The notes under the pieces were generated by a model. The model was not told the DNA's origin. It did not search any database and saw only the letters and a list, made by a program, of their open reading frames with translations. Made by a program: the position numbers and the translations under genes. Positions 1-64,000 of a DNA stretch of 64,000 nucleotides are shown in pieces. Within the stretch, counting starts at the first letter, position 1, and each line of letters opens with the position of its first letter. The DNA is taken from NCBI GenBank assembly GCA_946493765.1, contig CAMMAZ010000001.1, positions 62,001 to 126,000 of the forward strand. The letters run 5' to 3'. Source of the stretch: an uncultured Clostridia bacterium (GTDB lineage: Bacteria; Bacillota; Clostridia; Oscillospirales; Acutalibacteraceae).

Positions 1-489
1 CAGGAGGTCGACCGGCTTGCCGATTTATTGGCACAGGAATATGATGAAAAAAGCGCTGGGTTTCAGCTGATCCGGTTAAATCAGAAATTGCAGCTTTGTT
101 CCAGACCGGAATATTTTGACTATGTGCGTGACATACTGGAATTAAAACGGAACACGCCGTTATCACAGGCGGCTTTCGAGGTGCTTTCGGTGGTTGCCTA
201 TAACCAGCCGGTCACCAAAAGTGTCATCGAACAGGTGCGCGGCGTGGATTGCTCCGGCGTGATCGCAAGCCTTTGCGAAAAAGGTTTGATCGAAGAAAAA
301 GGGAGACTGGATCTGCCCGGCCGTCCGCTATTATACGGCACGACAGACGATTTTCTGCGATGTTTTTCCATGCGGGATTTATCCGACCTTCCCCCGTTGC
401 CGGAGGATCCGGAGTCTTCAGAAGAAACGGAAGATTCTAAAGAATCCACGGTACCTGTAAACACAGATGAGGATTTGTTGCAATCATGA
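1..489 (+). CDS. scpB: Segregation and condensation protein B (5' end cut by window)
   Basis: ScpB partners ScpA and Smc in the condensin complex that compacts and separates new chromosomes. The frame is open from base 1 and reads QEVDRLADLL before the first internal start at 28, which is the usual start of the first ScpB winged helix, so the true start lies upstream. Typical ScpB stretches are visible: the RPEYFDYV region, then a second winged helix with LSQAAFEVLSVVAYNQPVT and GLIEEKGR. The last ~35 residues are acidic and low in complexity. The stop overlaps the next start by 4 bp, so the two are probably translationally coupled. The family call is firm; the full length is not visible. Confidence 0.93.
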   Translation, partial: QEVDRLADLLAQEYDEKSAGFQLIRLNQKLQLCSRPEYFDYVRDILELKRNTPLSQAAFEVLSVVAYNQPVTKSVIEQVRGVDCSGVIASLCEKGLIEEKGRLDLPGRPLLYGTTDDFLRCFSMRDLSDLPPLPEDPESSEETEDSKESTVPVNTDEDLLQS

Positions 490-1106
490 TCGCTGTTTGG
501 ATTTTGCTTTTTATTTTCTTGGTTTTAGTGTTGGCGCTTTTTGCAAAGATTCAGATTCTCGTTTCTTATGAAAAAGAATTGCAAATCAAATTGAAATTTG
601 GCTTTTTGCGCTTCACCCTGCTTCCCGCCAAAACAAAAAAGAAAAAGCGGACAAACCGGAAAAAAGCGACTAAGACAGATGAAAAGGTCTCCAAAAAAAA
701 TGAGCCGGGGGTCAAACCGGATTATATGAAAATGCTAAAAAACATCCAAAACGCAATCTCCCCTTTTATTGAAATATTTAAAAAGTTCAAACGCCATGTT
801 ATCATTGATCCTTTTCGTCTGCGGGCGGTGATGGTATCCGACGACGCTGCGGCGCTCGCCATACAGTACGGTGCGGTCTGTTCTGTGTTATATCCGGCAT
901 TGTCAATGATGAACAACTGGTTTGATGTCAAAAACATGCAGGTCGATTTATCAGTCGATTATTTAAAAACAGATTTTGAATTGTTTTTCAAAACCGGTGT
1001 TCAGTTTCGGCTGATTTATGCATTGCATGCGGTATTTGGGTTATTAAAACAACTTGTGATATTCCGACAAAAATTTATGAAAACAAGAAGGAAGGAAGAA
1101 AAATGA
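486..1106 (+). CDS. DUF2953 membrane protein
   Basis: This 206-residue protein has one N-terminal membrane helix (about residues 3-20) followed by the KIQILVSYE strand pattern and a Lys-rich segment (about 50-75), matching the DUF2953 family. That family sits beside ytfJ in sporulating Firmicutes. It overlaps scpB by 4 bp and ytfJ by 4 bp, so the three genes form one tight transcript. The molecular function is unknown. A role at the spore or cell envelope is only inferred from its neighbours. Confidence 0.8.
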   Translation: MIAVWILLFIFLVLVLALFAKIQILVSYEKELQIKLKFGFLRFTLLPAKTKKKKRTNRKKATKTDEKVSKKNEPGVKPDYMKMLKNIQNAISPFIEIFKKFKRHVIIDPFRLRAVMVSDDAAALAIQYGAVCSVLYPALSMMNNWFDVKNMQVDLSVDYLKTDFELFFKTGVQFRLIYALHAVFGLLKQLVIFRQKFMKTRRKEEK

Positions 1107-1495
1107 GCGAAAAAATTAAAGAGATGATGGATGTAACGCTTGAAAAAATTAAGGCAATGGCAACTGCGGATACCATTATCGGCAACCCGATCCACGTCGA
1201 GGATACCACGATTCTTCCGGTTTCCAAAGTCACCTATGGATTTGCATCCGGTGGATCCGATTTTGCGGCGAAAAACCAGCCCGGGAAAGATCTATTTGGC
1301 GGCGGTGGTGGCGCCGGTATGACAGTGACACCGGTCGCTTTTCTTGCCATTCACAATGACAATGTAAAAGTGCTGTCAATCGATCAATCCGGCGATGGCA
1401 ATGCAATCGTAAATTTAATTCCGGAGTTGTTTGATAAGGTGACGTCTTTATTTAAAAAGAACGAAAAAGATAAGGACACATCCGAACAGAATTAG
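1103..1495 (+). CDS. ytfJ: YtfJ/GerW-family sporulation protein
   Basis: This 130-residue protein shows the YtfJ pattern: an amphipathic start (KEMMDVTLEKIKAMATADTI), a central GNPI motif, a glycine-rich turn (FGGGGGAGM) and the VTPVAFLAI strand. YtfJ (GerW) is needed for correct germination and lysozyme sensitivity of Bacillus spores; its biochemical action is unknown. The Ser/Lys-rich tail is likely flexible. It is last in the tight scpB-DUF2953-ytfJ group, and a long hairpin begins 5 nt past its stop. Confidence 0.88.
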   Translation: MSEKIKEMMDVTLEKIKAMATADTIIGNPIHVEDTTILPVSKVTYGFASGGSDFAAKNQPGKDLFGGGGGAGMTVTPVAFLAIHNDNVKVLSIDQSGDGNAIVNLIPELFDKVTSLFKKNEKDKDTSEQN

Positions 1496-1500
1496 TAATG

Positions 1501-1543
1501 AATCATCACCTGCCGCATATACTTTTATCGGCGGGTGATGATT
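1501..1543 (+). promoter_or_regulatory. Hairpin covering the ribosome site of the carboxypeptidase gene
   Basis: Bases 1501-1515 (AATCATCACCTGCCG) pair with 1529-1543 (CGGCGGGTGATGATT) over 15 positions with one G-U pair and a 13-nt loop. The 3' arm holds the only Shine-Dalgarno-like stretch (GGCGGGTG) and abuts the TTG start at 1544. Only four T follow, so it would be a weak terminator. It may instead dampen translation initiation. Confidence 0.55.
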
Positions 1544-2665
1544 TTGATCAAAAAAATACTCTGTTTTTTCTGTGCTTTATGTTTAGTCGTCCCCTATTGC
1601 AGAACACGCGCTTTGTCGGTTTCAGCACAGGCTTATGTGTTGTATTGTCCATCGACAAGTGAAGTTGTTGCATCCGGAAACGCTACAAAGCGTATGTCAA
1701 TGGCCAGTACAACCAAAATCATGACAGGCCTTTTGTTATGTGAAAGCGGCGATTTGGACAAAACTGTCGCAATCAAAAAAGAAATGGTGATGGTGGAAGG
1801 TACCTCTGCCGGTTTGCGCGCCGGCGATGTTATTTCCCGAAAAGATCTGTTATATGGTCTGATGCTGGAATCCGGAAATGATGCAGCAAATGTGATCGCT
1901 TATGAAATCGGAGGCAATAAAGAAAATTTTGCAAAACTGATGAATCAAAAAGCGGCACAGATCGGCATGAAAAACACGAATTTTATCACACCCAGCGGAT
2001 TGGATGATGAGGCGCATTATACAACCGCTTACGATATGGCATTGCTCGCAGCTTATGCGATGCAAAATGAGGATTTTAAGCAAGCAGTTGGATCTAAAAA
2101 TTATACCGCCGTTTACAACGATGGTAACAGTACCGTTACCTATTATAACCATAACCGGCTGCTGAGAAGTCTGGACGGCTGCGAAGGAATTAAAACCGGA
2201 TTTACGAAAAAATCCGGTCGTTGCCTGGTGACCAGTTGTATGCGCGACGGCCTGCGTCTGATTGCCGTGACGTTAAATGCACCGGATGATTGGAATGATC
2301 ACAAGCAACTTTATACATATGGATTTGATTGCTATCAAAAAACAGAATTGACCTATACCCTGCAGTCAACGATTTCAGTTGCCGGCGGTGAAAAACAAGA
2401 ACTTGCCATTACGGCAGATGCAGTGGAGGTTTATTTAAATCAGGGAAACACGAAAAATATTTCTTATCAGATCTTTCTCCCCTCCTTTGTCTTTGCACCA
2501 GTCAAAAAAGGCGATGTGTTGGGACAAATCGTTTTTAAGTATGGGGATCAGATCGTTGCAACGGCTGCCATTCAAAGCACTGAAGATTGTGCATCGGTCA
2601 AAATGATAGAAAAAAATTATTGGGATTTGCTGTTGGAGAAACTGCTGTTATTGCTATCCCTATAA
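1544..2665 (+). CDS. Serine-type D-Ala-D-Ala carboxypeptidase (DacF/PBP5 type)
   Basis: This secreted penicillin-binding protein trims the terminal D-Ala from peptidoglycan stem peptides. It has an N-terminal signal peptide, the SxxK motif (STTKI) after the conserved MASTTKIMT context, the SGN motif in LESGNDAANV, and the KTG motif in IKTGFTKKSGR. A PBP5_C-like beta domain follows (about residues 275-345), and the last ~14 residues are a Leu-rich amphipathic/membrane anchor. I place the start at TTG 1544; a GTG at 1535 is possible. Standing between ytfJ and rluB it resembles spore-cortex dacB/dacF genes, but vegetative use cannot be excluded. Confidence 0.9.
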   Translation: MIKKILCFFCALCLVVPYCRTRALSVSAQAYVLYCPSTSEVVASGNATKRMSMASTTKIMTGLLLCESGDLDKTVAIKKEMVMVEGTSAGLRAGDVISRKDLLYGLMLESGNDAANVIAYEIGGNKENFAKLMNQKAAQIGMKNTNFITPSGLDDEAHYTTAYDMALLAAYAMQNEDFKQAVGSKNYTAVYNDGNSTVTYYNHNRLLRSLDGCEGIKTGFTKKSGRCLVTSCMRDGLRLIAVTLNAPDDWNDHKQLYTYGFDCYQKTELTYTLQSTISVAGGEKQELAITADAVEVYLNQGNTKNISYQIFLPSFVFAPVKKGDVLGQIVFKYGDQIVATAAIQSTEDCASVKMIEKNYWDLLLEKLLLLLSL

Positions 2666-2692
2666 ATATTGGATTAGAAAAGGAAAGAAAAA

Positions 2693-3451
2693 ATGAAAAA
2701 CGAGCCAGTAAGACTGCAAAAATATTTGTCACAATGCGGTGTCAGTTCCAGGCGGAAAGCCGAAGAGCTGATCTTGCAGGGCAAAGTTTTGGTCAATGGA
2801 AGAAAGGCCGGTATCGGCGATAAAATCATTCCGAATAAAGACAGGGTGACTGTATCTGGAAAACCGATCAAACAAAATAAACAACGTAGATACATCGTCC
2901 TGCATAAACCAAGAGGCTTTGTCACAACCATGCATGATGAATTGGATCGAAAATGTATCACCATGCTGATCAGGGATGTTGGCGAGCGAGTTTATCCTGT
3001 AGGTCGGTTGGATCGCAATTCCGAAGGAATGTTGTTGTTGACAAACGATGGTGAATTTGCTAATTTAATGACCCACCCTTCCTGCCATGTCCCGAAAACT
3101 TATCGTGTAACGGTGCGGCCGCCGTTTACCGATGAACATTTGACCCGGTTGATCGAAGGTGTCACATTGGACGACGGCTATAAAACCCAACCCGCAGATG
3201 TCAGTGTGGCTGTGCAGGAAGAAAACCGGGTTGTCTTTTTGATTACGATCTATGAGGGAAAAAACCGGCAGATCCGCAGAATGTGCGAGGCATTAGGACT
3301 GGAGTTGATTCGTTTAAAACGTATTGCGATCGGCGACGTGCGTCTTGGTATGCTTCCGCAGGGCAAGTGGCGTGAACTGAATGAACAGGAAATTCGCGCG
3401 CTTTATTCCTATGCAAAACGGGAAAACACAAAAGAAAGGAATCGAAAATGA
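2693..3451 (+). CDS. rluB: Pseudouridine synthase, RluB/RsuA family
   Basis: This enzyme converts a uridine in rRNA to pseudouridine. Residues ~1-60 are an S4 RNA-binding domain (VRLQKYLSQCGVSSRRKAEELI), followed by the catalytic domain with GRLDRNSEGMLLLTNDGEF, where the Asp of GRLD is the nucleophile, and the signature EGKNRQIRRMCEALG. At 252 residues it has normal length for RluB. The start ATG at 2693 follows AGGAAAG. It overlaps the next gene by 4 bp. scpB-ytfJ-dac-rluB is a recurring order in Clostridia. Confidence 0.93.
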   Translation: MKNEPVRLQKYLSQCGVSSRRKAEELILQGKVLVNGRKAGIGDKIIPNKDRVTVSGKPIKQNKQRRYIVLHKPRGFVTTMHDELDRKCITMLIRDVGERVYPVGRLDRNSEGMLLLTNDGEFANLMTHPSCHVPKTYRVTVRPPFTDEHLTRLIEGVTLDDGYKTQPADVSVAVQEENRVVFLITIYEGKNRQIRRMCEALGLELIRLKRIAIGDVRLGMLPQGKWRELNEQEIRALYSYAKRENTKERNRK

Positions 3452-3792
3452 TTAAAATTGAACTGGCAAATGCCGACATGAAAGAAAAATTAAAACTGAA
3501 AAACGAAGCGTTTATTGTGACGCAAAAGGACGAGCTGCTCGGCTTTTGTGCTTTTGCATTAACACCGCCCGAAGTTCAGATTGAAAGGGCAGATTGTGAA
3601 GATATGGGCCTGTTGGACGGTCTGATCCGCCAAACGATGAGCTATGCGCTTGATCATGATTGCCGTTATGCTTTGTTTGAAAAAGATGTAAAACAAAAGG
3701 CGGTTTTGTTAAAAATTCTAAAAGAATACGAACAAAGTCTGGATATTTTAACTTTTTTTACAAACCTTAATCATTGCGAAAACATTTTATGA
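3448..3792 (+). CDS. Small conserved-looking protein, degenerate GNAT-like fold
   Basis: This 114-residue protein is coupled to rluB by a 4-bp overlap. It has the strand pattern of a reduced acetyltransferase fold (LLGFCAFAL, then VQIERADC, then a helix GLLDGLIRQTMSYA), but no clear acetyl-CoA loop (R/QxxGxG/A) is visible. I could not assign a function. Coupling and normal codon use argue that it is a real gene. Confidence 0.7.
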   Translation: MIKIELANADMKEKLKLKNEAFIVTQKDELLGFCAFALTPPEVQIERADCEDMGLLDGLIRQTMSYALDHDCRYALFEKDVKQKAVLLKILKEYEQSLDILTFFTNLNHCENIL

Positions 3793-3800
3793 AAATTCTA

Positions 3801-3829
3801 TTGACAAGTTGTCGGAAAATTGCTATAAT
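3801..3829 (+). promoter_or_regulatory. Sigma-A promoter of tRNA-Lys
   Basis: TTGACA (3801-3806), a 17-bp spacer and TATAAT (3824-3829) form a perfect consensus promoter 15 bp before the tRNA. Confidence 0.9.
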
Positions 3830-3844
3830 AATGCTTGTCGCTAT

Positions 3845-3920
3845 GAGTTATTAGCTCAGTTGGCAGAGCACCTGACTTTTAATCAGGGTGTCCGGGGTTC
3901 GAATCCCCGATAGCTCACCA
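3845..3920 (+). tRNA. tRNA-Lys (anticodon UUU)
   Basis: The 76-nt cloverleaf has acceptor strands GAGTTAT and ATAGCTC, D-arm AGCTCAGTTGGCAGAGC, anticodon arm CTGACTTTTAATCAG with anticodon TTT, T-arm CCGGGGTTCGAATCCCCG, and an encoded CCA end. The anticodon reads lysine AAA/AAG codons. Confidence 0.97.
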
Positions 3921-3955
3921 AAAGTCCTGAAACAATCCTGTTTCAGGACTTTTGC
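3920..3955 (+). terminator. Intrinsic terminator after tRNA-Lys
   Basis: AAAAGTCCTGAAACA (3920-3934) pairs perfectly with TGTTTCAGGACTTTT (3939-3953) across a 4-nt loop, ending in T residues. Confidence 0.9.
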
Positions 3956-3965
3956 ACAAAACACA

Positions 3966-4066
3966 GAGTAGAAAATTGCGCGTTAAGTGTCGCCTGAACG
4001 GGGAGTTGTCGGGCGAACGAAAAGGCAAAAGCCTTGCGGTGCTTTTTTCGCATCCCGCTGGTAAAT
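3966..4066 (+). ncRNA. Tetrahydrofolate (THF-I) riboswitch aptamer
   Basis: The conserved THF aptamer blocks are present in order: GCGCGTTAAGTGTCGCC, a GGGG box (4000-4003) that can pair with the later TCCCG, GAACGAAAAGG, CTTGCGGTGC and GCATCCCGCTGG. The downstream gene is a folate-type ECF substrate-binding protein, the expected target. The RNA binds reduced folates and, in known cases, switches the gene off when folate is plentiful. Confidence 0.9.
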
Positions 4067-4080
4067 AAGAAGTGGCAGAT

Positions 4081-4120
4081 CTCCTTATTTTACTAAGCGA
4101 AAAAATAAGGAGGTTTTTTT
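4081..4120 (+). terminator. Terminator/SD-sequestering expression platform of the THF riboswitch
   Basis: CTCCTTATTTT (4081-4091) pairs exactly with AAAATAAGGAG (4102-4112), followed by GTTTTTTT. The 3' arm contains the ribosome site AAGGAGG used by the TTG start at 4122. One hairpin can therefore end transcription and also hide the ribosome site. Confidence 0.85.
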
Positions 4121-4121
4121 A

Positions 4122-4670
4122 TTGCATATTTCATCCAATACGATTCAAAAGAAAAAAATCGCAATTGCAACCGAAACAGTCACCACCATTGCGATTTTGA
4201 CCGCACTGTCGATTATTTGTTCGATGTTTTTAACGATCCGAGGCGGAACAATGATGAAGTTTTCCCCTACCTTTGTTATTGTTGCACTGGCTGCCAGACG
4301 CTATGGACCGCTTGGCGCCGGATTGGTCGCTTTTTTATCTGATCTGATCCAATTTTTCATGTTTCCGTCGCTTGGATTCAGTGTTGGAATCTGTTTGTCC
4401 GGTGTGTTAAGCGGTTTATTATTTGGATTTATTTTTTATAAGAAAATCAATATGCCGCGCATTTTGCTTGCCACTGTTTCCACACAAGTGCTTTGCAGTC
4501 TTGGTATCACAACATTAACCATGGTTTATATTGAAAGATGGTTTCCTCTGACTCCCCTTCTCTATTTCCGGTTGCTGCAAACTGCTATCATGATACCGGT
4601 GACGATCATTGTTTTATATTTGCTGTTTGTTAAGATTGATATTGCAAAACTGACCAAAGTCGTAAAATAA
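4122..4670 (+). CDS. folT: Folate-type ECF transporter substrate-binding (S) component
   Basis: This 182-residue integral membrane protein has about six helices and the ECF S-component look: basic N-terminus, LTALSIICSMF, then FSPTFVIVALAARRYGPLGAGLVAFLSDLIQF, the stretch that binds ligand and joins the energizing module. It would deliver folates to a shared EcfT/A/A' module encoded elsewhere. The start is TTG, 8 nt after AAGGAGG. Control by the THF riboswitch directly upstream supports folate as substrate over other vitamins. Confidence 0.85.
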   Translation: MHISSNTIQKKKIAIATETVTTIAILTALSIICSMFLTIRGGTMMKFSPTFVIVALAARRYGPLGAGLVAFLSDLIQFFMFPSLGFSVGICLSGVLSGLLFGFIFYKKINMPRILLATVSTQVLCSLGITTLTMVYIERWFPLTPLLYFRLLQTAIMIPVTIIVLYLLFVKIDIAKLTKVVK

Positions 4671-4682
4671 AAATAAGATAAA

Positions 4683-4715
4683 AAATTCCGGAGACCAAAT
4701 CTCCGGAATTTTTTA
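4683..4715. terminator. Bidirectional terminator
   Basis: An AAATTCCGGAGA ... TCTCCGGAATTT inverted repeat with A-run and T-run flanks lies between the convergent folT and membrane-protein genes and can serve both. Confidence 0.85.
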
Positions 4716-5723
4716 TTTTTCTTTCCTATTTTGTTCTTTAGATTCCACAGCGGTCTGATCATTAAATACAGGTTCTTCTTCAAACACAGACCGATGCACC
4801 ATTTTACCGTTATGATAAACAAATTCGGGCAATTCTCTTTTTTCCTCTTGCGCCGCATAGTCGATTTCATCCGATTCAATCTTTTTCAGTCCAGCTGCAG
4901 TTTCCTCCGGATGTTTTTCATAATACGGATCCAGAATATATCTTTTAATGGAAGGAAATACAAAAAAAGCGATGGTATAAAAAATAAAACCGAAAAACAG
5001 CAACATCACAAAGGCGATACCAAGTCCCCACAAAAGCGCGTTAGCGCTGACAACCATTCCATAAATCAAAAGTGCTGTCAAGCCAATCCAAATGAGCAAG
5101 ATAACAGATAAAAGTAGATTCCTGAAAAAGCATAAAAAGGCGAAAATCAGTGAATTTTTCAGAATTTCATATAACCTTAGCTTTAAAGTTACCGCCATCA
5201 TATAGGCATAGTAGCTTGCAAATACAGCCACGACAGCGACAAAAACACTCACGCCAAGACCAATAATGCCCATGATTTCCGATCCGGGAGATGCAGAATA
5301 AAACGGAATCGCAACAGATAGCGCAATAATTAAAACATATTGCAGCAAAGCAATCAACGTGCATTGCTTCCAATTGGAAACATACGCCCTTTTCAGATCT
5401 TCCAGAAAAAAGCCTGGTTCTTCTCTGACATATTCCCTGCACATTTTTGTGACTGCACCGATCACGCCACCCAAAAGAATTGTCGGAAGGAAAGCAATCA
5501 ACGTTAAAACAAAATCATACAAATTCACACTTTTCAGTGGCTCTGCGATACCGATTGCAGAAAACAGCATCGGCAACAAATTGCCGATCCCAACTGATAA
5601 TAAAGCAACGATAATCACTGCGGTAAAAAAAATCACATTGAGCATCAAAATTTTAAAAAATTTGTCTTTATAAATTTCGAAGTATTTAAAAATTGAATTT
5701 TTTTCTAATGTTTGAATCGCCAT
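4713..5723 (-). CDS. Polytopic membrane protein, DUF624/YesL-like
   Basis: This 336-residue protein has a short cytoplasmic start, about six hydrophobic helices (residues ~27-265), and a charged C-terminal tail of ~70 residues. The loop after helix 2, FFLEDLKRAYVSNWKQ, matches the DUF624/YesL pattern of a basic segment before the next helix pair. Members often sit near sugar ABC transporters, but here the neighbours are xerD and spoIIM, so no transport role is supported. The start ATG follows CAGGAG. Confidence 0.6.
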   Translation of the reverse strand: MAIQTLEKNSIFKYFEIYKDKFFKILMLNVIFFTAVIIVALLSVGIGNLLPMLFSAIGIAEPLKSVNLYDFVLTLIAFLPTILLGGVIGAVTKMCREYVREEPGFFLEDLKRAYVSNWKQCTLIALLQYVLIIALSVAIPFYSASPGSEIMGIIGLGVSVFVAVVAVFASYYAYMMAVTLKLRLYEILKNSLIFAFLCFFRNLLLSVILLIWIGLTALLIYGMVVSANALLWGLGIAFVMLLFFGFIFYTIAFFVFPSIKRYILDPYYEKHPEETAAGLKKIESDEIDYAAQEEKRELPEFVYHNGKMVHRSVFEEEPVFNDQTAVESKEQNRKEK

Positions 5724-5763
5724 TTTGTCTCCTGTTTTTTATTTAAAATTTAATCTTTTGTTT

Positions 5764-6651
5764 TTACTGCCCTGCTTTTGGATGAAATTTTTTATAAGAC
5801 GCATCATATTTTTGCTTAATAATCTGTGCATATACCTGTGTGGAAGATATTCCGGAATGCCCTAACATATCTTTAATATCTTTAATGCCGGCACCGTTTT
5901 CCAGTAAATGTGCCGCAAAGGAATGGCGCATGGTATGTGGGGTAATGGATTTTTCAATACCGGCGCTTTGTGCATACCCTTTAATGATTTTCCAGAATCC
6001 CTGTCGGGTCAGACGTTCTCCGTTCATGTTTAAAAACAGTGCTTTTTCCGACCGATTGGATACCAATACCGGGCGGACGCGAACCAAATAATCTTCCACG
6101 GCCTTAACCGCGCTCTTATAAATCGGTATAATACGATCATTCTTTTCAGAAGTACAATGCAGCAAATTAACCTGCAGATTCACATTATCCAAATTCAGAT
6201 CAATCAGCTCGCTGACCCGAACACCGGTGGCATATAATAACTCTAGCATTGCCTTATCCCGGCATCCGCGCAGTGTCGTAATGTCCGGCTGCGCCAAAAG
6301 CGCATCCACTTCCCTTTGGGATAAAATTTCCGGCAGCTTTTTTTCGACTTTTTCCAGCACAATATTTTTTGTCGGATTTTGATCGCATTGTCCATCAAAA
6401 ATTAAAAATTGATAAAAACAACGGATAGAGGCTAAAACACGTACCAAAGTGGCATTCGTCTTACCTTGTTTTTTTAAAACATCTAAATACGTTTGAATAC
6501 ATTCCTTATTACATGAAGGTGCCCCCACCTCGTTTTCATCCAAATATTTTAAAAATTTGGATAAATCACGTCGGTAGGAATCCAACGTATTTTTTGATGC
6601 GTTTTTGGTATTGACCAAATAGTCTGAAAACGCCTGAATCAAATCCGTCAT
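5764..6651 (-). CDS. xerD: Site-specific tyrosine recombinase XerD
   Basis: XerD acts with XerC at dif to resolve chromosome dimers. The N-terminal SAM-like core-binding domain (residues ~1-85) is followed by the catalytic domain with ATGVRVSEL (catalytic Arg), HTMRHSFAAHLL (His-x-x-Arg), LGHSGISSTQVY and the terminal tyrosine. The 295-residue length is normal. It lies 19 bp after spoIIM in the same direction, a common pairing in spore formers, so it is housekeeping and not a mobile-element integrase. Confidence 0.92.
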   Translation of the reverse strand: MTDLIQAFSDYLVNTKNASKNTLDSYRRDLSKFLKYLDENEVGAPSCNKECIQTYLDVLKKQGKTNATLVRVLASIRCFYQFLIFDGQCDQNPTKNIVLEKVEKKLPEILSQREVDALLAQPDITTLRGCRDKAMLELLYATGVRVSELIDLNLDNVNLQVNLLHCTSEKNDRIIPIYKSAVKAVEDYLVRVRPVLVSNRSEKALFLNMNGERLTRQGFWKIIKGYAQSAGIEKSITPHTMRHSFAAHLLENGAGIKDIKDMLGHSGISSTQVYAQIIKQKYDASYKKFHPKAGQ

Positions 6652-6669
6652 TTTTACAAATCCTTACCA

Positions 6670-7302
6670 TTAAAATTTAAAGAAATCAAAGAAAACAGAG
6701 GACATAATCGAGTCTACAACAGCGGCTAAAAAGATAAAAACCAAAAAGAAAATAAACCGGTAGGAATACTTTTTAAAATCCGCAAGAAGCCCGCCGGTTT
6801 TTGCGTTGTTTTTACCAAACATCCGGCACATCAGCAAAGAAAAACGAAACGTTTCTCTGCAGGCAAAAATATAAACATAGGAGGTGATCAACAGCCCCGG
6901 CAATAAAATTAAAGAATAAAAGCCGATTCCGCCGGATACATATACGGCATAAAGATAACCGGACAAAAGACCAGAACGGTATCCATGATAAAAAATAATG
7001 AAAAATGCTGCAGCGCATCCGACAGTGCTCATGCCGCAAATATAGCATGTTGCTAAAACCAACAGATAAGAAGAAAGAGAATATAAAAAAGCAGTAAAAA
7101 ATTTTTGTTGCGCCCTGGTTTCATAAAAATCATTGAAAACCGCACGAATTCCATAAAAAGAATCGTCACTGCTCAACTGTATCGACCATGCGCCGGCAAT
7201 AATGCCGATCATCATCACCAACGTCAAAAGCATCAGTGAACGGTTTTGTTTGAGATAACTGTTGCAGCTGCTGATTTTATTATAAAAAACGACCGACTCC
7301 AT
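6670..7302 (-). CDS. spoIIM: Stage II sporulation protein M
   Basis: SpoIIM is a mother-cell membrane protein of the SpoIID-M-P machine that remodels septal peptidoglycan during engulfment. The product has about five membrane helices, with the typical first helix and GIIAG turn (LVMMIGIIAGAWSI) and the motif FIIFYHGYRSGLLSG. I choose ATG 7302 because AAGGTGG lies 7 nt upstream; an in-frame ATG at 7338 would add 12 residues and lacks such a site. Confidence 0.87.
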   Translation of the reverse strand: MESVVFYNKISSCNSYLKQNRSLMLLTLVMMIGIIAGAWSIQLSSDDSFYGIRAVFNDFYETRAQQKFFTAFLYSLSSYLLVLATCYICGMSTVGCAAAFFIIFYHGYRSGLLSGYLYAVYVSGGIGFYSLILLPGLLITSYVYIFACRETFRFSLLMCRMFGKNNAKTGGLLADFKKYSYRFIFFLVFIFLAAVVDSIMSSVFFDFFKF

Positions 7303-7356
7303 CACTTTACCACCTTGTCCTTTCGATTGGTAAAGCATATGATGGACAAGAAAAAT

Positions 7357-8163
7357 TTATTCCTGTTTTCCGAGCGCCTTAGACCGATCAAAACAAGCCT
7401 TAACCGCGTCTTTGATCACCTGATCAAATCCATTTGCCGCAAAGCTTTGCAGTGCCGCATAGGTCGTGCCATTTGGAGAAGTAACCATATCCGTTAATGC
7501 CTGTGCAGAAAGACCACTGTTTTTCAACAATTCGGCGCTGCCGATTAATGTTTGACAAAACAACTCCATCGCCTTTTCATAAGGCAGACCAAGCGTTTGC
7601 GCTTCCTCACAAACATTTTTGGCAAACTGGAATACGTAAGCGGGGCCGCTGCCACTGACGGCAGTCACAGCGTCCATTTGACTCTCTTCACAAACAACGG
7701 TGATCCCAGCCGTTTGAAAAACGCTTTGTGCATATTGAAATTCCTGTTCACAAACCGGAGGTAAACAACAGATACCTGTCGCGCCTTTCCCCTGCAGCAA
7801 CGGCGTGTTCGGCATCACACGGATCACTTTGCAGTCCATTCCAAAAGCCTTTTTAATCGAGTCAATCGAAAGACCTGCAACCACACTGACGATGCATTTA
7901 TCCGCTGTCATACCCGATTTGATTTCATCAATCACCTGATAGGCGATCTGCGGTTTGACCGCCAAAAAAATCATATCGCTCTTTTCAACCGCCTGCGCAC
8001 CGGTCTCACAAATATGTGCGCCCTTTTCCCGGTATTTTCCCAAAGAATCTTTGCGCACATCAAATAGAAACAACGCATCCGGACGAATAAAGGAAGCACG
8101 CAGCATTCCGCCAAGAACGGCGCCTGCGATATTACCACCGGCGCCTATTACACCTATTTTCAT
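7357..8163 (-). CDS. proC: Pyrroline-5-carboxylate reductase
   Basis: ProC reduces 1-pyrroline-5-carboxylate to proline with NAD(P)H. The N-terminal Rossmann loop is GVIGAGGNIAGAVLGG, VKPQIAYQVI follows, and the C-terminal signature SGSGPAYVFQF and PNGTTYAAL (normally PGGTT) are visible. The length (268 residues) is normal. It has its own promoter. The change of PGGTT to PNGTT is minor but unusual. Confidence 0.94.
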   Translation of the reverse strand: MKIGVIGAGGNIAGAVLGGMLRASFIRPDALFLFDVRKDSLGKYREKGAHICETGAQAVEKSDMIFLAVKPQIAYQVIDEIKSGMTADKCIVSVVAGLSIDSIKKAFGMDCKVIRVMPNTPLLQGKGATGICCLPPVCEQEFQYAQSVFQTAGITVVCEESQMDAVTAVSGSGPAYVFQFAKNVCEEAQTLGLPYEKAMELFCQTLIGSAELLKNSGLSAQALTDMVTSPNGTTYAALQSFAANGFDQVIKDAVKACFDRSKALGKQE

Positions 8164-8196
8164 CATTTCATCCTTTTATGTAAATTGAATAAAATT

Positions 8197-8225
8197 ATTA
8201 TAACAAAAACAGAAATAGATTGCAA
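8197..8225 (-). promoter_or_regulatory. Sigma-A promoter of proC
   Basis: Read on the minus strand: TTGCAA (8225-8220), a 17-bp spacer, TATAAT (8202-8197), about 31 bp before the proC ATG. Confidence 0.85.
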
Positions 8226-8302
8226 GTGAAAAAACATCTTTCTCTAGGATTTATACAAGATGCCTTTTTTATGTCAATTTCTTTATGTTAAGTGCATAAA
8301 TT

Positions 8303-8361
8303 TTATGTACACCGTTTATGTATACCACAACTTGTAGTGATGTAAATGTATTATGTATACC
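8303..8361. repeat. Three copies of TTATGTATACC in the proC upstream region
   Basis: TTATGTACACC (8303-8313), TTATGTATACC (8316-8326) and TTATGTATACC (8351-8361) are direct repeats 13 and 35 bp apart. No gene lies here. They could be binding sites for a regulator; the function is unknown. Confidence 0.45.
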
Positions 8362-8377
8362 ATTTGCCCGGAAAAAT

Positions 8378-8404
8378 TAACCGGCATTTTTAAATGCCGG
8401 TTAT
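8378..8404 (-). terminator. Terminator after the desulfurase gene
   Basis: A perfect palindrome, AACCGGCATT TTTA AATGCCGGTT on the plus strand, is followed on the minus strand by AATTTTT. It lies about 45 bp past the stop of the minus-strand desulfurase gene. Confidence 0.8.
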
Positions 8405-8448
8405 GAAATGTGCTTATTCTGAACGTTTATTTTGAAAAGAAAAACAAG

Positions 8449-9594
8449 CTAATGTTTTTCTTTCATCTTTGCTCTTGCGATTTTCTGCATCGCATCGATC
8501 AGATACTGCGCTTCATAAGGCGAGGTAAAAACGGAAGGCGCAATTCTGACTGTCCCCTGCTCTGTTGTGCCGAAGGCTTTGTGCGCCAAAGGAGAACAAT
8601 GCAGTCCGGCACGGACAGCGATATTTTTTTCACTTAACTGCTTTGCTGTTTCCTCACTGTGTTTTCCACGTATATTCAAGGACAGCACCGGTACAAACCT
8701 GCTGTCCGGGAACGGCGTGTAGAACTCGATATTCGGCTCTTTTTGCAGCGCCCGGTAAATCATTTGGATAATATCCGTTTCGTGCCGATAGATTTTATCG
8801 CCGCGGCACCGAACAAAATCCAGACCGGCAGAAATTCCCGCAATACCCGGTACATTGACTGTTCCGCTTTCATATTTATCCGGGGTAAAATCCGGTTGTT
8901 CCGGTAATTGAGATAAACTGCCTGTTCCGCCGTAAATCAAGGGACGCGGTAGATGATCTGTGATAAGAATCCCCGTTCCCATCGGCGCATATAACCCTTT
9001 ATGCGGCGCAACACACAAATAATGACATCCGATTTTTTCAATGTCAACAGGAATTGTTCCGGCCGACTGCGCGGCGTCGATTATAAAAATCAGTTTTTGC
9101 TCTGCACATAATTTTCCGATCTTTTCGACCGGTAAAATTCGACCAAACACATTAGAAGCATGCAGGCAAATGATCGCTTTTGTATTTGGCTGAATACACT
9201 GCCGGAAATTTTGAAGTGTTTGTGTGTCGTCTGTTGAAATTTCGGCGATATCAAAGCTGATTCCCTTTTGCTGCAGCGCATAAACGCTTCTGTAAACCGC
9301 ATTGTGTTCCAAGGAGGAGATAATCACATGATCACCGGGCTGAAAAAGTCCCTGAATCACGGTGTTTAGCGCTGCTGTGCAGCTGGATGTGAAAACAACA
9401 TCCTCCGGACTGGCGGCATTGAAATAATCCGCTATCTTTTTTCTTGTTTCATAAATCATTGCGGCGCATTCCATCGACATTTGATGTCCGCCCCTGCCGG
9501 GGTTTGCCGCATATTTTTGCATTGCATTGTTCACTGCATGGATCACACACTGCGGTTTGGGCGATGTGGTTGCAGCATTATCGAAATAAATCAA
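8449..9594 (-). CDS. Cysteine desulfurase-family protein (class V aminotransferase fold)
   Basis: This PLP enzyme would mobilise sulfur (or selenium) from cysteine (or selenocysteine). YFDNAATTSPKP at the start, a SLEHNAVYR His motif, the PLP lysine in APHKGLYAPMG and the active-site Cys in RAGLHCSPLAHK are all present. The 381-residue length and the DUF3343 partner resemble the desulfurase-like branch known as the EF2568 type rather than IscS or NifS, and no iscU or sufB is nearby. It overlaps the DUF3343 gene by 4 bp. The real acceptor is unknown. Confidence 0.85.
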   Translation of the reverse strand: MIYFDNAATTSPKPQCVIHAVNNAMQKYAANPGRGGHQMSMECAAMIYETRKKIADYFNAASPEDVVFTSSCTAALNTVIQGLFQPGDHVIISSLEHNAVYRSVYALQQKGISFDIAEISTDDTQTLQNFRQCIQPNTKAIICLHASNVFGRILPVEKIGKLCAEQKLIFIIDAAQSAGTIPVDIEKIGCHYLCVAPHKGLYAPMGTGILITDHLPRPLIYGGTGSLSQLPEQPDFTPDKYESGTVNVPGIAGISAGLDFVRCRGDKIYRHETDIIQMIYRALQKEPNIEFYTPFPDSRFVPVLSLNIRGKHSEETAKQLSEKNIAVRAGLHCSPLAHKAFGTTEQGTVRIAPSVFTSPYEAQYLIDAMQKIARAKMKEKH

Positions 9595-9815
9595 TTGCCG
9601 TCTTCCGCAGATGAAATTTGGATTCCGTTTTCTTTGAGAATTTCCTCTGCTCTGGTCCGACTGCTGTCAATAATCAAAATGCTGAATCCGCAACCACGAG
9701 AATTCAGACTGTTAGACCCTCTTTCCACATAGGCTGTGATTCCATAGTCCTTTAAAATGTCCCTTGCTCGCATCGCTTTGTTGACCGAGCCTATAAAAAT
9801 CAGTTCTTTTTTCAA
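9591..9815 (-). CDS. DUF3343 protein, putative Se/S carrier
   Basis: This 74-residue protein begins at TTG. It has the DUF3343 form: a short beta-alpha unit (ELIFIGSVNKAMRARDILK) and a conserved RGCGFSILI motif whose cysteine could carry a persulfide or perselenide. It is translationally coupled to the desulfurase gene, which supports a donor-carrier pair. In other genomes the pair accompanies selenium-dependent hydroxylases; none is seen in this window. Confidence 0.75.
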   Translation of the reverse strand: MKKELIFIGSVNKAMRARDILKDYGITAYVERGSNSLNSRGCGFSILIIDSSRTRAEEILKENGIQISSAEDGN

Positions 9816-9887
9816 TCAATCATCCCTAACTTCAAAATAAATAAGCCCCAATACATATTATGCATCGGGACTTATTTTGTTTGAAAG

Positions 9888-10361
9888 TTATTGGTTATCT
9901 ACTAAAACGGCAGCTTTTGCGGCAATTCCCTCCTGTGTGCCGGTAAATCCCAGCCCTTCCTCAGTGGTTGCTTTCACACTAACATCGGTGATTTTTAAGC
10001 TGCATGCCGCGGCGATATTCTTTCGCATTTCATCGATGAAGGGGCGCATTTTCGGTTGTTGCGCAATAATGACCGCGTCGATATTCACAATCAAAAAGCC
10101 ATGTGATTTAATGTGTTCCACTGCTGTTTTTAATAATTGCAGGCTGTCGGCGTCTTTATATTGCTGATCTGTGTCTGGAAACAGCACGCCGATATCCCCT
10201 AAAGCGCAAGCGCCCAAAATGGCGTCGGTTATCGCGTGCAGCAAAACGTCTGCGTCCGAATGTCCCAGAAGCCCTTTTTCAAACGGTATCCTGACCCCGC
10301 CGAGAATCAGCTTCCGGTTTTCGGTTAATCGATGAACATCGTATCCTATACCAATCCGCAT
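9888..10361 (-). CDS. ispF: 2-C-methyl-D-erythritol 2,4-cyclodiphosphate synthase
   Basis: IspF makes the cyclic diphosphate of the MEP isoprenoid pathway. The metal-binding motif GYDVHRL and the signature [18 protein letters not shown] are intact, with further [11 protein letters not shown] and [10 protein letters not shown] segments. It is 157 residues from ATG 10361, which follows AAAGGAGA; a longer frame start would overlap hemW and is not used. It is encoded after hemW on the same strand. Confidence 0.95.
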
Positions 10362-10383
10362 TTTATTTTCTCCTTTTATAAAA

Positions 10384-11454
10384 TTATAGAAGATCGCACA
10401 ATATTGCATTTTGCACCAAAAAGCCTTTTCGGGTCAGTGCAATTCGATCACCCTGCATTTGCATCAACTGATGTTTTTCCATTTTTCTGCATGTATCCAA
10501 AAATCGTTCCGGAGCCTTTAAGCCGCGTTTTATACATTCGGACAGCCGGATACCTTCTTTTAAACGCAGTCCCAGCATGATATATTCCTGCAAAAGATAG
10601 GCCGGTTCGTCTTCTATCATTTCTCCGCCGTTGATAAAATACTGGATATCCCGCGGGAAAAACATGCGTTTTCCGTTAAAAAAAGAATGCGCGGCAGGAC
10701 CAAGACCAATATAATCCTCCAGCTTCCAATATAATAGATTGTGTCTGGAATGAAAGCCCGGCTTTGCAAAATTGGAAATCTCATATTGCTCAAATCCGGC
10801 GCTTTCCAATGCGTCGCATAAAAACAAATATAAATCAGCCACACGGTCGTCATTGGGAAAAAGTGTTTTTGAAAGGTTTGCGAACGGTGTTTTCGGCTCG
10901 ATTTTCAGCATATAAGCGGAAATATGCGTCAAAGGCAGAGCTGCACAAAAAGCAATCGTTTCCGCCAATGTTTTTTCCGTCTGTTCCGGCAACCCCAACA
11001 TGATATCTGCTGACAGATTATGAATGCCGCTGTCAAATGCCGCTAAAACCGCTTGTTCAAAATCCTTCGCGGAGTGCTTTCTTCCCAAAAAGCGCAACTG
11101 TGCAGGATTGGCCGACTGCAACCCAAGTGAAACACGGTTGACACCCGCTGCCTGAATTTGTTTGAAAAAATCCGGATGATACACATTTGGGTTGCATTCC
11201 ACCGTGATTTCGGCATTTTTCTTATCGTTGATATGCGATAATAGATCTGCGATCCGATCGCCGCCGATGATGGACGGCGTTCCGCCGCCAAAATAAACGG
11301 TATCAAAACAACGATTTTTCAGTTCCTTTCGGTTTTTCAACGCCGTTACATACCGGTCGACTTCTTCCCGGTTAAAGGGCAGAGAATAAAAATCGCAGTA
11401 ACCGCATTTTACAGCGCAAAAAGGAATATGCAGATATAGCCCTGTCAAATGCAA
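10384..11454 (-). CDS. hemW: Radical SAM haem chaperone HemW
   Basis: This HemN-like protein has the CxxxCxxC cluster [10 protein letters not shown] close to the start, GGGTPS for SAM binding, the CNPN motif (VECNPNVY) and GLPEQT, with the C-terminal winged-helix tail of HemW. HemW proteins bind haem and load it into partners rather than decarboxylating coproporphyrinogen. The tyrosine-rich N-terminus and the missing HemN extension support HemW. The start ATG follows AAGGGAG. Confidence 0.88.
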
Positions 11455-11561
11455 ATCTCCCTTTCTGTTCAGGCTTTTTATTTATTTTAAATCAAATTTA
11501 TGTTTTTGTCCATAAATATTTGCATTTTTCCCGGATTTTGCCGGATAATAGAATAAAAACC

Positions 11562-11590
11562 TTGACTTATTTTCAAAATGGATTTAAAAT
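11562..11590 (+). promoter_or_regulatory. Sigma-A promoter of the RNase J operon
   Basis: TTGACT (11562-11567), a 17-bp spacer, TAAAAT (11585-11590). It implies a leader of about 155 nt before the RNase J start. Confidence 0.85.
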
Positions 11591-11647
11591 AAATAATAAT
11601 ATGTTGTGGAATTATTTATTTTATATATAAAAAATTCAACACCGAGA

Positions 11648-11678
11648 TTTCTGTTTGGCCCGTTGCTAAAAACAGAAA
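11648..11678 (+). promoter_or_regulatory. Leader hairpin upstream of RNase J
   Basis: TTTCTGTTT (11648-11656) pairs with AAACAGAAA (11670-11678) inside the ~155-nt leader, and CACC near 11640 can pair with GGTG near 11724. The leader may be a target of RNase J itself, but this is inference. Confidence 0.4.
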
Positions 11679-11753
11679 CAAAAACTTAGGTTTGAGTGCG
11701 GCTGCTCTTACCTTTGTGTTTTGGTGCTTAAAATTCTGATTGGAGGTATCTAT

Positions 11754-13622
11754 TTGGCAAACCAAAAACAAACGTCAAAATCAAAAACAGCTGAAAAGCC
11801 GGCTAAAAAAAGCCCGGCAGCGCAAACAAAGAAAAGCGCTTATAAAACAACGGCAAAACCAAAACAAACTGCGGCCTCAAAAAAAGTATCGGGACAGTCC
11901 GGAAATAAAACCACTAGAAAAACAACCGCGCAAACGAAAAAGAAAGTAATCGACAAAACACCGAAAACGCCGCTGCGGATCATTCCGCTTGGCGGATTGG
12001 ATGAAATCGGGAAAAACTGCACGGTTTATGAATATGAAGATGAGATGATCATTATCGATTGCGGCATGGCGTTTCCGGATGATGAAATGCCGGGCGTCGA
12101 TATTGTGATTCCCGATATTTCTTATATTGTTAAAAATAAAGATAAAATCAAAGGTTTGTTCGTCACCCACGGGCATGAAGATCATATCGGCTCTATCCCC
12201 TATCTGTTGCGGGAAATCAACATCCCGGTCTATTCCACAAAATTGACGCTGGGACTTATCAACGGCAAATTAAAAGAACACGCTTTGGATAAACGCGCAA
12301 AGCTGATTGAAAAGAAAGCCGGCGACGTTGTCAAGGCCGGAAAGTTTTCAGTGGAATTTATCCATGTGAACCATTCGATTCCCGATGCGGTCGCTTTTGC
12401 GATCCGCACACCGGTCGGCGTTATCCTGCATACCGGGGACTTTAAAATCGATTCAACACCGATCGACGGCGGTATCATTGACCTTGCAAGAATTTCAGCG
12501 CTCGGCAATGAGGGGATTTTAGCGCTTCTGTCCGATTCGACCAACGCGGAACGTCACGGATTTACCATGAGTGAAAGAACAGTTGGCGAATCCTTTTCGC
12601 AATTGTTCAAAAATGCCGCAAAAAACCGAATTATTGTTGCAACCTTTTCATCCAACATTCACAGAATCCAGCAGATTATCGACGAAGCGGTGAAATGCAA
12701 ACGAAAAGTCGCCGTCAACGGTCGTTCCATGATCAATGTGGTGACGATTGCACGTGAACTCGGCTATCTGCATATTCCGGACGGTGTGCTTATCGAAATC
12801 GAAACGATCAATCGGTATGCACCGGAACAATTGGTTTTGATTACTACCGGTTCGCAGGGCGAGCCGATGTCCGCTCTTTTCCGCATGTCCCAAGGCGATC
12901 ATAGAAACGTTTCCATCAAGCCGACCGATACCATTATCATCAGTGCAAGTCCGATTCCGGGTAACGAAAAAACGGTTTCCAACGTTGTCAACAGCCTGAT
13001 GAAACTGGGCGCACACGTGGTATATGAAAAAATGTATGACGTGCATGTTTCCGGGCACGCCTGTCAGGAAGAGCTGAAAATGATGCTGGCGCTTGCAAAA
13101 CCGAAATTTTTCATTCCGGTGCACGGTGAACAAAAACAGCTGCGCCGCCACAGCGAAATGGCGATGCAGGTTGGCATTCATCCGAAAAATATCACCATTG
13201 CCAGCAACGGCAAAGTGATCGAGCTTATGCCGAATTCCGTGAAAATCAATGGCGCTGTGCAGTCCGGACGCGTGCTGGTCGACGGGCTCGGCGTCGGTGA
13301 TGTGGGCAGCATCGTTTTGCGGGATAGAAAACATCTGGCGGAAGACGGTATTATCATTGCCGTGATGACGGTGGATTCCGCTTCCGGCGATATTGTTTCC
13401 GGACCTGAGATCATCTCCAGGGGCTTTGTGTATGTCCGGGAAAGTGAAGAATTGATGCAGGAAGCAAAATATATCATCGAAAAGTCTGTTGCTTTTTCCT
13501 ATCATGCCAAACATGTGGACTGGAGCACTGTGAAATCTAAAATCAGGGATGATTTGTCCCGGTTTTTATATGAAAGAACCAAACGCAGCCCGATGATCCT
13601 GCCGATCATCATGGAAATTTAA
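11754..13622 (+). CDS. rnj: Ribonuclease J with Lys/Ala/Gln-rich N-terminal tail
   Basis: RNase J is a metallo-beta-lactamase/beta-CASP nuclease with endonuclease and 5'-3' exonuclease activity, central to mRNA decay. The metal motif HGHEDHIG, the LLSDSTNAERHG segment, and VHVSGHA and PVHGEQ are present. Ahead of the catalytic core (IIPLGGLDEIGKN) is a ~70-residue low-complexity tail of Lys, Ala, Thr and Gln that probably binds RNA or acidic partners. The TTG start at 11754 lies 8 nt after GGAGG. It heads a ybaB-recR-smpB group. Confidence 0.93.
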   Translation: MANQKQTSKSKTAEKPAKKSPAAQTKKSAYKTTAKPKQTAASKKVSGQSGNKTTRKTTAQTKKKVIDKTPKTPLRIIPLGGLDEIGKNCTVYEYEDEMIIIDCGMAFPDDEMPGVDIVIPDISYIVKNKDKIKGLFVTHGHEDHIGSIPYLLREINIPVYSTKLTLGLINGKLKEHALDKRAKLIEKKAGDVVKAGKFSVEFIHVNHSIPDAVAFAIRTPVGVILHTGDFKIDSTPIDGGIIDLARISALGNEGILALLSDSTNAERHGFTMSERTVGESFSQLFKNAAKNRIIVATFSSNIHRIQQIIDEAVKCKRKVAVNGRSMINVVTIARELGYLHIPDGVLIEIETINRYAPEQLVLITTGSQGEPMSALFRMSQGDHRNVSIKPTDTIIISASPIPGNEKTVSNVVNSLMKLGAHVVYEKMYDVHVSGHACQEELKMMLALAKPKFFIPVHGEQKQLRRHSEMAMQVGIHPKNITIASNGKVIELMPNSVKINGAVQSGRVLVDGLGVGDVGSIVLRDRKHLAEDGIIIAVMTVDSASGDIVSGPEIISRGFVYVRESEELMQEAKYIIEKSVAFSYHAKHVDWSTVKSKIRDDLSRFLYERTKRSPMILPIIMEI

Positions 13623-13641
13623 AAGACAGGAGTTAAAAAAC

Positions 13642-13989
13642 ATGAAAGCAAGATTACCAAAAGAATATCAATCCAAAAGTCAGGGCGAACTCTTAAAACA
13701 AGCGCAAAAAATGCAGGAAGATATGACGGCCCTGCAGGCAGAACTGGATGAACGGGAATTCACAGCATCCGCCGGCGGCGATATGGTCACGGCAACCGTT
13801 AACGGCAAACACGAGATCAAATCGCTTAAAATCAGCCCCGAACTGCTGCAAGAGGCGCAGGAAGATGCGGAAATGCTTGAAGATCTGATCATCACAGCCG
13901 TCAATCAGGCGGTCAAAACCGCAACGGAAACTTCCGATGCAGAACTTTCCAAAGTGACCGGCGGATTGAATATTCCCGGCCTGTTTTAA
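13642..13989 (+). CDS. ybaB: YbaB/EbfC nucleoid-associated protein
   Basis: This 115-residue DNA-binding protein shows the family pattern QKMQEDMTALQAELDEREFTASAGGDMVTATVNGKHEI, followed by the helix LEDLIITAVNQAVKTA. YbaB dimers bind DNA and influence nucleoid structure and recombination. The gene is usually next to recR, as here. The start ATG follows CAGGAG. Confidence 0.93.
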   Translation: MKARLPKEYQSKSQGELLKQAQKMQEDMTALQAELDEREFTASAGGDMVTATVNGKHEIKSLKISPELLQEAQEDAEMLEDLIITAVNQAVKTATETSDAELSKVTGGLNIPGLF

Positions 13990-14031
13990 CACGTTTTAAT
14001 ACTTTAAAAATAAAAGGATAGAAAAACAAGT

Positions 14032-14634
14032 ATGGCCTATCATGTTCCTGCTTTGCAGAATTTGATCGATAAATTCGCATCCCTTCCCGGCATCGGTCGA
14101 AAATCTGCACAGCGTATTGCGTTTCATGTTTTAAATCTGCCGGATGACGCGATCAAAAGTTTTTCCGACGCCATTTTGGAAGCGCATGAGAAAATTCATT
14201 GCTGTAAGATCTGTCAGACATTGACCGATTCCGAAATTTGTTCGATCTGCGCGCAAAATGACCGGGATAAATCCATCATTTGCGTGGTGGAAAGTCCGCA
14301 GGATGTCATGGCATTTGAGCGTACCAAAGAATATAACGGAACTTATCATGTGCTGCATGGTCTGATCTCTCCAATCGATGGTGTCACACCAGACCAATTG
14401 AAAATCAAAGAATTGTTGGTTCGGGTGACGGAAAACGATATTGAAGAAGTGATTATGGCGACCAATCCAACGGTAGAGGGTGAAGCGACCGCTATGTATA
14501 TCTCCAAACTTTTAAAGCCGTTTGGCGTGAAGGTCAGCCGGCTGGCATATGGGATTCCGGTCGGCGGCAGCCTGGAATATGCGGATGAAGTCACCCTGAT
14601 GCGCGCGTTGGAAGGCAGAAATATTTTAGAATAG
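14032..14634 (+). CDS. recR: Recombination mediator RecR
   Basis: RecR works with RecO (and RecF) to load RecA at gaps. The helix-hairpin-helix (LPGIGRKSAQRIAFH), four-cysteine zinc finger (CCKICQTLTDSEICSIC) and Toprim domain (VVESPQDVMAFE, then EGEATAMYI and GIPVGGSLEYAD) occur in the usual order. The 200-residue length is normal. Confidence 0.96.
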   Translation: MAYHVPALQNLIDKFASLPGIGRKSAQRIAFHVLNLPDDAIKSFSDAILEAHEKIHCCKICQTLTDSEICSICAQNDRDKSIICVVESPQDVMAFERTKEYNGTYHVLHGLISPIDGVTPDQLKIKELLVRVTENDIEEVIMATNPTVEGEATAMYISKLLKPFGVKVSRLAYGIPVGGSLEYADEVTLMRALEGRNILE

Positions 14635-14655
14635 AAAGGAAGGTGCCGGTGGAAT

Positions 14656-15123
14656 ATGGCAAACAAAACAAACAGCGCAGTTATTGCACAAAATAAAAAA
14701 GCCTATCATGATTATTTTATTTTGGATCAATATGAAGCCGGCATCGAGTTGCTTGGCACAGAAGTCAAATCGCTGCGCTGCAACGGCGCCAATTTAAAAG
14801 ACGCATGGTGCCGCATTGTGAACGGCGAAATCTTTATAAACGGTATGCATATCGCGCCCTATGAAATGGGAAATATATTTAACAAGGATCCGTATCGCGT
14901 GCGGCGGCTATTGATGCACAAAAAGGAAATCAACAGTCTTTTTGGAAAAGTAAAACAGGAAAGTCTCACGCTGATTCCTTTGTCTGTGTACTTTAAAGGC
15001 TCTAAGGTAAAAGTATGCGTTGGCCTTTGCAAGGGTAAGAAAATTTATGATAAACGCGAAGTGATGGCCAAAAGAGACGCAAAACGCGATATCGACCGTG
15101 CACTCAAGCAAAGAAACCAGTAA
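14656..15123 (+). CDS. smpB: tmRNA-binding protein SmpB
   Basis: SmpB escorts tmRNA into stalled ribosomes for trans-translation. The OB-fold hallmarks AYHDYFI, YEAGIELLGTEVKSLR and HIAPYE are clear, and the basic C-terminal tail (KRDAKRDIDRALK) that mimics an mRNA path is present. At 155 residues it is typical. It lies directly before ssrA, the RNA it acts with. Confidence 0.96.
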   Translation: MANKTNSAVIAQNKKAYHDYFILDQYEAGIELLGTEVKSLRCNGANLKDAWCRIVNGEIFINGMHIAPYEMGNIFNKDPYRVRRLLMHKKEINSLFGKVKQESLTLIPLSVYFKGSKVKVCVGLCKGKKIYDKREVMAKRDAKRDIDRALKQRNQ

Positions 15124-15130
15124 ATCCCGC

Positions 15131-15159
15131 TTGCAAACGTTTGTTTTTTGTGTTACAAT
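15131..15159 (+). promoter_or_regulatory. Sigma-A promoter of ssrA
   Basis: TTGCAA (15131-15136), a 17-bp spacer, TACAAT (15154-15159), about 31 bp before the tmRNA 5' end. Confidence 0.85.
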
Positions 15160-15189
15160 GAATTCCCCTTTTCGGGGTAGATTGATTAT

Positions 15190-15539
15190 GGGGGCGTAAA
15201 GGTTTCGACGGGGATTTTGCATCATGATTAGCGAGCAGCGGTGCGGTACCGCTTTAATCCGCCGCAATTTTATAAATTAAACAACAACAATAAAGTTGCT
15301 TTAGCAGCCTAAGTGCTGCTCGTTCCCACCGGGAGGACCACGGCCCGGTGCGGGGCGTCAAACAGTGGTGCACGTGCGTTTGAGAGAACACTGTATCAAA
15401 CCATGAATCAAAGTGTTACCGCAGCCACAAGCCCGTTAACCGGCGTGTGATTGCGGGAAATTTAATCGGTTAACTGCGCTCGGAGAAGGTCATGAGAATA
15501 GATTTTCGGACGGGAGTTCGACTCTCCCCGCCTCCACCA
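15190..15539 (+). ncRNA. ssrA: tmRNA
   Basis: The 350-nt RNA starts with GGGGGCGTAAAGGTTTCGACGGG and ends with GGGAGTTCGACTCTCCCCGCCTCCACCA. Its termini pair as a tRNA-like acceptor (GGGGGCG with CGCCTCC) and the CCA is encoded. The tag frame ends ...NNNNKVALAA at the TAA at 15310-15312. The resume codon is not certain from sequence; lysine AAA at 15274 or a later codon is possible. Several pseudoknot arms follow. Confidence 0.96.
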
Positions 15540-15563
15540 GCGGCAAGCTGCCTCTCCCAAGAC

Positions 15564-15595
15564 GCGCACCTCATTTTCGTGGGGTGCGTTTTGTT
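15564..15595 (+). terminator. Terminator after ssrA
   Basis: CGCACCTCA pairs with TGGGGTGCG (one G-U) across TTTTCG, then TTTTGTTTTG. Confidence 0.8.
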
Positions 15596-15645
15596 TTGTG
15601 CCCGCGTTTGGGGCAGATATCTTTTTTGCCAACGCTTCCCACGTC

Positions 15646-15667
15646 GGAGCAAAGTTCGCTTTGCTCC
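15646..15667. repeat. Palindrome in the ssrA downstream region
   Basis: GGAGCAAAG TTCG CTTTGCTCC is a perfect 9-bp hairpin with a stable TTCG loop. The 15.60-15.97 kb stretch holds no convincing gene; only this hairpin and the repeat at 15776 stand out. Confidence 0.5.
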
Positions 15668-15765
15668 TCCTACACGCTAAAAAGTCACACTCTGTTCACC
15701 TGCTCGGTTGTAAACGCCCTCGCAACGGTTCGCTGTCGCTACCAACTTTTTGCGAGTATGAGAGT

Positions 15766-15875
15766 TCAGCTCCCACCGCCGAAATGCTGAAAATATCTTT
15801 TTTATTTTCCTTTAGAGAATACAGAACCGTTGAGAAAGCGGCGGTTTTTCTTACATTTCGTATGTTTATGCGGTT
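15766..15875 (+). repeat. Cassette-border repeat, copy A
   Basis: From GCTCCCACC (15769) to about 15875 this stretch is roughly 80% identical by eye to 17543-17650, including the block TTTATTTTCCTTTAGAGAA. The sequence leading into it (GAGAGTTCAGCTCCCACCGCC) matches the 3' T-arm of ssrA (GGGAGTTCGACTCTCCCCGCC) at 16 of 21 positions. Confidence 0.65.
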
Positions 15876-15968
15876 TATTTTTCTGTCCATCATTGCCTTA
15901 AAAGCAAAAGAATCTCTTTTAATTTTTTCGAGAATTTTAAAATCAGCTTTTCTATAATATCTCCAAAA

Positions 15969-16016
15969 TAAAAAAGCGCATGATTATTGAGGCTTAACCT
16001 CCCGCAATCATGCGCC
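15969..16016 (-). terminator. Terminator of the lipoprotein operon
   Basis: On the minus strand GCGCATGATT ... AATCATGCGC, with an inner GAGG/CCTC pairing, is followed by TTTTTT. Confidence 0.85.
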
Positions 16017-16035
16017 GAATTAATTATTTATTTTA

Positions 16036-16542
16036 TTATTGTTGAGTTGGTTTTTCACAAACTATTTTTAAAACCTTTGCTTCAACTATATCGTATTTGC
16101 TAGAAACCATAACGTATGTGCTTTCTTCTGAAATATATTCTCTGCTATAAATATAGTTATTTTGAGCTATTTCATCGCCAACTAAATCTCCTTTTTCATT
16201 ATAAAATCCAAAATAAATTTGACGATAAAAATATTCATCATACTCGTCTACATATTTTTGTGTAGTTTTAGAAGTGAATGTCATTTCTCCTGAAAAATAC
16301 CCCTCCTCATTTTTGCATGAAGATATGTCTATATTGCTTATAATCATATATTCATTGTCAGGTTCAAGCGTTATTTGCTCATTTTGAGGATCCGTCTTTT
16401 CGGTTGTTTCTGTAACATCGTCATAACCATTAGAAGTTTCGGACATGCTGCTTTCGGAATTTTTGTTTTCATTATCATTTTTACAAGCGGTTGAAAACAA
16501 CATTAAAATCGCCATTATAACCAATAATATGCTTTTTTTCAT
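16036..16542 (-). CDS. Putative lipoprotein, unknown function
   Basis: The start is ATG 16542 after GAGGGG. The product (168 residues) has a Lys-Lys start, a hydrophobic signal segment and a lipobox ending LFSTAC with Cys20, then a Ser/Asn/Glu/Thr-rich linker (~20-60). The C-terminal ~100 residues look like a beta-rich domain with YFYRQIYFGFY. It lies right after a 31-aa membrane peptide gene, whose stop codon overlaps its ribosome site region. No family was recognised. Confidence 0.75.
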   Translation of the reverse strand: MKKSILLVIMAILMLFSTACKNDNENKNSESSMSETSNGYDDVTETTEKTDPQNEQITLEPDNEYMIISNIDISSCKNEEGYFSGEMTFTSKTTQKYVDEYDEYFYRQIYFGFYNEKGDLVGDEIAQNNYIYSREYISEESTYVMVSSKYDIVEAKVLKIVCEKPTQQ

Positions 16543-16556
16543 AGTATAATCCCCTC

Positions 16557-16652
16557 TCATTTTATGTCTTTTAAAAGCTGCCATAGCACAACAAAAGGGA
16601 GAGCTAATATGCTAATTATTGCTATTAAGCAACCGCTTCTATCTTTTTTCAT
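16557..16652 (-). CDS. 31-residue single-helix membrane peptide
   Basis: ATG 16652 follows AAGGGAG at about 8 nt. The 31-residue product begins MKKDRSGC and carries one hydrophobic helix (LIAIISILALPFVVLW), ending in a basic tail (QLLKDIK). It lies directly downstream of a consensus promoter and its TGA sits next to the ribosome site of the lipoprotein gene. It could be a small membrane modulator or a toxin-like peptide; the function is unknown. It is shorter than usual gene-calling cut-offs. Confidence 0.6.
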   Translation of the reverse strand: MKKDRSGCLIAIISILALPFVVLWQLLKDIK

Positions 16653-16678
16653 GTGTGACTCTCCCTTCTTTTTTCTTA

Positions 16679-16707
16679 ATTATATCACGAACAAGATCGT
16701 AATGCAA
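16679..16707 (-). promoter_or_regulatory. Sigma-A promoter of the small peptide-lipoprotein operon
   Basis: Minus strand: TTGCAT (16707-16702), a 17-bp spacer, TATAAT (16684-16679). Confidence 0.88.
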
Positions 16708-16860
16708 CCATTTTGTACCAAGTTGTTCTGCCAATACCCAATTTTTCGCAACATTGATTGACAGTCAACTCTCCTCTTTTTTGTTTTTTCAGATACTTTT
16801 TGCAGAATATCAGTTCTTTTCTAGGCTTTGCGTTTTTATTAAACTTTTGAAACTTTAATC

Positions 16861-16889
16861 TTGACAGCAGGTAGTTTTTGTGCTATCCT
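16861..16889 (+). promoter_or_regulatory. Promoter of the small RNA
   Basis: TTGACA (16861-16866), a 17-bp spacer, TATCCT (16884-16889). Transcription would start near 16896. Confidence 0.8.
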
Positions 16890-16895
16890 AATCTC

Positions 16896-16964
16896 AAAGT
16901 CAGATAGCTTTAACGGTGTGGGCAATTGCAGCCCTCTTCGCGTTAATAGTTGTCTGACTTTTTT
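16896..16964 (+). ncRNA. Free-standing ~69-nt structured small RNA
   Basis: The RNA predicted to start at 16896 opens with AAAGTCAGA, which pairs exactly with TCTGACTTT (16953-16961) before a T6 run. Inside, AACG pairs with CGTT and GGGC with GCCC around AATTGCA. The promoter is properly spaced and no open frame is enclosed or follows at once. It resembles no family I recognise. It could be an sRNA or a leader/attenuator whose gene has been lost. Confidence 0.65.
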
Positions 16965-17127
16965 ATATTTTCGGATTTTGATACAAACCCTTTTTCATGA
17001 TATGTGATAGAAAAAACAGAAAAACAATGTGGGTTATTAAAAATATATACAAAAACAGTAAAAATTTTACACAATAGGATTTAAATCCAGATAGATCAAT
17101 AAATCTAAAATTTTATTCAAAATATCC

Positions 17128-17156
17128 TTGACAAATATTTCTAATCACTATATAAT
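17128..17156 (+). promoter_or_regulatory. Promoter of the truncated cdd copy
   Basis: A perfect TTGACA (17128-17133), 17 bp, TATAAT (17151-17156). The spacer differs from that of the second copy while both hexamers are the same. Confidence 0.88.
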
Positions 17157-17164
17157 ACTATACG

Positions 17165-17547
17165 TCGACAACATTGCACAAGAGGGTCGTCGGAGAATTC
17201 CGGCGGCTCTCTTCCTTTTTAATTGACAGTTTTATTCTTTTCTGTTATCGTTATATCATATCGTTTTAAAGAGTGAAATGAGGTTTTAAAATGAAATTTG
17301 AAGCATTAATCGATATTGCCAAAAACACGTTAAATCCCAGGCAATTGTCTGAGAATGCAGAGGCCGGTTCTGTTGCCGCGGCATTGGTAACGGATCAGGG
17401 CAACGTTTATCGCGGCGTGTGCATTGATGTTCCCTGCTCCATGGGATTTTGTGCCGAACATGCGGCGATCGCGGCAATGATCACAGCCGGAGAAAGCAGG
17501 ATTGAAAAGTTGGTTGCTGTTTGCGAGGATGGAGATATTGTCGCTCC
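17165..17547 (+). repeat. 383-bp direct repeat, copy 1 (cdd leader and 5' coding part)
   Basis: This tract matches 25127-25509 at a constant offset of 7,962 bp. I count differences only at 17510, 17536 and 17545, all near the 3' break and all synonymous in the cdd frame. It contains the leader hairpin GAGGGTCGTCGG/CCGGCGGCTCTC (17182-17211) followed by TTCCTTTTT. Confidence 0.92.
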
Positions 17548-17590
17548 AACCTTCGAAATCTCAAAAACTCTTTTTTTTATTTTCCTTTAG
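17291..17590 (+). pseudogene. Truncated cytidine deaminase-family gene, copy 1
   Basis: The first ~86 codons equal those of the intact copy at 25253, including the zinc/proton-relay motif CAEHAA. At 17543-17548 the frame runs into unrelated sequence ([13 protein letters not shown]) and stops. The second zinc motif PCGRC and the last ~40 residues are missing, so no active enzyme is expected. Promoter, leader and ribosome site remain intact, so it may still be transcribed. Confidence 0.9.
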
Positions 17591-17650
17591 AGAACACGGA
17601 ACCGTCAAGAAATCGGCAGTTTTTCTTATGTACCGTATATTTATGTGATT
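17543..17650 (+). repeat. Cassette-border repeat, copy B
   Basis: It begins at GCTCC shared by the broken cdd and the repeat (GCTCCAACC here, GCTCCCACC at 15769) and runs parallel to copy A through TTTATTTTCCTTTAGAGAA and on to about 17650. The rest, 17650-17890, shows no gene or clear structure. Confidence 0.65.
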
Positions 17651-17890
17651 TTTTCCAATATTCATAACGGATTTGGTGTGACTAAAACGCTCATTTTGCA
17701 CTATAAAAAGTTACACGAAATCGTACTGAAGTTTCATGGAAAAATTAGTCAGTACATATTAAAGACGCGACTTCCAAATCTGCAATAGAAACCTAAAAAC
17801 AACAGTTTATTGGCGTATTCATTCTCGCTTATGATGATTGACTGCATTCATCCAGAATCTACAATCCAATTTATATATAATTCTTACATA

Positions 17891-18874
17891 CTACTTGTTT
17901 ACAACTTGTCCTAATATCATTTGTTCGCTTTTATACAAATGACGTATAACATCAATGAGCTGTGGTAACAAAGCTGCTTGTTTCGTATAATTATATTTTA
18001 ATGATAACAAACGTAAATTTTCAGATGCTTTAACGACATCGTTTTCATAAGACGAAAAAATGCAGGGTTCAATATACTTGCATTCAGCCAGCCGCTTCAG
18101 CCGTTTGCACATGCAAATTTTATGTTCTTTCACTGTTAAAAAAGTTCGTGCATCAAGCTGATCCACAATAAGATCGCCATCCAAAACCATTTGGACATAT
18201 TTCTCGAGCATTATCATAGTAATGATTCCACAAATCAAACCCTGTTTATCTTTGCAATCAGGTGTGATACTATGAAGATATTTTTTTATTCCGAAATATA
18301 TATGATCAATTTCTAAGGGGATGCTGATTTCTTCAATACATTTTATCCCCAATAATTCCCCTTGATAATTTACATATTCCGAATGAAACCCTTTATAAAA
18401 ACTCTCTTGCGGTATCTCTAATAAGCCAAAATGCCGATCAGATTTATAGGCTGCGATCGTATAGGTTTTCTGTTTATTATTTAAGCCTAACAGAATACCG
18501 TCATGGCTTAAATGACAATTATTTTCATCCCCTTTGTTTTGAATATAATAATCGTCCACACCCATGAAATTCACATAAAATCCACTTTCTAGCATTGCCT
18601 GTATGTTTTCACCCACACTGTACCGTGCAAATTGATTTATGATTCCCGATTTTTGTAATACTGAAATGTTCCATGCATGCGTATTTTCAACGATAATTCC
18701 CGGAGATTCTTCTTTTCCTGTTAAAAATTTATCATTGCATAAAAGCTGAATGCAATTATTAAAATACCAATTATCAGATGTTGGATTGTTTTGGAGTACA
18801 ATACAAGCGGCAGCTTTCCAATGATATGCACTAAACATAGGGGTATGAAAGGGCAATTCAATTTTATTTTTCAT
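17891..18874 (-). CDS. Unknown protein of the peptide-maturation locus, possibly BtrH/C39-like
   Basis: This 327-residue cytoplasmic protein has no signal or membrane segment. The middle part (FYVNFMGVDDYYIQ, then LSHDGILLGLN) looks like the papain-like/BtrH_N pattern in which a His-containing strand follows a conserved Tyr-rich strand, but no convincing catalytic Cys was found. It overlaps the preceding frame by 11 bp, so it belongs to the same operon as the radical SAM gene. The function is not assigned; a role in peptide processing is inference from position. Confidence 0.55.
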   Translation of the reverse strand: MKNKIELPFHTPMFSAYHWKAAACIVLQNNPTSDNWYFNNCIQLLCNDKFLTGKEESPGIIVENTHAWNISVLQKSGIINQFARYSVGENIQAMLESGFYVNFMGVDDYYIQNKGDENNCHLSHDGILLGLNNKQKTYTIAAYKSDRHFGLLEIPQESFYKGFHSEYVNYQGELLGIKCIEEISIPLEIDHIYFGIKKYLHSITPDCKDKQGLICGIITMIMLEKYVQMVLDGDLIVDQLDARTFLTVKEHKICMCKRLKRLAECKYIEPCIFSSYENDVVKASENLRLLSLKYNYTKQAALLPQLIDVIRHLYKSEQMILGQVVNK

Positions 18875-20270
18875 TTATGGCTGTTCCTCCTGACGACAAA
18901 CAATTTATAATCTGTAAATACATTTTATTCATATCATCAGGTTCCCCCAAACGATAAACCGGCAATCTAAATAACTCATAAAATTTACAACATAAGTTGC
19001 TGAATTCATCTTCTGATAGTTCTCTCTTTTTTCCATAATAACCAGACGTTCCGTCGAAATTGACGAGTGGAAATATTACTAATCCAATAACGTGACAATC
19101 AACACCGCCTTCAATAAAATTAATGGTTCGCTTAATACAATTAAGCCCATCGTCTGCATTCACACATAATATTACCAAGTCTGGCTGCAACCCTAAAATA
19201 AATTCATATTGTCCTAATGGATATGTATTTAAATTTCCTTCATAACTCGTAATCATTCCAGATTGTGTGCCACCGATAATAATATCAACACCTGACTGAG
19301 ATATTTCATTTGTTTTATGATTAATATATTCAATAGTTTCATGCCGACTGATGCTATTCGAGTGATGGAATCCATAGTGAAAGCATTCGTCCATTCCAAA
19401 CAAATATGCCGTAGGCTCTGTTCCGATTTGTCCTACTTTATATTGATCTTGCAAAAACAATTTCCGTAATTGCAGTTGTAATGAAAATTTCCCCTGCTTC
19501 GGACCAGTACCACAGACACATACTGTAGGGGTCATGTGACGAAAAAGTTTGCCGTAAGGGATATGATAAACATCTTCTTTTGTAATCTTCGGCGTAAAAT
19601 ACCGATGGCGGTTTTCAATTTCGATAGTATCGGAAATATCCTCAAACGAATAAATGAATTTATGTTTTTTTTGAAGATTGCTAATCAGTTCGTACCAATT
19701 AAATCGACCCTGCAATAGATAGGATAACTCATAGCAATGTCCAATAATGATCGTATCAAAGCTGTCCCAGTCCAGATTCTGAATGTCCTTGATCCTATTT
19801 TGGCTTTTGAAAGGCATATTCAACACCTGATAGGGATACCTCCCTACATTTCCTGAAAATTTTACGTCATAGACATCAATGATATTAATCCGCAAAAGTT
19901 CCTCAAATCTGATTAGACTATGCATTTCTTTGTTAAATGGAAATATAACCGCATTAGTTGGCATATGGGGTAAGGTGGTATTCTGAACAGATCGTTTATG
20001 CTGCATCAACGGAGGAAGTATGGATCTTTGTTTTAGTTTTTGCCGTACCTTTATCAAACTTAACGGCATAGCAAATTGTGAAATGATTCCAGTCACGTTT
20101 GCACAAGCAAAACTATTCCCCGCAAGAAATGTGTAAGACATGTCTTTCCAAGGAACTCTCTGTAAACTTCCTTTAGCACCGATGTCAACATACGCATCAT
20201 CCAGATAAATTAAATCATTCGGTTTAATACACCGTTCGTCGGAATAAATGGAATCGATGATCATCGCCAA
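18864..20270 (-). CDS. Fused S8-protease remnant and clostridial peptide-maturation protein
   Basis: Residues ~1-75 match the C-terminal end of a subtilisin-type S8 protease: GNSFACANVTG carries the catalytic Ser (Ser53) in the usual GxSxAxPxVxG setting. The Asp and His parts of the triad are absent. From ~105 (NAVIFPFNKE) the protein resembles the clostridial natural-product maturation family I know as TIGR04066. A P-loop-like GTGPKQGKFS follows near 255 and a DUF1611-like NTPase region. The frame begins inside the radical SAM gene, so initiation here is uncertain. The best reading is a deletion that joined the tail of an S8 gene to the next gene. Confidence 0.6.
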   Translation of the reverse strand: MAMIIDSIYSDERCIKPNDLIYLDDAYVDIGAKGSLQRVPWKDMSYTFLAGNSFACANVTGIISQFAMPLSLIKVRQKLKQRSILPPLMQHKRSVQNTTLPHMPTNAVIFPFNKEMHSLIRFEELLRINIIDVYDVKFSGNVGRYPYQVLNMPFKSQNRIKDIQNLDWDSFDTIIIGHCYELSYLLQGRFNWYELISNLQKKHKFIYSFEDISDTIEIENRHRYFTPKITKEDVYHIPYGKLFRHMTPTVCVCGTGPKQGKFSLQLQLRKLFLQDQYKVGQIGTEPTAYLFGMDECFHYGFHHSNSISRHETIEYINHKTNEISQSGVDIIIGGTQSGMITSYEGNLNTYPLGQYEFILGLQPDLVILCVNADDGLNCIKRTINFIEGGVDCHVIGLVIFPLVNFDGTSGYYGKKRELSEDEFSNLCCKFYELFRLPVYRLGEPDDMNKMYLQIINCLSSGGTAINEK

Positions 20271-21093
20271 ATGTGCTGTTATAGAAATCGTAATATTCCT
20301 TTAAATAATGCGGCATCGTCATTTCACAGGTAAGATTAGAACGAATCAAAATTTTCATTGTTCTTGTATTAACATGATTCTTGATATAGAGTAAGTTATT
20401 AATAATTGTATCAAACGTGAGGCGATTTCCAGCTAAAACTCTGTATTCATTGTGCGTCTTTTTGATACCATCAACCGTTACTGTGATCTCCGTAACTCTG
20501 CTTTTAATTAATTTATCGATATTTGCGGGTGTCAACAAGTACCCATTCGTAGTAACATTTGAAGAATATGGTTTTTTAGCTTTACGGCACAAAGCAATCA
20601 CTTTGTCAGAAACCTCTTCAATTGCTGCAATATTCAACAGGGGTTCTCCGCCAAACCAATTGATTCTAACACCACAGTAATTAGAAATATTTTTTGCTAT
20701 ATAATTGACAATTCCCTCTTTTGTTTCATCGGATAAAACATCTTTTTGAAATTCCAGCGCACAATATTTGCATCGAAAATTACAATCTTTTGTTGTGTGA
20801 ACTACTAAAACTAGGTAAGGACTCATCATACGCTTCATATATAAAAAATTGCGCGCCTCAATTTCGTTTACGCAGTCATCTACAAAATATCCACGTTTTG
20901 TCAGTTCACCAAATATTGCATGATAGTCCATTGATGAACTAAAATCATTGTCTAGCCAATGTAGAACAGGATCAGAATTTTCCCTCTTAATTTTACAAAT
21001 GCTTTCTATACCTCTCAGGCCATTAAATAATAATAGATTGCGATCTTCGTCATAGTCGATAATATTAAACATGGAAGCTTTCAATATTTTCAC
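20224..21093 (-). CDS. C-terminally truncated radical SAM peptide maturase
   Basis: This 289-residue protein has an N-terminal peptide-binding-type region (~1-95), the [4Fe-4S] motif CNFRCKYC (Cys104, 108, 111), FGGEPLL, and VTTNGYLL. Peptide maturases of this kind are normally ~400-480 residues with a Cys-rich SPASM/twitch domain, which is absent here. The frame ends soon after FGDDHRF, where such proteins usually continue towards SPASM, and protease sequence begins at the same point in another frame. I read it as a broken maturase of the clostridial CcpM type. It may be inactive. Confidence 0.75.
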   Translation of the reverse strand: MKILKASMFNIIDYDEDRNLLLFNGLRGIESICKIKRENSDPVLHWLDNDFSSSMDYHAIFGELTKRGYFVDDCVNEIEARNFLYMKRMMSPYLVLVVHTTKDCNFRCKYCALEFQKDVLSDETKEGIVNYIAKNISNYCGVRINWFGGEPLLNIAAIEEVSDKVIALCRKAKKPYSSNVTTNGYLLTPANIDKLIKSRVTEITVTVDGIKKTHNEYRVLAGNRLTFDTIINNLLYIKNHVNTRTMKILIRSNLTCEMTMPHYLKEYYDFYNSTFGDDHRFHLFRRTVY

Positions 21094-21108
21094 ATCCCCA
21101 CTTGGTGT

Positions 21109-22902
21109 CTAATTATAGTATTTTGCTTGTTGATCAAACATTTTCCTGTATATTCCATTATAACTTCGTAACTGTTCATGCGTACCGCTTTCAACAATTC
21201 TTCCATGATCAAATACTGCGATAGAATCACAAAATTGACACGACGAAAGACGGTGTGAAATATAAATCACCATTTTATTTTCTGTCAGATCATTAAAATT
21301 CTGATATATTTCATGTTCGGCCATCGGATCTAACGACGCTGTCGGTTCATCCAAAATTGCAAATGGGGATTCGAGATACCATGCACGAGCAATCGCTATT
21401 TTCTGCTGTTCACCACCGGAAGGTTCAAATCCGCATTCATCAAAACTTTTATATATCGAGGTATTAAAGCCATTAGGCAATGATGCCACTTTGTTTTTTA
21501 AACCCAAACGTTCAGTTAGAAAGTCAAGCCTATTTTGGTTAACTTCTTTGTTAAGGCAAATATTTTCTTTCAGAGAAAAGGTGAATAATTTAAAGTCCTG
21601 AAAAACAACAGAGAATAGTTTCATATATTTAGCCGAATCATACTCACTGATATTTGTGCCATCCAATAAAATTTCGCCTTCGGTCACCGGATATAAGCCA
21701 CATAACAATTTTATAAATGTTGTTTTCCCTGCTCCATTTGCGCCTACAATGGATAACTTTTCATTCGAATGAATACATATCGAAATATTTTCAAGCGCAT
21801 ATTCCTCAGAACGAGGATATCGAAAAGATACATTCTTAAATTCTATCGTATGTTGCTTTGTTTCTTGCACTTTTTTCTTTCCTTTTTCAAGACAACTGAA
21901 ATTTTTCATAAACGCAACATATTCATGAGCATATCGGCATCGTTTATAAATATCCTGTATTCCTCCTATAATAGATTGTAAAGACCCGTTAAAATTCTGA
22001 CTGGAGGTTAACAACATTGTGAAATCACCAATAGTGATCATTTTAGTCAATGCTAGAAGTCCAATATATATGTATATAATTCCATCATACACGCCACTGA
22101 ACATATTTTTCACAAAGTCATATCTAAATAATTCGTCCGCCTCCTTATGAAATATTTCCGATAAGTCTTTATTGTATTGATTCGCTTTGTTTACCATCAT
22201 TTCCTCAGCATTATATAGACGAATATCCTTACCGTATTTAAAATCTGATAACTGAGAAAATACATAATCAAAGCCACGGTTCATTTTGGAAAGTTGATCG
22301 TAGTATTTCAACCCAACGTTATTCCTTTTTGCCTCAAATACTGATATTAAAAAAACAAACAGTACAATAACGACTAATACCAAAGGGGCTTTTAAAGCCA
22401 GAACCGATATGACTCCAACTAATATTACAAAGGAGGAAATTATATTTTTAATACAGCCGACTATACCACCAACACCACCCGAATACCAATCCATCCCAGT
22501 TTTCGCTCTTTGTAGGCCATCCAGGATTTGAGGATCCTCCGTATATTCAAATTTCATCTTCATTACATGCAAAGATAATTGCTGATTGAAATAGCGTTCA
22601 AACAAATCATCTATGTTGGACATGGCAGTAGAGATGATAGACAACAAATATGATAACCCTATGTTACCCAGCACTAACACAATTAAATACGTAATAATCA
22701 GCTTTAAGTTCATATTTCCAATCAACTCATCAATCAAAAACTTTGGAAAGAAGATGTTAATAAAAGGATGTATTATGCTTAAAATAATATCTAAAGCTGC
22801 AAGAAGAAAATAGCTCGGTTTATAACGAAATGCTTTAGGAAATAAATAATAAACTGTATCCAGCGTCAACGTGATTGCTTGTTTATTTATTCGCTTTTTC
22901 AT
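21109..22902 (-). CDS. ABC transporter, fused membrane and ATPase domains (2)
   Basis: This 597-residue half transporter has about six helices (~28-320) and an ATPase domain with Walker A GANGAGKT, signature PSGGEQQK, Walker B FAILDEP and switch His (ISHR). It overlaps the upstream ABC gene by 4 bp, suggesting a heterodimer. No N-terminal C39 peptidase domain is present, so leader removal would need a separate protease, fitting the S8 remnant downstream. It is likely the exporter of the peptide product; the substrate is not proven. Confidence 0.88.
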   Translation of the reverse strand: MKKRINKQAITLTLDTVYYLFPKAFRYKPSYFLLAALDIILSIIHPFINIFFPKFLIDELIGNMNLKLIITYLIVLVLGNIGLSYLLSIISTAMSNIDDLFERYFNQQLSLHVMKMKFEYTEDPQILDGLQRAKTGMDWYSGGVGGIVGCIKNIISSFVILVGVISVLALKAPLVLVVIVLFVFLISVFEAKRNNVGLKYYDQLSKMNRGFDYVFSQLSDFKYGKDIRLYNAEEMMVNKANQYNKDLSEIFHKEADELFRYDFVKNMFSGVYDGIIYIYIGLLALTKMITIGDFTMLLTSSQNFNGSLQSIIGGIQDIYKRCRYAHEYVAFMKNFSCLEKGKKKVQETKQHTIEFKNVSFRYPRSEEYALENISICIHSNEKLSIVGANGAGKTTFIKLLCGLYPVTEGEILLDGTNISEYDSAKYMKLFSVVFQDFKLFTFSLKENICLNKEVNQNRLDFLTERLGLKNKVASLPNGFNTSIYKSFDECGFEPSGGEQQKIAIARAWYLESPFAILDEPTASLDPMAEHEIYQNFNDLTENKMVIYISHRLSSCQFCDSIAVFDHGRIVESGTHEQLRSYNGIYRKMFDQQAKYYN

Positions 22903-24722
22903 GATTGTTTTTGCTCCTGATTCCTATAATATTGTGCCTGTACCTCAAACAGCTGATAATACTCACCTTTTTTCCGAATTAAGTTTTCATGTGTATCATA
23001 TTCTTTTAAGATGCCGTCAGAGAAAAGCGCTATTGTATCACAAAAGCGTGTGGATGCTAGTCTATGTGAAATATAAATGGCTGACTTTGCTCCAATGATT
23101 TGATCAAAATTTGTATACACCTGATATTCAGCCAGTGGGTCTAAAGCAGATGTTGGTTCATCTAATATAATCACGGGAGCATCCTTATACAATGCTCGGG
23201 CAAGCGCTAACTTTTGCTTTTCACCTCCCGATAAATCAATTCCATCATCATGGAATATCTTTAACATTTGGGAAGCTATTCCGTTGGGAAGTGAATGCAA
23301 TTTATCTTTAAGCCCCACCTTTTCCGCTGCTTCTATTGCCTTGGCTTCATTAGTTTTTTCAGGTATTTTCATCGATATGTTCTCCGATAAGGGAAATGCA
23401 AACACTTCAATGTCTTGGAAAACTGGTGCAAACAATGCGTAATATGATTCTTTACTAAATGTATTGATATCAATTCCATTCAAATAAATACGCCCTTCAC
23501 TTGGCGTATATAAACCGCATAAAAGCTTTATAAAAGTAGATTTACCGGCACCATTTAAACCGACAACAGCCAACCGGGTTCCTGAAGAAATCGTTAATGA
23601 AAGATTTTTCAGTGCATATGTATCTTGCCCTGGATATTTAAAGGAAACATTTTTAAATTCAAAAACATATTGATTCTGCTGCGGTACTTCTTTTCCTCCA
23701 CCTTCTTTACCGAATGCTAAAAAATTTCTAAAATCATTTATCTGACGAGATTGCAGACGCAAATTCGCTATATTTGATAGAAGTGATCCAACCGTATTAA
23801 AAAAAGTACGTATTGTTCCAAGATATAATGTAAAATTTCCAATACTTAAGCTTTTATATAATACGTTATAAATAAGCCAGATATATATAATTCCTTCTTG
23901 AAAAAGTGCTGCAATTTGGTTTAAACCAGTTGCCTTTAACCACCGTTTTTTCGATTCGCTGATTTTATCATGAATTTCACTATCAATTTTTTTATGTTTA
24001 TCCAATAAATATTCTGATAAATTAAATACCCTAATATCCTTTGCGTAAGAAAAATCCTGTTCAACCCCGGCGATATAACCCTGTTCTCGGAATTTTTCAG
24101 AAAGAGTATCCCATGTCTTTATTTTATCCATTTTTTTTGTACGATCTGTGATAATATAACTTATAACAGCTAAGATTAATATAAATCCTAATATCAGAGG
24201 GTTTAAAAACGATATAATTGTAATAGACATAATAATTTTACAGGTGCTGGTAAACAAACCTTGTATGGACCTTAAAAAACCTTCTACACCATCTGAATTA
24301 CCTTCAGTAGCTTTCTCCGCCCTTTGTGAAAGATCCAGCACAGCAGGGATTTCGAGGTTTTCATAATCCATATTTAAAAGCTTTTTCATCCTAAGTGGGA
24401 TAAAACTCATTCGCGCATGAATAATTCTCCACCAATTCTGAAAATTTAAAAAACTGTCTACTTCCATTAAAATGATTTCTGCTATTACAATAAAAATTAA
24501 AGAATATATAAACGATGAGACACTCACATTATTTGTAACTTGATCAATGACTATTTTTGATAAAAATAGCCATATAAAAGTAATAAAAGTACCTACAATC
24601 GCCTGTATAACCATCATCGGTACGAACGCTTTTTGGTTCCTATATACCTGTTTTAATACAAATAAAATATTGCTAAATATAGAATATTCTTTGGTTATTT
24701 CACTTGACTTTTTATATGACAT
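22899..24722 (-). CDS. ABC transporter, fused membrane and ATPase domains (1)
   Basis: This ~607-residue half transporter has helices at about 35-330 and an ATPase domain with GLNGAGKS, LSGGEKQK, VIILDEP and ISHR. I choose ATG 24722 because AAGGCGGG lies upstream; an ATG at 24758 would add 12 basic residues. It is the first large gene of the operon ABC-ABC-radical SAM-S8/maturation-unknown. Codon and base use are markedly more AT-rich than in flanking housekeeping genes, which suggests horizontal origin. Confidence 0.87.
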   Translation of the reverse strand: MSYKKSSEITKEYSIFSNILFVLKQVYRNQKAFVPMMVIQAIVGTFITFIWLFLSKIVIDQVTNNVSVSSFIYSLIFIVIAEIILMEVDSFLNFQNWWRIIHARMSFIPLRMKKLLNMDYENLEIPAVLDLSQRAEKATEGNSDGVEGFLRSIQGLFTSTCKIIMSITIISFLNPLILGFILILAVISYIITDRTKKMDKIKTWDTLSEKFREQGYIAGVEQDFSYAKDIRVFNLSEYLLDKHKKIDSEIHDKISESKKRWLKATGLNQIAALFQEGIIYIWLIYNVLYKSLSIGNFTLYLGTIRTFFNTVGSLLSNIANLRLQSRQINDFRNFLAFGKEGGGKEVPQQNQYVFEFKNVSFKYPGQDTYALKNLSLTISSGTRLAVVGLNGAGKSTFIKLLCGLYTPSEGRIYLNGIDINTFSKESYYALFAPVFQDIEVFAFPLSENISMKIPEKTNEAKAIEAAEKVGLKDKLHSLPNGIASQMLKIFHDDGIDLSGGEKQKLALARALYKDAPVIILDEPTSALDPLAEYQVYTNFDQIIGAKSAIYISHRLASTRFCDTIALFSDGILKEYDTHENLIRKKGEYYQLFEVQAQYYRNQEQKQS

Positions 24723-24761
24723 TGTTTTTATAACCCGCCTTCGTAAGATGTATTCCATTAT

Positions 24762-24854
24762 CTATTTATAAAATAATTTTTTATAGACTTTTCTGATTAC
24801 GAGTCTGCCTCGATATTTTGATAAGTTATTCTTTTTAAAAATTTCGTTTTTCAT
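24762..24854 (-). CDS. Possible 30-residue basic peptide ahead of the ABC operon
   Basis: ATG 24854 to TAG 24762 encodes a 30-residue peptide starting MKNEIFKKNN and ending KKLFYK, with 11 Lys/Arg and one acidic residue, and no Cys. It is the first frame after a consensus promoter and ends 4 bp before an in-frame ATG of the ABC gene. Its ribosome site is weak (CTGGAACG). It could be a leader peptide, a precursor peptide or chance. Confidence 0.3.
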   Translation of the reverse strand: MKNEIFKKNNLSKYRGRLVIRKVYKKLFYK

Positions 24855-24895
24855 CGTTCCAGAATTGTGAATTAATCCCTTATCCAATTATTGTC

Positions 24896-24924
24896 ATTTT
24901 ACTCAATGATTTGTATTTTGTCAA
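24896..24924 (-). promoter_or_regulatory. Promoter of the peptide-maturation operon
   Basis: Minus strand: TTGACA (24924-24919), a 17-bp spacer, TAAAAT (24901-24896). It gives the AT-rich operon a strong constitutive-type start. Confidence 0.85.
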
Positions 24925-25092
24925 CAGTATATTTCATTTTTTTATATTTTTTTGTAATTATTGAATTATCTGATTTACTGTCACTATTAAGTTTTGGAGT
25001 TACACGAATATCTAAAAATTTGTTTTTTCTCTATGCATAAATTTTAAAGCTCAAGAAATTTAAAAGAATTTTAAAAGATATTCAAAATACTA

Positions 25093-25121
25093 TTGACAAA
25101 TATTTCTAAGTGATATATAAT
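25093..25121 (+). promoter_or_regulatory. Promoter of intact cdd
   Basis: A perfect TTGACA (25093-25098), 17 bp, TATAAT (25116-25121). The spacer (AATATTTCTAAGTGATA) differs from copy 1 at its 3' half. Confidence 0.88.
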
Positions 25122-25126
25122 ATACA

Positions 25127-25509
25127 TCGACAACATTGCACAAGAGGGTCGTCGGAGAATTCCGGCGGCTCTCTTCCTTTTTAATTGACAGTTTTATTCT
25201 TTTCTGTTATCGTTATATCATATCGTTTTAAAGAGTGAAATGAGGTTTTAAAATGAAATTTGAAGCATTAATCGATATTGCCAAAAACACGTTAAATCCC
25301 AGGCAATTGTCTGAGAATGCAGAGGCCGGTTCTGTTGCCGCGGCATTGGTAACGGATCAGGGCAACGTTTATCGCGGCGTGTGCATTGATGTTCCCTGCT
25401 CCATGGGATTTTGTGCCGAACATGCGGCGATCGCGGCAATGATCACAGCCGGAGAAAGCAGGATTGAAAAGCTGGTTGCTGTTTGCGAGGATGGAGACAT
25501 TGTCGCCCC
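25127..25509 (+). repeat. 383-bp direct repeat, copy 2
   Basis: Partner of 17165-17547; it covers the leader with its terminator-like hairpin and the first ~86 codons of the intact deaminase gene. Confidence 0.92.
25144..25182 (+). terminator. Leader attenuator-like hairpin of cdd
   Basis: GAGGGTCGTCGG (25144-25155) pairs with CCGGCGGCTCTC (25162-25173) at all 12 positions, using several G-U pairs, across AGAATT, then TTCCTTTTT. An upstream CGACAAC (25128-25134) can pair with GTCGTCG in the 5' arm and so compete with the hairpin. This suggests regulated read-through. The same element is in copy 1. Confidence 0.6.
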
Positions 25510-25630
25510 CTGTGGCAGATGTCGGGAATTCATGTATCAGATCAACAAAGAAAATTTGCGAACAAAAATCATGCTGGCTAACAAAGTCGTGACGCTAAAC
25601 GACTTATTACCGCATATTTGGAAAGACTGA
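25253..25630 (+). CDS. Cytidine deaminase-family enzyme (intact copy)
   Basis: This 125-residue zinc deaminase has CAEHAA (Cys54, proton-shuttling Glu56) and PCGRC (Cys87, Cys90), which together bind the catalytic zinc. It probably deaminates cytidine to uridine in pyrimidine salvage. The N-terminal half (EAGSVAAAL) is closer to the blasticidin-S-deaminase-like branch than to classical Cdd, so the substrate could differ. ATG 25253 follows GAGG. A ~125-nt leader with an attenuator-like hairpin precedes it. It forms the right border of the accessory island. Confidence 0.82.
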
Positions 25631-25644
25631 TCTACTGATTGCAC

Positions 25645-25682
25645 AAAAAAATAAAACCGCCTGAATGGCGGTTTTATTTTTT
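25645..25682. terminator. Bidirectional terminator
   Basis: AAAACCGCC TGAAT GGCGGTTTT with flanking A-run and T-run lies between convergent cdd and the next gene. Confidence 0.88.
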
Positions 25683-25683
25683 A

Positions 25684-26415
25684 TCAGCTTAAAAAAATTC
25701 CAGTTAGAACAAAATCTTCGACCTTCAACACACGATTGTTTGTTTTTATTTTTTCAAAGCATACCCTGTGATAACCGCCCTGCTGGCACAGCGCGGCAAA
25801 AAAATCAAATCGGTTGATGCCAGGCGGAAATTGCCTGCATAATTCATAATTCAACTCCAGGCAATCCCGATCAAACCAAAGGCGTGTCTGCTCGTCGCCG
25901 ACAAAAATCGTCAGCTTATCCGGCACGATTTTTAAAGTGTATCCCCCGCTTGTCTCACACAAAACCAAAGCTGTTCCAAACTGCTCCATCACTTCCTCCG
26001 AAACAGACTGGTAAATATCTTCACAAGCAGTCATCACTTTCACGGTTCCCGCAAATGCCGGCAGTTCTTTGACAAAGTCAACGTAGTCTGCGTTGGTGTC
26101 TTCCACACACACTACCATTTTATTCGCGTTTTCTTCCCCTGTTTTTAATATTTTCAAAACGGTGTTGCGCATCATCATTTGCAAAAAATGGGTTGCATTA
26201 AAGACTTTGACACCGCAAAATCCGGATAAAACATCCATGCTTTCCGGTAAAAGAATGCTGTCTGTCCCATCCAGCTTTTTAGCGATCTTATCATAATGCA
26301 TTTTTCCAGCAACAGTCACTTTTAAATAGTTTGTGTTGCAGATTTTTTTCTTTTCCACTTTGACTTTTCTTTCAAACAATCCCCTTTTCGGATGTACGCA
26401 CAAAACAGCAAACAT
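25684..26415 (-). CDS. Unknown protein
   Basis: This 243-residue soluble protein was not recognised. It has alternating strands and helices, two regions with Cys (FCGVKVF and LCETSGGY), and no signal peptide or membrane helix. ATG 26415 follows GGAGG. It is divergent from the WYL regulator gene, with 77 bp between starts, so the regulator could act on it. No ligand or catalytic motif was identified. Confidence 0.65.
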   Translation of the reverse strand: MFAVLCVHPKRGLFERKVKVEKKKICNTNYLKVTVAGKMHYDKIAKKLDGTDSILLPESMDVLSGFCGVKVFNATHFLQMMMRNTVLKILKTGEENANKMVVCVEDTNADYVDFVKELPAFAGTVKVMTACEDIYQSVSEEVMEQFGTALVLCETSGGYTLKIVPDKLTIFVGDEQTRLWFDRDCLELNYELCRQFPPGINRFDFFAALCQQGGYHRVCFEKIKTNNRVLKVEDFVLTGIFLS

Positions 26416-26441
26416 AACCTATACCCTCCTACATGAATTTA

Positions 26442-26470
26442 TTGTAAAAGGTGTAAATTTATGCTATAAT
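26442..26470 (+). promoter_or_regulatory. Promoter of the WYL regulator
   Basis: TTGTAA (26442-26447), a 17-bp spacer, TATAAT (26465-26470). Confidence 0.8.
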
Positions 26471-26492
26471 TTCTAAAAAGGGGGTTGATTTT

Positions 26493-27482
26493 TTGGCTAA
26501 GGGAAAAAATCAAAAGCTGAAAATTTTGTATCTTTTGAAAATATTAATGGAGAACACCGACGAAGAGCATCCTTTGACGGTCAATCAAATCATCGAACTG
26601 CTCAAAGGTTATGATATCGATTGCGAACGGAAAACGGTTTATAGTGATCTTGAATTGTTAACGGTTTTCGGCGTTGATATTATGTGTGTCAAATCAAAAT
26701 CCACCGGCTATTATATCGCAAGCCGCAACTTTGAACTCGCTGAACTGAAACTGTTGGTGGATTCGGTGCAGTCCTCCAAATTTTTAACCCACAAAAAATC
26801 CAATGCGCTGATTAAGAAAATCGAAACGCTGTGCAGCCGGTATGAGGCCAATCAGCTGCAGCGTCAGGTTTTTGTTGCAAATCGCATCAAAACGATGAAT
26901 GAAAGCGTGTATTATACCATTGACAAAATTCACAATGCCATTCATAACAATGTGCAGATCCGGTTCAAATATTTTCAGTATAATGTGAAAAAAGAGCGCG
27001 TGTTTAAAAAAGGCGGTAATTTTTATGTTGTCAGCCCCTTTGCCATGCTTTGGGACAATGAAAACTACTATCTGGTCGCGTTCGACGCCGAATCAGGCAT
27101 TATCAAACATTACCGTGTCGATAAAATCATGCATGTCGACATTTTAAAGCAACCGCGCGAAGGATTGGCACTATTTGAAAAAATCGACCTTGCCGCCTAT
27201 TCCAACAAAATTTTCTCTATGTTCTCAGGGGAAGAACAGTGTGTGAAGCTGCGGTGTGAAAATTCTTTGATCAGCGTTGTCATTGACCGGTTCGGTAAGG
27301 ACATCACCGTCATTCCCGACGGAGAAAATCATTTTACCTTTCACGCCGATGTGATGATCAGCCCGCAGTTTTTCGCCTGGATTTTCAGTTTAGAAAACAA
27401 GGCGGAGATTCTCTCTCCGCCTTGTGTGATCGATGATTTTAAAACGCATCTGCGTCAGGTATCGCAGTTGTATCATCCATGA
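26493..27482 (+). CDS. HTH/WYL-domain transcriptional regulator
   Basis: The 329-residue protein starts at TTG after AAAGGGGG. An N-terminal winged helix (~5-75; TVNQIIELLKG... RKTVYSDLELL) precedes a WYL domain (~140-225) with VSPFAMLWDNENYYLVAFD and a basic YRVDKI motif, which in this family senses small ligands or nucleic acid. The C-terminal WCX region is present. Its 3' end overlaps the convergent isomerase/hydrolase gene by 44 bp. It may regulate that gene or the divergent unknown. Confidence 0.88.
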   Translation: MAKGKNQKLKILYLLKILMENTDEEHPLTVNQIIELLKGYDIDCERKTVYSDLELLTVFGVDIMCVKSKSTGYYIASRNFELAELKLLVDSVQSSKFLTHKKSNALIKKIETLCSRYEANQLQRQVFVANRIKTMNESVYYTIDKIHNAIHNNVQIRFKYFQYNVKKERVFKKGGNFYVVSPFAMLWDNENYYLVAFDAESGIIKHYRVDKIMHVDILKQPREGLALFEKIDLAAYSNKIFSMFSGEEQCVKLRCENSLISVVIDRFGKDITVIPDGENHFTFHADVMISPQFFAWIFSLENKAEILSPPCVIDDFKTHLRQVSQLYHP

Positions 27483-28896
27483 TAATGGCGTTCATCACCG
27501 CCGCCATCTTTTTCCGATCTTCCTTTTGCAGAATATAGGACATGTTCGACGGCTTTTCCGGATCCCATTCAAAAGAACAATCATCATGCAGATTCATACT
27601 GCCGCTTTGCACTTCAAAGAAACGGCTACAGCCGAAAACAGCGTACAAAACGGTGCTGGGATCGGCCGTGTGATGATCCCAATTTTCCCCGTATCGTCCT
27701 CTGTGCAGCTCATAAGCGCGGCGCAGAGGATTTTCTTTTGGCAGATCATGAAAATCGTCACCAACATAAATATTATGTCCGATTTCCCGACCCACAAAGG
27801 TAATTTTGCCGGGAAAATTTTGAATTGCATACAGCGCTGGCTGTGGATCTCTTGTGAAATTCACATTGTCGGCAGCGCTGTCGTCCGGGAAATTGCCGCC
27901 CATGCAGACCCATTCGGCAACCTTTTGTTTGACCAGTGTCTGCCCGTCGAGCTCGGAATATGCATCCGGCTGGCTTTTTAAAAGTGTTTCCAAATTTGTC
28001 ATATAACCGATCGTCACCAAAACGACCGAATGATCCTGCGCATCTGCCAATGCCTTTCGCATGACTTCAACCGCATCCGGAGCGTCGTCGTTTGACTGCA
28101 AAGTGTGCGGGAATTCTGCGCTGACCTTATCCAAAAAGCAGGAGTCCGGCCGGTAAGCCCCCCGTCCGTTTTTAGGCGCACCCACCGGAATATCCGCCCG
28201 GTTATAATAGGTGTTGACAGCCTGCACCACCGGCGCCGACATCGGGTATTTAGACGACACCGTCATGCCCAGTATTTTCGCATAGCCGTGTTTTTCCAGA
28301 TTTAACAGCATCGCCAGCGCTGCAACGTCGTCACAGTCGGTCAGCATATCGGTGTCCAGCAAAATTGGCACCGGACGCTGTTTTTCACGGCAATAAAAGG
28401 CATCTCGTTTGGCCTCCAGCTCCCGATCAAACACCGACCAGGCGGCACCGATATGATTTTCGCTTTCCAGTTCGTCGATCAGCCCTAAAGAAATGGCATG
28501 CCGGCCGCCGGAAAACGGTGTGTTGAGAAAAATATCTACTAATTTTACCGCCAAAGTATCCGAAACAAATTTGCCGCCCAGACACAGGACATTGGCGTTA
28601 TTATGTTCCCTTGTCAGCCTCGCCGTTTCCTCAGATGAAACGACTGCGGCACGCACGCCCTTGTATTTATTGGCTGCCATGCTCATACCAAGACCTGTGT
28701 TGCAAATCAAAATACCGAAATCCGCTTCTTGATTCGCAACTGCGTTCGCGACCTGCCCCGCATAGTAAGGGTAACGCACAATTTCCGTGCTGTCGCTGCC
28801 TACATTGATGACGTGATGCCCTGTATCCTCCAAATGCCGCATGATCACTTTTTTTAAATGATAACCGCCGTGGTCGTTTCCGATAAATATGTTCAA
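27439..28896 (-). CDS. Ribose-5-phosphate isomerase B fused to nucleoside hydrolase
   Basis: Residues ~1-150 form an RpiB/LacAB domain: IGNDHGGYHLKK at the start, LICNTGLGMSMAANK (active Cys) and REHNNANVLCLGG. Residues ~175-485 form an inosine/uridine-preferring nucleoside hydrolase-like domain with ILLDTDMLTDCDDVAAL, a variant of the calcium-binding DTDxGxDD motif that lacks the glycine, and later DHHTADPSTVLYA. Nucleoside hydrolases release free ribose and RpiB interconverts ribose-5-P and ribulose-5-P, so the fusion suggests coupled pentose salvage, with a kinase needed between. The start is TTG after GAGGGG. Both halves look complete. Confidence 0.85.
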   Translation of the reverse strand: MNIFIGNDHGGYHLKKVIMRHLEDTGHHVINVGSDSTEIVRYPYYAGQVANAVANQEADFGILICNTGLGMSMAANKYKGVRAAVVSSEETARLTREHNNANVLCLGGKFVSDTLAVKLVDIFLNTPFSGGRHAISLGLIDELESENHIGAAWSVFDRELEAKRDAFYCREKQRPVPILLDTDMLTDCDDVAALAMLLNLEKHGYAKILGMTVSSKYPMSAPVVQAVNTYYNRADIPVGAPKNGRGAYRPDSCFLDKVSAEFPHTLQSNDDAPDAVEVMRKALADAQDHSVVLVTIGYMTNLETLLKSQPDAYSELDGQTLVKQKVAEWVCMGGNFPDDSAADNVNFTRDPQPALYAIQNFPGKITFVGREIGHNIYVGDDFHDLPKENPLRRAYELHRGRYGENWDHHTADPSTVLYAVFGCSRFFEVQSGSMNLHDDCSFEWDPEKPSNMSYILQKEDRKKMAAVMNAIIMDDTTAIPDADAF

Positions 28897-28917
28897 TTTG
28901 AAACCCCTCTTTTTTAA

Positions 28918-29847
28918 TTAAAGATATTGCTGCACAAACCGTTCTACTTCCGCTTCATTTTTGCCGTCCGGCATTTTGGAAGTTTTATAAAGCGACCAGT
29001 GTTCGGTGTGTTCCGCCGTTTCTCCGGGTTTGAGCGTTTGAATTGGACTTAATGTTTCCATTTCCAGAATGTCCTTGGAGGTGTAGGTTTCAAAGGAAAC
29101 GCCAAAGTCATCATATACCGCGTTTTGATCATGGGTATATTGGTTGACAAACACGGTATCCTCCAGCACATAAAGCGCGGTACCTGCATGGTTGTCAAGT
29201 CCCAGCTTAAAATTAGCCTGTGCTGACGGATCCTGTTTTAACGTGATATATTTTTCACCCCAATGAACCCTGTGATCCGCCAGATTGGTATAAGGCCATG
29301 CGACAATTCTGCGGTTCGGCAAAAGATAGGTATCCAGCGTGTTGTTCGGAATGATCTCCAATCCGCCCTGGTTTAAAACAGACAGCGCCCAGACCGATAA
29401 TGTTTTCTCCGCGTCGGATATGTTCTTGATAAAATGGCGAACTTCGATTCGCCCGTACTCTTCCATGGTGACCTGCATTTGCATCTGCACGCCATTTTGC
29501 GTTTGCGGTTCCTGTGTGAAAATCGCACCGTTTTCCAAAAGTGTGTATTCCACAGGATTGTTGTCCGGATAATAAGTGTTCGGCATTTTTTCCGGAGAGG
29601 CCCATAAGCGATGCCCACCGAAATTGACCCATTTGGCGCCCTTATAATAATGTGTTTCCATGCTGGGATGCGTTGTGATGACCTCGAAAGTATCGTCACT
29701 GAACATCATGTTCACACCGCCAACAAACCCGCAGCGGATGATTCGCGGTCCCATATCGACGGTGACAAACACCTCTGCTTCCCCGTTGGAGATCGCAACA
29801 CATTTGCCAAATTTTTGATAATCTGTTGTTTTTACTGTGACTGCCAT
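28918..29847 (-). CDS. DUF4380, galactose-mutarotase-like protein
   Basis: This 309-residue protein has the beta-sandwich character of the aldose 1-epimerase superfamily: VTVDMGPRIIRCGFVGG at the start, FGGHRLWASPEK (the conserved GGHRLW of DUF4380) and repeated strand pairs. Catalytic His/Glu residues of true mutarotases are not clearly seen. It precedes the RpiB-hydrolase fusion by ~20 bp on the same strand, so both are likely co-transcribed and concern sugars. The start ATG follows AAAGGA. Confidence 0.75.
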   Translation of the reverse strand: MAVTVKTTDYQKFGKCVAISNGEAEVFVTVDMGPRIIRCGFVGGVNMMFSDDTFEVITTHPSMETHYYKGAKWVNFGGHRLWASPEKMPNTYYPDNNPVEYTLLENGAIFTQEPQTQNGVQMQMQVTMEEYGRIEVRHFIKNISDAEKTLSVWALSVLNQGGLEIIPNNTLDTYLLPNRRIVAWPYTNLADHRVHWGEKYITLKQDPSAQANFKLGLDNHAGTALYVLEDTVFVNQYTHDQNAVYDDFGVSFETYTSKDILEMETLSPIQTLKPGETAEHTEHWSLYKTSKMPDGKNEAEVERFVQQYL

Positions 29848-29877
29848 TCTCTTTTTTCCTTTCTTTATGTAGCAATT

Positions 29878-31101
29878 TTAATTTTCACCCTTTTGAGGGA
29901 CCAAAGCATTGTAAATTGGATTGAAAGTTTTGGTTTGTGTGTCATAGAAGCCAAATCCGGAACAGAATTCCCAATAGCTCCATGCGAAATCATATTTTTC
30001 CGCCGTTTCCCGTACACATGTTGTCCAGCGCACTCTGGATTCCATATCGGCAACAAGACCATAGGCGCCGAATTCGCCAAGCAGCACCGGGATACCGGTC
30101 TCTTCGCTCCAAGCCTTGATGTTTTGAAATGTCCAGTCGATCTGGTCGCGTTCTTCTTTTGTATTATTCCAGGTAATGCCGGATAAATCGCTGGTGCCGG
30201 ACGTCCAGGACGCGCCCTGATGCGTAAAGTTAAAAGGTTCATAATAATGAAATGTCACAATCAGATGTTTGTCATTTTCCGGTAATTCAATCAACGGCAA
30301 ATTACCTGCATTGCTGTAATTGGTTCCGGTTACGATCAGGTCTCGTGTCGGATTGGTTTTACGAATCAGCGCGATGCATTCTTTCTGCAATGCATTCCAT
30401 TGATCAACGTCCAGATTGCGGGAGGGCTCGTTTAAAAGCTCAAACACAACGCTATCCGGCATGTGCTGATACCTGCTTGCAAGCTGTTCCCACATCTTTA
30501 AAAACAGCTCCTTATTCGTCTGTGGGTCTTCCATTAACGCATCAAAATGGTGAATATTAAAAATAACACCCAAATGATTGTCAATACAAGCATTTAACAC
30601 ATGGTCCATGCGCTGCAAAAAAGTTTCGTCAATATTACCGGACGAATCAATATATGCGGAAAATCGAACCGGAACACGCACAAAATCAAAACCGGCTTCG
30701 GCAATAACCTTCAGATATTCATCCTCTAGCCGGTAGCCGCCGGCTCCCTCAGATTCTGCTTCCAACATATTTCCCATATTGACGCCACGCCGCCATCCTT
30801 TTGGAAAGGATGCGTCAATTTCTTCGGTATATGCTGAAATATCGTGCTTTGCGATTTTTAATCGCAACCATAAAACATCAGCCGCATTGATTTTACCGTC
30901 ATTATTAAGATCAGCCGATTTCGCGACATGTCGGTCAAATCCCGCCACAAACTGTCGCAACAGCAAAGAATCCCGGGAATTGATTTTTCCGTCATAATTG
31001 ACATCTCCGGGAGCAATGGCGCTGGTCGGTACAAAAAGAGTTCCGAACAAAAGAACAAAGGATAATACAATGGATAGTATTTTAAATCGCGTTTTACACA
31101 T
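29878..31101 (-). CDS. Secreted GH5 glycoside hydrolase with N-terminal dockerin
   Basis: After a signal peptide (~1-28) come two type I dockerin repeats: DVNYDGKINSRDSLLLRQF (~33-51) and DLNNDGKINAADVLWLRLK (~64-82), each with the calcium-binding Asp/Asn pattern. The GH5 (beta/alpha)8 domain starts near 100 (RRGVNMGNMLEA) and shows FELLNEP with the acid/base Glu and VLLGEFGAYG with the nucleophile Glu. It would cleave beta-1,4-glucan-like polymers and dock on a scaffoldin cohesin. A dockerin at the N-terminus is less common than at the C-terminus. It has its own promoter. Confidence 0.92.
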   Translation of the reverse strand: MCKTRFKILSIVLSFVLLFGTLFVPTSAIAPGDVNYDGKINSRDSLLLRQFVAGFDRHVAKSADLNNDGKINAADVLWLRLKIAKHDISAYTEEIDASFPKGWRRGVNMGNMLEAESEGAGGYRLEDEYLKVIAEAGFDFVRVPVRFSAYIDSSGNIDETFLQRMDHVLNACIDNHLGVIFNIHHFDALMEDPQTNKELFLKMWEQLASRYQHMPDSVVFELLNEPSRNLDVDQWNALQKECIALIRKTNPTRDLIVTGTNYSNAGNLPLIELPENDKHLIVTFHYYEPFNFTHQGASWTSGTSDLSGITWNNTKEERDQIDWTFQNIKAWSEETGIPVLLGEFGAYGLVADMESRVRWTTCVRETAEKYDFAWSYWEFCSGFGFYDTQTKTFNPIYNALVPQKGEN

Positions 31102-31128
31102 GGGAGCCCCTCCTCCTGCTTTTATAGT

Positions 31129-31157
31129 ATTATAGCATTTTTAGAAAATTGTTGCAA
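31129..31157 (-). promoter_or_regulatory. Promoter of the GH5-dockerin gene
   Basis: Minus strand: TTGCAA (31157-31152), a 17-bp spacer, TATAAT (31134-31129), about 28 bp before the ATG. Confidence 0.88.
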
Positions 31158-31212
31158 TCCTTTTTCCTTCGCCGCACTGCACAAAATTCCAGCGTTTTCT
31201 GCTGCGAAAGCA

Positions 31213-31249
31213 ACAAAAAACGCAGACTTTAAAAAGTCCGCGTTTTTTT
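31213..31249 (-). terminator. Terminator after ftsH
   Basis: AACGCAGACTTT and AAAGTCCGCGTT form a hairpin with A- and T-runs, just past the ftsH stop on the minus strand. Confidence 0.85.
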
Positions 31250-31251
31250 GT

Positions 31252-33156
31252 TTATTCATTTTCTTGTGTTTGCGTGCCGGAACCCAGTTCTTTTTCATTA
31301 TCCAGTGATTCCATGATAGTTTTGAATTCCTCGCCCTCGATTTTTTCTTTCTCAAACAATGTGCTTGCCACAACAGACAGTTTTCTCATGTTTGCTTTTA
31401 AAATTTCGATGGCTTTATTATATTGCGTTACCAAAATATTTTCAATTTCTTCATCAATTAAAGAAGAAGTCTTTTCTGAATAATTTGGTGTTGAACTGAA
31501 ATCGCGACCCAAGAACACTTCGTCGTGGTTGTTTCCCAATGAAATCGGTCCGATTTTACTGGAAAATCCATATTTCGTGACCATATCACGCGCGATTTCC
31601 GTTGCTCTTTGAATATCATTGGAAGCACCGGTACAAACATCGTCCTGCGTCAACGCTTCCGCCGCACGGCCACCTAGCAGTGAACAAATCTGTTCAAACA
31701 GTTGATTTCTGGAAACATGCTTGTTATCGTCGGTTGGGATATACATGGTATATCCCGCCGCCAAACCACGCGGAATGATGGATATCTGATGCACCGGATC
31801 CTGTGTGGGCAGATAATAGGAAACGACTGCATGCCCCGCTTCATGATAGGAAGTGATCCACTTATCACGATCTGTGATAACATGAGAACGTTTTTCCGTT
31901 CCCATCACAACCTTGATCGTCGCTTCTTCGATATTGGACTCAGTGATCGCTTTCTGTTTATGGCGCGCCGCCAGTAATGCTGCTTCATTTAACAGGTTCT
32001 CAAGATCCGCACCGGTAAAGCCGGCAGTGGATTTGGCAATCGTTTTTAAATTCACATCCGGACCGAGCGGCTTGCCTCTGGCATGAACCTTCAAAATCTC
32101 TTCACGGCCTTTTACATCCGGATAATTCACCGTGACCTGCCGGTCAAAACGACCCGGACGAAGCAGCGCTTTATCCAAAATATCCGGCCGGTTGGTCGCC
32201 GCAATAATGATAACGCCTTCATTGGCGCCAAAACCATCCATTTCAACAAGCAGCTGGTTAAGCGTCTGTTCCCGCTCGTCGTGACCGCCGCCAAGTCCTG
32301 CACCACGCTGTCTGCCAACCGCATCGATCTCATCGATAAAAACGATCGCGGGCGCATTTTTCTTTGCCTGTTCAAACAAGTCACGCACACGAGATGCACC
32401 GACGCCGACAAACATTTCCACAAAGTCGGAACCGGAAATTGAGAAAAACGGAACACCCGCTTCACCGGCGACCGCCTTTGCCAGCAATGTTTTACCGGTT
32501 CCGGGAGGGCCGACAAGCAAAACACCGCGCGGAATTCTTGCGCCCAGTTCGTTAAACTGTTTGGGATCCTTTAAAAATTCAACAATTTCTTTGAGTTCTT
32601 CTTTTTCCTCATCTGCACCGGCAACATCTGAGAACATGGTTTTCTTTTTCTCATCGGCGGAATTTTTAAATTTCGCCTTTCCAAAACTCATTGTTTTGTC
32701 GCCACCGCCCAATGAGCCCATACGTCTGGTGATCAAAACGAAGAAGATAATCATAATCGCGATCATCAGGAATGTGGGTAACAGGCTAATCAGCCACGAT
32801 CCCTTGCCGCCTGGGGTGTAATCATACTCCATGGCGAGTTCGCTCTCTGTATATGCTCCCGACTCGATCAGGTCTTCACGAATCTGCCGCAAATCATAAA
32901 TAAACAGTTGCGCATCCGGAACCTCATATTTCAAAATTTTATTCGGATCAGACCGCAATGTGTACTCCAATGCACCACTGGTCAGATTCAGATCATAGGA
33001 AGCCACTTTATTTTCGCGGAATTCGTTAAGTATTTCCGAATACTTCTGTGTGTCGGGAGACAGATTGGTTCCCCAATAGGTCGCAATCATTAAAACGATT
33101 AACAGCGGGATCGCAACATATAACAGCACATTTTTAAAGTTTTTTATAACAATCAC
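31252..33156 (-). CDS. ftsH: ATP-dependent zinc metalloprotease FtsH
   Basis: FtsH degrades misassembled membrane and regulatory proteins. Two membrane helices (~8-26 and ~123-143) flank the extracytoplasmic part; the AAA domain has [18 protein letters not shown] and the second region of homology ending RPGRFDR; the zinc protease site is HEAGH with a later Asp-containing segment. The 634-residue length is normal. The apparent GTG start overlaps the tilS stop by 4 bp. It is last in the dnaX-gdpP-rplI-dnaB-tilS-ftsH direction. Confidence 0.96.
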
Positions 33157-34475
33157 TCCTGCTCATTCGTTATCTCGATTAACAAAATCTTTTTGGTCGT
33201 TTCACTGACCGCCGCCGTTTCGCTGACGCCGAATCTTTCACACCAAAAAACCTGTGTTTCGTCTGCAATCACAGCAAGACGGAAACGATCGTCACACGGA
33301 ATTTTCTGTTCATTGAACAATTTTTTTAAAGATTTTGTGCATTTTCGGTTCCACAAACGAATGGAATCTCCATCCCTTTTTGACCTTAAAACAGAACATG
33401 CGCTTATTTTATCATAGTCAATTTGATTTTTGAATAACAAATTGTGAACATTTTCAAATTCATCTTTTTTTTCAATGATTTTGATCCGATATGTCTGATA
33501 AGGGGTGGCGCATATTCCCTCCTTTAGCGGCAGACAAAACGGCTCTGCTTTCAGAGGACGCCCGACCCGCACGGTTTGTTTTTCAATCCAAAAGAAATTG
33601 TCATTTGGCAGTTGGCACTTACCTTTACCGGCGATCAGCACCTGCAGCGCCTGCTGCAAATGCTTGCTTTCCAAAGGAACGCCAATACCTTTGCACAATG
33701 ATTTGATATACCGTTTTAACACCGGCACAGGCTGCATTTGCAGTTGTTGTAGCGATGCACCCGAACGCAAAAGCGCATCTGCCGTCTTTTGGATAAATGC
33801 TTCGTCCTCCGCTGCATTACGGGAAAGGGCGGTAACGGACTGCAAAAAAGCCGGGTTGATCTGCTTGAGCACCGGCATCACATGATGCCGGATTTTGTTG
33901 CGCGTATATATATCGGAAATATTGCTGGAATCCAAAACAAAAGAAAGATGATTGTCCTTTAGGTATTGCATGATTTCGTCGCGGGAAACATAAAGCAGCG
34001 GACGAATAATATGATCTCTTTGCAGCGGGATACCCTGCATTCCATTCGTTCCGCTGCCTCTGATCAGATTCAAAAGCACCGTTTCCGCCAAATCATCCTG
34101 ATTATGTGCCGTTGCGATTTTACCGGCATCATCCAGAGAAGCAAAACATGCATACCTTGCATTGCGCGCGGCAAGTTCGATTCCCTGTTTAGTATCTGCC
34201 GCAATTTTATGAATATCAATCATAAATATTTTTAAGGGAATCGCCAAGTTATCACAAAAATCCTTGACAAATGCCATATCCCGGTCAGATTCCGCGCCGC
34301 GCAGACAATGATTGACATGCACGGCTTTTACTGTAATCTGCAGCGTTTGCGATAAAACAAAAAGCGCATGCGTGAGCGCAACCGAATCAGCGCCGCCGGA
34401 CAATGCGACGGTAACGGTGTCCCCGCTATGCAGCAATTTGTGTTCCCAAATGGTATCTAAAATCTTGTCTATCAT
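33153..34475 (-). CDS. tilS: tRNA(Ile)-lysidine synthase
   Basis: TilS attaches lysine to C34 of the AUA-decoding tRNA-Ile. The N-type PP-loop SGGADSVAL binds ATP near residue 25. [14 protein letters not shown], the NARYACF and [19 protein letters not shown] motifs follow, and C-terminal substrate-binding domains make up ~220-440. It is coupled to ftsH, as in many Firmicutes. Confidence 0.94.
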
Positions 34476-34481
34476 TTATCT

Positions 34482-35864
34482 TTACCCGATAGAATCATCA
34501 TGAAAATAATCCGGTGTGGTAAAACGCGTAAACTGCGGATCCCATCGAAGTTTGGCGGTTCCAACTTCACCATGCCGGTTTTTTGCTACAATACATTCCG
34601 CCTCATTGATGTCAATTTCTTCCGGATTGTCGCTTTCCGATGCATAATAACCCTCGCGGTAAATAAACAAAACAATATCTGCATCCTGTTCAATGGAGCC
34701 GGAATCACGCAACTCAGTCAGTTGCGGCCGGTGATGCCGTCCGTTTGCGTCCTTTGCACCACGCGATAGCTGTGCGCAGCAAACGACCGGAACCATCAAT
34801 TCCTTTGCCATGATTTTTAAACTTCTGGTGATTTCGCTGATCTCCTGCACACGGTTGCCCAGATTGGAAGTCGGTCGAACCAAACCCAGATAGTCGATCA
34901 CAACCAGATCCACATTTTTGATCCGGCGCACCCTGGCTTTGATTTCCGGCACTGTAATGTTGGAGGTCTCGTCGATGTAAATATTCGTTCCGCATAAAAG
35001 ATCGCTTGCCTGCGCAAAGCGAACCCAATCGTCCGGGTCGAGCTGTCCGGTCCGCAGCTTAGTCGAAACGATGGAGCCCTCGTTTGCAATCAACCGTTCA
35101 GCTAACTGTTCCCTTGTCATTTCCAGTGAAAAAAAGCATACTGTTTTTTTCTCATTGAGCGCCACATTTCTGGCAAAATTCAACGCCATACTGGTTTTAC
35201 CCATACCGGGACGCGCACCGAGAATAATCAGATCGGACTTATGCAGACCGGTCGTGATCTTATCCAAAGCGGAAATACCGGTCGGAATACCGGTAAATTC
35301 TTCTCGGTATTCCTCTTTGCTCAGCTTGTCCACGCGATCCATCGTTTCGCCGGTGATGATCTCGCTGATGTGTTTCAGCCCCGTTGTTTCCCTGCCCTGC
35401 CGGATCTCATAAATGCGCTGTTCGGCGGAATCCAAAAGCAAGGATGCGTCCACGTCGCCCATGGAGGCTTCGTTGATAATATCACGGGACGCTAAAATCA
35501 ACGCCCGAATATAATATTTTTCCTTAACGATTTTTGCATAGGATTCGATATTGGCGGATGTCGGCACCGTCTGGGCTAAAGTTAATAAATAGCTTTTTCC
35601 GCCAGCGTCGTCATATACACCTTGTTTTTTTAATTCTTCCAGCAGCGTCACAGAATCGATCGGCTTTGAAAAATTGCTCATATTCAGCATGATGGAGTAG
35701 ATCGCCTGGTGCTGCGGAAGATAAAAATGCTCCGGCTTTATAAGATCCGTTAAAACCGACATGCAGGGCGGATCGATCAGCACGGCGCCAAGCACGGATT
35801 GTTCCGCTTCCAGCGAAAACGGCAGAACCTGCCCATCGTCATTGATTAAATTCTCATTCGCCAT
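34482..35864 (-). CDS. dnaB: Replicative DNA helicase DnaB
   Basis: This hexameric helicase unwinds DNA at the fork. The N-terminal helical domain (PFSLEAEQSVLGAVL) and RecA-like domain with Walker A GARPGMGKTSMAL, Walker B LVVIDYLGL and RQLTELRDSGSIEQDAD are intact. The 460-residue length is normal. It lies 34 bp after rplI. In Bacillus naming it is dnaC. Confidence 0.96.
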   Translation of the reverse strand: MANENLINDDGQVLPFSLEAEQSVLGAVLIDPPCMSVLTDLIKPEHFYLPQHQAIYSIMLNMSNFSKPIDSVTLLEELKKQGVYDDAGGKSYLLTLAQTVPTSANIESYAKIVKEKYYIRALILASRDIINEASMGDVDASLLLDSAEQRIYEIRQGRETTGLKHISEIITGETMDRVDKLSKEEYREEFTGIPTGISALDKITTGLHKSDLIILGARPGMGKTSMALNFARNVALNEKKTVCFFSLEMTREQLAERLIANEGSIVSTKLRTGQLDPDDWVRFAQASDLLCGTNIYIDETSNITVPEIKARVRRIKNVDLVVIDYLGLVRPTSNLGNRVQEISEITRSLKIMAKELMVPVVCCAQLSRGAKDANGRHHRPQLTELRDSGSIEQDADIVLFIYREGYYASESDNPEEIDINEAECIVAKNRHGEVGTAKLRWDPQFTRFTTPDYFHDDSIG

Positions 35865-35898
35865 ACCGGATCCATACCTTTCCCTTCAACATCCCGAT

Positions 35899-36342
35899 TT
35901 ATTGGGGAACGACCGCAACGGTCATTGTAGCGCTGATCCCCTGATACAATTTTATATTAATCTTATAGCTGCCGAGTTCCTTGATCTCCGGCGCCGTGAT
36001 TTTCCGTTTATCAATTTTTACAGCAAACTGCTGTTCCAGGGTTTCTGCAATCTCCTTTGTGGTTACCGCACCAAACAAACGACCTGCATCACCTGCTCTG
36101 GCGGACACTTTAACAATCTTTCCTTCCAGCTTTTGCGCCAGTGCTTTGGCGGCGGCTTCTTCTTCAGCTTTATGATGGGCGATCGCTGCGTTTTTATTGT
36201 TGAATTCATTCATTGCCTGATTGGTCGCTTCGATCGCAAGGCCTTTTGGCAGCAAAAAATTGCGGGCATATCCGTCGGATACATTTTTGAGTTCTCCGGC
36301 CTTTCCAACGCCTTTGACATCTGCTTTAAAAATAACTTTCAT
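35899..36342 (-). CDS. rplI: Large-subunit ribosomal protein bL9
   Basis: bL9 has two globular domains linked by a long helix. The N-terminal signature [26 protein letters not shown] and FLLPKGLA are visible, then the linking helix (~45-78) and C-terminal domain. 147 residues is standard. The gdpP-rplI-dnaB order is widely conserved in Firmicutes. Confidence 0.97.
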
Positions 36343-36362
36343 CTTTTTTCCTCCTGATTCCG

Positions 36363-38339
36363 TCAGACCTGACGGCTTTGCAATGATTTGATTTTTGAAA
36401 TTGCTTCGATCAATTCTTTTTTCGCCTCGTCAAACTGATGACATTTCAACTGTGCTGCCGCCATCGTCTGATGTCCGCCACCGCCCAGCTGTTCCATGAT
36501 AATCTGCACATTGACCTTACCGTAGCTGCGGGCGGAAATGTTAATTCCATCGTTCGTGTGATACATCACAAACGACGCATTGACCCCTTCGATGGACAAT
36601 AATTCATCTGCCGCTTGTGAAGACGCAATCCGCGCATATTCTCCCGTGTTTTCACAGCTGGCAATCGCACAACCGTTGACCAAATGGGCGTTTGATACGA
36701 TTTCGGCACGGATTTTATAGGTCAGCATCGAATCATCAAACAGTTGTTTCACTTCCACCGGATTCGCACCTTGTCCCCGCAAATAAGCAGAAGCCTCAAA
36801 GGTTCTCTGTGCAGTACGCAGCACAAAATTTCTGGTATCCAGCATAATACCGGCTAACAATGCTTCCGCCTGCACTTTTCCAACCAGATCATTGCCCATA
36901 TACTGTAAAAGCTCCGTGACCATTTCACAGGCACTGGAGGCAAATGGCACATGATAAAACAAAAGCGCGTTATCAATATAATCTACTGTTTTGCGATGAT
37001 GGTCAATAACAACCACCGTCGGCGCTAATTCATAGATCCGTTTATTTTCCGTGAAAGAAGCGCGGTGCGTATCGGTTATGATCAAAAGCGTTTTGCGGTC
37101 GATCAACTGCTCTGCTTCTTCCGGTTCTACTAAATAGGCGTCCGTTTTATCCGATTTCGTTACATAATCAATCAATGAACGTGCCAGTGATTTTTCACGA
37201 TTCACGACAATTTTCACAGGCTTATTCATCTTGTTGACCGCGTGGTACAAGGCATAGGCCGATCCGAAACTATCCATATCCGAATAGCTGTGCCCCATAA
37301 TCAGTACATTATCGCTATTGGCGATTAATTTCGCTAAAGTTGCCGCAACAACCCTAGCTCTCACCTTACTGTTAGACTGTTCTGTTTGTGCCACACCGCC
37401 AAAAAATTCAAAATCGTCTTTATTTTTAATAACCGCCTGATCGCCGCCGCGACCGAGCGCCATATCGATGGCCTGCCGGGCAAATTCCACACATTCGCCA
37501 AGTGTGTCTCCACCGACGCCTACGCCGATCGACAACGTCACGCCGGTTCTGTCTCCGACATTCAGTTCCCTTACTTTTGAAAGCACTGGGAATTTATCGT
37601 TTAAAATACGATCATAATCATTTTTTTGCAAAATCATGACATATTCGTCATTGGAAATTTTCTGAAAATAGCCGCCAACATTGTCGTTTGAGGTTTCGAT
37701 CTGCCGTTCAATTGCACCGATAATCTCTGTTTTACGGCTTTCCGGAGCGTTTTTTAAAATAAAATCCAAACCATCCACTCGAATGAACATCACACAAGGA
37801 CGGGTTTCTTTATATTTTTTCGTCAATTCAAAATAAAAGGTGTTGTCGATGAAAAAATACATTTTCTGATCCACAGACTGTGAAAACTGATAAGCATAAA
37901 CATTAAACCGTTTGCCGCGGTATGTGATAGAGACCTGCCCTTTTTCATCGAGCGTGCGCAATGCATCCTTTGAAAACAGAAACGATTGATTTTCAGCATA
38001 AATTTCCCCGCTGCGCAGCACATTACGGCGAAAGCTCTCATTGTACCAAACAACTTCTCCATAGCTGTTCACGGTGACGACCGGCAACACAAAATTATTC
38101 AGCGAATCGGATCCTGCGTTTTCCACCGACTTTGCCGCTTGAGTAAGATAACGGTATATACTGTGCCGCAGTCTCCAAAAGCAGACAACGGCAACGCCAA
38201 CGCAAACCAAACAAAACAATAATTCAATGAAAAAAAGGTTCAGCGGCAGATAAAAATAAGACAATAATGCCGAAATAATACTGAACAGAATTAAAATGTC
38301 CAGAACCGGCACTGCCGTGAAAAACCATTTTCGTTTCAA
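36363..38339 (-). CDS. gdpP: Cyclic di-AMP phosphodiesterase GdpP (YybT)
   Basis: GdpP hydrolyses c-di-AMP to pApA and so influences potassium balance and wall stress. Two N-terminal membrane helices, a PAS-like region (~85-150), a degenerate GGDEF domain (~170-305) and the DHH/DHHA1 phosphodiesterase (~335-655) with [23 protein letters not shown] and GGGGHQTMA are present in order. I choose TTG 38339, 7 nt after AAGGAG; the ATG at 38345 sits too close to that site. Confidence 0.93.
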
Positions 38340-38409
38340 AGTCATTCTCCTTTTTTGTAAAATGAACGGACAAATTCATTGATTTCACAAATAAATAATA
38401 AAACAGATT

Positions 38410-40020
38410 TTATTCGATCTCAATATCGGCGCCGTCCATCCTGTGAATAAAAGCGTCCAGTGGATCTTTCAGAACATCGGATGCTTTTTCAGCGTTGCTT
38501 TTTTTCTTATAAGGCCGCAATTTATATTTTTGACCGGTGATTGCAAACACCGCATTTTTGATATCCTCTCTGTAGCGTGGTCCGGTGTTAACTAATGTTG
38601 CAAACATGGAATTCGGCGCATCGATATACAGCCAATCCCCGCTGATATAAGCAACAGAATCATTCATCACGCCATGGATCATTTGTGATGTTTCCTTTAA
38701 TTTTGCCATCACTTCCGGCCATTTATCGAATAAAACGGGTTCTCCGTCTGTTTTTGGAGACTGCGCATTCGGTTGTTTGATTTGGTCAGCGACCGGCACC
38801 GGGATTTGTGCCTGCGGCTGCGCTGCCTCTTCTTTTACATCTACATCGGATTTTTGTGTGACCGGTGCCGCTTTTAGGTGCAGAACACGATCTTCTAATG
38901 CGCTGATTCGTTTTAGCAACGCTGTAAGGGATACGTCGGCTGCCGGATTGCAAAGACGAAGCAACGCTGTTTCTACTGACGTACGTTTTGCGGCGCCACG
39001 CTTACATTTTTCCAAACAGTCACCAAACGTTTCTACTGCGTATAAAATGTTTTCAAATTTTATACGTTCCGACTGTTCTTTGATTTGCGCCAGCGTCTCA
39101 CTTGTTGCAGTGATCAATTTTTTATAATCTTTTGTTGTTTTTGCAACCATTAAATCCCGATAATGAGAAATGAGTTCGGAACACAGCCGTTCCATATCGC
39201 AGGACGCGGCATACAGTGCGTCGATATCCTGCAAAAGCCCGGCGGCATCCGCTTTCTCAATTTTGTCCACAATTGCAAATAAATAACTCTTGTCCACCAG
39301 ACCGGCGCATTCGGCGACGGACTGTTCAGTGACCGTCCCACCGGTTCCGGCGCACAGATCCAACATGGAAACTGCGTCACGCATGCCGCCGTCTGCAAGC
39401 TTTGCGATCAATGCAAGACCGTTTGCATCATATTGAATCTTCTCCTGCTCGCAGATATAGCAAAGCCGTTTTTCGATCGCTTCTGCGGAAATACGGTTAA
39501 AATCATAACGCTGGCATCTGGAAATGATCGTTGCCGGAATTTTGTGCACTTCTGTGGTCGCCAAAATAAAAATCGCATGTTCCGGCGGTTCTTCGAGTGT
39601 TTTTAAAAGCGCATTGAATGCGCCGGGTGAGAGCATATGCACCTCGTCAATGATATAAACCCTGTATTTGGCTTTGGCAGGCATGTACTGCACATTATCC
39701 CGCAGATCGCGAATGTCGTTTACACTGTTGTTAGAAGCGGCATCAATTTCAACAACGTCCAAAACACTGCCGGAATCGATTCCTTTGCAAATTTCACAGG
39801 CATTGCAAGGATCGCCGTTGTGCAGCGCAAGACAATTCACTGCTTTCGCCAATATTTTTGCGCTGGAGGTTTTTCCGGTTCCACGCGATCCCGTGAACAA
39901 ATAGGCATGTGAAATCTTCCCGGAAGCCACTTGTGCTTTCAGTGTCGTTGCGATATGTTCCTGTCCGCAGATGTCCGAAAAGGTTTGCGGACGGTATTTT
40001 CGATACAACGCCTGATACAT
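38410..40020 (-). CDS. dnaX: DNA polymerase III subunits gamma/tau
   Basis: DnaX is the clamp-loader ATPase. It has YRKYRPQTFSDICGQEH, Walker A GSRGTGKTSSAK, the zinc-binding CNACEICKGI, Walker B YIIDEVHMLS and the SRC sensor (TIISRCQRYDFNR). A Pro/Gln/Lys-rich linker (~380-425) leads to a short tau-like C-terminus; 536 residues is typical for Clostridia. The gene follows SRP RNA, a conserved order in Firmicutes, but here ybaB-recR is located elsewhere (13.6-14.6 kb). Confidence 0.95.
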   Translation of the reverse strand: MYQALYRKYRPQTFSDICGQEHIATTLKAQVASGKISHAYLFTGSRGTGKTSSAKILAKAVNCLALHNGDPCNACEICKGIDSGSVLDVVEIDAASNNSVNDIRDLRDNVQYMPAKAKYRVYIIDEVHMLSPGAFNALLKTLEEPPEHAIFILATTEVHKIPATIISRCQRYDFNRISAEAIEKRLCYICEQEKIQYDANGLALIAKLADGGMRDAVSMLDLCAGTGGTVTEQSVAECAGLVDKSYLFAIVDKIEKADAAGLLQDIDALYAASCDMERLCSELISHYRDLMVAKTTKDYKKLITATSETLAQIKEQSERIKFENILYAVETFGDCLEKCKRGAAKRTSVETALLRLCNPAADVSLTALLKRISALEDRVLHLKAAPVTQKSDVDVKEEAAQPQAQIPVPVADQIKQPNAQSPKTDGEPVLFDKWPEVMAKLKETSQMIHGVMNDSVAYISGDWLYIDAPNSMFATLVNTGPRYREDIKNAVFAITGQKYKLRPYKKKSNAEKASDVLKDPLDAFIHRMDGADIEIE

Positions 40021-40039
40021 CGAAAAACCTCACAATCAA

Positions 40040-40088
40040 AAGGCCGCACACTTCCCGCTTTCGTAATCATTTTATTAGCGCGGCCCGC
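40040..40088 (-). terminator. Hairpin between SRP RNA and dnaX
   Basis: On the minus strand GGGCCGCGC and GTGTGCGGCC pair around a ~30-nt loop, followed by TTTT. It may end SRP transcription or attenuate dnaX. Confidence 0.5.
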
Positions 40089-40240
40089 AAAAAAACTCAT
40101 GCTCTTAAGTCTGCGGACGAACAGGTTTACTGCGGCGCACGGAAGGTGCCGCTTAATGCTGCTCGGTTCCCCGCCTGACATGGTTCACGGCGTCCCGTCG
40201 CACAGGACCCGAAAGTCCGCATACTTAAAAGCACGAGTCG
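40089..40240 (-). ncRNA. ffs: Signal recognition particle RNA (4.5S-like)
   Basis: On the minus strand the apical domain IV is clear: GTGAACCATGTCAGG, then GGGGAACCGAGCAGC ATTAAG. Outer arms pair over a long distance: ACTCGTGCTTTTAAGT (from 40238) with ACTTAAGAGCATGAGT, and ATGCGGAC with GTCCGCA. The RNA ends in T7 (40095-40089). It scaffolds Ffh for membrane-protein targeting. The ends are estimates. Confidence 0.85.
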
Positions 40241-40309
40241 CGATTTATTCATAATTTCCACTTGGATTTATTCACAATTTTCATTTATTATAATACAAAA
40301 CAGGACTGA

Positions 40310-41698
<1,389 letters not shown>

Positions 41699-41701
41699 AC
41701 A

Positions 41702-41718
41702 CCGGCAAAACGCCGGTT
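41702..41718 (+). terminator. Hairpin after eno
   Basis: CCGGC AAAAC GCCGG right after the enolase stop, with no T-run; a weak terminator or 3' stabiliser. Confidence 0.45.
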
Positions 41719-41735
41719 ACATAAAACGACGGACA

Positions 41736-41764
41736 TTGACAAAACCGGCATTTGACGATATACT
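41736..41764 (+). promoter_or_regulatory. Promoter of the ABC exporter operon
   Basis: TTGACA (41736-41741), a 17-bp spacer, TATACT (41759-41764). Confidence 0.87.
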
Positions 41765-41791
41765 AAAATTTACATCCATAAAGAGAAAAGA

Positions 41792-42505
41792 GTGACTGTT
41801 TTGGCTGCATTTGTACAATTCGAACATGTGAAAAAAATCTATAAAATGGGTGAAATCGAGATCGAAGCGCTGAAAGATGCCACATTTACCATTGACAAGG
41901 GTGAAATTTGTGTGATCGTCGGCGCTTCCGGCGCGGGGAAAACCACGCTTTTGAACATCTTAGGCGGAATGGACACGTTAACCAGCGGCAGCGTTTTTCT
42001 AGACGGTGCTGAAATTTCCGGTTATAATCAACGGCAGCTGACCGAATACCGCCGGTATGACATCGGCTTTGTTTTTCAGTTTTACAATCTTGTGCAGAAC
42101 CTGACTGCACTGGAAAACGTGGAACTTGCAAGCCAGATTTGCCGTGAACCACTGGATGCAGCGACTGTTTTGGAAGAAGTTGGGCTCAAAGACAGAGTCG
42201 CTAATTTTCCTGCGCAGCTTTCCGGCGGCGAACAGCAGCGTGTTGCCATTGCTAGAGCGTTGGCGAAAAATCCGAAACTATTGCTTTGCGACGAACCGAC
42301 CGGCGCATTGGATTACAACACCGGAAAAGCGATTTTAAAGCTGCTGCAGGACACCTGCAAAAAGAACGGGATGACGGTGGTGATCATCACCCACAATTCC
42401 GCACTGACCGCCATGGCGGATCGTGTGGTTAAAATCAAAAGCGGGACAGTCGTTTCCTGTGAAAAAAATCAAAACAGAACGCCCATTGAACAGATCGAAT
42501 GGTAA
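41792..42505 (+). CDS. ABC transporter ATP-binding protein (MacB/LolD type)
   Basis: The 237-residue ATPase has Walker [11 protein letters not shown]-loop VFQFYNL, signature LSGGEQQR, Walker [13 protein letters not shown] and switch HNSALT. This MacB-like set powers mechanotransmission across the membrane rather than classic transport. It is 21 bp from the large FtsX-type permease that it must serve. The start is GTG 41792 or TTG 41801. Confidence 0.93.
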
Positions 42506-42526
42506 CCGGTAAGGGAGGCAGTCAAA

Positions 42527-45505
42527 TTGAAAGCGATTCACAAATCCTCGCTTCGAGAAATCAAAAACAGTCTCGGCCGGTTTCTTTCTATTTTTGCCAT
42601 TATCATGCTGGGGGTCGGTTTCTTTTCGGGATTAAAAGTCACAAAAAGTGCGATGGTCACCACAGCTGACCAATATCTCACCGAGCATCATCTCTATGAT
42701 TTTCAGTTGATTTCCACACTCGGTTTCACGTTGGAACAGGTTGATGCATTTGCGGAATTGGATGCGGTCGATCATGCTGAGGGCGCATATGCTGCGGATG
42801 TGCTTTGCGCCGATTCGGACGGTTCTGTTGTTGTTTTAAAGGCAGAAAGCATTTTAGAAAATATCAATCAGCTCGATATTGTGGAAGGTGAAGCGCCGCA
42901 AAATGCAAACGAATGCGTGTTGGATGCACGTTATTTTGATGCGTCTTACATAGGCACACAAATCGAGCTTTCCGACGATAACACCGCCGACACAAAAAAT
43001 TCCTTTGCATACAGCTCTTATCTGGTGACCGGTATTGCAAATTCTCCGATCTATCTTAGCCACGACCGCGGCAACACATCGCTGGGCGACGGAACCGTTG
43101 CCGGTTTTATGTATCTTTTGCCCGAAGGCTTTGATATGGAGGCATTCACCAGCGTTTATCTGACCGCTCCGTATGACGCACAGATCTATTCCGATGCCTA
43201 CAACGACTGGATCGATTCCCTCAAAGCCGGTGTAGAGGATATGTGTGAAACAGAAAGTCTGTCCCGGTATGATTCCATTATTGCGGATGCAACGGCAGAA
43301 TATAATGACGGTTACGCAACCTATCAAGAAAATCTGGAAGAATATCAAACACAAAAGGAGCAGGCGCAACAAGAACTGGACAGCGCATTGCAGCAGATCA
43401 ATGATTCCGAAGCACAACTCGAAGAATCCGAACAAACATTATCTGCACAGCGAACACAGCTCGAAGAGCAGCAAACACAGGTGCAGGACAACCTGACCGC
43501 CGCCAATTCCGGCATGCAAGAGATTTTAGCGGGAATCGAGCAGATCGATGCGTCTATTGCCGCCGAACAAAATGGGCTGGATACTGCGCAGTTGACACAG
43601 CAAAAACAGGCGCTGCAGACGCAGCAGGAAGCACTGCAGGCGCAAATCGATCAGCTGCAGACGGCTTTGAATGAAATCACCGCAGGTTTTACGCAACTGG
43701 AAAACGGTGAACAGCAGCTGCAGGATGGCAAAACGCAGCTTGAGGAAGCAAAAGCGGAATATACTGCTGCCAAAAAAGAAGCGGATACAGAATTTGAAGA
43801 GGCACAAGAACAGTTAAATGATGCCAAACAAGAACTGGACAGCGCCAAAGCAGATATTGAAGGCATTGAGAAACCGGATACTTATGTGTTGACCAGACAG
43901 GAAAACGTAGGCTATGTCAATTTTGAAAACGACGCTTCCATTGTGGAAGGCGTTGCCAATGTCTTTCCAATCTTTTTCTTCTTTGTTGCAGCGCTGGTTT
44001 GTATGACTACTATGACCCGTATGGCGGATGAAAAGCGCGGACAAATCGGCGTGCTGAAAGCGCTTGGCTATTCCAAGCGTTCCGTTGCGATGCAATATGT
44101 TTTTTATTCCGGATTCGCGGCGGTCAGCGGATGTGTTGCCGGCTTTTTCATTGGGTCTTTTCTGTTTCCTTATCTCATTTGGTACGCTTACGGTATTTTA
44201 TATGGCTTCGCGCCGATTGTTTTTGTGTTTGACCTTCCCCTGTTTTTGATTTCTTTGGCAGTTTCTCTGATTTGTTCGGTTGGCGCTACTTTGTTTTCCT
44301 GCATGGGTCAATTGTCTGAAAACGCTGCGGAAATTCTGCGGCCAAAAGCGCCGAAAGCTGGAAAACGCGTATTTCTGGAAAAAATACCGATCATCTGGAA
44401 ACGGCTGAAATTTCTGCACAAAGTCTCCTACCGAAACATTTTTCGCTATAAAAAACGGTTTATTATGATGCTGGTCGGCATTGGCGGCTGTACTGCCCTG
44501 CTTGTTACCGGTTTTGGGTTGCAGGATTCTATTCAGAATATCGTGAATTATCAATATGACGAAATATCCGTTTATGATTATGAAGTGAGCTTTTCCGATC
44601 CATTGTCTGAATCGCAGCAACAGGAATTCGCTGCACTCTCGCAGGAATATGCCATTGTGCATAAAGGGTCTTATGACATCACAGCAGCCGACTCCAAAGA
44701 CAACGCATATCTGATTGCCAGCGATTCTGATCTTGGCGGTTTGATCGACCTGCATGAAAAAGACCGAAAAATTGAATTTCCGAAAACCGGTTACGTTGTT
44801 GTTACCAGAAAACTGGCGGAAGATAACGATATTTCTGTCGGTGACACCATTACAATTACCGATACCAATTATAAGGAAATGCAGTTAACCGTTTCGGATA
44901 TCTGCGATAATTACGTTTATAATTACATTTACACGGACCTGCAATCCTGCGAAGACGGGTGGGGCTACACCCCGGATTTGAAAACGGCTTATGCCAACGG
45001 TAAAGACGGCATCACAAGCGCGGATTTTTCTTCCCTTTCTTTTGTCAATAATATCACGATCAGCCAAACCGTTAAAAATATGGTGACCAACACACTGGAC
45101 AGCATGAATTATATTGTCCTGCTGGTCATTATTTGTGCGGGCGCGCTGGCCTTTATCGTGCTGTATAACCTGACAAATATCAACATCACGGAAAGGATTC
45201 GAGAAATCGCAACCATTAAAGTGCTGGGATTTTACAACCGGGAAACGGCCGCCTATGTGTTCCGGGAAATTTTGATTTTAACGGTGCTGGGATCCGCAAT
45301 AGGTTTGCTGGCCGGAAAGTTTTTGCATGCCTTTGTTATGTCTCAGATCAAAATCGACATGATTTATTTCGATCTGCGCATCACCGCATTGTCGTATATT
45401 CTCTCTTTTGTTATGACGCTTTTGTTTGCCGCATTTGTCAGCTTCGTCATGTATTTCAAACTTCAAAAAATCGATATGGCACAATCCATGAAGTCAATTG
45501 AATAA
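42527..45505 (+). CDS. Large FtsX/MacB-type ABC permease with coiled coil
   Basis: The 992-residue protein starts at TTG after GGGAGG. Helix 1 (~15-35) is followed by an extracytoplasmic part containing a coiled coil (~255-450), rich in Gln/Glu/Ala heptads, then FtsX helices (~475-630), a second extracytoplasmic part and three final helices (~855-975). This layout, with two FtsX units, occurs in Gram-positive lipoprotein or antimicrobial-peptide export/resistance systems. No two-component sensor is adjacent, so peptide sensing is not supported. Confidence 0.9.
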   Translation: MKAIHKSSLREIKNSLGRFLSIFAIIMLGVGFFSGLKVTKSAMVTTADQYLTEHHLYDFQLISTLGFTLEQVDAFAELDAVDHAEGAYAADVLCADSDGSVVVLKAESILENINQLDIVEGEAPQNANECVLDARYFDASYIGTQIELSDDNTADTKNSFAYSSYLVTGIANSPIYLSHDRGNTSLGDGTVAGFMYLLPEGFDMEAFTSVYLTAPYDAQIYSDAYNDWIDSLKAGVEDMCETESLSRYDSIIADATAEYNDGYATYQENLEEYQTQKEQAQQELDSALQQINDSEAQLEESEQTLSAQRTQLEEQQTQVQDNLTAANSGMQEILAGIEQIDASIAAEQNGLDTAQLTQQKQALQTQQEALQAQIDQLQTALNEITAGFTQLENGEQQLQDGKTQLEEAKAEYTAAKKEADTEFEEAQEQLNDAKQELDSAKADIEGIEKPDTYVLTRQENVGYVNFENDASIVEGVANVFPIFFFFVAALVCMTTMTRMADEKRGQIGVLKALGYSKRSVAMQYVFYSGFAAVSGCVAGFFIGSFLFPYLIWYAYGILYGFAPIVFVFDLPLFLISLAVSLICSVGATLFSCMGQLSENAAEILRPKAPKAGKRVFLEKIPIIWKRLKFLHKVSYRNIFRYKKRFIMMLVGIGGCTALLVTGFGLQDSIQNIVNYQYDEISVYDYEVSFSDPLSESQQQEFAALSQEYAIVHKGSYDITAADSKDNAYLIASDSDLGGLIDLHEKDRKIEFPKTGYVVVTRKLAEDNDISVGDTITITDTNYKEMQLTVSDICDNYVYNYIYTDLQSCEDGWGYTPDLKTAYANGKDGITSADFSSLSFVNNITISQTVKNMVTNTLDSMNYIVLLVIICAGALAFIVLYNLTNINITERIREIATIKVLGFYNRETAAYVFREILILTVLGSAIGLLAGKFLHAFVMSQIKIDMIYFDLRITALSYILSFVMTLLFAAFVSFVMYFKLQKIDMAQSMKSIE

Positions 45506-45569
45506 AAATAATAACCTGCATTTTTTCGGATAAAATAAAAGAAAAGGTATGACGCTTGGGAGAGATAAA

Positions 45570-45842
45570 ATGAATCCAAAGGAATATCGATTTGATGCTG
45601 TCATTTTAAAAGTCCCGGATATCGACGGGGCTTATATCGAATTTCCCTTTGATGTGAAAAAAGAATTTGGAAAGGGCCGTGTCAAAGTGCATGTCACATT
45701 TGATCATGAGCCTTATGACGGCTTATTGGTTCGCATGGGAACGCCGGGACATATTATCGGCATTCGGAAAGATATTCGCCAAAAAATCAAAAAGCAGCCC
45801 GGTGACGTTGTGGCGGTCACGGTGCGGGAAAGAGAAACGTAA
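45570..45842 (+). CDS. DUF1905 protein
   Basis: This 90-residue protein has the DUF1905 beta-barrel pattern: [38 protein letters not shown], then the substrate-like loop and [14 protein letters not shown]. Some members are fused to a bacteriocin-resistance YdeI-like domain; this one stands alone. ATG 45570 follows GGGAGAG. The function is unknown. Confidence 0.88.
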
Positions 45843-45880
45843 TACTTTTATGCGCTAAATTTTTAAAGAATGATGAAATA

Positions 45881-45920
45881 AAAAGTTCCGGTTTTTCAAA
45901 TGGAAAACCGGAACTTTTTT
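45881..45920. terminator. Bidirectional terminator
   Basis: AAAAGTTCCGGTTTTTC and GGAAAACCGGAACTTTTTTT pair between convergent genes. Confidence 0.9.
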
Positions 45921-46162
45921 TAATCGATCATCTCATAAAGCATCGCAGCATCTTCTTTTCTGGTATATTCCTTCACGTCGGTCACCCTTGCTTTAAAAGG
46001 TTTTTGACCGAATGCAATCTCAATGACATCCCCCACCTTGATATCATAAGATGCCCGCGCAGCTTTTCCGTTGACAAGCACTCTGCCTGCGTCGCAGGCT
46101 TCATTTGCAACGGTCCGCCGTTTGATGATTCTAGAAATTTTTAAAAATTTATCCAATCGCAT
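45920..46162 (-). CDS. rqcP: S4-domain RNA-binding protein, RqcP-like
   Basis: The 80-residue S4 protein (MRLDKFLKISRIIKRRTVANEACDAGRVLVNG split over its length) resembles B. subtilis YabO/RqcP, which supports poly-Ala tailing of stalled nascent chains in ribosome quality control, and heat-shock Hsp15. Its place after flippase-mazG-HU matches the yabM-yabN-yabO order, favouring RqcP. It shares one base with the SGNH gene upstream. Confidence 0.85.
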   Translation of the reverse strand: MRLDKFLKISRIIKRRTVANEACDAGRVLVNGKAARASYDIKVGDVIEIAFGQKPFKARVTDVKEYTRKEDAAMLYEMID

Positions 46163-46908
46163 TATTGTTCTCCATGTACGATTTTATGTACTTCTTCCCT
46201 GATCAATTGAATCAATTGTTCATCAGCATCGTCGGGCAAAAATGTATTTTGACGGATGTCCGCATTCAAAATACATTCATACCATGTTGCAGCAGCGGCA
46301 TATCTTCCATAAGTCTCACTTAAATGATAACCATCGCGGCAAAGAGACAAACCGCCGTTTTGATAATCAAACGGTTTTAATGTCCGCAAATGCTGGATCA
46401 CATCGCCGCAGGGAATGATCTGTGTGTGCAGCGTGTCCGCCGCTTTTTGATAGCAGGCTTTCAACGCATGATACATTTTCAATTGATCGCAGTCATAAAC
46501 CGGAAATGCGCCGTGATCGCTGTCGATCTCATAGCTCCAGGTTTCATGAATCAACTGTTTCGCACCCGGACATAACTGCTTTGCATATTCCGAAACCTTT
46601 GTCAGATAAGGATAATAGGTCTCCTCTACCCCGCTGTCGTTGCTTGCCTGCTGCAAGGTGATATAATCCCATTTTTCTTCCAACAAAGCGTCTTTGATCG
46701 ATGTTTTTTTCGATCCTTCCGCACCGTTCAATTCATAATCATATGCGGCTTCGTCCTTTTCGATGTTTTCCCAATGGCGGATAAGCGGACAGCCACCAAT
46801 AAACAAATTCACTGTTTTGGTTTCGATTCCTGCACTCTTTGCGATCCGATGAAAATATTTGAGTGCATCATGTGAAAAGCTGTTTCCGATTGCGAGAATT
46901 TTCACCAT
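46162..46908 (-). CDS. SGNH-type hydrolase, DUF4886
   Basis: This 248-residue protein starts with ILAIGNSFSHDALKYF, whose GNSFS block gives the nucleophile Ser of the SGNH/GDSL fold. A C-terminal DGYHLSETYGRYAAA supplies Asp-x-x-His. No signal peptide is visible, so it is likely intracellular, unlike many DUF4886 members. It lies between hup and rqcP, breaking an otherwise conserved housekeeping order, and is fully coupled to rqcP. Confidence 0.85.
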   Translation of the reverse strand: MVKILAIGNSFSHDALKYFHRIAKSAGIETKTVNLFIGGCPLIRHWENIEKDEAAYDYELNGAEGSKKTSIKDALLEEKWDYITLQQASNDSGVEETYYPYLTKVSEYAKQLCPGAKQLIHETWSYEIDSDHGAFPVYDCDQLKMYHALKACYQKAADTLHTQIIPCGDVIQHLRTLKPFDYQNGGLSLCRDGYHLSETYGRYAAAATWYECILNADIRQNTFLPDDADEQLIQLIREEVHKIVHGEQ

Positions 46909-46973
46909 TTTATATTCACCCTTTCATTGCAAAATCGGCCCGAAAAAATCGGGCCGATCCTCTTTTAACAAAC

Positions 46974-47249
46974 TTATTTCGCAACAGCGTCTTTAAAAGC
47001 TTTTCCGGCTTTGAAAACAGGCAGTTTGGAAGCCGGGATTTCGATTTTTTCTTTTGTGCGCGGATTCAGGCCGGTTCTTGCATTTCTTTCACGGACTTCA
47101 AAAGTGCCGAAGCCCACCAGAGAGATCTTGTCGCCTGCTTTCATGGTTTCTACAACAGTGTCGATAACTGCCGCAACCGCTTTGTCAGCGTCCTTTTTGG
47201 ACAAACCTGCTTTTTCAGCCACTGCGCTTACCAATTCTGTCTTGTTCAT
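46974..47249 (-). CDS. hup: HU-family DNA-binding protein
   Basis: HU dimers bend and compact DNA. MNKTELVSAVAEKAGLSKKDADKA, GFGTFEVRERNARTG and NPRTKEKIEIPA are clear. ATG 47249 is preceded by GGAGG at 9 nt; three residues more are possible. At 91 residues it is typical. Confidence 0.96.
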   Translation of the reverse strand: MNKTELVSAVAEKAGLSKKDADKAVAAVIDTVVETMKAGDKISLVGFGTFEVRERNARTGLNPRTKEKIEIPASKLPVFKAGKAFKDAVAK

Positions 47250-47323
47250 ACTAAACATCCTCCAAAATAAAATAGTTTTTAATATTATTTACCGGCTACA
47301 TAAGATAACCGTTAAATGCATGA

Positions 47324-48118
47324 TTATTGTTTCACTTCGTCCCACAAAGCATCCAATTCTTCCAGCGACGCTTCTTTCATATCGATTCCTCGATCTTTGA
47401 CAAGGGATTCTACCTTTTCAAAACGACGAATAAACTTGTCCGTCGCGCTTTGCAGCGCCTGTTCCGCATCGATCTTTAAAAAACGGGAAACATTCACCGC
47501 CGCAAACAGCAAATCGCCGAATTCCTCATAAACCTGACAAGGACAGCCGTTTTCCATCGCGTCTTCCAATTCAGATAGTTCTTCTCCGACCTTTAAAAGC
47601 GGTTCATAAACGTCTTCCCAGTCAAAATTTGCTTTCGCAGCGCGCTTTTGCACTTTTGCTGCACGCAGCAAACCCGGAAAAGCTTTGGGAACGCTTTTGA
47701 GCGTGTCGGTATAGGTTTCCTGTCCCTTTTCCTGCATTTTGATCTTATCCCAGTTGTCCAGCACCTTTTCGGTGGTTTTGGCCACAGTATCGCCAAAAAT
47801 GTGCGGATGCCGCAAAATCAGCTTTTTACAGATACCGTCGGCTACACTGTTAAAATCAAAAGACTGCTTTTCCTTTTCGATCTGCGCATGGAAGACAACC
47901 TGCAAAAGCACATCGCCCAGTTCCTCACGCAGCGCCGCATTATCTTCTCTGTCGATCGCATCCGCGACTTCATAGACCTCTTCGATAAAATTGTTGCGGA
48001 TCGACGCGTGCGTTTGCTGCTTATCCCAGGGACAGCCGTTTTCAGAACGGAGCAACGCCATGATCTGCAATAGATCGTCTATATTATATTCTGATTTAAA
48101 TGTGAAATCCTGATTCAT
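47324..48118 (-). CDS. mazG: Nucleoside triphosphate pyrophosphohydrolase MazG
   Basis: MazG hydrolyses (d)NTPs to monophosphates and may remove damaged nucleotides. It has two MazG repeats: CPWDKQQTHASIRNNFIEEVYEV with the EExxD-type metal motif (REELGDVLLQVVFHAQ) and a second (LLKVGEELSELEDAM, YEEFGDLLFAAVNV). The 264-residue length is standard. It lacks the methyltransferase domain of B. subtilis YabN. Confidence 0.95.
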   Translation of the reverse strand: MNQDFTFKSEYNIDDLLQIMALLRSENGCPWDKQQTHASIRNNFIEEVYEVADAIDREDNAALREELGDVLLQVVFHAQIEKEKQSFDFNSVADGICKKLILRHPHIFGDTVAKTTEKVLDNWDKIKMQEKGQETYTDTLKSVPKAFPGLLRAAKVQKRAAKANFDWEDVYEPLLKVGEELSELEDAMENGCPCQVYEEFGDLLFAAVNVSRFLKIDAEQALQSATDKFIRRFEKVESLVKDRGIDMKEASLEELDALWDEVKQ

Positions 48119-48160
48119 TATTTTATAGAACTCCGTCCTGTCGTTATCAACTCTTATATT

Positions 48161-49906
48161 TTACCCTAAAAGGTGCAGTTTTTCAAGTACTTTTATCACT
48201 TTTTCTCCTTTGGGCAGTAAAATCAGATCATTTTTGGTAATTGTTTTCAAACAAAACAGAACGATCATGTATAAAATGACGGAAAAAATCCCCGAAATCA
48301 GAAAAGATGTGAAAATTTTAAACCCAAAATATCCCGCTAAACACCAATTATACAGCAACTTTGCGCCGATCGCAGCGGCTGCGGCACTAACAGCCGGTTT
48401 CACTAAAACCGATAACGCGTTCACAAACACACCGGAATACCGGCACAGACAGATAAAATCAAGCAGCAGAACCACCGCATAACAGGCCAGTGTGCTGTAA
48501 GCCGCACCCATAATGTTAACAGACGGATTTTTAACCAACATCCAATTCATAACAAATTTGACGGCAATACCGATCAATAGGTTGCGCACCGGAACAGTCT
48601 GTTTATCGATCGCTTGCAACATGCTGGTCAACGGCACGCAAATAGCGGATAAAATGCCTGCGATCGAAAGCCATACCAATAATTTGGCGGAAACTTCTAT
48701 TTCCGCCGTCTGCCCGGAAAATAAAAGCTGCAGTGTGGGTTTGGACAAAACCGACAGCACAAAACCGACCGGCATCACCAAAACACTGGTCACACGCAGC
48801 ACCGATTCAATATTCAGTTTAACGGCCTGCCTGTCATTTTCACACCATGCTGCCGTTAAATTCGGCAGCACGCTGACGCCGATCACCGATGTGACGGATG
48901 GTAAAAGATTATAAAACGAATAGGCATATCCTTTGTAGCATCCATAAAGAAATGTCGGCAGACGGTTGGAATCGAAATCCTGCAGCACGCCGCCAAATCC
49001 GGCAGATACCGTTTGCGGCGATGTTAAAACCGCCTGGTTTAAACTGTTTTGCACCGTGATCAGATCAATGAGTCCGGAAACATTCTGTGCCAAAGCCCCT
49101 AAAACGACCGGCAGTGCAAACAAACACAGCGTTTTCATATTTTTTGCATCGGAAAAGGCTTTTGGCGCCGTTTGCAGCTGCTGCTTGGTGAACGGATGGG
49201 AAAAACGGTGCCGGATCGCCATATATATTGTGCTGATGAATGTGCCGAGTGTGACACCGCCGATCGCCGCCGCAGCGGCATAGGGCAGCAGTGTTTCAAA
49301 CGCTGCATTTTCTGTCGGCATATCGATGCCAAACACTTTGCCTGTATTGGTATAACTTTGCATGCCAATCCGCAGTACAACGCTTGCGCCCAAATAACCA
49401 AACAGCAGTTTGCCGACCGCCTCGATCACCTGAGAAATAGCGGTGGGATACATATTGCGCAATCCCTCATAGTAACCACGGTAGCAAGCCGTGATACAAC
49501 AAAAAAGCATGGATGGTGCAATCACCAGAATGCTCGGCAGAATGCCGCTGTCTTTAGCAATATAGGATGCAAACGGATATGCGGTTGTCAAAATCAGCAT
49601 AAAACCGGCAAGTCCGGTGATCAAAAAAGCTGTCTTTGCAGCGCGAAGACAGCTTTGCACATCATTATACCGGCGCTTGCTGACATTGGCCGACACGATC
49701 TTGGAGATCGCCGCCGGCAATCCCGCCATTGCAATGGTGTAAATCGGCGCATAGATCTCATAGGCGCTCATATAATAGCCCATCCCGGTGCCGCCGATCA
49801 ACCGGCTTAAGGGAATCTTGAAAAAAGCGCCGATACATTTGACCAGCGCCGCGGAAACCAATAAGATCAGCGCCCCATGCAGCGCGCCCTGTTTTTTAGA
49901 TTGCAT
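48161..49906 (-). CDS. SpoVB/YabM-family polysaccharide flippase
   Basis: This MOP-superfamily membrane protein has about 14 helices over ~580 residues. The start QGALHGALILLVSAALVKCIGAFFKIPLSRLIG and MGYYMSAYEIY are typical of SpoVB/YabM/MurJ relatives that flip lipid-linked cell wall or polysaccharide precursors. Position before mazG and rqcP matches yabM. ATG 49906 follows GGCGGG; a GTG two codons upstream is also open. Confidence 0.9.
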   Translation of the reverse strand: MQSKKQGALHGALILLVSAALVKCIGAFFKIPLSRLIGGTGMGYYMSAYEIYAPIYTIAMAGLPAAISKIVSANVSKRRYNDVQSCLRAAKTAFLITGLAGFMLILTTAYPFASYIAKDSGILPSILVIAPSMLFCCITACYRGYYEGLRNMYPTAISQVIEAVGKLLFGYLGASVVLRIGMQSYTNTGKVFGIDMPTENAAFETLLPYAAAAAIGGVTLGTFISTIYMAIRHRFSHPFTKQQLQTAPKAFSDAKNMKTLCLFALPVVLGALAQNVSGLIDLITVQNSLNQAVLTSPQTVSAGFGGVLQDFDSNRLPTFLYGCYKGYAYSFYNLLPSVTSVIGVSVLPNLTAAWCENDRQAVKLNIESVLRVTSVLVMPVGFVLSVLSKPTLQLLFSGQTAEIEVSAKLLVWLSIAGILSAICVPLTSMLQAIDKQTVPVRNLLIGIAVKFVMNWMLVKNPSVNIMGAAYSTLACYAVVLLLDFICLCRYSGVFVNALSVLVKPAVSAAAAAIGAKLLYNWCLAGYFGFKIFTSFLISGIFSVILYMIVLFCLKTITKNDLILLPKGEKVIKVLEKLHLLG

Positions 49907-49975
49907 GCACACACCCGCCTGTTTTCAGCATCGAACAAAACTGCCATGCTCTATTTTACGGCGGATATGCGAATT

Positions 49976-50662
49976 TCATGACTGCATTTGCAGGGCGCGG
50001 TGCACGATTTGCATCAGATTATCTTTCTTTTGTTCATTTTCCTTTGTATAGCTTTCCGGTGCGTTTTCGTCCGCATCGTCGGATATGCAGCGCAAAGCGA
50101 CAAATGGAATCCCCATTTTGTGGCACACCTGCGCGATCGCGGCAGATTCCATGTCGCAGCATCCTGCATTGAACCGCTCTTTTAAAAATTTCTTTTTTGC
50201 ACTGTCGCTGACAAACATATCGCCGGTCACAAGCACACAGGGTTTCAACTGCGGGCAGGCGCGCATAAACTGATCGAAAAGCGTCGGATCCGGCGTGAAA
50301 TGTGAGACTGCCTGCGGTTTAAAACTGATTTCATAGCCCATCGGGGTCAGATCAAAATCATGTTCGATATATTTTGTGCCAATAACAAGGTCATTTTTAT
50401 AAACGCCGTGAATCGCACCGGACAAGCCGAAATTAATGACGGCATCCACCTGATCCTCACAGCAAAGCGCAGCGGCGCCAAACGCAGCATTGACCTTGCC
50501 GATCCCGCAAAGCACAGCAATTACTTCAATATTATTTTCAAGACAAAACTTTACATATGCATTGCCATGCCGCTCAAACGCACTGCCGCCCATTTCTTTT
50601 GCACACTGCTGGACCGGTTCAAATTCACAGTCGTCCGCAATTACAAGTCCAAATTTTTTCAT
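49976..50662 (-). CDS. mtnN: MTA/SAH nucleosidase
   Basis: This 228-residue enzyme would remove adenine from 5'-methylthioadenosine and S-adenosylhomocysteine. The phosphorylase-type fold shows LCGIGKVNAAFGAA, NFGLSGAI and DMESAAIAQVCHKMGIPFVALRCISDDAD, with the catalytic Glu/Asp. It has good start spacing from AAAGGAG. It is likely a single gene between the flippase and zinc-ribbon genes. Confidence 0.9.
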   Translation of the reverse strand: MKKFGLVIADDCEFEPVQQCAKEMGGSAFERHGNAYVKFCLENNIEVIAVLCGIGKVNAAFGAAALCCEDQVDAVINFGLSGAIHGVYKNDLVIGTKYIEHDFDLTPMGYEISFKPQAVSHFTPDPTLFDQFMRACPQLKPCVLVTGDMFVSDSAKKKFLKERFNAGCCDMESAAIAQVCHKMGIPFVALRCISDDADENAPESYTKENEQKKDNLMQIVHRALQMQS

Positions 50663-50694
50663 ATGAGTCTCCTTTTATGTAAACACAGCTTAAG

Positions 50695-50733
50695 ATAAAA
50701 GGAAACAGTTTAAAAACTGTTTCCTTTTAAAAC
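50695..50733. terminator. Terminator upstream of mtnN
   Basis: AAAAGGAAACAGTTT AAA AACTGTTTCCTTTT; on the minus strand it ends the zinc-ribbon transcript. Confidence 0.85.
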
Positions 50734-50740
50734 TAAAAAT

Positions 50741-51097
50741 TCAGAATTTTTGACCACAGCCGGAACAGAAAGCGGAACCGGCCGGATTTTTCACGCCGCA
50801 GCGGTCGCAGACAACGCATTTTTTGTTTTCTGCGATTTTATCCTCCAGCTTTTTGATTTCCTCTTGTTTTTTCTCGATAGCGCAGCAAAGCGACTCGGCT
50901 TCATCCTGCACCTGTGCGTCTTCTGTTTTCATCCGATAATATAATTTACCAAGCGCTTCATAATCTTTTGCGAGTTTTGCGTTTAAGTTGGAAACGGAAA
51001 ATTTCAGTTTCTGCACTTCGATCATATCTTCTGTTTTCTGAACGGCGGAATCCAGCACGTCTTTTGCTTTCACAACGGTATCTTCAAATACACCCAT
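50741..51097 (-). CDS. Coiled-coil zinc-ribbon protein
   Basis: This 118-residue protein has an amphipathic helix-rich coiled coil (~5-90) and a C-terminal zinc ribbon, CDRCGVKNPAGSAFCSGCG. ATG 51097 follows AAAGGAG at 10 nt; an upstream open stretch of 19 codons is ignored. The zinc ribbon suggests protein or nucleic-acid binding. No specific function is known to me. Confidence 0.8.
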   Translation of the reverse strand: MGVFEDTVVKAKDVLDSAVQKTEDMIEVQKLKFSVSNLNAKLAKDYEALGKLYYRMKTEDAQVQDEAESLCCAIEKKQEEIKKLEDKIAENKKCVVCDRCGVKNPAGSAFCSGCGQKF

Positions 51098-51150
51098 TTC
51101 TTTTCGCTCCTTTCGAGATAGTTTTATTATACGTTTTTTAAAGGTAAAAA

Positions 51151-52587
51151 TCAAGTAGCAGTATAAAATGCGAGGATTTTTTCTTTTCGCCTTTTCATTT
51201 CATCAAAGCCGCTGATATATTCATATGGATATTTATAATTAAAAATGCGCTGGATTTTCTCACCGTTTTCGCTGACCAGCTTGGTCGATGCACCTGCGCC
51301 GACGGCAAGAATCGTCTGCATCTCTTCCATGATAAAAACGTTGTAATAGCTTTCATAGCCGGGTTTTGCCCATCCTATATTTTCATTATTGCCCGCCATG
51401 GCGCTTTGCCGGTACATGTAATAGGGCCGGTATCCCGCCTTTGCTAATACAGTATGTGAAAAGGAAAGCATTTGTGAGACCGCATCATCCTGCGGCCGGT
51501 ATTGCGCCTGCCCCTGATAGACAAGCCGGGAGGAACGTTTGACCGCCAGCGTGTGCACCGTCACACAAGCCGGATCCAATTTTATAATTTCCGCAATCGT
51601 ATTTTGAAAAGATGCGACGCTTTCTTTCCCCAGTCCTGCGATCAGATCGGTGTTGATGTTATCAAACCCCTTTTGCACCGCCATGTCATAGGCACGGTAG
51701 AAATCTTCTTTTGTGTGATTGCGCCGGATTTCCTTTAAAACCGCGTCGTTGAGTGTTTGCGGATTGATGCTGATGCGCGTTGCACCGGCATCACGCATGA
51801 CATCCAGTTTTTCCGGTGTGATGGTGTCGGGGCGTCCGGCTTCGATGGTAAATTCCAACAAATGCTCTGTTTCAAAATTTTTATGCACCGCATCACACAC
51901 CTTTTGCAGCGCTTGTGCGGATATGGCTGTCGGCGTTCCACCGCCGATATAAACCGTCAGCAAACGAAGACCCAGCTGTCTTGCAATTTTGCCGGTGTGT
52001 TCAATTTCCTCGCATAGCCGGTCGATATAAGAAGGGATCAGCTTTGCGGATTTTTCTACATCATGTGAAATAAAGGAACAGTAACTGCAGCGGGACACGC
52101 AAAACGGAATCGATATGTAAAGGCTGAAAGTGTTTTCGCCTAAATACTGCAACAGGCGTTCCTGATTTTGCAGCGTTTGTTTTGCAAGCTGAAATTTTTC
52201 GTCCGTGATTAAAAATTTTTCTTTGAAAATCTGTTCGGCCTTTTCCCAGCCGTTTTGCAAGACCAGGCGGCGCAGCAGCTTCACCGGCCGCACACCGGTT
52301 TGAATGCCCCATGCCGGCCGGATGCCGGTGCGCTCGCACAGCAACAAGAACAGCATCTGACACAGCAGGCGTTCACAGTCGTTTTCACCCTCTGCACGTT
52401 CTGTTTGTTTAGTCGTCACATTCTGATAAAACAAAGTAACCGAAAGCGCCAATCCGTCCTTTTGCGCGGTGATCTGCGCCGTATCAAATGCCTTTTCGGT
52501 GGTCACGCGCTCGCCCGGAAAAAACAATTTGATGATGTTTTCCAGCTCATATTTATAGCTGTTGCCAATTAAACACAACCGGATCAT
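51151..52587 (-). CDS. hemZ: Coproporphyrinogen dehydrogenase-like HemZ
   Basis: The 478-residue radical SAM protein has CVSRCSYCSF (cluster Cys at ~168-175), GGGTPTAIS, RISINPQTLND and a HemN_C-like end. An N-terminal ~155-residue THUMP-like region (RTGIRPAWGIQTGVRPVKLL) sets HemZ apart from HemW. No other haem synthesis gene is seen, so the substrate is open. It overlaps the metallo-hydrolase gene by 4 bp. Confidence 0.88.
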   Translation of the reverse strand: MIRLCLIGNSYKYELENIIKLFFPGERVTTEKAFDTAQITAQKDGLALSVTLFYQNVTTKQTERAEGENDCERLLCQMLFLLLCERTGIRPAWGIQTGVRPVKLLRRLVLQNGWEKAEQIFKEKFLITDEKFQLAKQTLQNQERLLQYLGENTFSLYISIPFCVSRCSYCSFISHDVEKSAKLIPSYIDRLCEEIEHTGKIARQLGLRLLTVYIGGGTPTAISAQALQKVCDAVHKNFETEHLLEFTIEAGRPDTITPEKLDVMRDAGATRISINPQTLNDAVLKEIRRNHTKEDFYRAYDMAVQKGFDNINTDLIAGLGKESVASFQNTIAEIIKLDPACVTVHTLAVKRSSRLVYQGQAQYRPQDDAVSQMLSFSHTVLAKAGYRPYYMYRQSAMAGNNENIGWAKPGYESYYNVFIMEEMQTILAVGAGASTKLVSENGEKIQRIFNYKYPYEYISGFDEMKRRKEKILAFYTAT

Positions 52588-53210
52588 ATATACCTCGCCA
52601 AGGGATTCATCAGCCGTTCATTTTGCAGTGTTGTGGTTTCCTGGTGTCCCGGTAAAACCAGATAGTCCCCCTCAAGCTGCGTCAAACGATAAAAGGAATC
52701 CACCATCGAAGAAAAGCTGCCGGTTGGAAAATCGACCCGTCCATAACTGCCGCAAAACAGGGTGTCGCCGGAAAACAATGTCTTCTCCGCCAGATAACAA
52801 ACAGATCCGTGCGTATGTCCCGGCGTGGAAATGACCTTTATTTTTGTTTGGCCAAGTTCGAGTGTGTCCCCATCCGCTACGAATTGATCGGCTGCCAGCG
52901 GCAAAAACGGCTCATTATAGCAGCCCATTTGGTTATACAAATTCGCATCCGGATTTTGCAGCCGTTCGGCTTCGTTTTCATGCACATAAAGTTTGGCGCC
53001 GGTCATTTCCTGCACCGCATGCACACCCATGATATGGTCGATATGCGCATGTGTGAGCAAAATCATATCCACCTGCATGCCTTCCAATGCTTTTAAAAGC
53101 TGTTTAGAGGCAAAGCCCGGATCGATCACTGCGCAGCGCTCTGTTTTCTCATCCGTTACAATATAGCAGTTTGTCGCCAAAGGGCCTAACGCCAAAGACT
53201 GTACCGTCAT
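52584..53210 (-). CDS. Metallo-beta-lactamase-fold hydrolase (YqgX/GloB-like)
   Basis: The 208-residue enzyme has the binuclear metal motif THAHIDHIMG, GHTHGS and FSGDTLFCGSYGR, with a final HQETTT-type His. It resembles YqgX/GloB-type thioesterases but no glyoxalase I is near. It lies between rel and hemZ in a compact operon. The start ATG follows AAGGAGG. Confidence 0.9.
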   Translation of the reverse strand: MTVQSLALGPLATNCYIVTDEKTERCAVIDPGFASKQLLKALEGMQVDMILLTHAHIDHIMGVHAVQEMTGAKLYVHENEAERLQNPDANLYNQMGCYNEPFLPLAADQFVADGDTLELGQTKIKVISTPGHTHGSVCYLAEKTLFSGDTLFCGSYGRVDFPTGSFSSMVDSFYRLTQLEGDYLVLPGHQETTTLQNERLMNPLARYI

Positions 53211-53221
53211 GCTTTTCCTCC

Positions 53222-55408
53222 TTACAATCCCGTTCTTTCGATCGAATAAACACTTTCGATTTTAGAAAGCCTTGTGATGATATTTTTTAAATGATCCAGA
53301 CTTTCGATGCTGATGGTGATCATGATTTCACAGTTGCCGTCCTTTAATTCCCGTGCGTTGACGGTGTGCAGTGCCAGGTGCATATTAGCCAGCGCAACAG
53401 TGATGTCCGCCAGCAGCTGCGGACGGTCGATGGCGTTGATCTTCAACGTTGACTGGAACGTCTTGTTCGGCTTTCCGGTCCATTTCACACGAATCCAGCG
53501 TTCCGGTTCATCACAGGTCGTCATATCGCGGGGCACATTGCTGCAATCGCGTTTATGCACCGAAACCCCGTGCCCTCTGGTGATATATCCGATGATCGGA
53601 TCGCCCGGCAGCGGGTTGCAGCATTTGGACAGCTTGATTAAACAATTGTCCGTACCGTCCACCACAAGACCCTCATCGCTGTTTTCTCCGATCGTGTTTT
53701 TGGAAATCAGGTCATTGATGTCCAGTTCTTCCGGCGTCTGTTTCGCCTGTCGGAATTCCTCCTTGATACGCGGCATAAGCCGTGAAAGGATGATGCCGCC
53801 GTAGCCGATCGCGGCATAAAAATCATCCACTGTTTCGCAATGCTGACGCTTTGCAATGCTTTCCAGCAATTCATTCATTGCGTCGTTGGGCAGAATAATG
53901 GAATTGCGTTTGAATTCGCGTTCGACCTCTGCCTTGCCCTGTTCGATATTTTCCGGACGGCATTCTTTTTTGAACCAGGAACGAATCTTGTTGCGCGCTT
54001 CCCCTGTTTTGACGATTTTGAGCCATTCACGGTTGGGGCCGTGCGGCTGCGCGCTGGTCAAAATTTCGATGATTTCTCCTGTTTTGATCTGGTAATCCAG
54101 CGGAACAATCCTGCCGTCCACCTTGGCGCCGACCATTTTGTTACCGACGGCGGAATGAATCGCATAAGCAAAATCGATCACGCAGGAGCCCATCGGCAGT
54201 GAGATCACATCGCCCTTGGGAGTCACTGCAAAAACATCGTCCTGTGACAGATCCGATTTGATCGAGGTAACAATATCCTCAACATCATCGCTTTCTTTCT
54301 GGTTATCCAGCAGCTGGCGCACCCAGCTTAAGCGTTCCTCCAGCTTGATGTCGTTTTTATGGATGCCCTCTTTGTATTTCCAGTGCGCGGCAATACCGAA
54401 TTCCGCAGTACGGTGCATTTCCGCCGTGCGGATCTGCACTTCAAAGGGGATCCCTTCCCTGCCGATCACAGTGGTATGCAGCGACTGGTACATGTTCGGT
54501 TTTGGCGTGGAAATATAATCCTTGAACCGCCCCGGGATCGGACGGAACATATCATGGATAAAACCTAAAATATTATAACAGTTGGCAACGGTATCGGTGA
54601 TGATACGCACTGCATAAATATCATAAATTTCTTCAAATGCTTTTCCCTGCATGTACATCTTACGGTAGATGCCGTGAATCGATTTGACGCGCCCTTCCAG
54701 ATGAATATCCGGCACCTCCGGTTTTAACCGTTTTTCAATGCGGTCGATGATGGAACGCAGAAGGTTTTCCCGGTATTCTTTCTGGGAATTGAGCGACTGT
54801 TCGATATCCGCATAAGCGACGGGATCCAGATACCGGATCGCTAAATCCTCCAATTCCTCCTTGATCGCCCGGATACCGAGGCGGTGCGCGATCGGCGCAT
54901 AAACCTCCAGCGTTTCCCTGGATATGTCCCGGCGTTTTTGTTCCGGCAAGGCCGAAATGGTCCGCATGTTATGCAGCCGGTCCGCCAATTTAACGATGAT
55001 CACGCGAATATCGTCCGCCATGGCGATCAGCATTTTCCGGATATTTTCCGCCTGCGCTTCTTCTCTGGTGATATAGGGGATCTTTCCGAGTTTTGTGACC
55101 GCGTCCACCAAAACCGCAACGTCGTTTCCGAATTTTTCCCGCACTTCGTCGATCGTCACTTCTGTATCCTCGACAACATCATGCAAAAGCGCCGCCACGA
55201 CCGATTCGGAATCCATACCCAGTTCGATCAGGATGATTGCCACCGCGGTCGGATGATTGATATATTTCTCGCCCGATTTGCGAAACTGTCCTTCATGGGC
55301 GGCGGCGGCAAAATCATATGCCTTTTGAATAAAATCGATTCTGTAATTTTTATTGGTTTTTTCGATCGCCGCGACAATGTCATGAAAAGTATATTCTTTA
55401 AACGGCAT
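53222..55408 (-). CDS. rel: Bifunctional (p)ppGpp synthetase/hydrolase
   Basis: Rel makes and degrades the stringent-response alarmone. HD hydrolase domain (~25-180) with HPTAVA and LLHDVVEDT, synthetase domain (~235-370) with DIYAVRIIT and RPIPGRFKDYI, TGS domain (~395-455; FAVTPKGDVISLP) and C-terminal ACT domain (~650-725) are present. The 728-residue length is normal. It overlaps recJ by 11 bp. Confidence 0.96.
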   Translation of the reverse strand: MPFKEYTFHDIVAAIEKTNKNYRIDFIQKAYDFAAAAHEGQFRKSGEKYINHPTAVAIILIELGMDSESVVAALLHDVVEDTEVTIDEVREKFGNDVAVLVDAVTKLGKIPYITREEAQAENIRKMLIAMADDIRVIIVKLADRLHNMRTISALPEQKRRDISRETLEVYAPIAHRLGIRAIKEELEDLAIRYLDPVAYADIEQSLNSQKEYRENLLRSIIDRIEKRLKPEVPDIHLEGRVKSIHGIYRKMYMQGKAFEEIYDIYAVRIITDTVANCYNILGFIHDMFRPIPGRFKDYISTPKPNMYQSLHTTVIGREGIPFEVQIRTAEMHRTAEFGIAAHWKYKEGIHKNDIKLEERLSWVRQLLDNQKESDDVEDIVTSIKSDLSQDDVFAVTPKGDVISLPMGSCVIDFAYAIHSAVGNKMVGAKVDGRIVPLDYQIKTGEIIEILTSAQPHGPNREWLKIVKTGEARNKIRSWFKKECRPENIEQGKAEVEREFKRNSIILPNDAMNELLESIAKRQHCETVDDFYAAIGYGGIILSRLMPRIKEEFRQAKQTPEELDINDLISKNTIGENSDEGLVVDGTDNCLIKLSKCCNPLPGDPIIGYITRGHGVSVHKRDCSNVPRDMTTCDEPERWIRVKWTGKPNKTFQSTLKINAIDRPQLLADITVALANMHLALHTVNARELKDGNCEIMITISIESLDHLKNIITRLSKIESVYSIERTGL

Positions 55409-57428
55409 ATTGATTTTCTCCTTTCGATAATTTTTGGAACAGCGCCGAATCGTTCAAATTCACCTTCTGTGCATTTTCGATCCATTCGATCTTAATTTCA
55501 CCGCTGTTTTTCAGTGTGATCAGATTTTCTTCCGATAAAATATCCAGCATCAATCGCAGCCGGCAGATATCCTGCGTTCCAAAGACTTTGCAAATTGTTC
55601 TTTCATCCCCGAAAATCTGTTTTTTGCGCCGGATAACACGATAAACCTCTCCCAATTCTTCGCGGGTCAGCGGCGGCATTTGCGGCGGCTGTCCGTTCAT
55701 CTGATACGCTTCATAGGCACGGATACCCGCAAAAACCGCTGTGTCATCCAACTTTGACGGCCGCATTTCCTTGATAATAACCGACAGGCTTTCCTGTCCG
55801 TTATATGTATTGACATCTAAGGTAACAGCAAAATCCGCAATGTCCCCAATGGTATATGAAAACTCTTCCTCTGTTTTAAAAAACAGCATGGCCGTGATCG
55901 CCGCATTGTCCCGGCGCAGTTCCAGCCGCAGATGTTTACCACCGCCGACCGGAACGATTCTTTGGATCTGCATCGCATAGAGTCCATAAACCGGCTGCTC
56001 GTTTCCCTGTCCAAACGGCTGCAAAAGCTGCTGCGCCAGGGCGTTGGAAACGGACAGGGCGGCAGGATTCAGCTTGCAGCACAATTCCAGCGGCAAAAAC
56101 GGCATCGGATGATATAGCGCCGCCGCTGCCGCTTGAATTTGTTGTATCAATTGGGGGAGCTGTTGTGCCGAAACTGTAATGCCGGCTGCCAGATCATGTC
56201 CGCCGAATTTGACCTCTTGCCCGCAGCTGTTTTTTAATATAGAATAGATCGAAACACCGGAATAACTGCGTGCCGAACCTTTGGCGATCCCGTCTTTTAT
56301 CGAAAAAACAATGCAGGGTTTGCCAAAACGCTGCATCAGTCTTGCCGCAACGATCCCTGTGACACCGTGATGCCAGTTTTCCCCGACCGCAATCAGAACC
56401 GGCGCAAACAAAACTTTCGGATCACCTTCAATAAACGCGATCGCCTCTTCACAAATTTCTGTTTCCTGTGTTTGCCGCTGCACATTCACTTCGCAAAGCC
56501 GTTCGGCATAAGCCGCTGCATCCTCCGAGGTTTGCGCCAGCAAAAGATCCATTGCAAGCTGCGGCGTCTGCATCCTGCCCGCAGCGTTCAGGCGCGGCGC
56601 AAGCGCAAAAGCGACTGCTCCTGCTGTCAGCAGGCCGTTTTTTATGCCCGCCGCCTCGATCAGTGCGCATAAACCTTTGTTTTGCATGTGTTTGAGCCCG
56701 AATTTAACGATCATCCGGTTGTCCATGCGCAGCGGCATCACATCGGCAATCGTGCCGACGGTGACCAAATCCGCGTAATCCGGCAGCATTTCTTCGCAGG
56801 AAACCCCTGCGATCGCGCAGGCAGTCAAAAAAGCAACGCCGACGCCCGCATAGTCGGTGAAATCACAAAAGCAGTCTTCCCGTTTGGGATCGACCACTGC
56901 AACCGCGTCCGGCAGTTCTTGCGGCGGCAGATGATGGTCGGTGACAACGGTATCGATACCGAGCGAATTGGCATAAGCGATCTCTTCAACCGCCGCTATG
57001 CCGTTGTCCACTGTGATGATCAGTGAAACACCGGCGGCTTTCAACATATCGATCGCATCTTTCGACATGCCGTAGCCCTCATCCCGCGTCGGCACATGAT
57101 AGCGCACGTTGGCGCCAAGATCGGATAAAACGGAATACATCAATGCGGTGGACGTCACCCCGTCGGCATCATAATCGCCGAAAACGGCGATGGATTCATC
57201 TGTCTGCAATGCCTTTTGCACACGTTCGACCGCTTTGTCCATATCCGGAAGTGAAAACGGATCCGGCAGATCGATTTCAAAGGATAAAAATTCATCCGCC
57301 TCCATCGGGTCTTCGATTCCTCTGGCGCACAGCAAAAACGCGGTAAAATGATTCAAATCGCATTCCTGCGCCAATTCCACCGCTTTTTGCTTATCGACCT
57401 GTTTTAGTGTCCACGCTTTGATTGCCAT
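55398..57428 (-). CDS. recJ: Single-stranded-DNA exonuclease RecJ
   Basis: RecJ degrades 5' single strands in repair and recombination. DHH motifs GDYDADGVTS, VTVDNGIA and VVTDHHLPP lie at ~80-160. DHHA1 shows GVTGIVAARLM and GGHDLAAG, and an OB domain (~455-560) precedes a C-terminal winged-helix-like tail typical of Firmicutes RecJ (676 residues in total). Confidence 0.95.
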   Translation of the reverse strand: MAIKAWTLKQVDKQKAVELAQECDLNHFTAFLLCARGIEDPMEADEFLSFEIDLPDPFSLPDMDKAVERVQKALQTDESIAVFGDYDADGVTSTALMYSVLSDLGANVRYHVPTRDEGYGMSKDAIDMLKAAGVSLIITVDNGIAAVEEIAYANSLGIDTVVTDHHLPPQELPDAVAVVDPKREDCFCDFTDYAGVGVAFLTACAIAGVSCEEMLPDYADLVTVGTIADVMPLRMDNRMIVKFGLKHMQNKGLCALIEAAGIKNGLLTAGAVAFALAPRLNAAGRMQTPQLAMDLLLAQTSEDAAAYAERLCEVNVQRQTQETEICEEAIAFIEGDPKVLFAPVLIAVGENWHHGVTGIVAARLMQRFGKPCIVFSIKDGIAKGSARSYSGVSIYSILKNSCGQEVKFGGHDLAAGITVSAQQLPQLIQQIQAAAAALYHPMPFLPLELCCKLNPAALSVSNALAQQLLQPFGQGNEQPVYGLYAMQIQRIVPVGGGKHLRLELRRDNAAITAMLFFKTEEEFSYTIGDIADFAVTLDVNTYNGQESLSVIIKEMRPSKLDDTAVFAGIRAYEAYQMNGQPPQMPPLTREELGEVYRVIRRKKQIFGDERTICKVFGTQDICRLRLMLDILSEENLITLKNSGEIKIEWIENAQKVNLNDSALFQKLSKGENQYAV

Positions 57429-57434
57429 ATGATT

Positions 57435-58520
57435 TTAATCCTCGATTATCCTTTCCATCGTTGGAGAAACCGACAGCAGCGGCATATCCACCATAACAAA
57501 ATCTCCCGGCTTGATACCGCTGTTTTTGACGTCGATCAATGTATACTGATTGCCGATCCTGCCGAGCACCGGCAGCTTTTGTCCGTTAAAATCAACGACC
57601 GGCTGTTTTTTATAATTTCTAACGGCAGACAGCCAATTTCGCAAAATGTCTTTGATATAAAAATTGTCGTCCCGGTGGCAAATGCCGAATCCATGGTGGT
57701 AACCAAGCTGGATCACAGCCGCCGTTGTATCCGCCGGACAATGATATAGCATGGAATAGCCGGATGTGTCGCCTTTTTTCAAATTTGCAATATCGACGAC
57801 CGGCGCTTTGACCTTGCCGATTTTTTTCAGCGGCACTGGGGACGAAACGCTGATCCGCCCGGTCAATGCGGAACCGATCCGCACCGCGTCCAATCTTGCA
57901 TTTTCAAATCGCAGCGCTGCGGCGGAATTGGCAATATGCTTCATTCCCACCTGCACGCCGTTCTTTTGCAGCAGCTCCACGACCGCCATAAACCGGCCAT
58001 ATTGCAAAGCCGTGTTTTGATTACCCTTTTCAAAGGAAGCGGCAAAATGCGAATAAATTCCCTCGAATGCAATACCCTCCACGTCATAAATCGACCGAAT
58101 GGCATCCAATTCCGACCAACGCAGACCAAACCGGCCCATACCGGTGTTGATCTTCACATGCGCACGCACCGGGATCCCATTTGCAGCCGTGACTACAAAC
58201 CTGGCGTTTTCCACGTTCGTGACTGTTAAGATCACGTTATTTTCACACATTTTCTGCAATGTCTGCACATTTGCAACCGGCGCCATCAATAAAATATCGA
58301 CATCGTGATAGCCACATTCCCGAATCTGCAGCGCTTCTTCCGGTTCGGAAACGCCGAAAAAACGGATGCCGGCATCATACCACGCCCGGACAGCGATGTC
58401 GATACCGAGCCCATAGCCATTGCATTTGACAACCGCAATGATCGGTGTGTGCAGATAATCCCGCAGCATCACCGCATTATCCAGCAAATCCTGCCGGGAG
58501 ATCAGCAAACTGTTTCCCAT
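57435..58520 (-). CDS. Alanine racemase-like PLP enzyme
   Basis: This 361-residue fold-type III PLP enzyme has the Schiff-base lysine in AVVKCNGYGLG (usually AVVKANAYGHG), RAHVKINTGMGRFG, HIANSAAAL and a C-terminal beta domain with the catalytic-Tyr context GYSMLY (usually GYGxxY/F). It probably makes D-alanine, but changes around the Lys and Tyr motifs allow another amino acid such as serine. It lies 8 bp after a FemX-like gene, which suggests work on peptidoglycan peptides. Confidence 0.8.
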   Translation of the reverse strand: MGNSLLISRQDLLDNAVMLRDYLHTPIIAVVKCNGYGLGIDIAVRAWYDAGIRFFGVSEPEEALQIRECGYHDVDILLMAPVANVQTLQKMCENNVILTVTNVENARFVVTAANGIPVRAHVKINTGMGRFGLRWSELDAIRSIYDVEGIAFEGIYSHFAASFEKGNQNTALQYGRFMAVVELLQKNGVQVGMKHIANSAAALRFENARLDAVRIGSALTGRISVSSPVPLKKIGKVKAPVVDIANLKKGDTSGYSMLYHCPADTTAAVIQLGYHHGFGICHRDDNFYIKDILRNWLSAVRNYKKQPVVDFNGQKLPVLGRIGNQYTLIDVKNSGIKPGDFVMVDMPLLSVSPTMERIIED

Positions 58521-58527
58521 GTCTTCC

Positions 58528-59550
58528 CTACCTCAATATTTTTTGTCCCACATCTACCATTTTTTTGACCAAAGGTTTAAACACAATTTCCGCTTCTCCC
58601 GCAAATTCGACCAATTCACCGGAAAAACCCTTTTTGAAACGATACAGGCCATACAACGGATTATCCTCGCTTAAATCGCCGGAAACACCGCGAAAATCAT
58701 AGATCCGGCAATGTTTTTCGACCGCCCACTGGATCATGCGCCACTGCAAAAGGTAGTTGGGCATGGTGTTGCGGTGGGCGTTGGAGCTTGCGCCGTATAG
58801 ATACCAAACCTTATCGCCGTAATAAATCGCGATGGTGCCGGAGATGATCTCTCCGTTCAGCTCCGCAACATAAAGCCGCAGATTTTCCGGATGCATCACG
58901 TCATACATATGTTCAAAATACCACAACGGACGGATACCGAAATGATCCCGTTCTCCCGTTTCCACCATGATCTCATGAAACCGGGGCAAATCCTCCCTGG
59001 TGCCCAGGCGAACCGTCACGCCCTTACGTTCCGCCAATCGGATATTATAACGTGTTTTGGAGTGGAACGCGCTGAAAATCTCCTCTTCCGTTTTATTTTC
59101 AATGTTCAGGCGGAAAACAAAGTTCGGCTGCACACCGTCGAAGTTCTTGCCGGCAGGCAACAGTGTCAGCCCCGCATACCGTGCAGAATTTTTGTAGTTT
59201 TCGTCGTCTGCGCGATAACCGGGATCACAGCGAAAAATATAGCCGCGGCGTTCTTTCGCCACCTGCCTTGCAGCGTCGATTAAGTCTTTGAACGCTTCTT
59301 TATTATCCGTATCGCAAACCGGTCCGCGCGGCGCATATAAATAGTAATATGGCAGATGCGGCACTTTGCGGATCAGCAGCAGCATGCTGCCGCGCACTCT
59401 TCCTTTTTCATCACGGCTCAAAACACGCACGCTGTCCCAATCCTTTTTCACTTTCGCCCAAACGCTGGCCTGCAAAAAATTTCCGTCCGGATGAGAGGAA
59501 GCGTATTGTTCATAAGCGTCCTGTGTCTGCTCCGTCACAAATTCATACAT
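58528..59550 (-). CDS. FemABX-family peptidoglycan aminoacyltransferase
   Basis: This 340-residue protein has the duplicated GNAT fold of Fem ligases: NFLQASVWAKVKKDW, LYAPRGPVCD, FHSKTRYNIRLAERKGVTVR and YLLQWRMIQWAVEKHCRIYDFRGV plus LYRFKKGFSGE. Such enzymes add an amino acid from aminoacyl-tRNA to lipid II interpeptide bridges. ATG 59550 follows AAGGAGAC. Pairing with the racemase-like gene is unusual and may hint at the bridge residue. Confidence 0.88.
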   Translation of the reverse strand: MYEFVTEQTQDAYEQYASSHPDGNFLQASVWAKVKKDWDSVRVLSRDEKGRVRGSMLLLIRKVPHLPYYYLYAPRGPVCDTDNKEAFKDLIDAARQVAKERRGYIFRCDPGYRADDENYKNSARYAGLTLLPAGKNFDGVQPNFVFRLNIENKTEEEIFSAFHSKTRYNIRLAERKGVTVRLGTREDLPRFHEIMVETGERDHFGIRPLWYFEHMYDVMHPENLRLYVAELNGEIISGTIAIYYGDKVWYLYGASSNAHRNTMPNYLLQWRMIQWAVEKHCRIYDFRGVSGDLSEDNPLYGLYRFKKGFSGELVEFAGEAEIVFKPLVKKMVDVGQKILR

Positions 59551-59666
59551 TATTTTTGTCTCCTTTAAACATTTTTTATCGACACAAACATATACTGATA
59601 TTACGATATTGCCGCTGCACTGCACGGTCAAACCGTGCTTTGTGTCTTCGGGAAAGGTCGATTATT

Positions 59667-60536
59667 ATGATTCTCAGCTTGAAAAACATGCGCAGCTGTC
59701 TGTTGCTTTTTTTATGCTGCGGCATTTTATTCGCAACCGCCGCGGGGATGACCTCCCTGCACAGCAGCGCCGAAAAGGGCGGCGTACAGCTGCCGATTTT
59801 GATGTATCACCATATTTTGAAAGACACATCCAAACAAAATAAATACACGATCAGCCCCAAAGAATTTGAAAGCGACCTGCAATATATCAAAGAAAACGGC
59901 TATAAAACCGTTACCGTGCAAAATCTGATCGATTACTGTGAAAACGGCAAAGCTTTACCGGAAAAACCCATCATGATCACTTTTGACGACGGCTACGAAA
60001 GTGTCTACGCTTACGCGGTACCGTTACTGCGCGAGTATGAAATGTGCGCCGTTGTAAACATTATCGGTAAATACACAGACCTTTATTCCGAATCGGATGA
60101 TCACAGTGTGAATTACACGCATATCACCTGGGAACAGCTGAAAGCCTGCCTGGAAGACGGAACACTGGAAGTGGCAAGCCACACCTATGACATGCATACC
60201 AATCAAGACGGCAGAAACGGCATTAAAAAGAAAAAGTCGGAATCCGACAGCGAATACCGCAAAGCCATTACCGAAGACTTAACACAGCTGCAAAACAGAG
60301 CGCAGGAAATGCTTGGCGTTCAGCCAGTCGCCTTTGCCTATCCTTTCGGTCAGATTTCCAAGGAAACGCTGCCGATTTTAAAGGAAATCGGATTCAAAGC
60401 AGTGTTCTGCTGTTGGGAAAAGGTCAATGTTTTAACAGGCGACAGTGAAGAACTTTACCATTTGAACCGATTCAATCGGCCGCACAATACTTCAACAAAA
60501 TCCTTCTTTGCATCCATAGAAAAACAAATGACCTAA
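59667..60536 (+). CDS. Secreted polysaccharide deacetylase (NodB type)
   Basis: A signal peptide (~7-28) leads to the NodB domain with LPILMYHH, catalytic/metal motif MITFDDGY and SHTYDMH, then FAYPFGQ. The enzyme would remove acetyl groups from a wall or capsule polymer. It is 289 residues from ATG 59667; the same frame is open 106 codons upstream but that part is antisense to the Fem gene. It is divergent from that gene. Confidence 0.9.
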   Translation: MILSLKNMRSCLLLFLCCGILFATAAGMTSLHSSAEKGGVQLPILMYHHILKDTSKQNKYTISPKEFESDLQYIKENGYKTVTVQNLIDYCENGKALPEKPIMITFDDGYESVYAYAVPLLREYEMCAVVNIIGKYTDLYSESDDHSVNYTHITWEQLKACLEDGTLEVASHTYDMHTNQDGRNGIKKKKSESDSEYRKAITEDLTQLQNRAQEMLGVQPVAFAYPFGQISKETLPILKEIGFKAVFCCWEKVNVLTGDSEELYHLNRFNRPHNTSTKSFFASIEKQMT

Positions 60537-60621
60537 TACATTTTAGAATACCATTTTTTTCGCATTTTTGCAATGGATTTTTAAATATTTTTAAAAAAAT
60601 CTAAAAAGCTTTTAAAAAGCA

Positions 60622-60650
60622 TTGACTGTTGTGTATTTATCGGGTAAAAT
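60622..60650 (+). promoter_or_regulatory. Promoter of the DUF1292 gene
   Basis: TTGACT (60622-60627), a 17-bp spacer, TAAAAT (60645-60650). Confidence 0.86.
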
Positions 60651-60680
60651 AAAGATACAAACAGCAAAGGAGCCAAGCCA

Positions 60681-60974
60681 ATGCAGGATGAATACAGTCC
60701 GGATCTGATTTCCCTTTCGGATGAAGAAGGCAATGAGTATAATTTTGAAGTGTTGGACGCCATTGAAACAGATGACGGCAGATATGTTGCACTGACACCG
60801 GCCGCGGATGCGGAAGATATCATGGCGGACGACGGCAGCCTGATCATCATGAAAGCGATTGAAGAAGACGGAGAAAATTATTTTGAAGAAATCGAAGATG
60901 ACGACGAATATGAAACGGTTGCAGACATGTTTGTCAGCCGATTGCAGGATTTCTTTGAGATCGACGAACAATAA
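60681..60974 (+). CDS. DUF1292 protein
   Basis: This 97-residue, strongly acidic protein follows the DUF1292 (YrzB) pattern: SLSDEEGNEYNFEVLDAIE, YVALTPA, SLIIMKA and a Glu/Asp-rich EEIEDDDEYETV stretch. The family's function is unknown. ATG 60681 follows AAAGGAG. A structured RNA begins about 8 nt after its stop and might share its promoter. Confidence 0.88.
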   Translation: MQDEYSPDLISLSDEEGNEYNFEVLDAIETDDGRYVALTPAADAEDIMADDGSLIIMKAIEEDGENYFEEIEDDDEYETVADMFVSRLQDFFEIDEQ

Positions 60975-60981
60975 TAGATTT

Positions 60982-61184
60982 GCCTGCCCTGTGCGTGTAT
61001 TGACAGCGCTCATATAACCCTACAACGAATATTCGGGAGTTCGGCCTCCGGCGGCGGGTCCTGCAGGCCTCCCCGTTTCTTTGGAAGCGGGACGTTGGAA
61101 GCGCAAAACCGCTGGGAGAACACCCACCTGCCAATTTGCAGGTTATCATTTCGCGTTGTTTTTACGGCAGGGCGGGGTTTTTTT
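60982..61184 (+). ncRNA. Structured ~200-nt RNA, candidate 6S RNA
   Basis: CCTGCCCTG (60982-60990) pairs with CAGGGCGGG near 61165-61177, just before T7. Further in, ACAACG pairs with CGTTGT, CTCCGGCGG with CCGCTGGGAG, and CCCGTTTC with GAAGCGGG as the apical stem. ACCTGC CAATTT GCAGGT forms a side hairpin on the 3' strand. One long hairpin, a large central bubble with a 3'-side hairpin and ~200 nt are the hallmarks of Firmicute 6S RNA. No good own promoter was found, and no open frame fits. Confidence 0.5.
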
Positions 61185-61194
61185 AACAAAATAA

Positions 61195-61236
61195 CCAAAA
61201 ACACAGGTTGATTTTCTCATCCTGTGTTTTTGATTT
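61195..61236 (+). terminator. Second hairpin after the structured RNA
   Basis: AAAAACACAGG pairs with CCTGTGTTTTT and runs into GATTTT; a terminator ahead of the GH16 promoter. Confidence 0.8.
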
Positions 61237-61240
61237 TCTA

Positions 61241-61269
61241 TTGAAAAAATGGAAATTTTCCTGTATAGT
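61241..61269 (+). promoter_or_regulatory. Promoter of the GH16 gene
   Basis: TTGAAA (61241-61246), a 17-bp spacer, TATAGT (61264-61269). Confidence 0.85.
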
Positions 61270-61292
61270 ATAAGGCAGGAAAGGAAGGGTGA

Positions 61293-62162
61293 TTGATTTT
61301 GAAAAAAGTTATTTTGATTTTATTATGTTTTTGTCTTACCTTGTGTTCGGCGGCGTGCGGGGACGCGCAGAATGATGCAGCGGACACAACAACCGCGGCG
61401 GACACAACGACAAGCGATGGATATAAACTCGTGTTTTCCGAGGAGTTCGACGGCGATTCGCTCAACACCGATATCTGGGGCTATGAAATCGGCTTTATCC
61501 GCAACAACGAACCGCAGTATTATACCGACCGGCCGGAAAATGTGTCGGTGCGGGACGGCAATTTGGTGATCACCTGCCAACAGGAGAATTACATTGCGGA
61601 CGACGGTACCCCCGCCTCTTTCACTTCCGGCAGCGTCAACACCCAAAAAGGATATTCTTTCACCTATGGAAAAATTGAAATGCGCGCAAAGCTCCCTGTC
61701 AGCGAATGTGAGGCCTGCTGGCCTGCGTTCTGGCTGCTCGGTGTAAATGAAGGATGGCCATATGGCGGCGAGATCGACATTGTGGAGATGTATGGCACCA
61801 ATTACAACCGTTATGAAGCGAATATCCACTGGTCGGATCCTTCGTTGTCGGATGAATATGGCGGACACGTTCACTTTTACTCGCCTGCCATTGGTCGTCA
61901 AATTGCAAAAGAATTAAGCGAACCGCTTGGAAATGATTGGCACACCTATGGTATGGAATGGGATGAACAAAAAATGGAATTTTTCTTTGACGGTGAATCC
62001 ATCGGATCCTTTGATATTACCGGTGCGGAGATGACCGAGTTGCACACCCCGCAATATATTCTTTTGAATCTTGCGCTCACGCAAGAAGGTGATACCACAC
62101 CGCTTTATAACGGTGAAAAATTGGAATATCTGATCGATTATGTGCGGGTTTATCAAAAATAA
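61293..62162 (+). CDS. GH16 beta-glucanase-like lipoprotein
   Basis: This 289-residue protein has a lipobox-type signal (LCSAAC, Cys ~22), a Thr/Ala/Asp linker, and a GH16 domain (~45-288) with the catalytic motif GEIDIVEMYG (ExDxxE). FSEEFDG at the start and IDYVRVYQK at the end are typical. It would cut beta-1,3/1,4-glucans, at the cell surface. The start is TTG (61293 or 61299) after AAAGGAAGGG. Confidence 0.92.
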   Translation: MILKKVILILLCFCLTLCSAACGDAQNDAADTTTAADTTTSDGYKLVFSEEFDGDSLNTDIWGYEIGFIRNNEPQYYTDRPENVSVRDGNLVITCQQENYIADDGTPASFTSGSVNTQKGYSFTYGKIEMRAKLPVSECEACWPAFWLLGVNEGWPYGGEIDIVEMYGTNYNRYEANIHWSDPSLSDEYGGHVHFYSPAIGRQIAKELSEPLGNDWHTYGMEWDEQKMEFFFDGESIGSFDITGAEMTELHTPQYILLNLALTQEGDTTPLYNGEKLEYLIDYVRVYQK

Positions 62163-62177
62163 ATAGAAAGATTATTT

Positions 62178-62214
62178 TCAAAAGCTGGTTGCTAAAAAGG
62201 CGCCGGCTTTTATT
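62178..62214 (+). terminator. Terminator after the GH16 gene
   Basis: AAAAGCTGG and CCGGCTTTT pair around a ~14-nt loop, followed by ATTCTT. Confidence 0.7.
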
Positions 62215-62314
62215 CTTACTAAGAAACTTCTGTTACGATTATATAGTTTACAATTTATTCACAAACAGCCTTTCGATTATTGCTATAATATAGTAGGAAA
62301 ATTAAATAAAGTGA

Positions 62315-62409
62315 ACAAAGGCAAACTGTCAGAAATGGCAGGACGCAAAATCGTGGGCCTAAGGTCGTCCTTTTATAAAGGCGGCTATGGTTGCCAGACT
62401 GCTCCTTTA
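62315..62409 (+). ncRNA. Cyclic di-GMP-I (GEMM-I) riboswitch aptamer
   Basis: The GEMM-I core is clear: AAAGGCAAAC, the GAAA-type arm (CTGTCAGAAATGGCAG), GGACGCAAAATC, GGGCCTA and CTATGGTTGCCAGACTGC. P1 joins AAAGG(CA) with TG(CT)CCTTT. The extra pair region could also fit a cGAMP variant; the ligand base was not tested. A TATAAT at 62284-62289 lies at the proper distance upstream, with a poor -35. Confidence 0.9.
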
Positions 62410-62441
62410 TCTAAGTTTTGAATTTAGAGAGGAGTTTTTTT
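62402..62441 (+). terminator. Terminator/SD hairpin of the c-di-GMP riboswitch
   Basis: CTCCTTTATCTAA and TTTAGAGAGGAG pair, followed by T7. The 5' arm CTCCTTT is also the 3' strand of aptamer P1, and the 3' arm holds the ribosome site GAGAGGAG. Ligand binding should therefore prevent the terminator and open the gene (ON switch). Confidence 0.8.
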
Positions 62442-62442
62442 A

Positions 62443-63354
62443 ATGTTGAAAAAGAAGTGGTTCGCATCCGTTGTCACAGTGATTCTGGTGATTTCCTGCA
62501 TGTTGTCGGTCACACCGGTCTTAGCTTCAGCCGAACAAACTTTGGCACAGGTTTATATCCGCACGGACGGTAATCCTGTCGCTTATGATGAGGATCCGGA
62601 TGCCAGTGTCTATGATTTTAAAACACAAAGCTATTTAACAACCGCTGAAGCATGCTATAGTCTGGATGGTGTGGAGGATCGCCTTGTGCGTGTGCCCTCT
62701 ATCCCGGTTGAGGAAGGCAAGACCATTCTTTGGTATGAAATTGTAAAAGTAAACGGCAAATGGCGTCTGCATGGTGTCATCACCGATATAGAGACTGAAG
62801 ATCCGGATGTGGGAGAAGAGACAGGCAAAACGATCGAACTGGGAATCGTAACGCCTAAAAAAATGTCTGTTCGGTTTGAGGATGGAAAAATCTATCAAAG
62901 CGGCGACTCGCTGAAAATTGAGATCGGCAAGACCTACAAGTTCCAAATGTGTTCTAATAACTGGGACAATGATATTTATGATGATAACGGAAACGGTTTG
63001 TGCGGAACAGTAGTATACAGTGTGCGGGTTTCCAACCGCTACGACGAGCGCAGCTATGATGAAGACAGCAAGACATTTGTTCTTCCTAAAGGCGATCCGG
63101 TTCTTCGCACAGATGTCAACTCCTGCTTTATGGCTTATCGCTATCACTTCACCAAAGGCGATTACAATAAGCAGACCGGTATTGAAAATGTTGTGAATAC
63201 ACCGCTTGAAAGTCTTTCTGTGAACCTGCCGCTCGGTTCCACCATTTCCTCCGATGCTTATATCGACTACAACCAAATCGCATCGGCAAATGTATTTATC
63301 GAACGCGGCGAAGATTTGTCTTTGTCCTATACTGATTATTATTGGGAATATTAA
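62443..63354 (+). CDS. Secreted protein under c-di-GMP riboswitch control
   Basis: The 303-residue protein has a signal peptide (~1-28, ending LASAE) and no membrane anchor or sorting motif. A KTQSYLTTAEA region and a second half with GKTYKFQMCSNNWDN and NGNGLCGTVVYSVRVSNRYDE suggest beta-rich, possibly Ig- or adhesin-like domains, with a YWEY end. I do not recognise a family. Control by c-di-GMP suggests a surface/matrix role. Confidence 0.85.
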   Translation: MLKKKWFASVVTVILVISCMLSVTPVLASAEQTLAQVYIRTDGNPVAYDEDPDASVYDFKTQSYLTTAEACYSLDGVEDRLVRVPSIPVEEGKTILWYEIVKVNGKWRLHGVITDIETEDPDVGEETGKTIELGIVTPKKMSVRFEDGKIYQSGDSLKIEIGKTYKFQMCSNNWDNDIYDDNGNGLCGTVVYSVRVSNRYDERSYDEDSKTFVLPKGDPVLRTDVNSCFMAYRYHFTKGDYNKQTGIENVVNTPLESLSVNLPLGSTISSDAYIDYNQIASANVFIERGEDLSLSYTDYYWEY

Positions 63355-63365
63355 AGAAAAAGTAA

Positions 63366-63399
63366 CAAGGACCGGATCCAATGATCCGGTCCTTATCTT
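63366..63399. terminator. Bidirectional terminator
   Basis: AAGGACCGGATC CAAT GATCCGGTCCTT, T-rich at its end, between convergent genes. Confidence 0.88.
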
Positions 63400-63409
63400 T
63401 ATAAAAAAG

Positions 63410-63598
63410 TTATTTCATGCTGTTTTCATAAGATTCGATCATTTTCTTAACCATCTGACCGCCAACGGAACCAGCCTGACGCGAAGTCAGATCGCCGTTG
63501 TAACCATTCTTAAGATTAACGCCGACTTCAGAAGCAGCTTCCATCTTAAAACGGTCCAGAGCTTCTCTCGCCTGCGGCACTAAAGACTGTTTTGCCAT
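63410..63598 (-). CDS. Alpha/beta-type small acid-soluble spore protein
   Basis: SASP coat spore DNA and protect it from UV. This 62-residue protein has the family pattern: QAREALDRFKMEAASEVGV, with the germination-protease site at the Glu-Ala-Ala/Ser region, then SRQAGSVGGQMVKKMIESYE. ATG 63598 follows AAGGAG. Forespore sigma-G control is expected; no -10/-35 of that class was assigned. Confidence 0.95.
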   Translation of the reverse strand: MAKQSLVPQAREALDRFKMEAASEVGVNLKNGYNGDLTSRQAGSVGGQMVKKMIESYENSMK

Positions 63599-63757
63599 TT
63601 CTCTTTCACTCCTTTTTAAAAGGTTTATTTGCGTTTGCAATATTATTGTTATCGCTGCATTCTTTTTTATGATTAAAAAAAATTGGATTTTTAAAAGTTA
63701 ATTTCTTGTAAAAAAATGAATCCGGCGACGTTTTTCAAGCAACTATTTTGGGCAAAA

Positions 63758-63796
63758 ATAATGATGACAGACCAAAATCTCTGCCATCATTTTATT
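63758..63796 (-). terminator. Terminator of the 47-residue gene
   Basis: On the minus strand AATGATGGCAGA and TCTGTCATCATT pair (one mismatch) and run into ATTTTTG. Confidence 0.75.
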
Positions 63797-63809
63797 TTTG
63801 CAAATCTTT

Positions 63810-63953
63810 TTATTTTGCGTTATATTCTTCGGCAATCTTTTTCAACTGCTCCAAAGACTGAATTTCAACGCCGCTTTGCATGATCGTTTCCTGCACATAG
63901 CTTGGCAGCGAATCAAAAAACTGGCACAATTCTGCATTATTTTTAAAATCCAT
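63810..63953 (-). CDS. 47-residue conserved-looking small protein
   Basis: ATG 63953 follows AAAAGGGG at ~11 nt. The 47-residue product starts MDFKNNAELCQFF, has two likely helices (LCQFFDSLPSYVQETIM and LEQLKKIAEEYNAK) and no signal peptide. It is flanked by a good terminator. It is shorter than usual cut-offs and no family was recognised. It may be expressed with the adjacent spore protein gene or from a promoter beyond the window. Confidence 0.65.
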   Translation of the reverse strand: MDFKNNAELCQFFDSLPSYVQETIMQSGVEIQSLEQLKKIAEEYNAK

Positions 63954-64000
63954 TTTAAAATCAACCCCTTTTTGATGCTAGTATGTGCTGATTTTAAAAA

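Follow-up and report, generated by a model that had tools for sequence, protein, structure and literature searches.

Hairpin RNA units with their own promoter and terminator lie antisense in MuF_C polyvalent-protein genes and recur as a stand-alone copy in a Clostridia chromosome

The RNAs of ToxIN-type systems are tandem pseudoknot repeats that are located upstream of the toxin gene on the same strand. The hairpin RNA family described here resembles these type III toxin-antitoxin systems (ToxIN, CptIN, TenpIN) insofar as a small structured RNA is proposed to neutralize a protein nuclease, but it consists of one long hairpin with its own promoter, and its units were found antisense inside the coding sequence of the toxin module instead of as co-directional tandem repeats ahead of it. 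Type I toxin-antitoxin systems, e.g., those of Clostridioides difficile prophages (PMC7699646), likewise comprise a phage-borne antisense RNA with its own promoter that overlaps a toxin gene, an arrangement seen in the coding copies of our family and not in the copy that gave rise to this study. Whereas type I toxins are small and hydrophobic, the overlapped module is here MuF_C in large open reading frames (ORFs), the hairpin covers the tail of a domain in proteins of up to 4000 residues, and widely differing genes keep a common apical loop. Rickettsia palindromic elements (RPE) and PARCELs (PMC2996958) are also in-frame palindromic DNA within protein genes that spread with mobile elements; they are repeat families known by their sequence or encoded peptide, whereas the hairpin family is constant only in promoter, apex and T-run. 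Its members are not united by a common palindrome or a repeated peptide, since 48 distinct 5' stem arms occur among 49 members and pairing is nevertheless kept. RNA anti-CRISPRs and solitary repeat units (PMC10651486) are comparable as small phage RNA genes occurring as single units, but they mimic CRISPR repeats and the family hairpin is far longer.

The genes that house the antisense unit are those of temperate-phage MuF polymorphic toxins (PMC5576092) and of polyvalent proteins (PMC5512222). MuF-C has been described as a PBECR domain, a predicted RNase fold of phages and conjugative elements (PMC5512222), and a term search of that article for 'antisense' returned 0 occurrences. MuF-type toxins have been reported with immunity proteins (PMC5576092; PMC11699363), in contrast to the RNA that is proposed for the hairpin family.

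The DNA analyzed, hereafter the window, is a stretch of 64,000 nucleotides from an uncultured Clostridia bacterium (GCA_946493765.1, contig CAMMAZ010000001.1). Its relevant features are as follows.

15190-15539, plus strand: tmRNA gene (ssrA)
16700-16855, minus strand: short fragment directly adjoining the unit, similar to the C-terminal helix-turn-helix of site-specific recombinases (PF12728, E 0.0011, below the cut-off and weak)
16839-16994, minus strand: open frame spanning the unit, KRVCIKIRKYKKVRQLLTRRGLQLPTPLKLSDFEIRIAQKLPAVKIKVSKV; remnant of a MuF_C polyvalent-protein tail
16861-16889, plus strand: sigma-70-type promoter of the RNA unit (TTGACA, 17 nt, TATCCT, extended TG)
16896-16961, plus strand: hairpin RNA (folding, homologues found by model and by pattern, covariation)
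16920-16934, plus strand: conserved apical stem-loop GGGC-AATTGCA-GCCC, the family signature
16959-16964, plus strand: T-run completing the intrinsic terminator that the hairpin itself forms

An orphan small RNA had been proposed at this site, and the well-spaced TTGACA/TATCCT promoter of the original prediction was confirmed, with the -35 box at 16861-16866, a 17-nt spacer and the -10 box at 16884-16889, preceded by TG. The stem running into the T-run was recovered as well, but instead of 9 bp with two inner stems, the hairpin (16896-16961, -31.0 kcal/mol) has a longer, near-continuous stem of 20 bp with a single bulge and one apical stem, whose 4 bp (GGGC/GCCC) close the loop AATTGCA (16924-16930). 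The transcript probably extends from 16896 to approximately 16965, with its start placed 6 to 7 nt past the -10 box. Folded with its flanks, the hairpin was more stable than all of 200 dinucleotide shuffles (z = -4.9, none equally good). A scan of 629 kb of the source genome for a promoter, a hairpin and a T-run returned the window unit and one weak candidate (reversed controls, 2), and the architecture is therefore not a product of chance. The unit is present as a single copy in its genome and absent from three genomes of the same genus. Compensatory pairing in homologues, the check suggested at the outset, was indeed found, as the stems differ and yet pair, and these changes in copies elsewhere settle for us that the predicted unit is real. 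Covariation strongly supports a promoter-driven, structured RNA of about 70 nt with its own terminator as predicted from the sequence, whereas the designation as an orphan had to be abandoned, the unit being a member of a wide family.

The family unit is a transcription unit of about 105 bp, i.e., a promoter, a distance of 31 or 34 nt to the apex GGC-AAUUGNA-GCC, a variable long stem within a hairpin of about 70 nt, and a T-run as terminator. The window unit has the 17-nt promoter spacing, the apex GGCAATTGNAGCC at the 31/34-nt distance past the -10 box, a paired long stem and the T-run. A strict search pattern (TTGAC-18/19-TANNNT-30/35-GGCAATTGNAGCC) had hits in 49 viral contigs and, at 19 places, in 18 of the 398 genomes of the bacterial family, in which the reversed pattern had 0 matches. 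Blast of the same 398 genomes with the window unit yielded five real homologues that have the hairpin and T-run in common when aligned; the stand-alone ones carry promoter-like sequence at equal distance, which is weak in L011. Promoter position and 17-nt spacing are identical in 67 of 68 family members, and 66 distinct members fold as hairpins whose arms vary from one to the other. The hairpin is also present in phages of Escherichia coli and Pasteurella, with a weaker promoter (TTGCGA/TATTTT) in two E. coli phages. A covariance model built from six close copies had a weak reach to distant members and also matched the reverse of the palindrome, and viral scans with a single MuF_C protein as the query performed poorly.

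Rfam 15 contained no family reaching the threshold in normal or permissive searches with the window, L010, L012, L037 and L061; the best permissive match of the unit was mir-5881 (17.3 bits versus 87). No matching description was found in the open-licence full-text literature. The small RNA 24B_1 of Stx phages was considered and rejected, because it lies between lom and vb_24B_43 of phage Phi24B and not in a polyvalent gene. Plasmid blastn searches gave matches at chance level. The family is large and apparently undescribed.

The location of the other copies is indicative of the origin of the unit. A 561-residue ORF encoding a MuF_C domain (Pfam PF18819) carries copy L012 on its reverse strand, immediately behind the domain; the coding strand there reads KEKVRQLFARNRLQLPTPLKLSDSDIIIQHTDNSVN, and the antisense strand has the perfect consensus TTGACA-17-TATAAT at the same distance from the hairpin. 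Further MuF_C genes have the same layout with different stems, and in most members the unit is crossed in antisense by a single long ORF of up to 4012 codons, always in the same frame. A MuF_C-like segment, as judged by eye, precedes the unit in nearly all long ORFs viewed (exception, L077); the usual position is the 3' end of the MuF_C-coding segment, where the predicted RNase domain ends, and it is maintained across proteins that are about 30% identical. The same DNA hence encodes the tail of a protein on one strand and, on the opposite one, a structured RNA. The tail GLQLP...VN comprises the most conserved residues of the MuF_C alignment, with L-Q-L-P among the few invariant columns. AlphaFold2 assigned a mean pLDDT of 80 to the MuF_C segment and of 61, 45 and 37 to the GLQLP/tail blocks, from about residue 164 onward. 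The antisense copies dictate this tail, which is otherwise predicted to be disordered. A PDB fold search with MuF_C gave only weak, toxin-like matches (toxin-antitoxin protein 7vd7 and CDI toxin 6cp9), which neither confirm nor exclude the predicted RNase identity. Tandem near-copies of the MuF_C tail unit (GLQLPELTK..., then GLQLSKGLNN...) were observed within one ORF of L037 (1482-1863), as if the unit itself had been duplicated in frame. We are highly confident that the RNA family exists and is nested in polyvalent genes, and the origin of the family in these genes is well supported.

That a needed peptide alone is under constraint, with hairpin and promoter as by-products of its codons, is a very improbable explanation, although the motif is highly conserved among MuF_C proteins. 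It is already contradicted by a set of 13 MuF_C genes that was collected by protein similarity without any DNA pattern: all 13 fold into the antisense hairpin at the tail site, and against synonymous-codon shuffles that kept GLQLP fixed, 9 of the 13 hairpins and 8 of the 13 promoters were unusual (p<0.05), while the other promoters did not exceed the shuffles. Two of the failures, L063 and L139, had a hand-placed motif anchor. In the pattern-found set, which is biased for promoter and apex, the stem was unusual in 24 of 45 synonymous-shuffle tests. Moreover, residues change jointly because bases pair. In L036, L059 and L138, the apical C:G pair is exchanged for G:C and the protein has GVQFP in place of GLQLP (L to V, L to F), and L064 and L065 have the apex GGAG/CTCC and the peptide GEQYS; compensated apices (GGGG-AATTGNA-CCCC, GGAG-TATTGTT-CTCC) occur in the protein-found genes. 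The low confidence with which the tail is predicted and the non-coding copies that retain the unit in a broken frame speak equally against a constraint on the protein only.

The RNA strand itself seems to be the target of selection. Since MAFFT misaligned the stems of 39 transcripts, pairing was evaluated by permutation of arms, and cognate arms of 49 dereplicated members reached -14.0 kcal/mol versus -6.2 +/- 0.4 kcal/mol for permuted ones (z -19). Among 49 members, 32 have an antisense RNA that is more stable than the complementary strand and 16 a less stable one (p 0.002); G-U pairs number 98 in the former strand against 47 in the latter. This difference points to the antisense RNA rather than the mRNA or the DNA as the selected strand. 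All these tests of selection correct only partly for phylogeny. The unit is identical in two species (L127/L128), but this was rejected as proof of purifying selection because the upstream 100 nt are 97% identical too, and only the downstream sequence is unrelated; the comparison is not a clean test.

Units also occur with other apices and outside genes. When 552 kb of family loci were scanned for promoter, outer stem and T-run without the apex pattern, 69 distinct units emerged, against 0 in the reversed sequence of these loci; 48 have an AATTGNA-type apex and 21 another one, mostly antisense in the same giant ORFs. The unit follows closely after an LPD3 domain in L079 and L083. Other-loop antisense units were noted in L079 ORF 966-13001 (amino acids 1203-1240, 2031-2067 and 2258-2293), in L083 and elsewhere, several of them ending in protein motifs such as ISVADFLSIVKD, and they may represent sister RNA families tied to other modules such as LPD3. 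G085 has two copies with 92% identity that starts at the -35 box, stops at the T-run and gives way to unrelated sequence outside, and the stand-alone copy L131 shares 89% identity with the coding copy L132 exactly across the unit; either selection on the unit or its movement could account for such exact sharing. In rumen MAG RGIG337 (Clostridia; G353, L053/L162), intergenic head-to-tail units, only some of which have the AATTGNA loop, form a cluster of six (5149-5805, plus strand) and one of two (3210-2975, minus strand). The former, in which some promoters or stems are weak, is located upstream of a gene read from its sequence as TypA/BipA-like. In G052, some 1.4 kb of decayed coding sequence contains seven units (L163 10.4-12.0 kb, L125), and the peptide text YSFDESGRQIKNS occurs twice between them. 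Several clustered units of G353 and G052 have a broken reverse frame but an intact promoter and hairpin.

The copy in the window is a stand-alone chromosomal one of this mobile-element RNA gene. Its reverse strand is an open frame reading KKVRQLLTRRGLQLPTPLKLSDFEIRIAQKLPAVK, and the unit read backwards still gives KKVRQLLTRRGLQLPTPLKLSD; the frame KRVCIKIRKYKKVRQLLTRRGLQLPTPLKLSDFEIRIAQKLPAVKIKVSKV is comparable to KEKVRQLFARNRLQLPTPLKLSD in the 561-residue MuF_C protein, and a MuF_C core was not detected nearby. Similarity to all three genomes of the same genus ends at the 3' end of the tmRNA gene, which places the unit in a strain-specific island. The simplest history is that it arrived with a mobile element at the tmRNA site, the remainder of which was lost. 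Several further observations were made in the surroundings. Direct repeats of 90 bp (15790-15879 and 17565-17654, 81% identical) flank the region holding the RNA unit, and the second one truncates a cytidine-deaminase-like ORF (17291-17590). Directly ahead of this ORF is a 15-bp terminator hairpin (17180-17213) with a second, perfect promoter TTGACA-17-TATAAT (both within 17128-17213, plus strand); this layout is unlike that of the RNA family, as the hairpin begins about 23 nt after the -10 box, and it may therefore be a leader or attenuator. On the minus strand, a 31-residue membrane-peptide-like ORF with its own promoter is located directly upstream of a lipoprotein-like gene (16036-16710), and a radical SAM protein, a DUF1611-like P-loop protein and one further protein are encoded in a row (17891-21093), possibly a peptide-modification cluster.

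The nesting of the hairpin at the end of the RNase module, its constant loop and its own promoter suggest an RNA antidote. We tentatively favor this reading, at somewhat less than even chances: the RNA would be expressed from its antisense promoter inside the polyvalent gene and would counteract the overlapped toxin module, either because its conserved AAUUGNA loop binds the nuclease domain or because it pairs with the mRNA of the toxin, and cells producing the polyvalent protein would thereby be protected. Free copies and clusters in host chromosomes would then be antidotes retained after loss of the toxin segment, and the clusters with dead reverse frames suggest that the RNA can be kept without the toxin. 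A conserved loop combined with variable stems is insufficient alone for toxin specificity, RNA immunity is not required given the reported immunity proteins, and the function is perhaps unrelated to MuF_C because other-apex units adjoin other domains (LPD3). The wider version of the proposal, with one back-strand RNA antidote for each toxin module of the polyvalent genes and the chromosomal clusters, including the window unit, as a store of RNA immunity, is doubtful.

Regulation without an antidote role, in which RNA pairing or transcriptional collision with the polyvalent mRNA limits expression or superinfection and a host copy either targets incoming elements in trans or does nothing, is rather unlikely as well. 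The antisense location of nearly every coding copy, the conserved promoter and terminator and the more stable antisense strand are consistent with it, but a single loop common to very different genes would confer little target specificity, and plain pairing needs no strong selection for a long closed hairpin. Still less probable are small transposing or recombining palindromic elements that settle at inter-domain linkers and are antisense because a terminator in sense orientation would kill the host gene. They would explain the exact-boundary duplicates in G085 and between L131 and L132, the several units per giant gene at module boundaries, the clusters in G353 and G052, and the island with a recombinase-like fragment by the tmRNA gene, but the stems co-vary without any repeated sequence, one position after MuF_C is kept across highly divergent proteins, and purely mobile DNA needs neither promoter and spacing nor an RNA-strand bias. 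It is improbable to a similarly marked or greater degree that the window copy is a neutral, now inactive remnant of the polyvalent gene of a lost element. Because its reverse frame has stayed open and spells the protein tail, it may be no more than a recent gene relic, and its single-copy state, its absence from the three related genomes and its location in a decayed island are in agreement; however, promoter, hairpin and T-run are intact while flanking MuF_C coding sequence is undetected, and copies in other genomes have exactly these boundaries.

Dozens of phage genes contain a promoter, structured RNA and terminator that are conserved for the RNA even though their bases also encode protein on the opposite strand, and the nested RNA explains the puzzling peptide GLQLP...VN, which is conserved and yet predicted to be disordered. 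The antidote idea provides a testable answer to the question of how producers of polyvalent toxins protect themselves and, if right, could place the architecture in RNA toxin-antitoxin systems as a new branch of these; if there is truly one antidote per module, every toxin segment would be accompanied by an RNA immunity of its own. Such RNA genes may be concealed in many metagenomic phage proteins.
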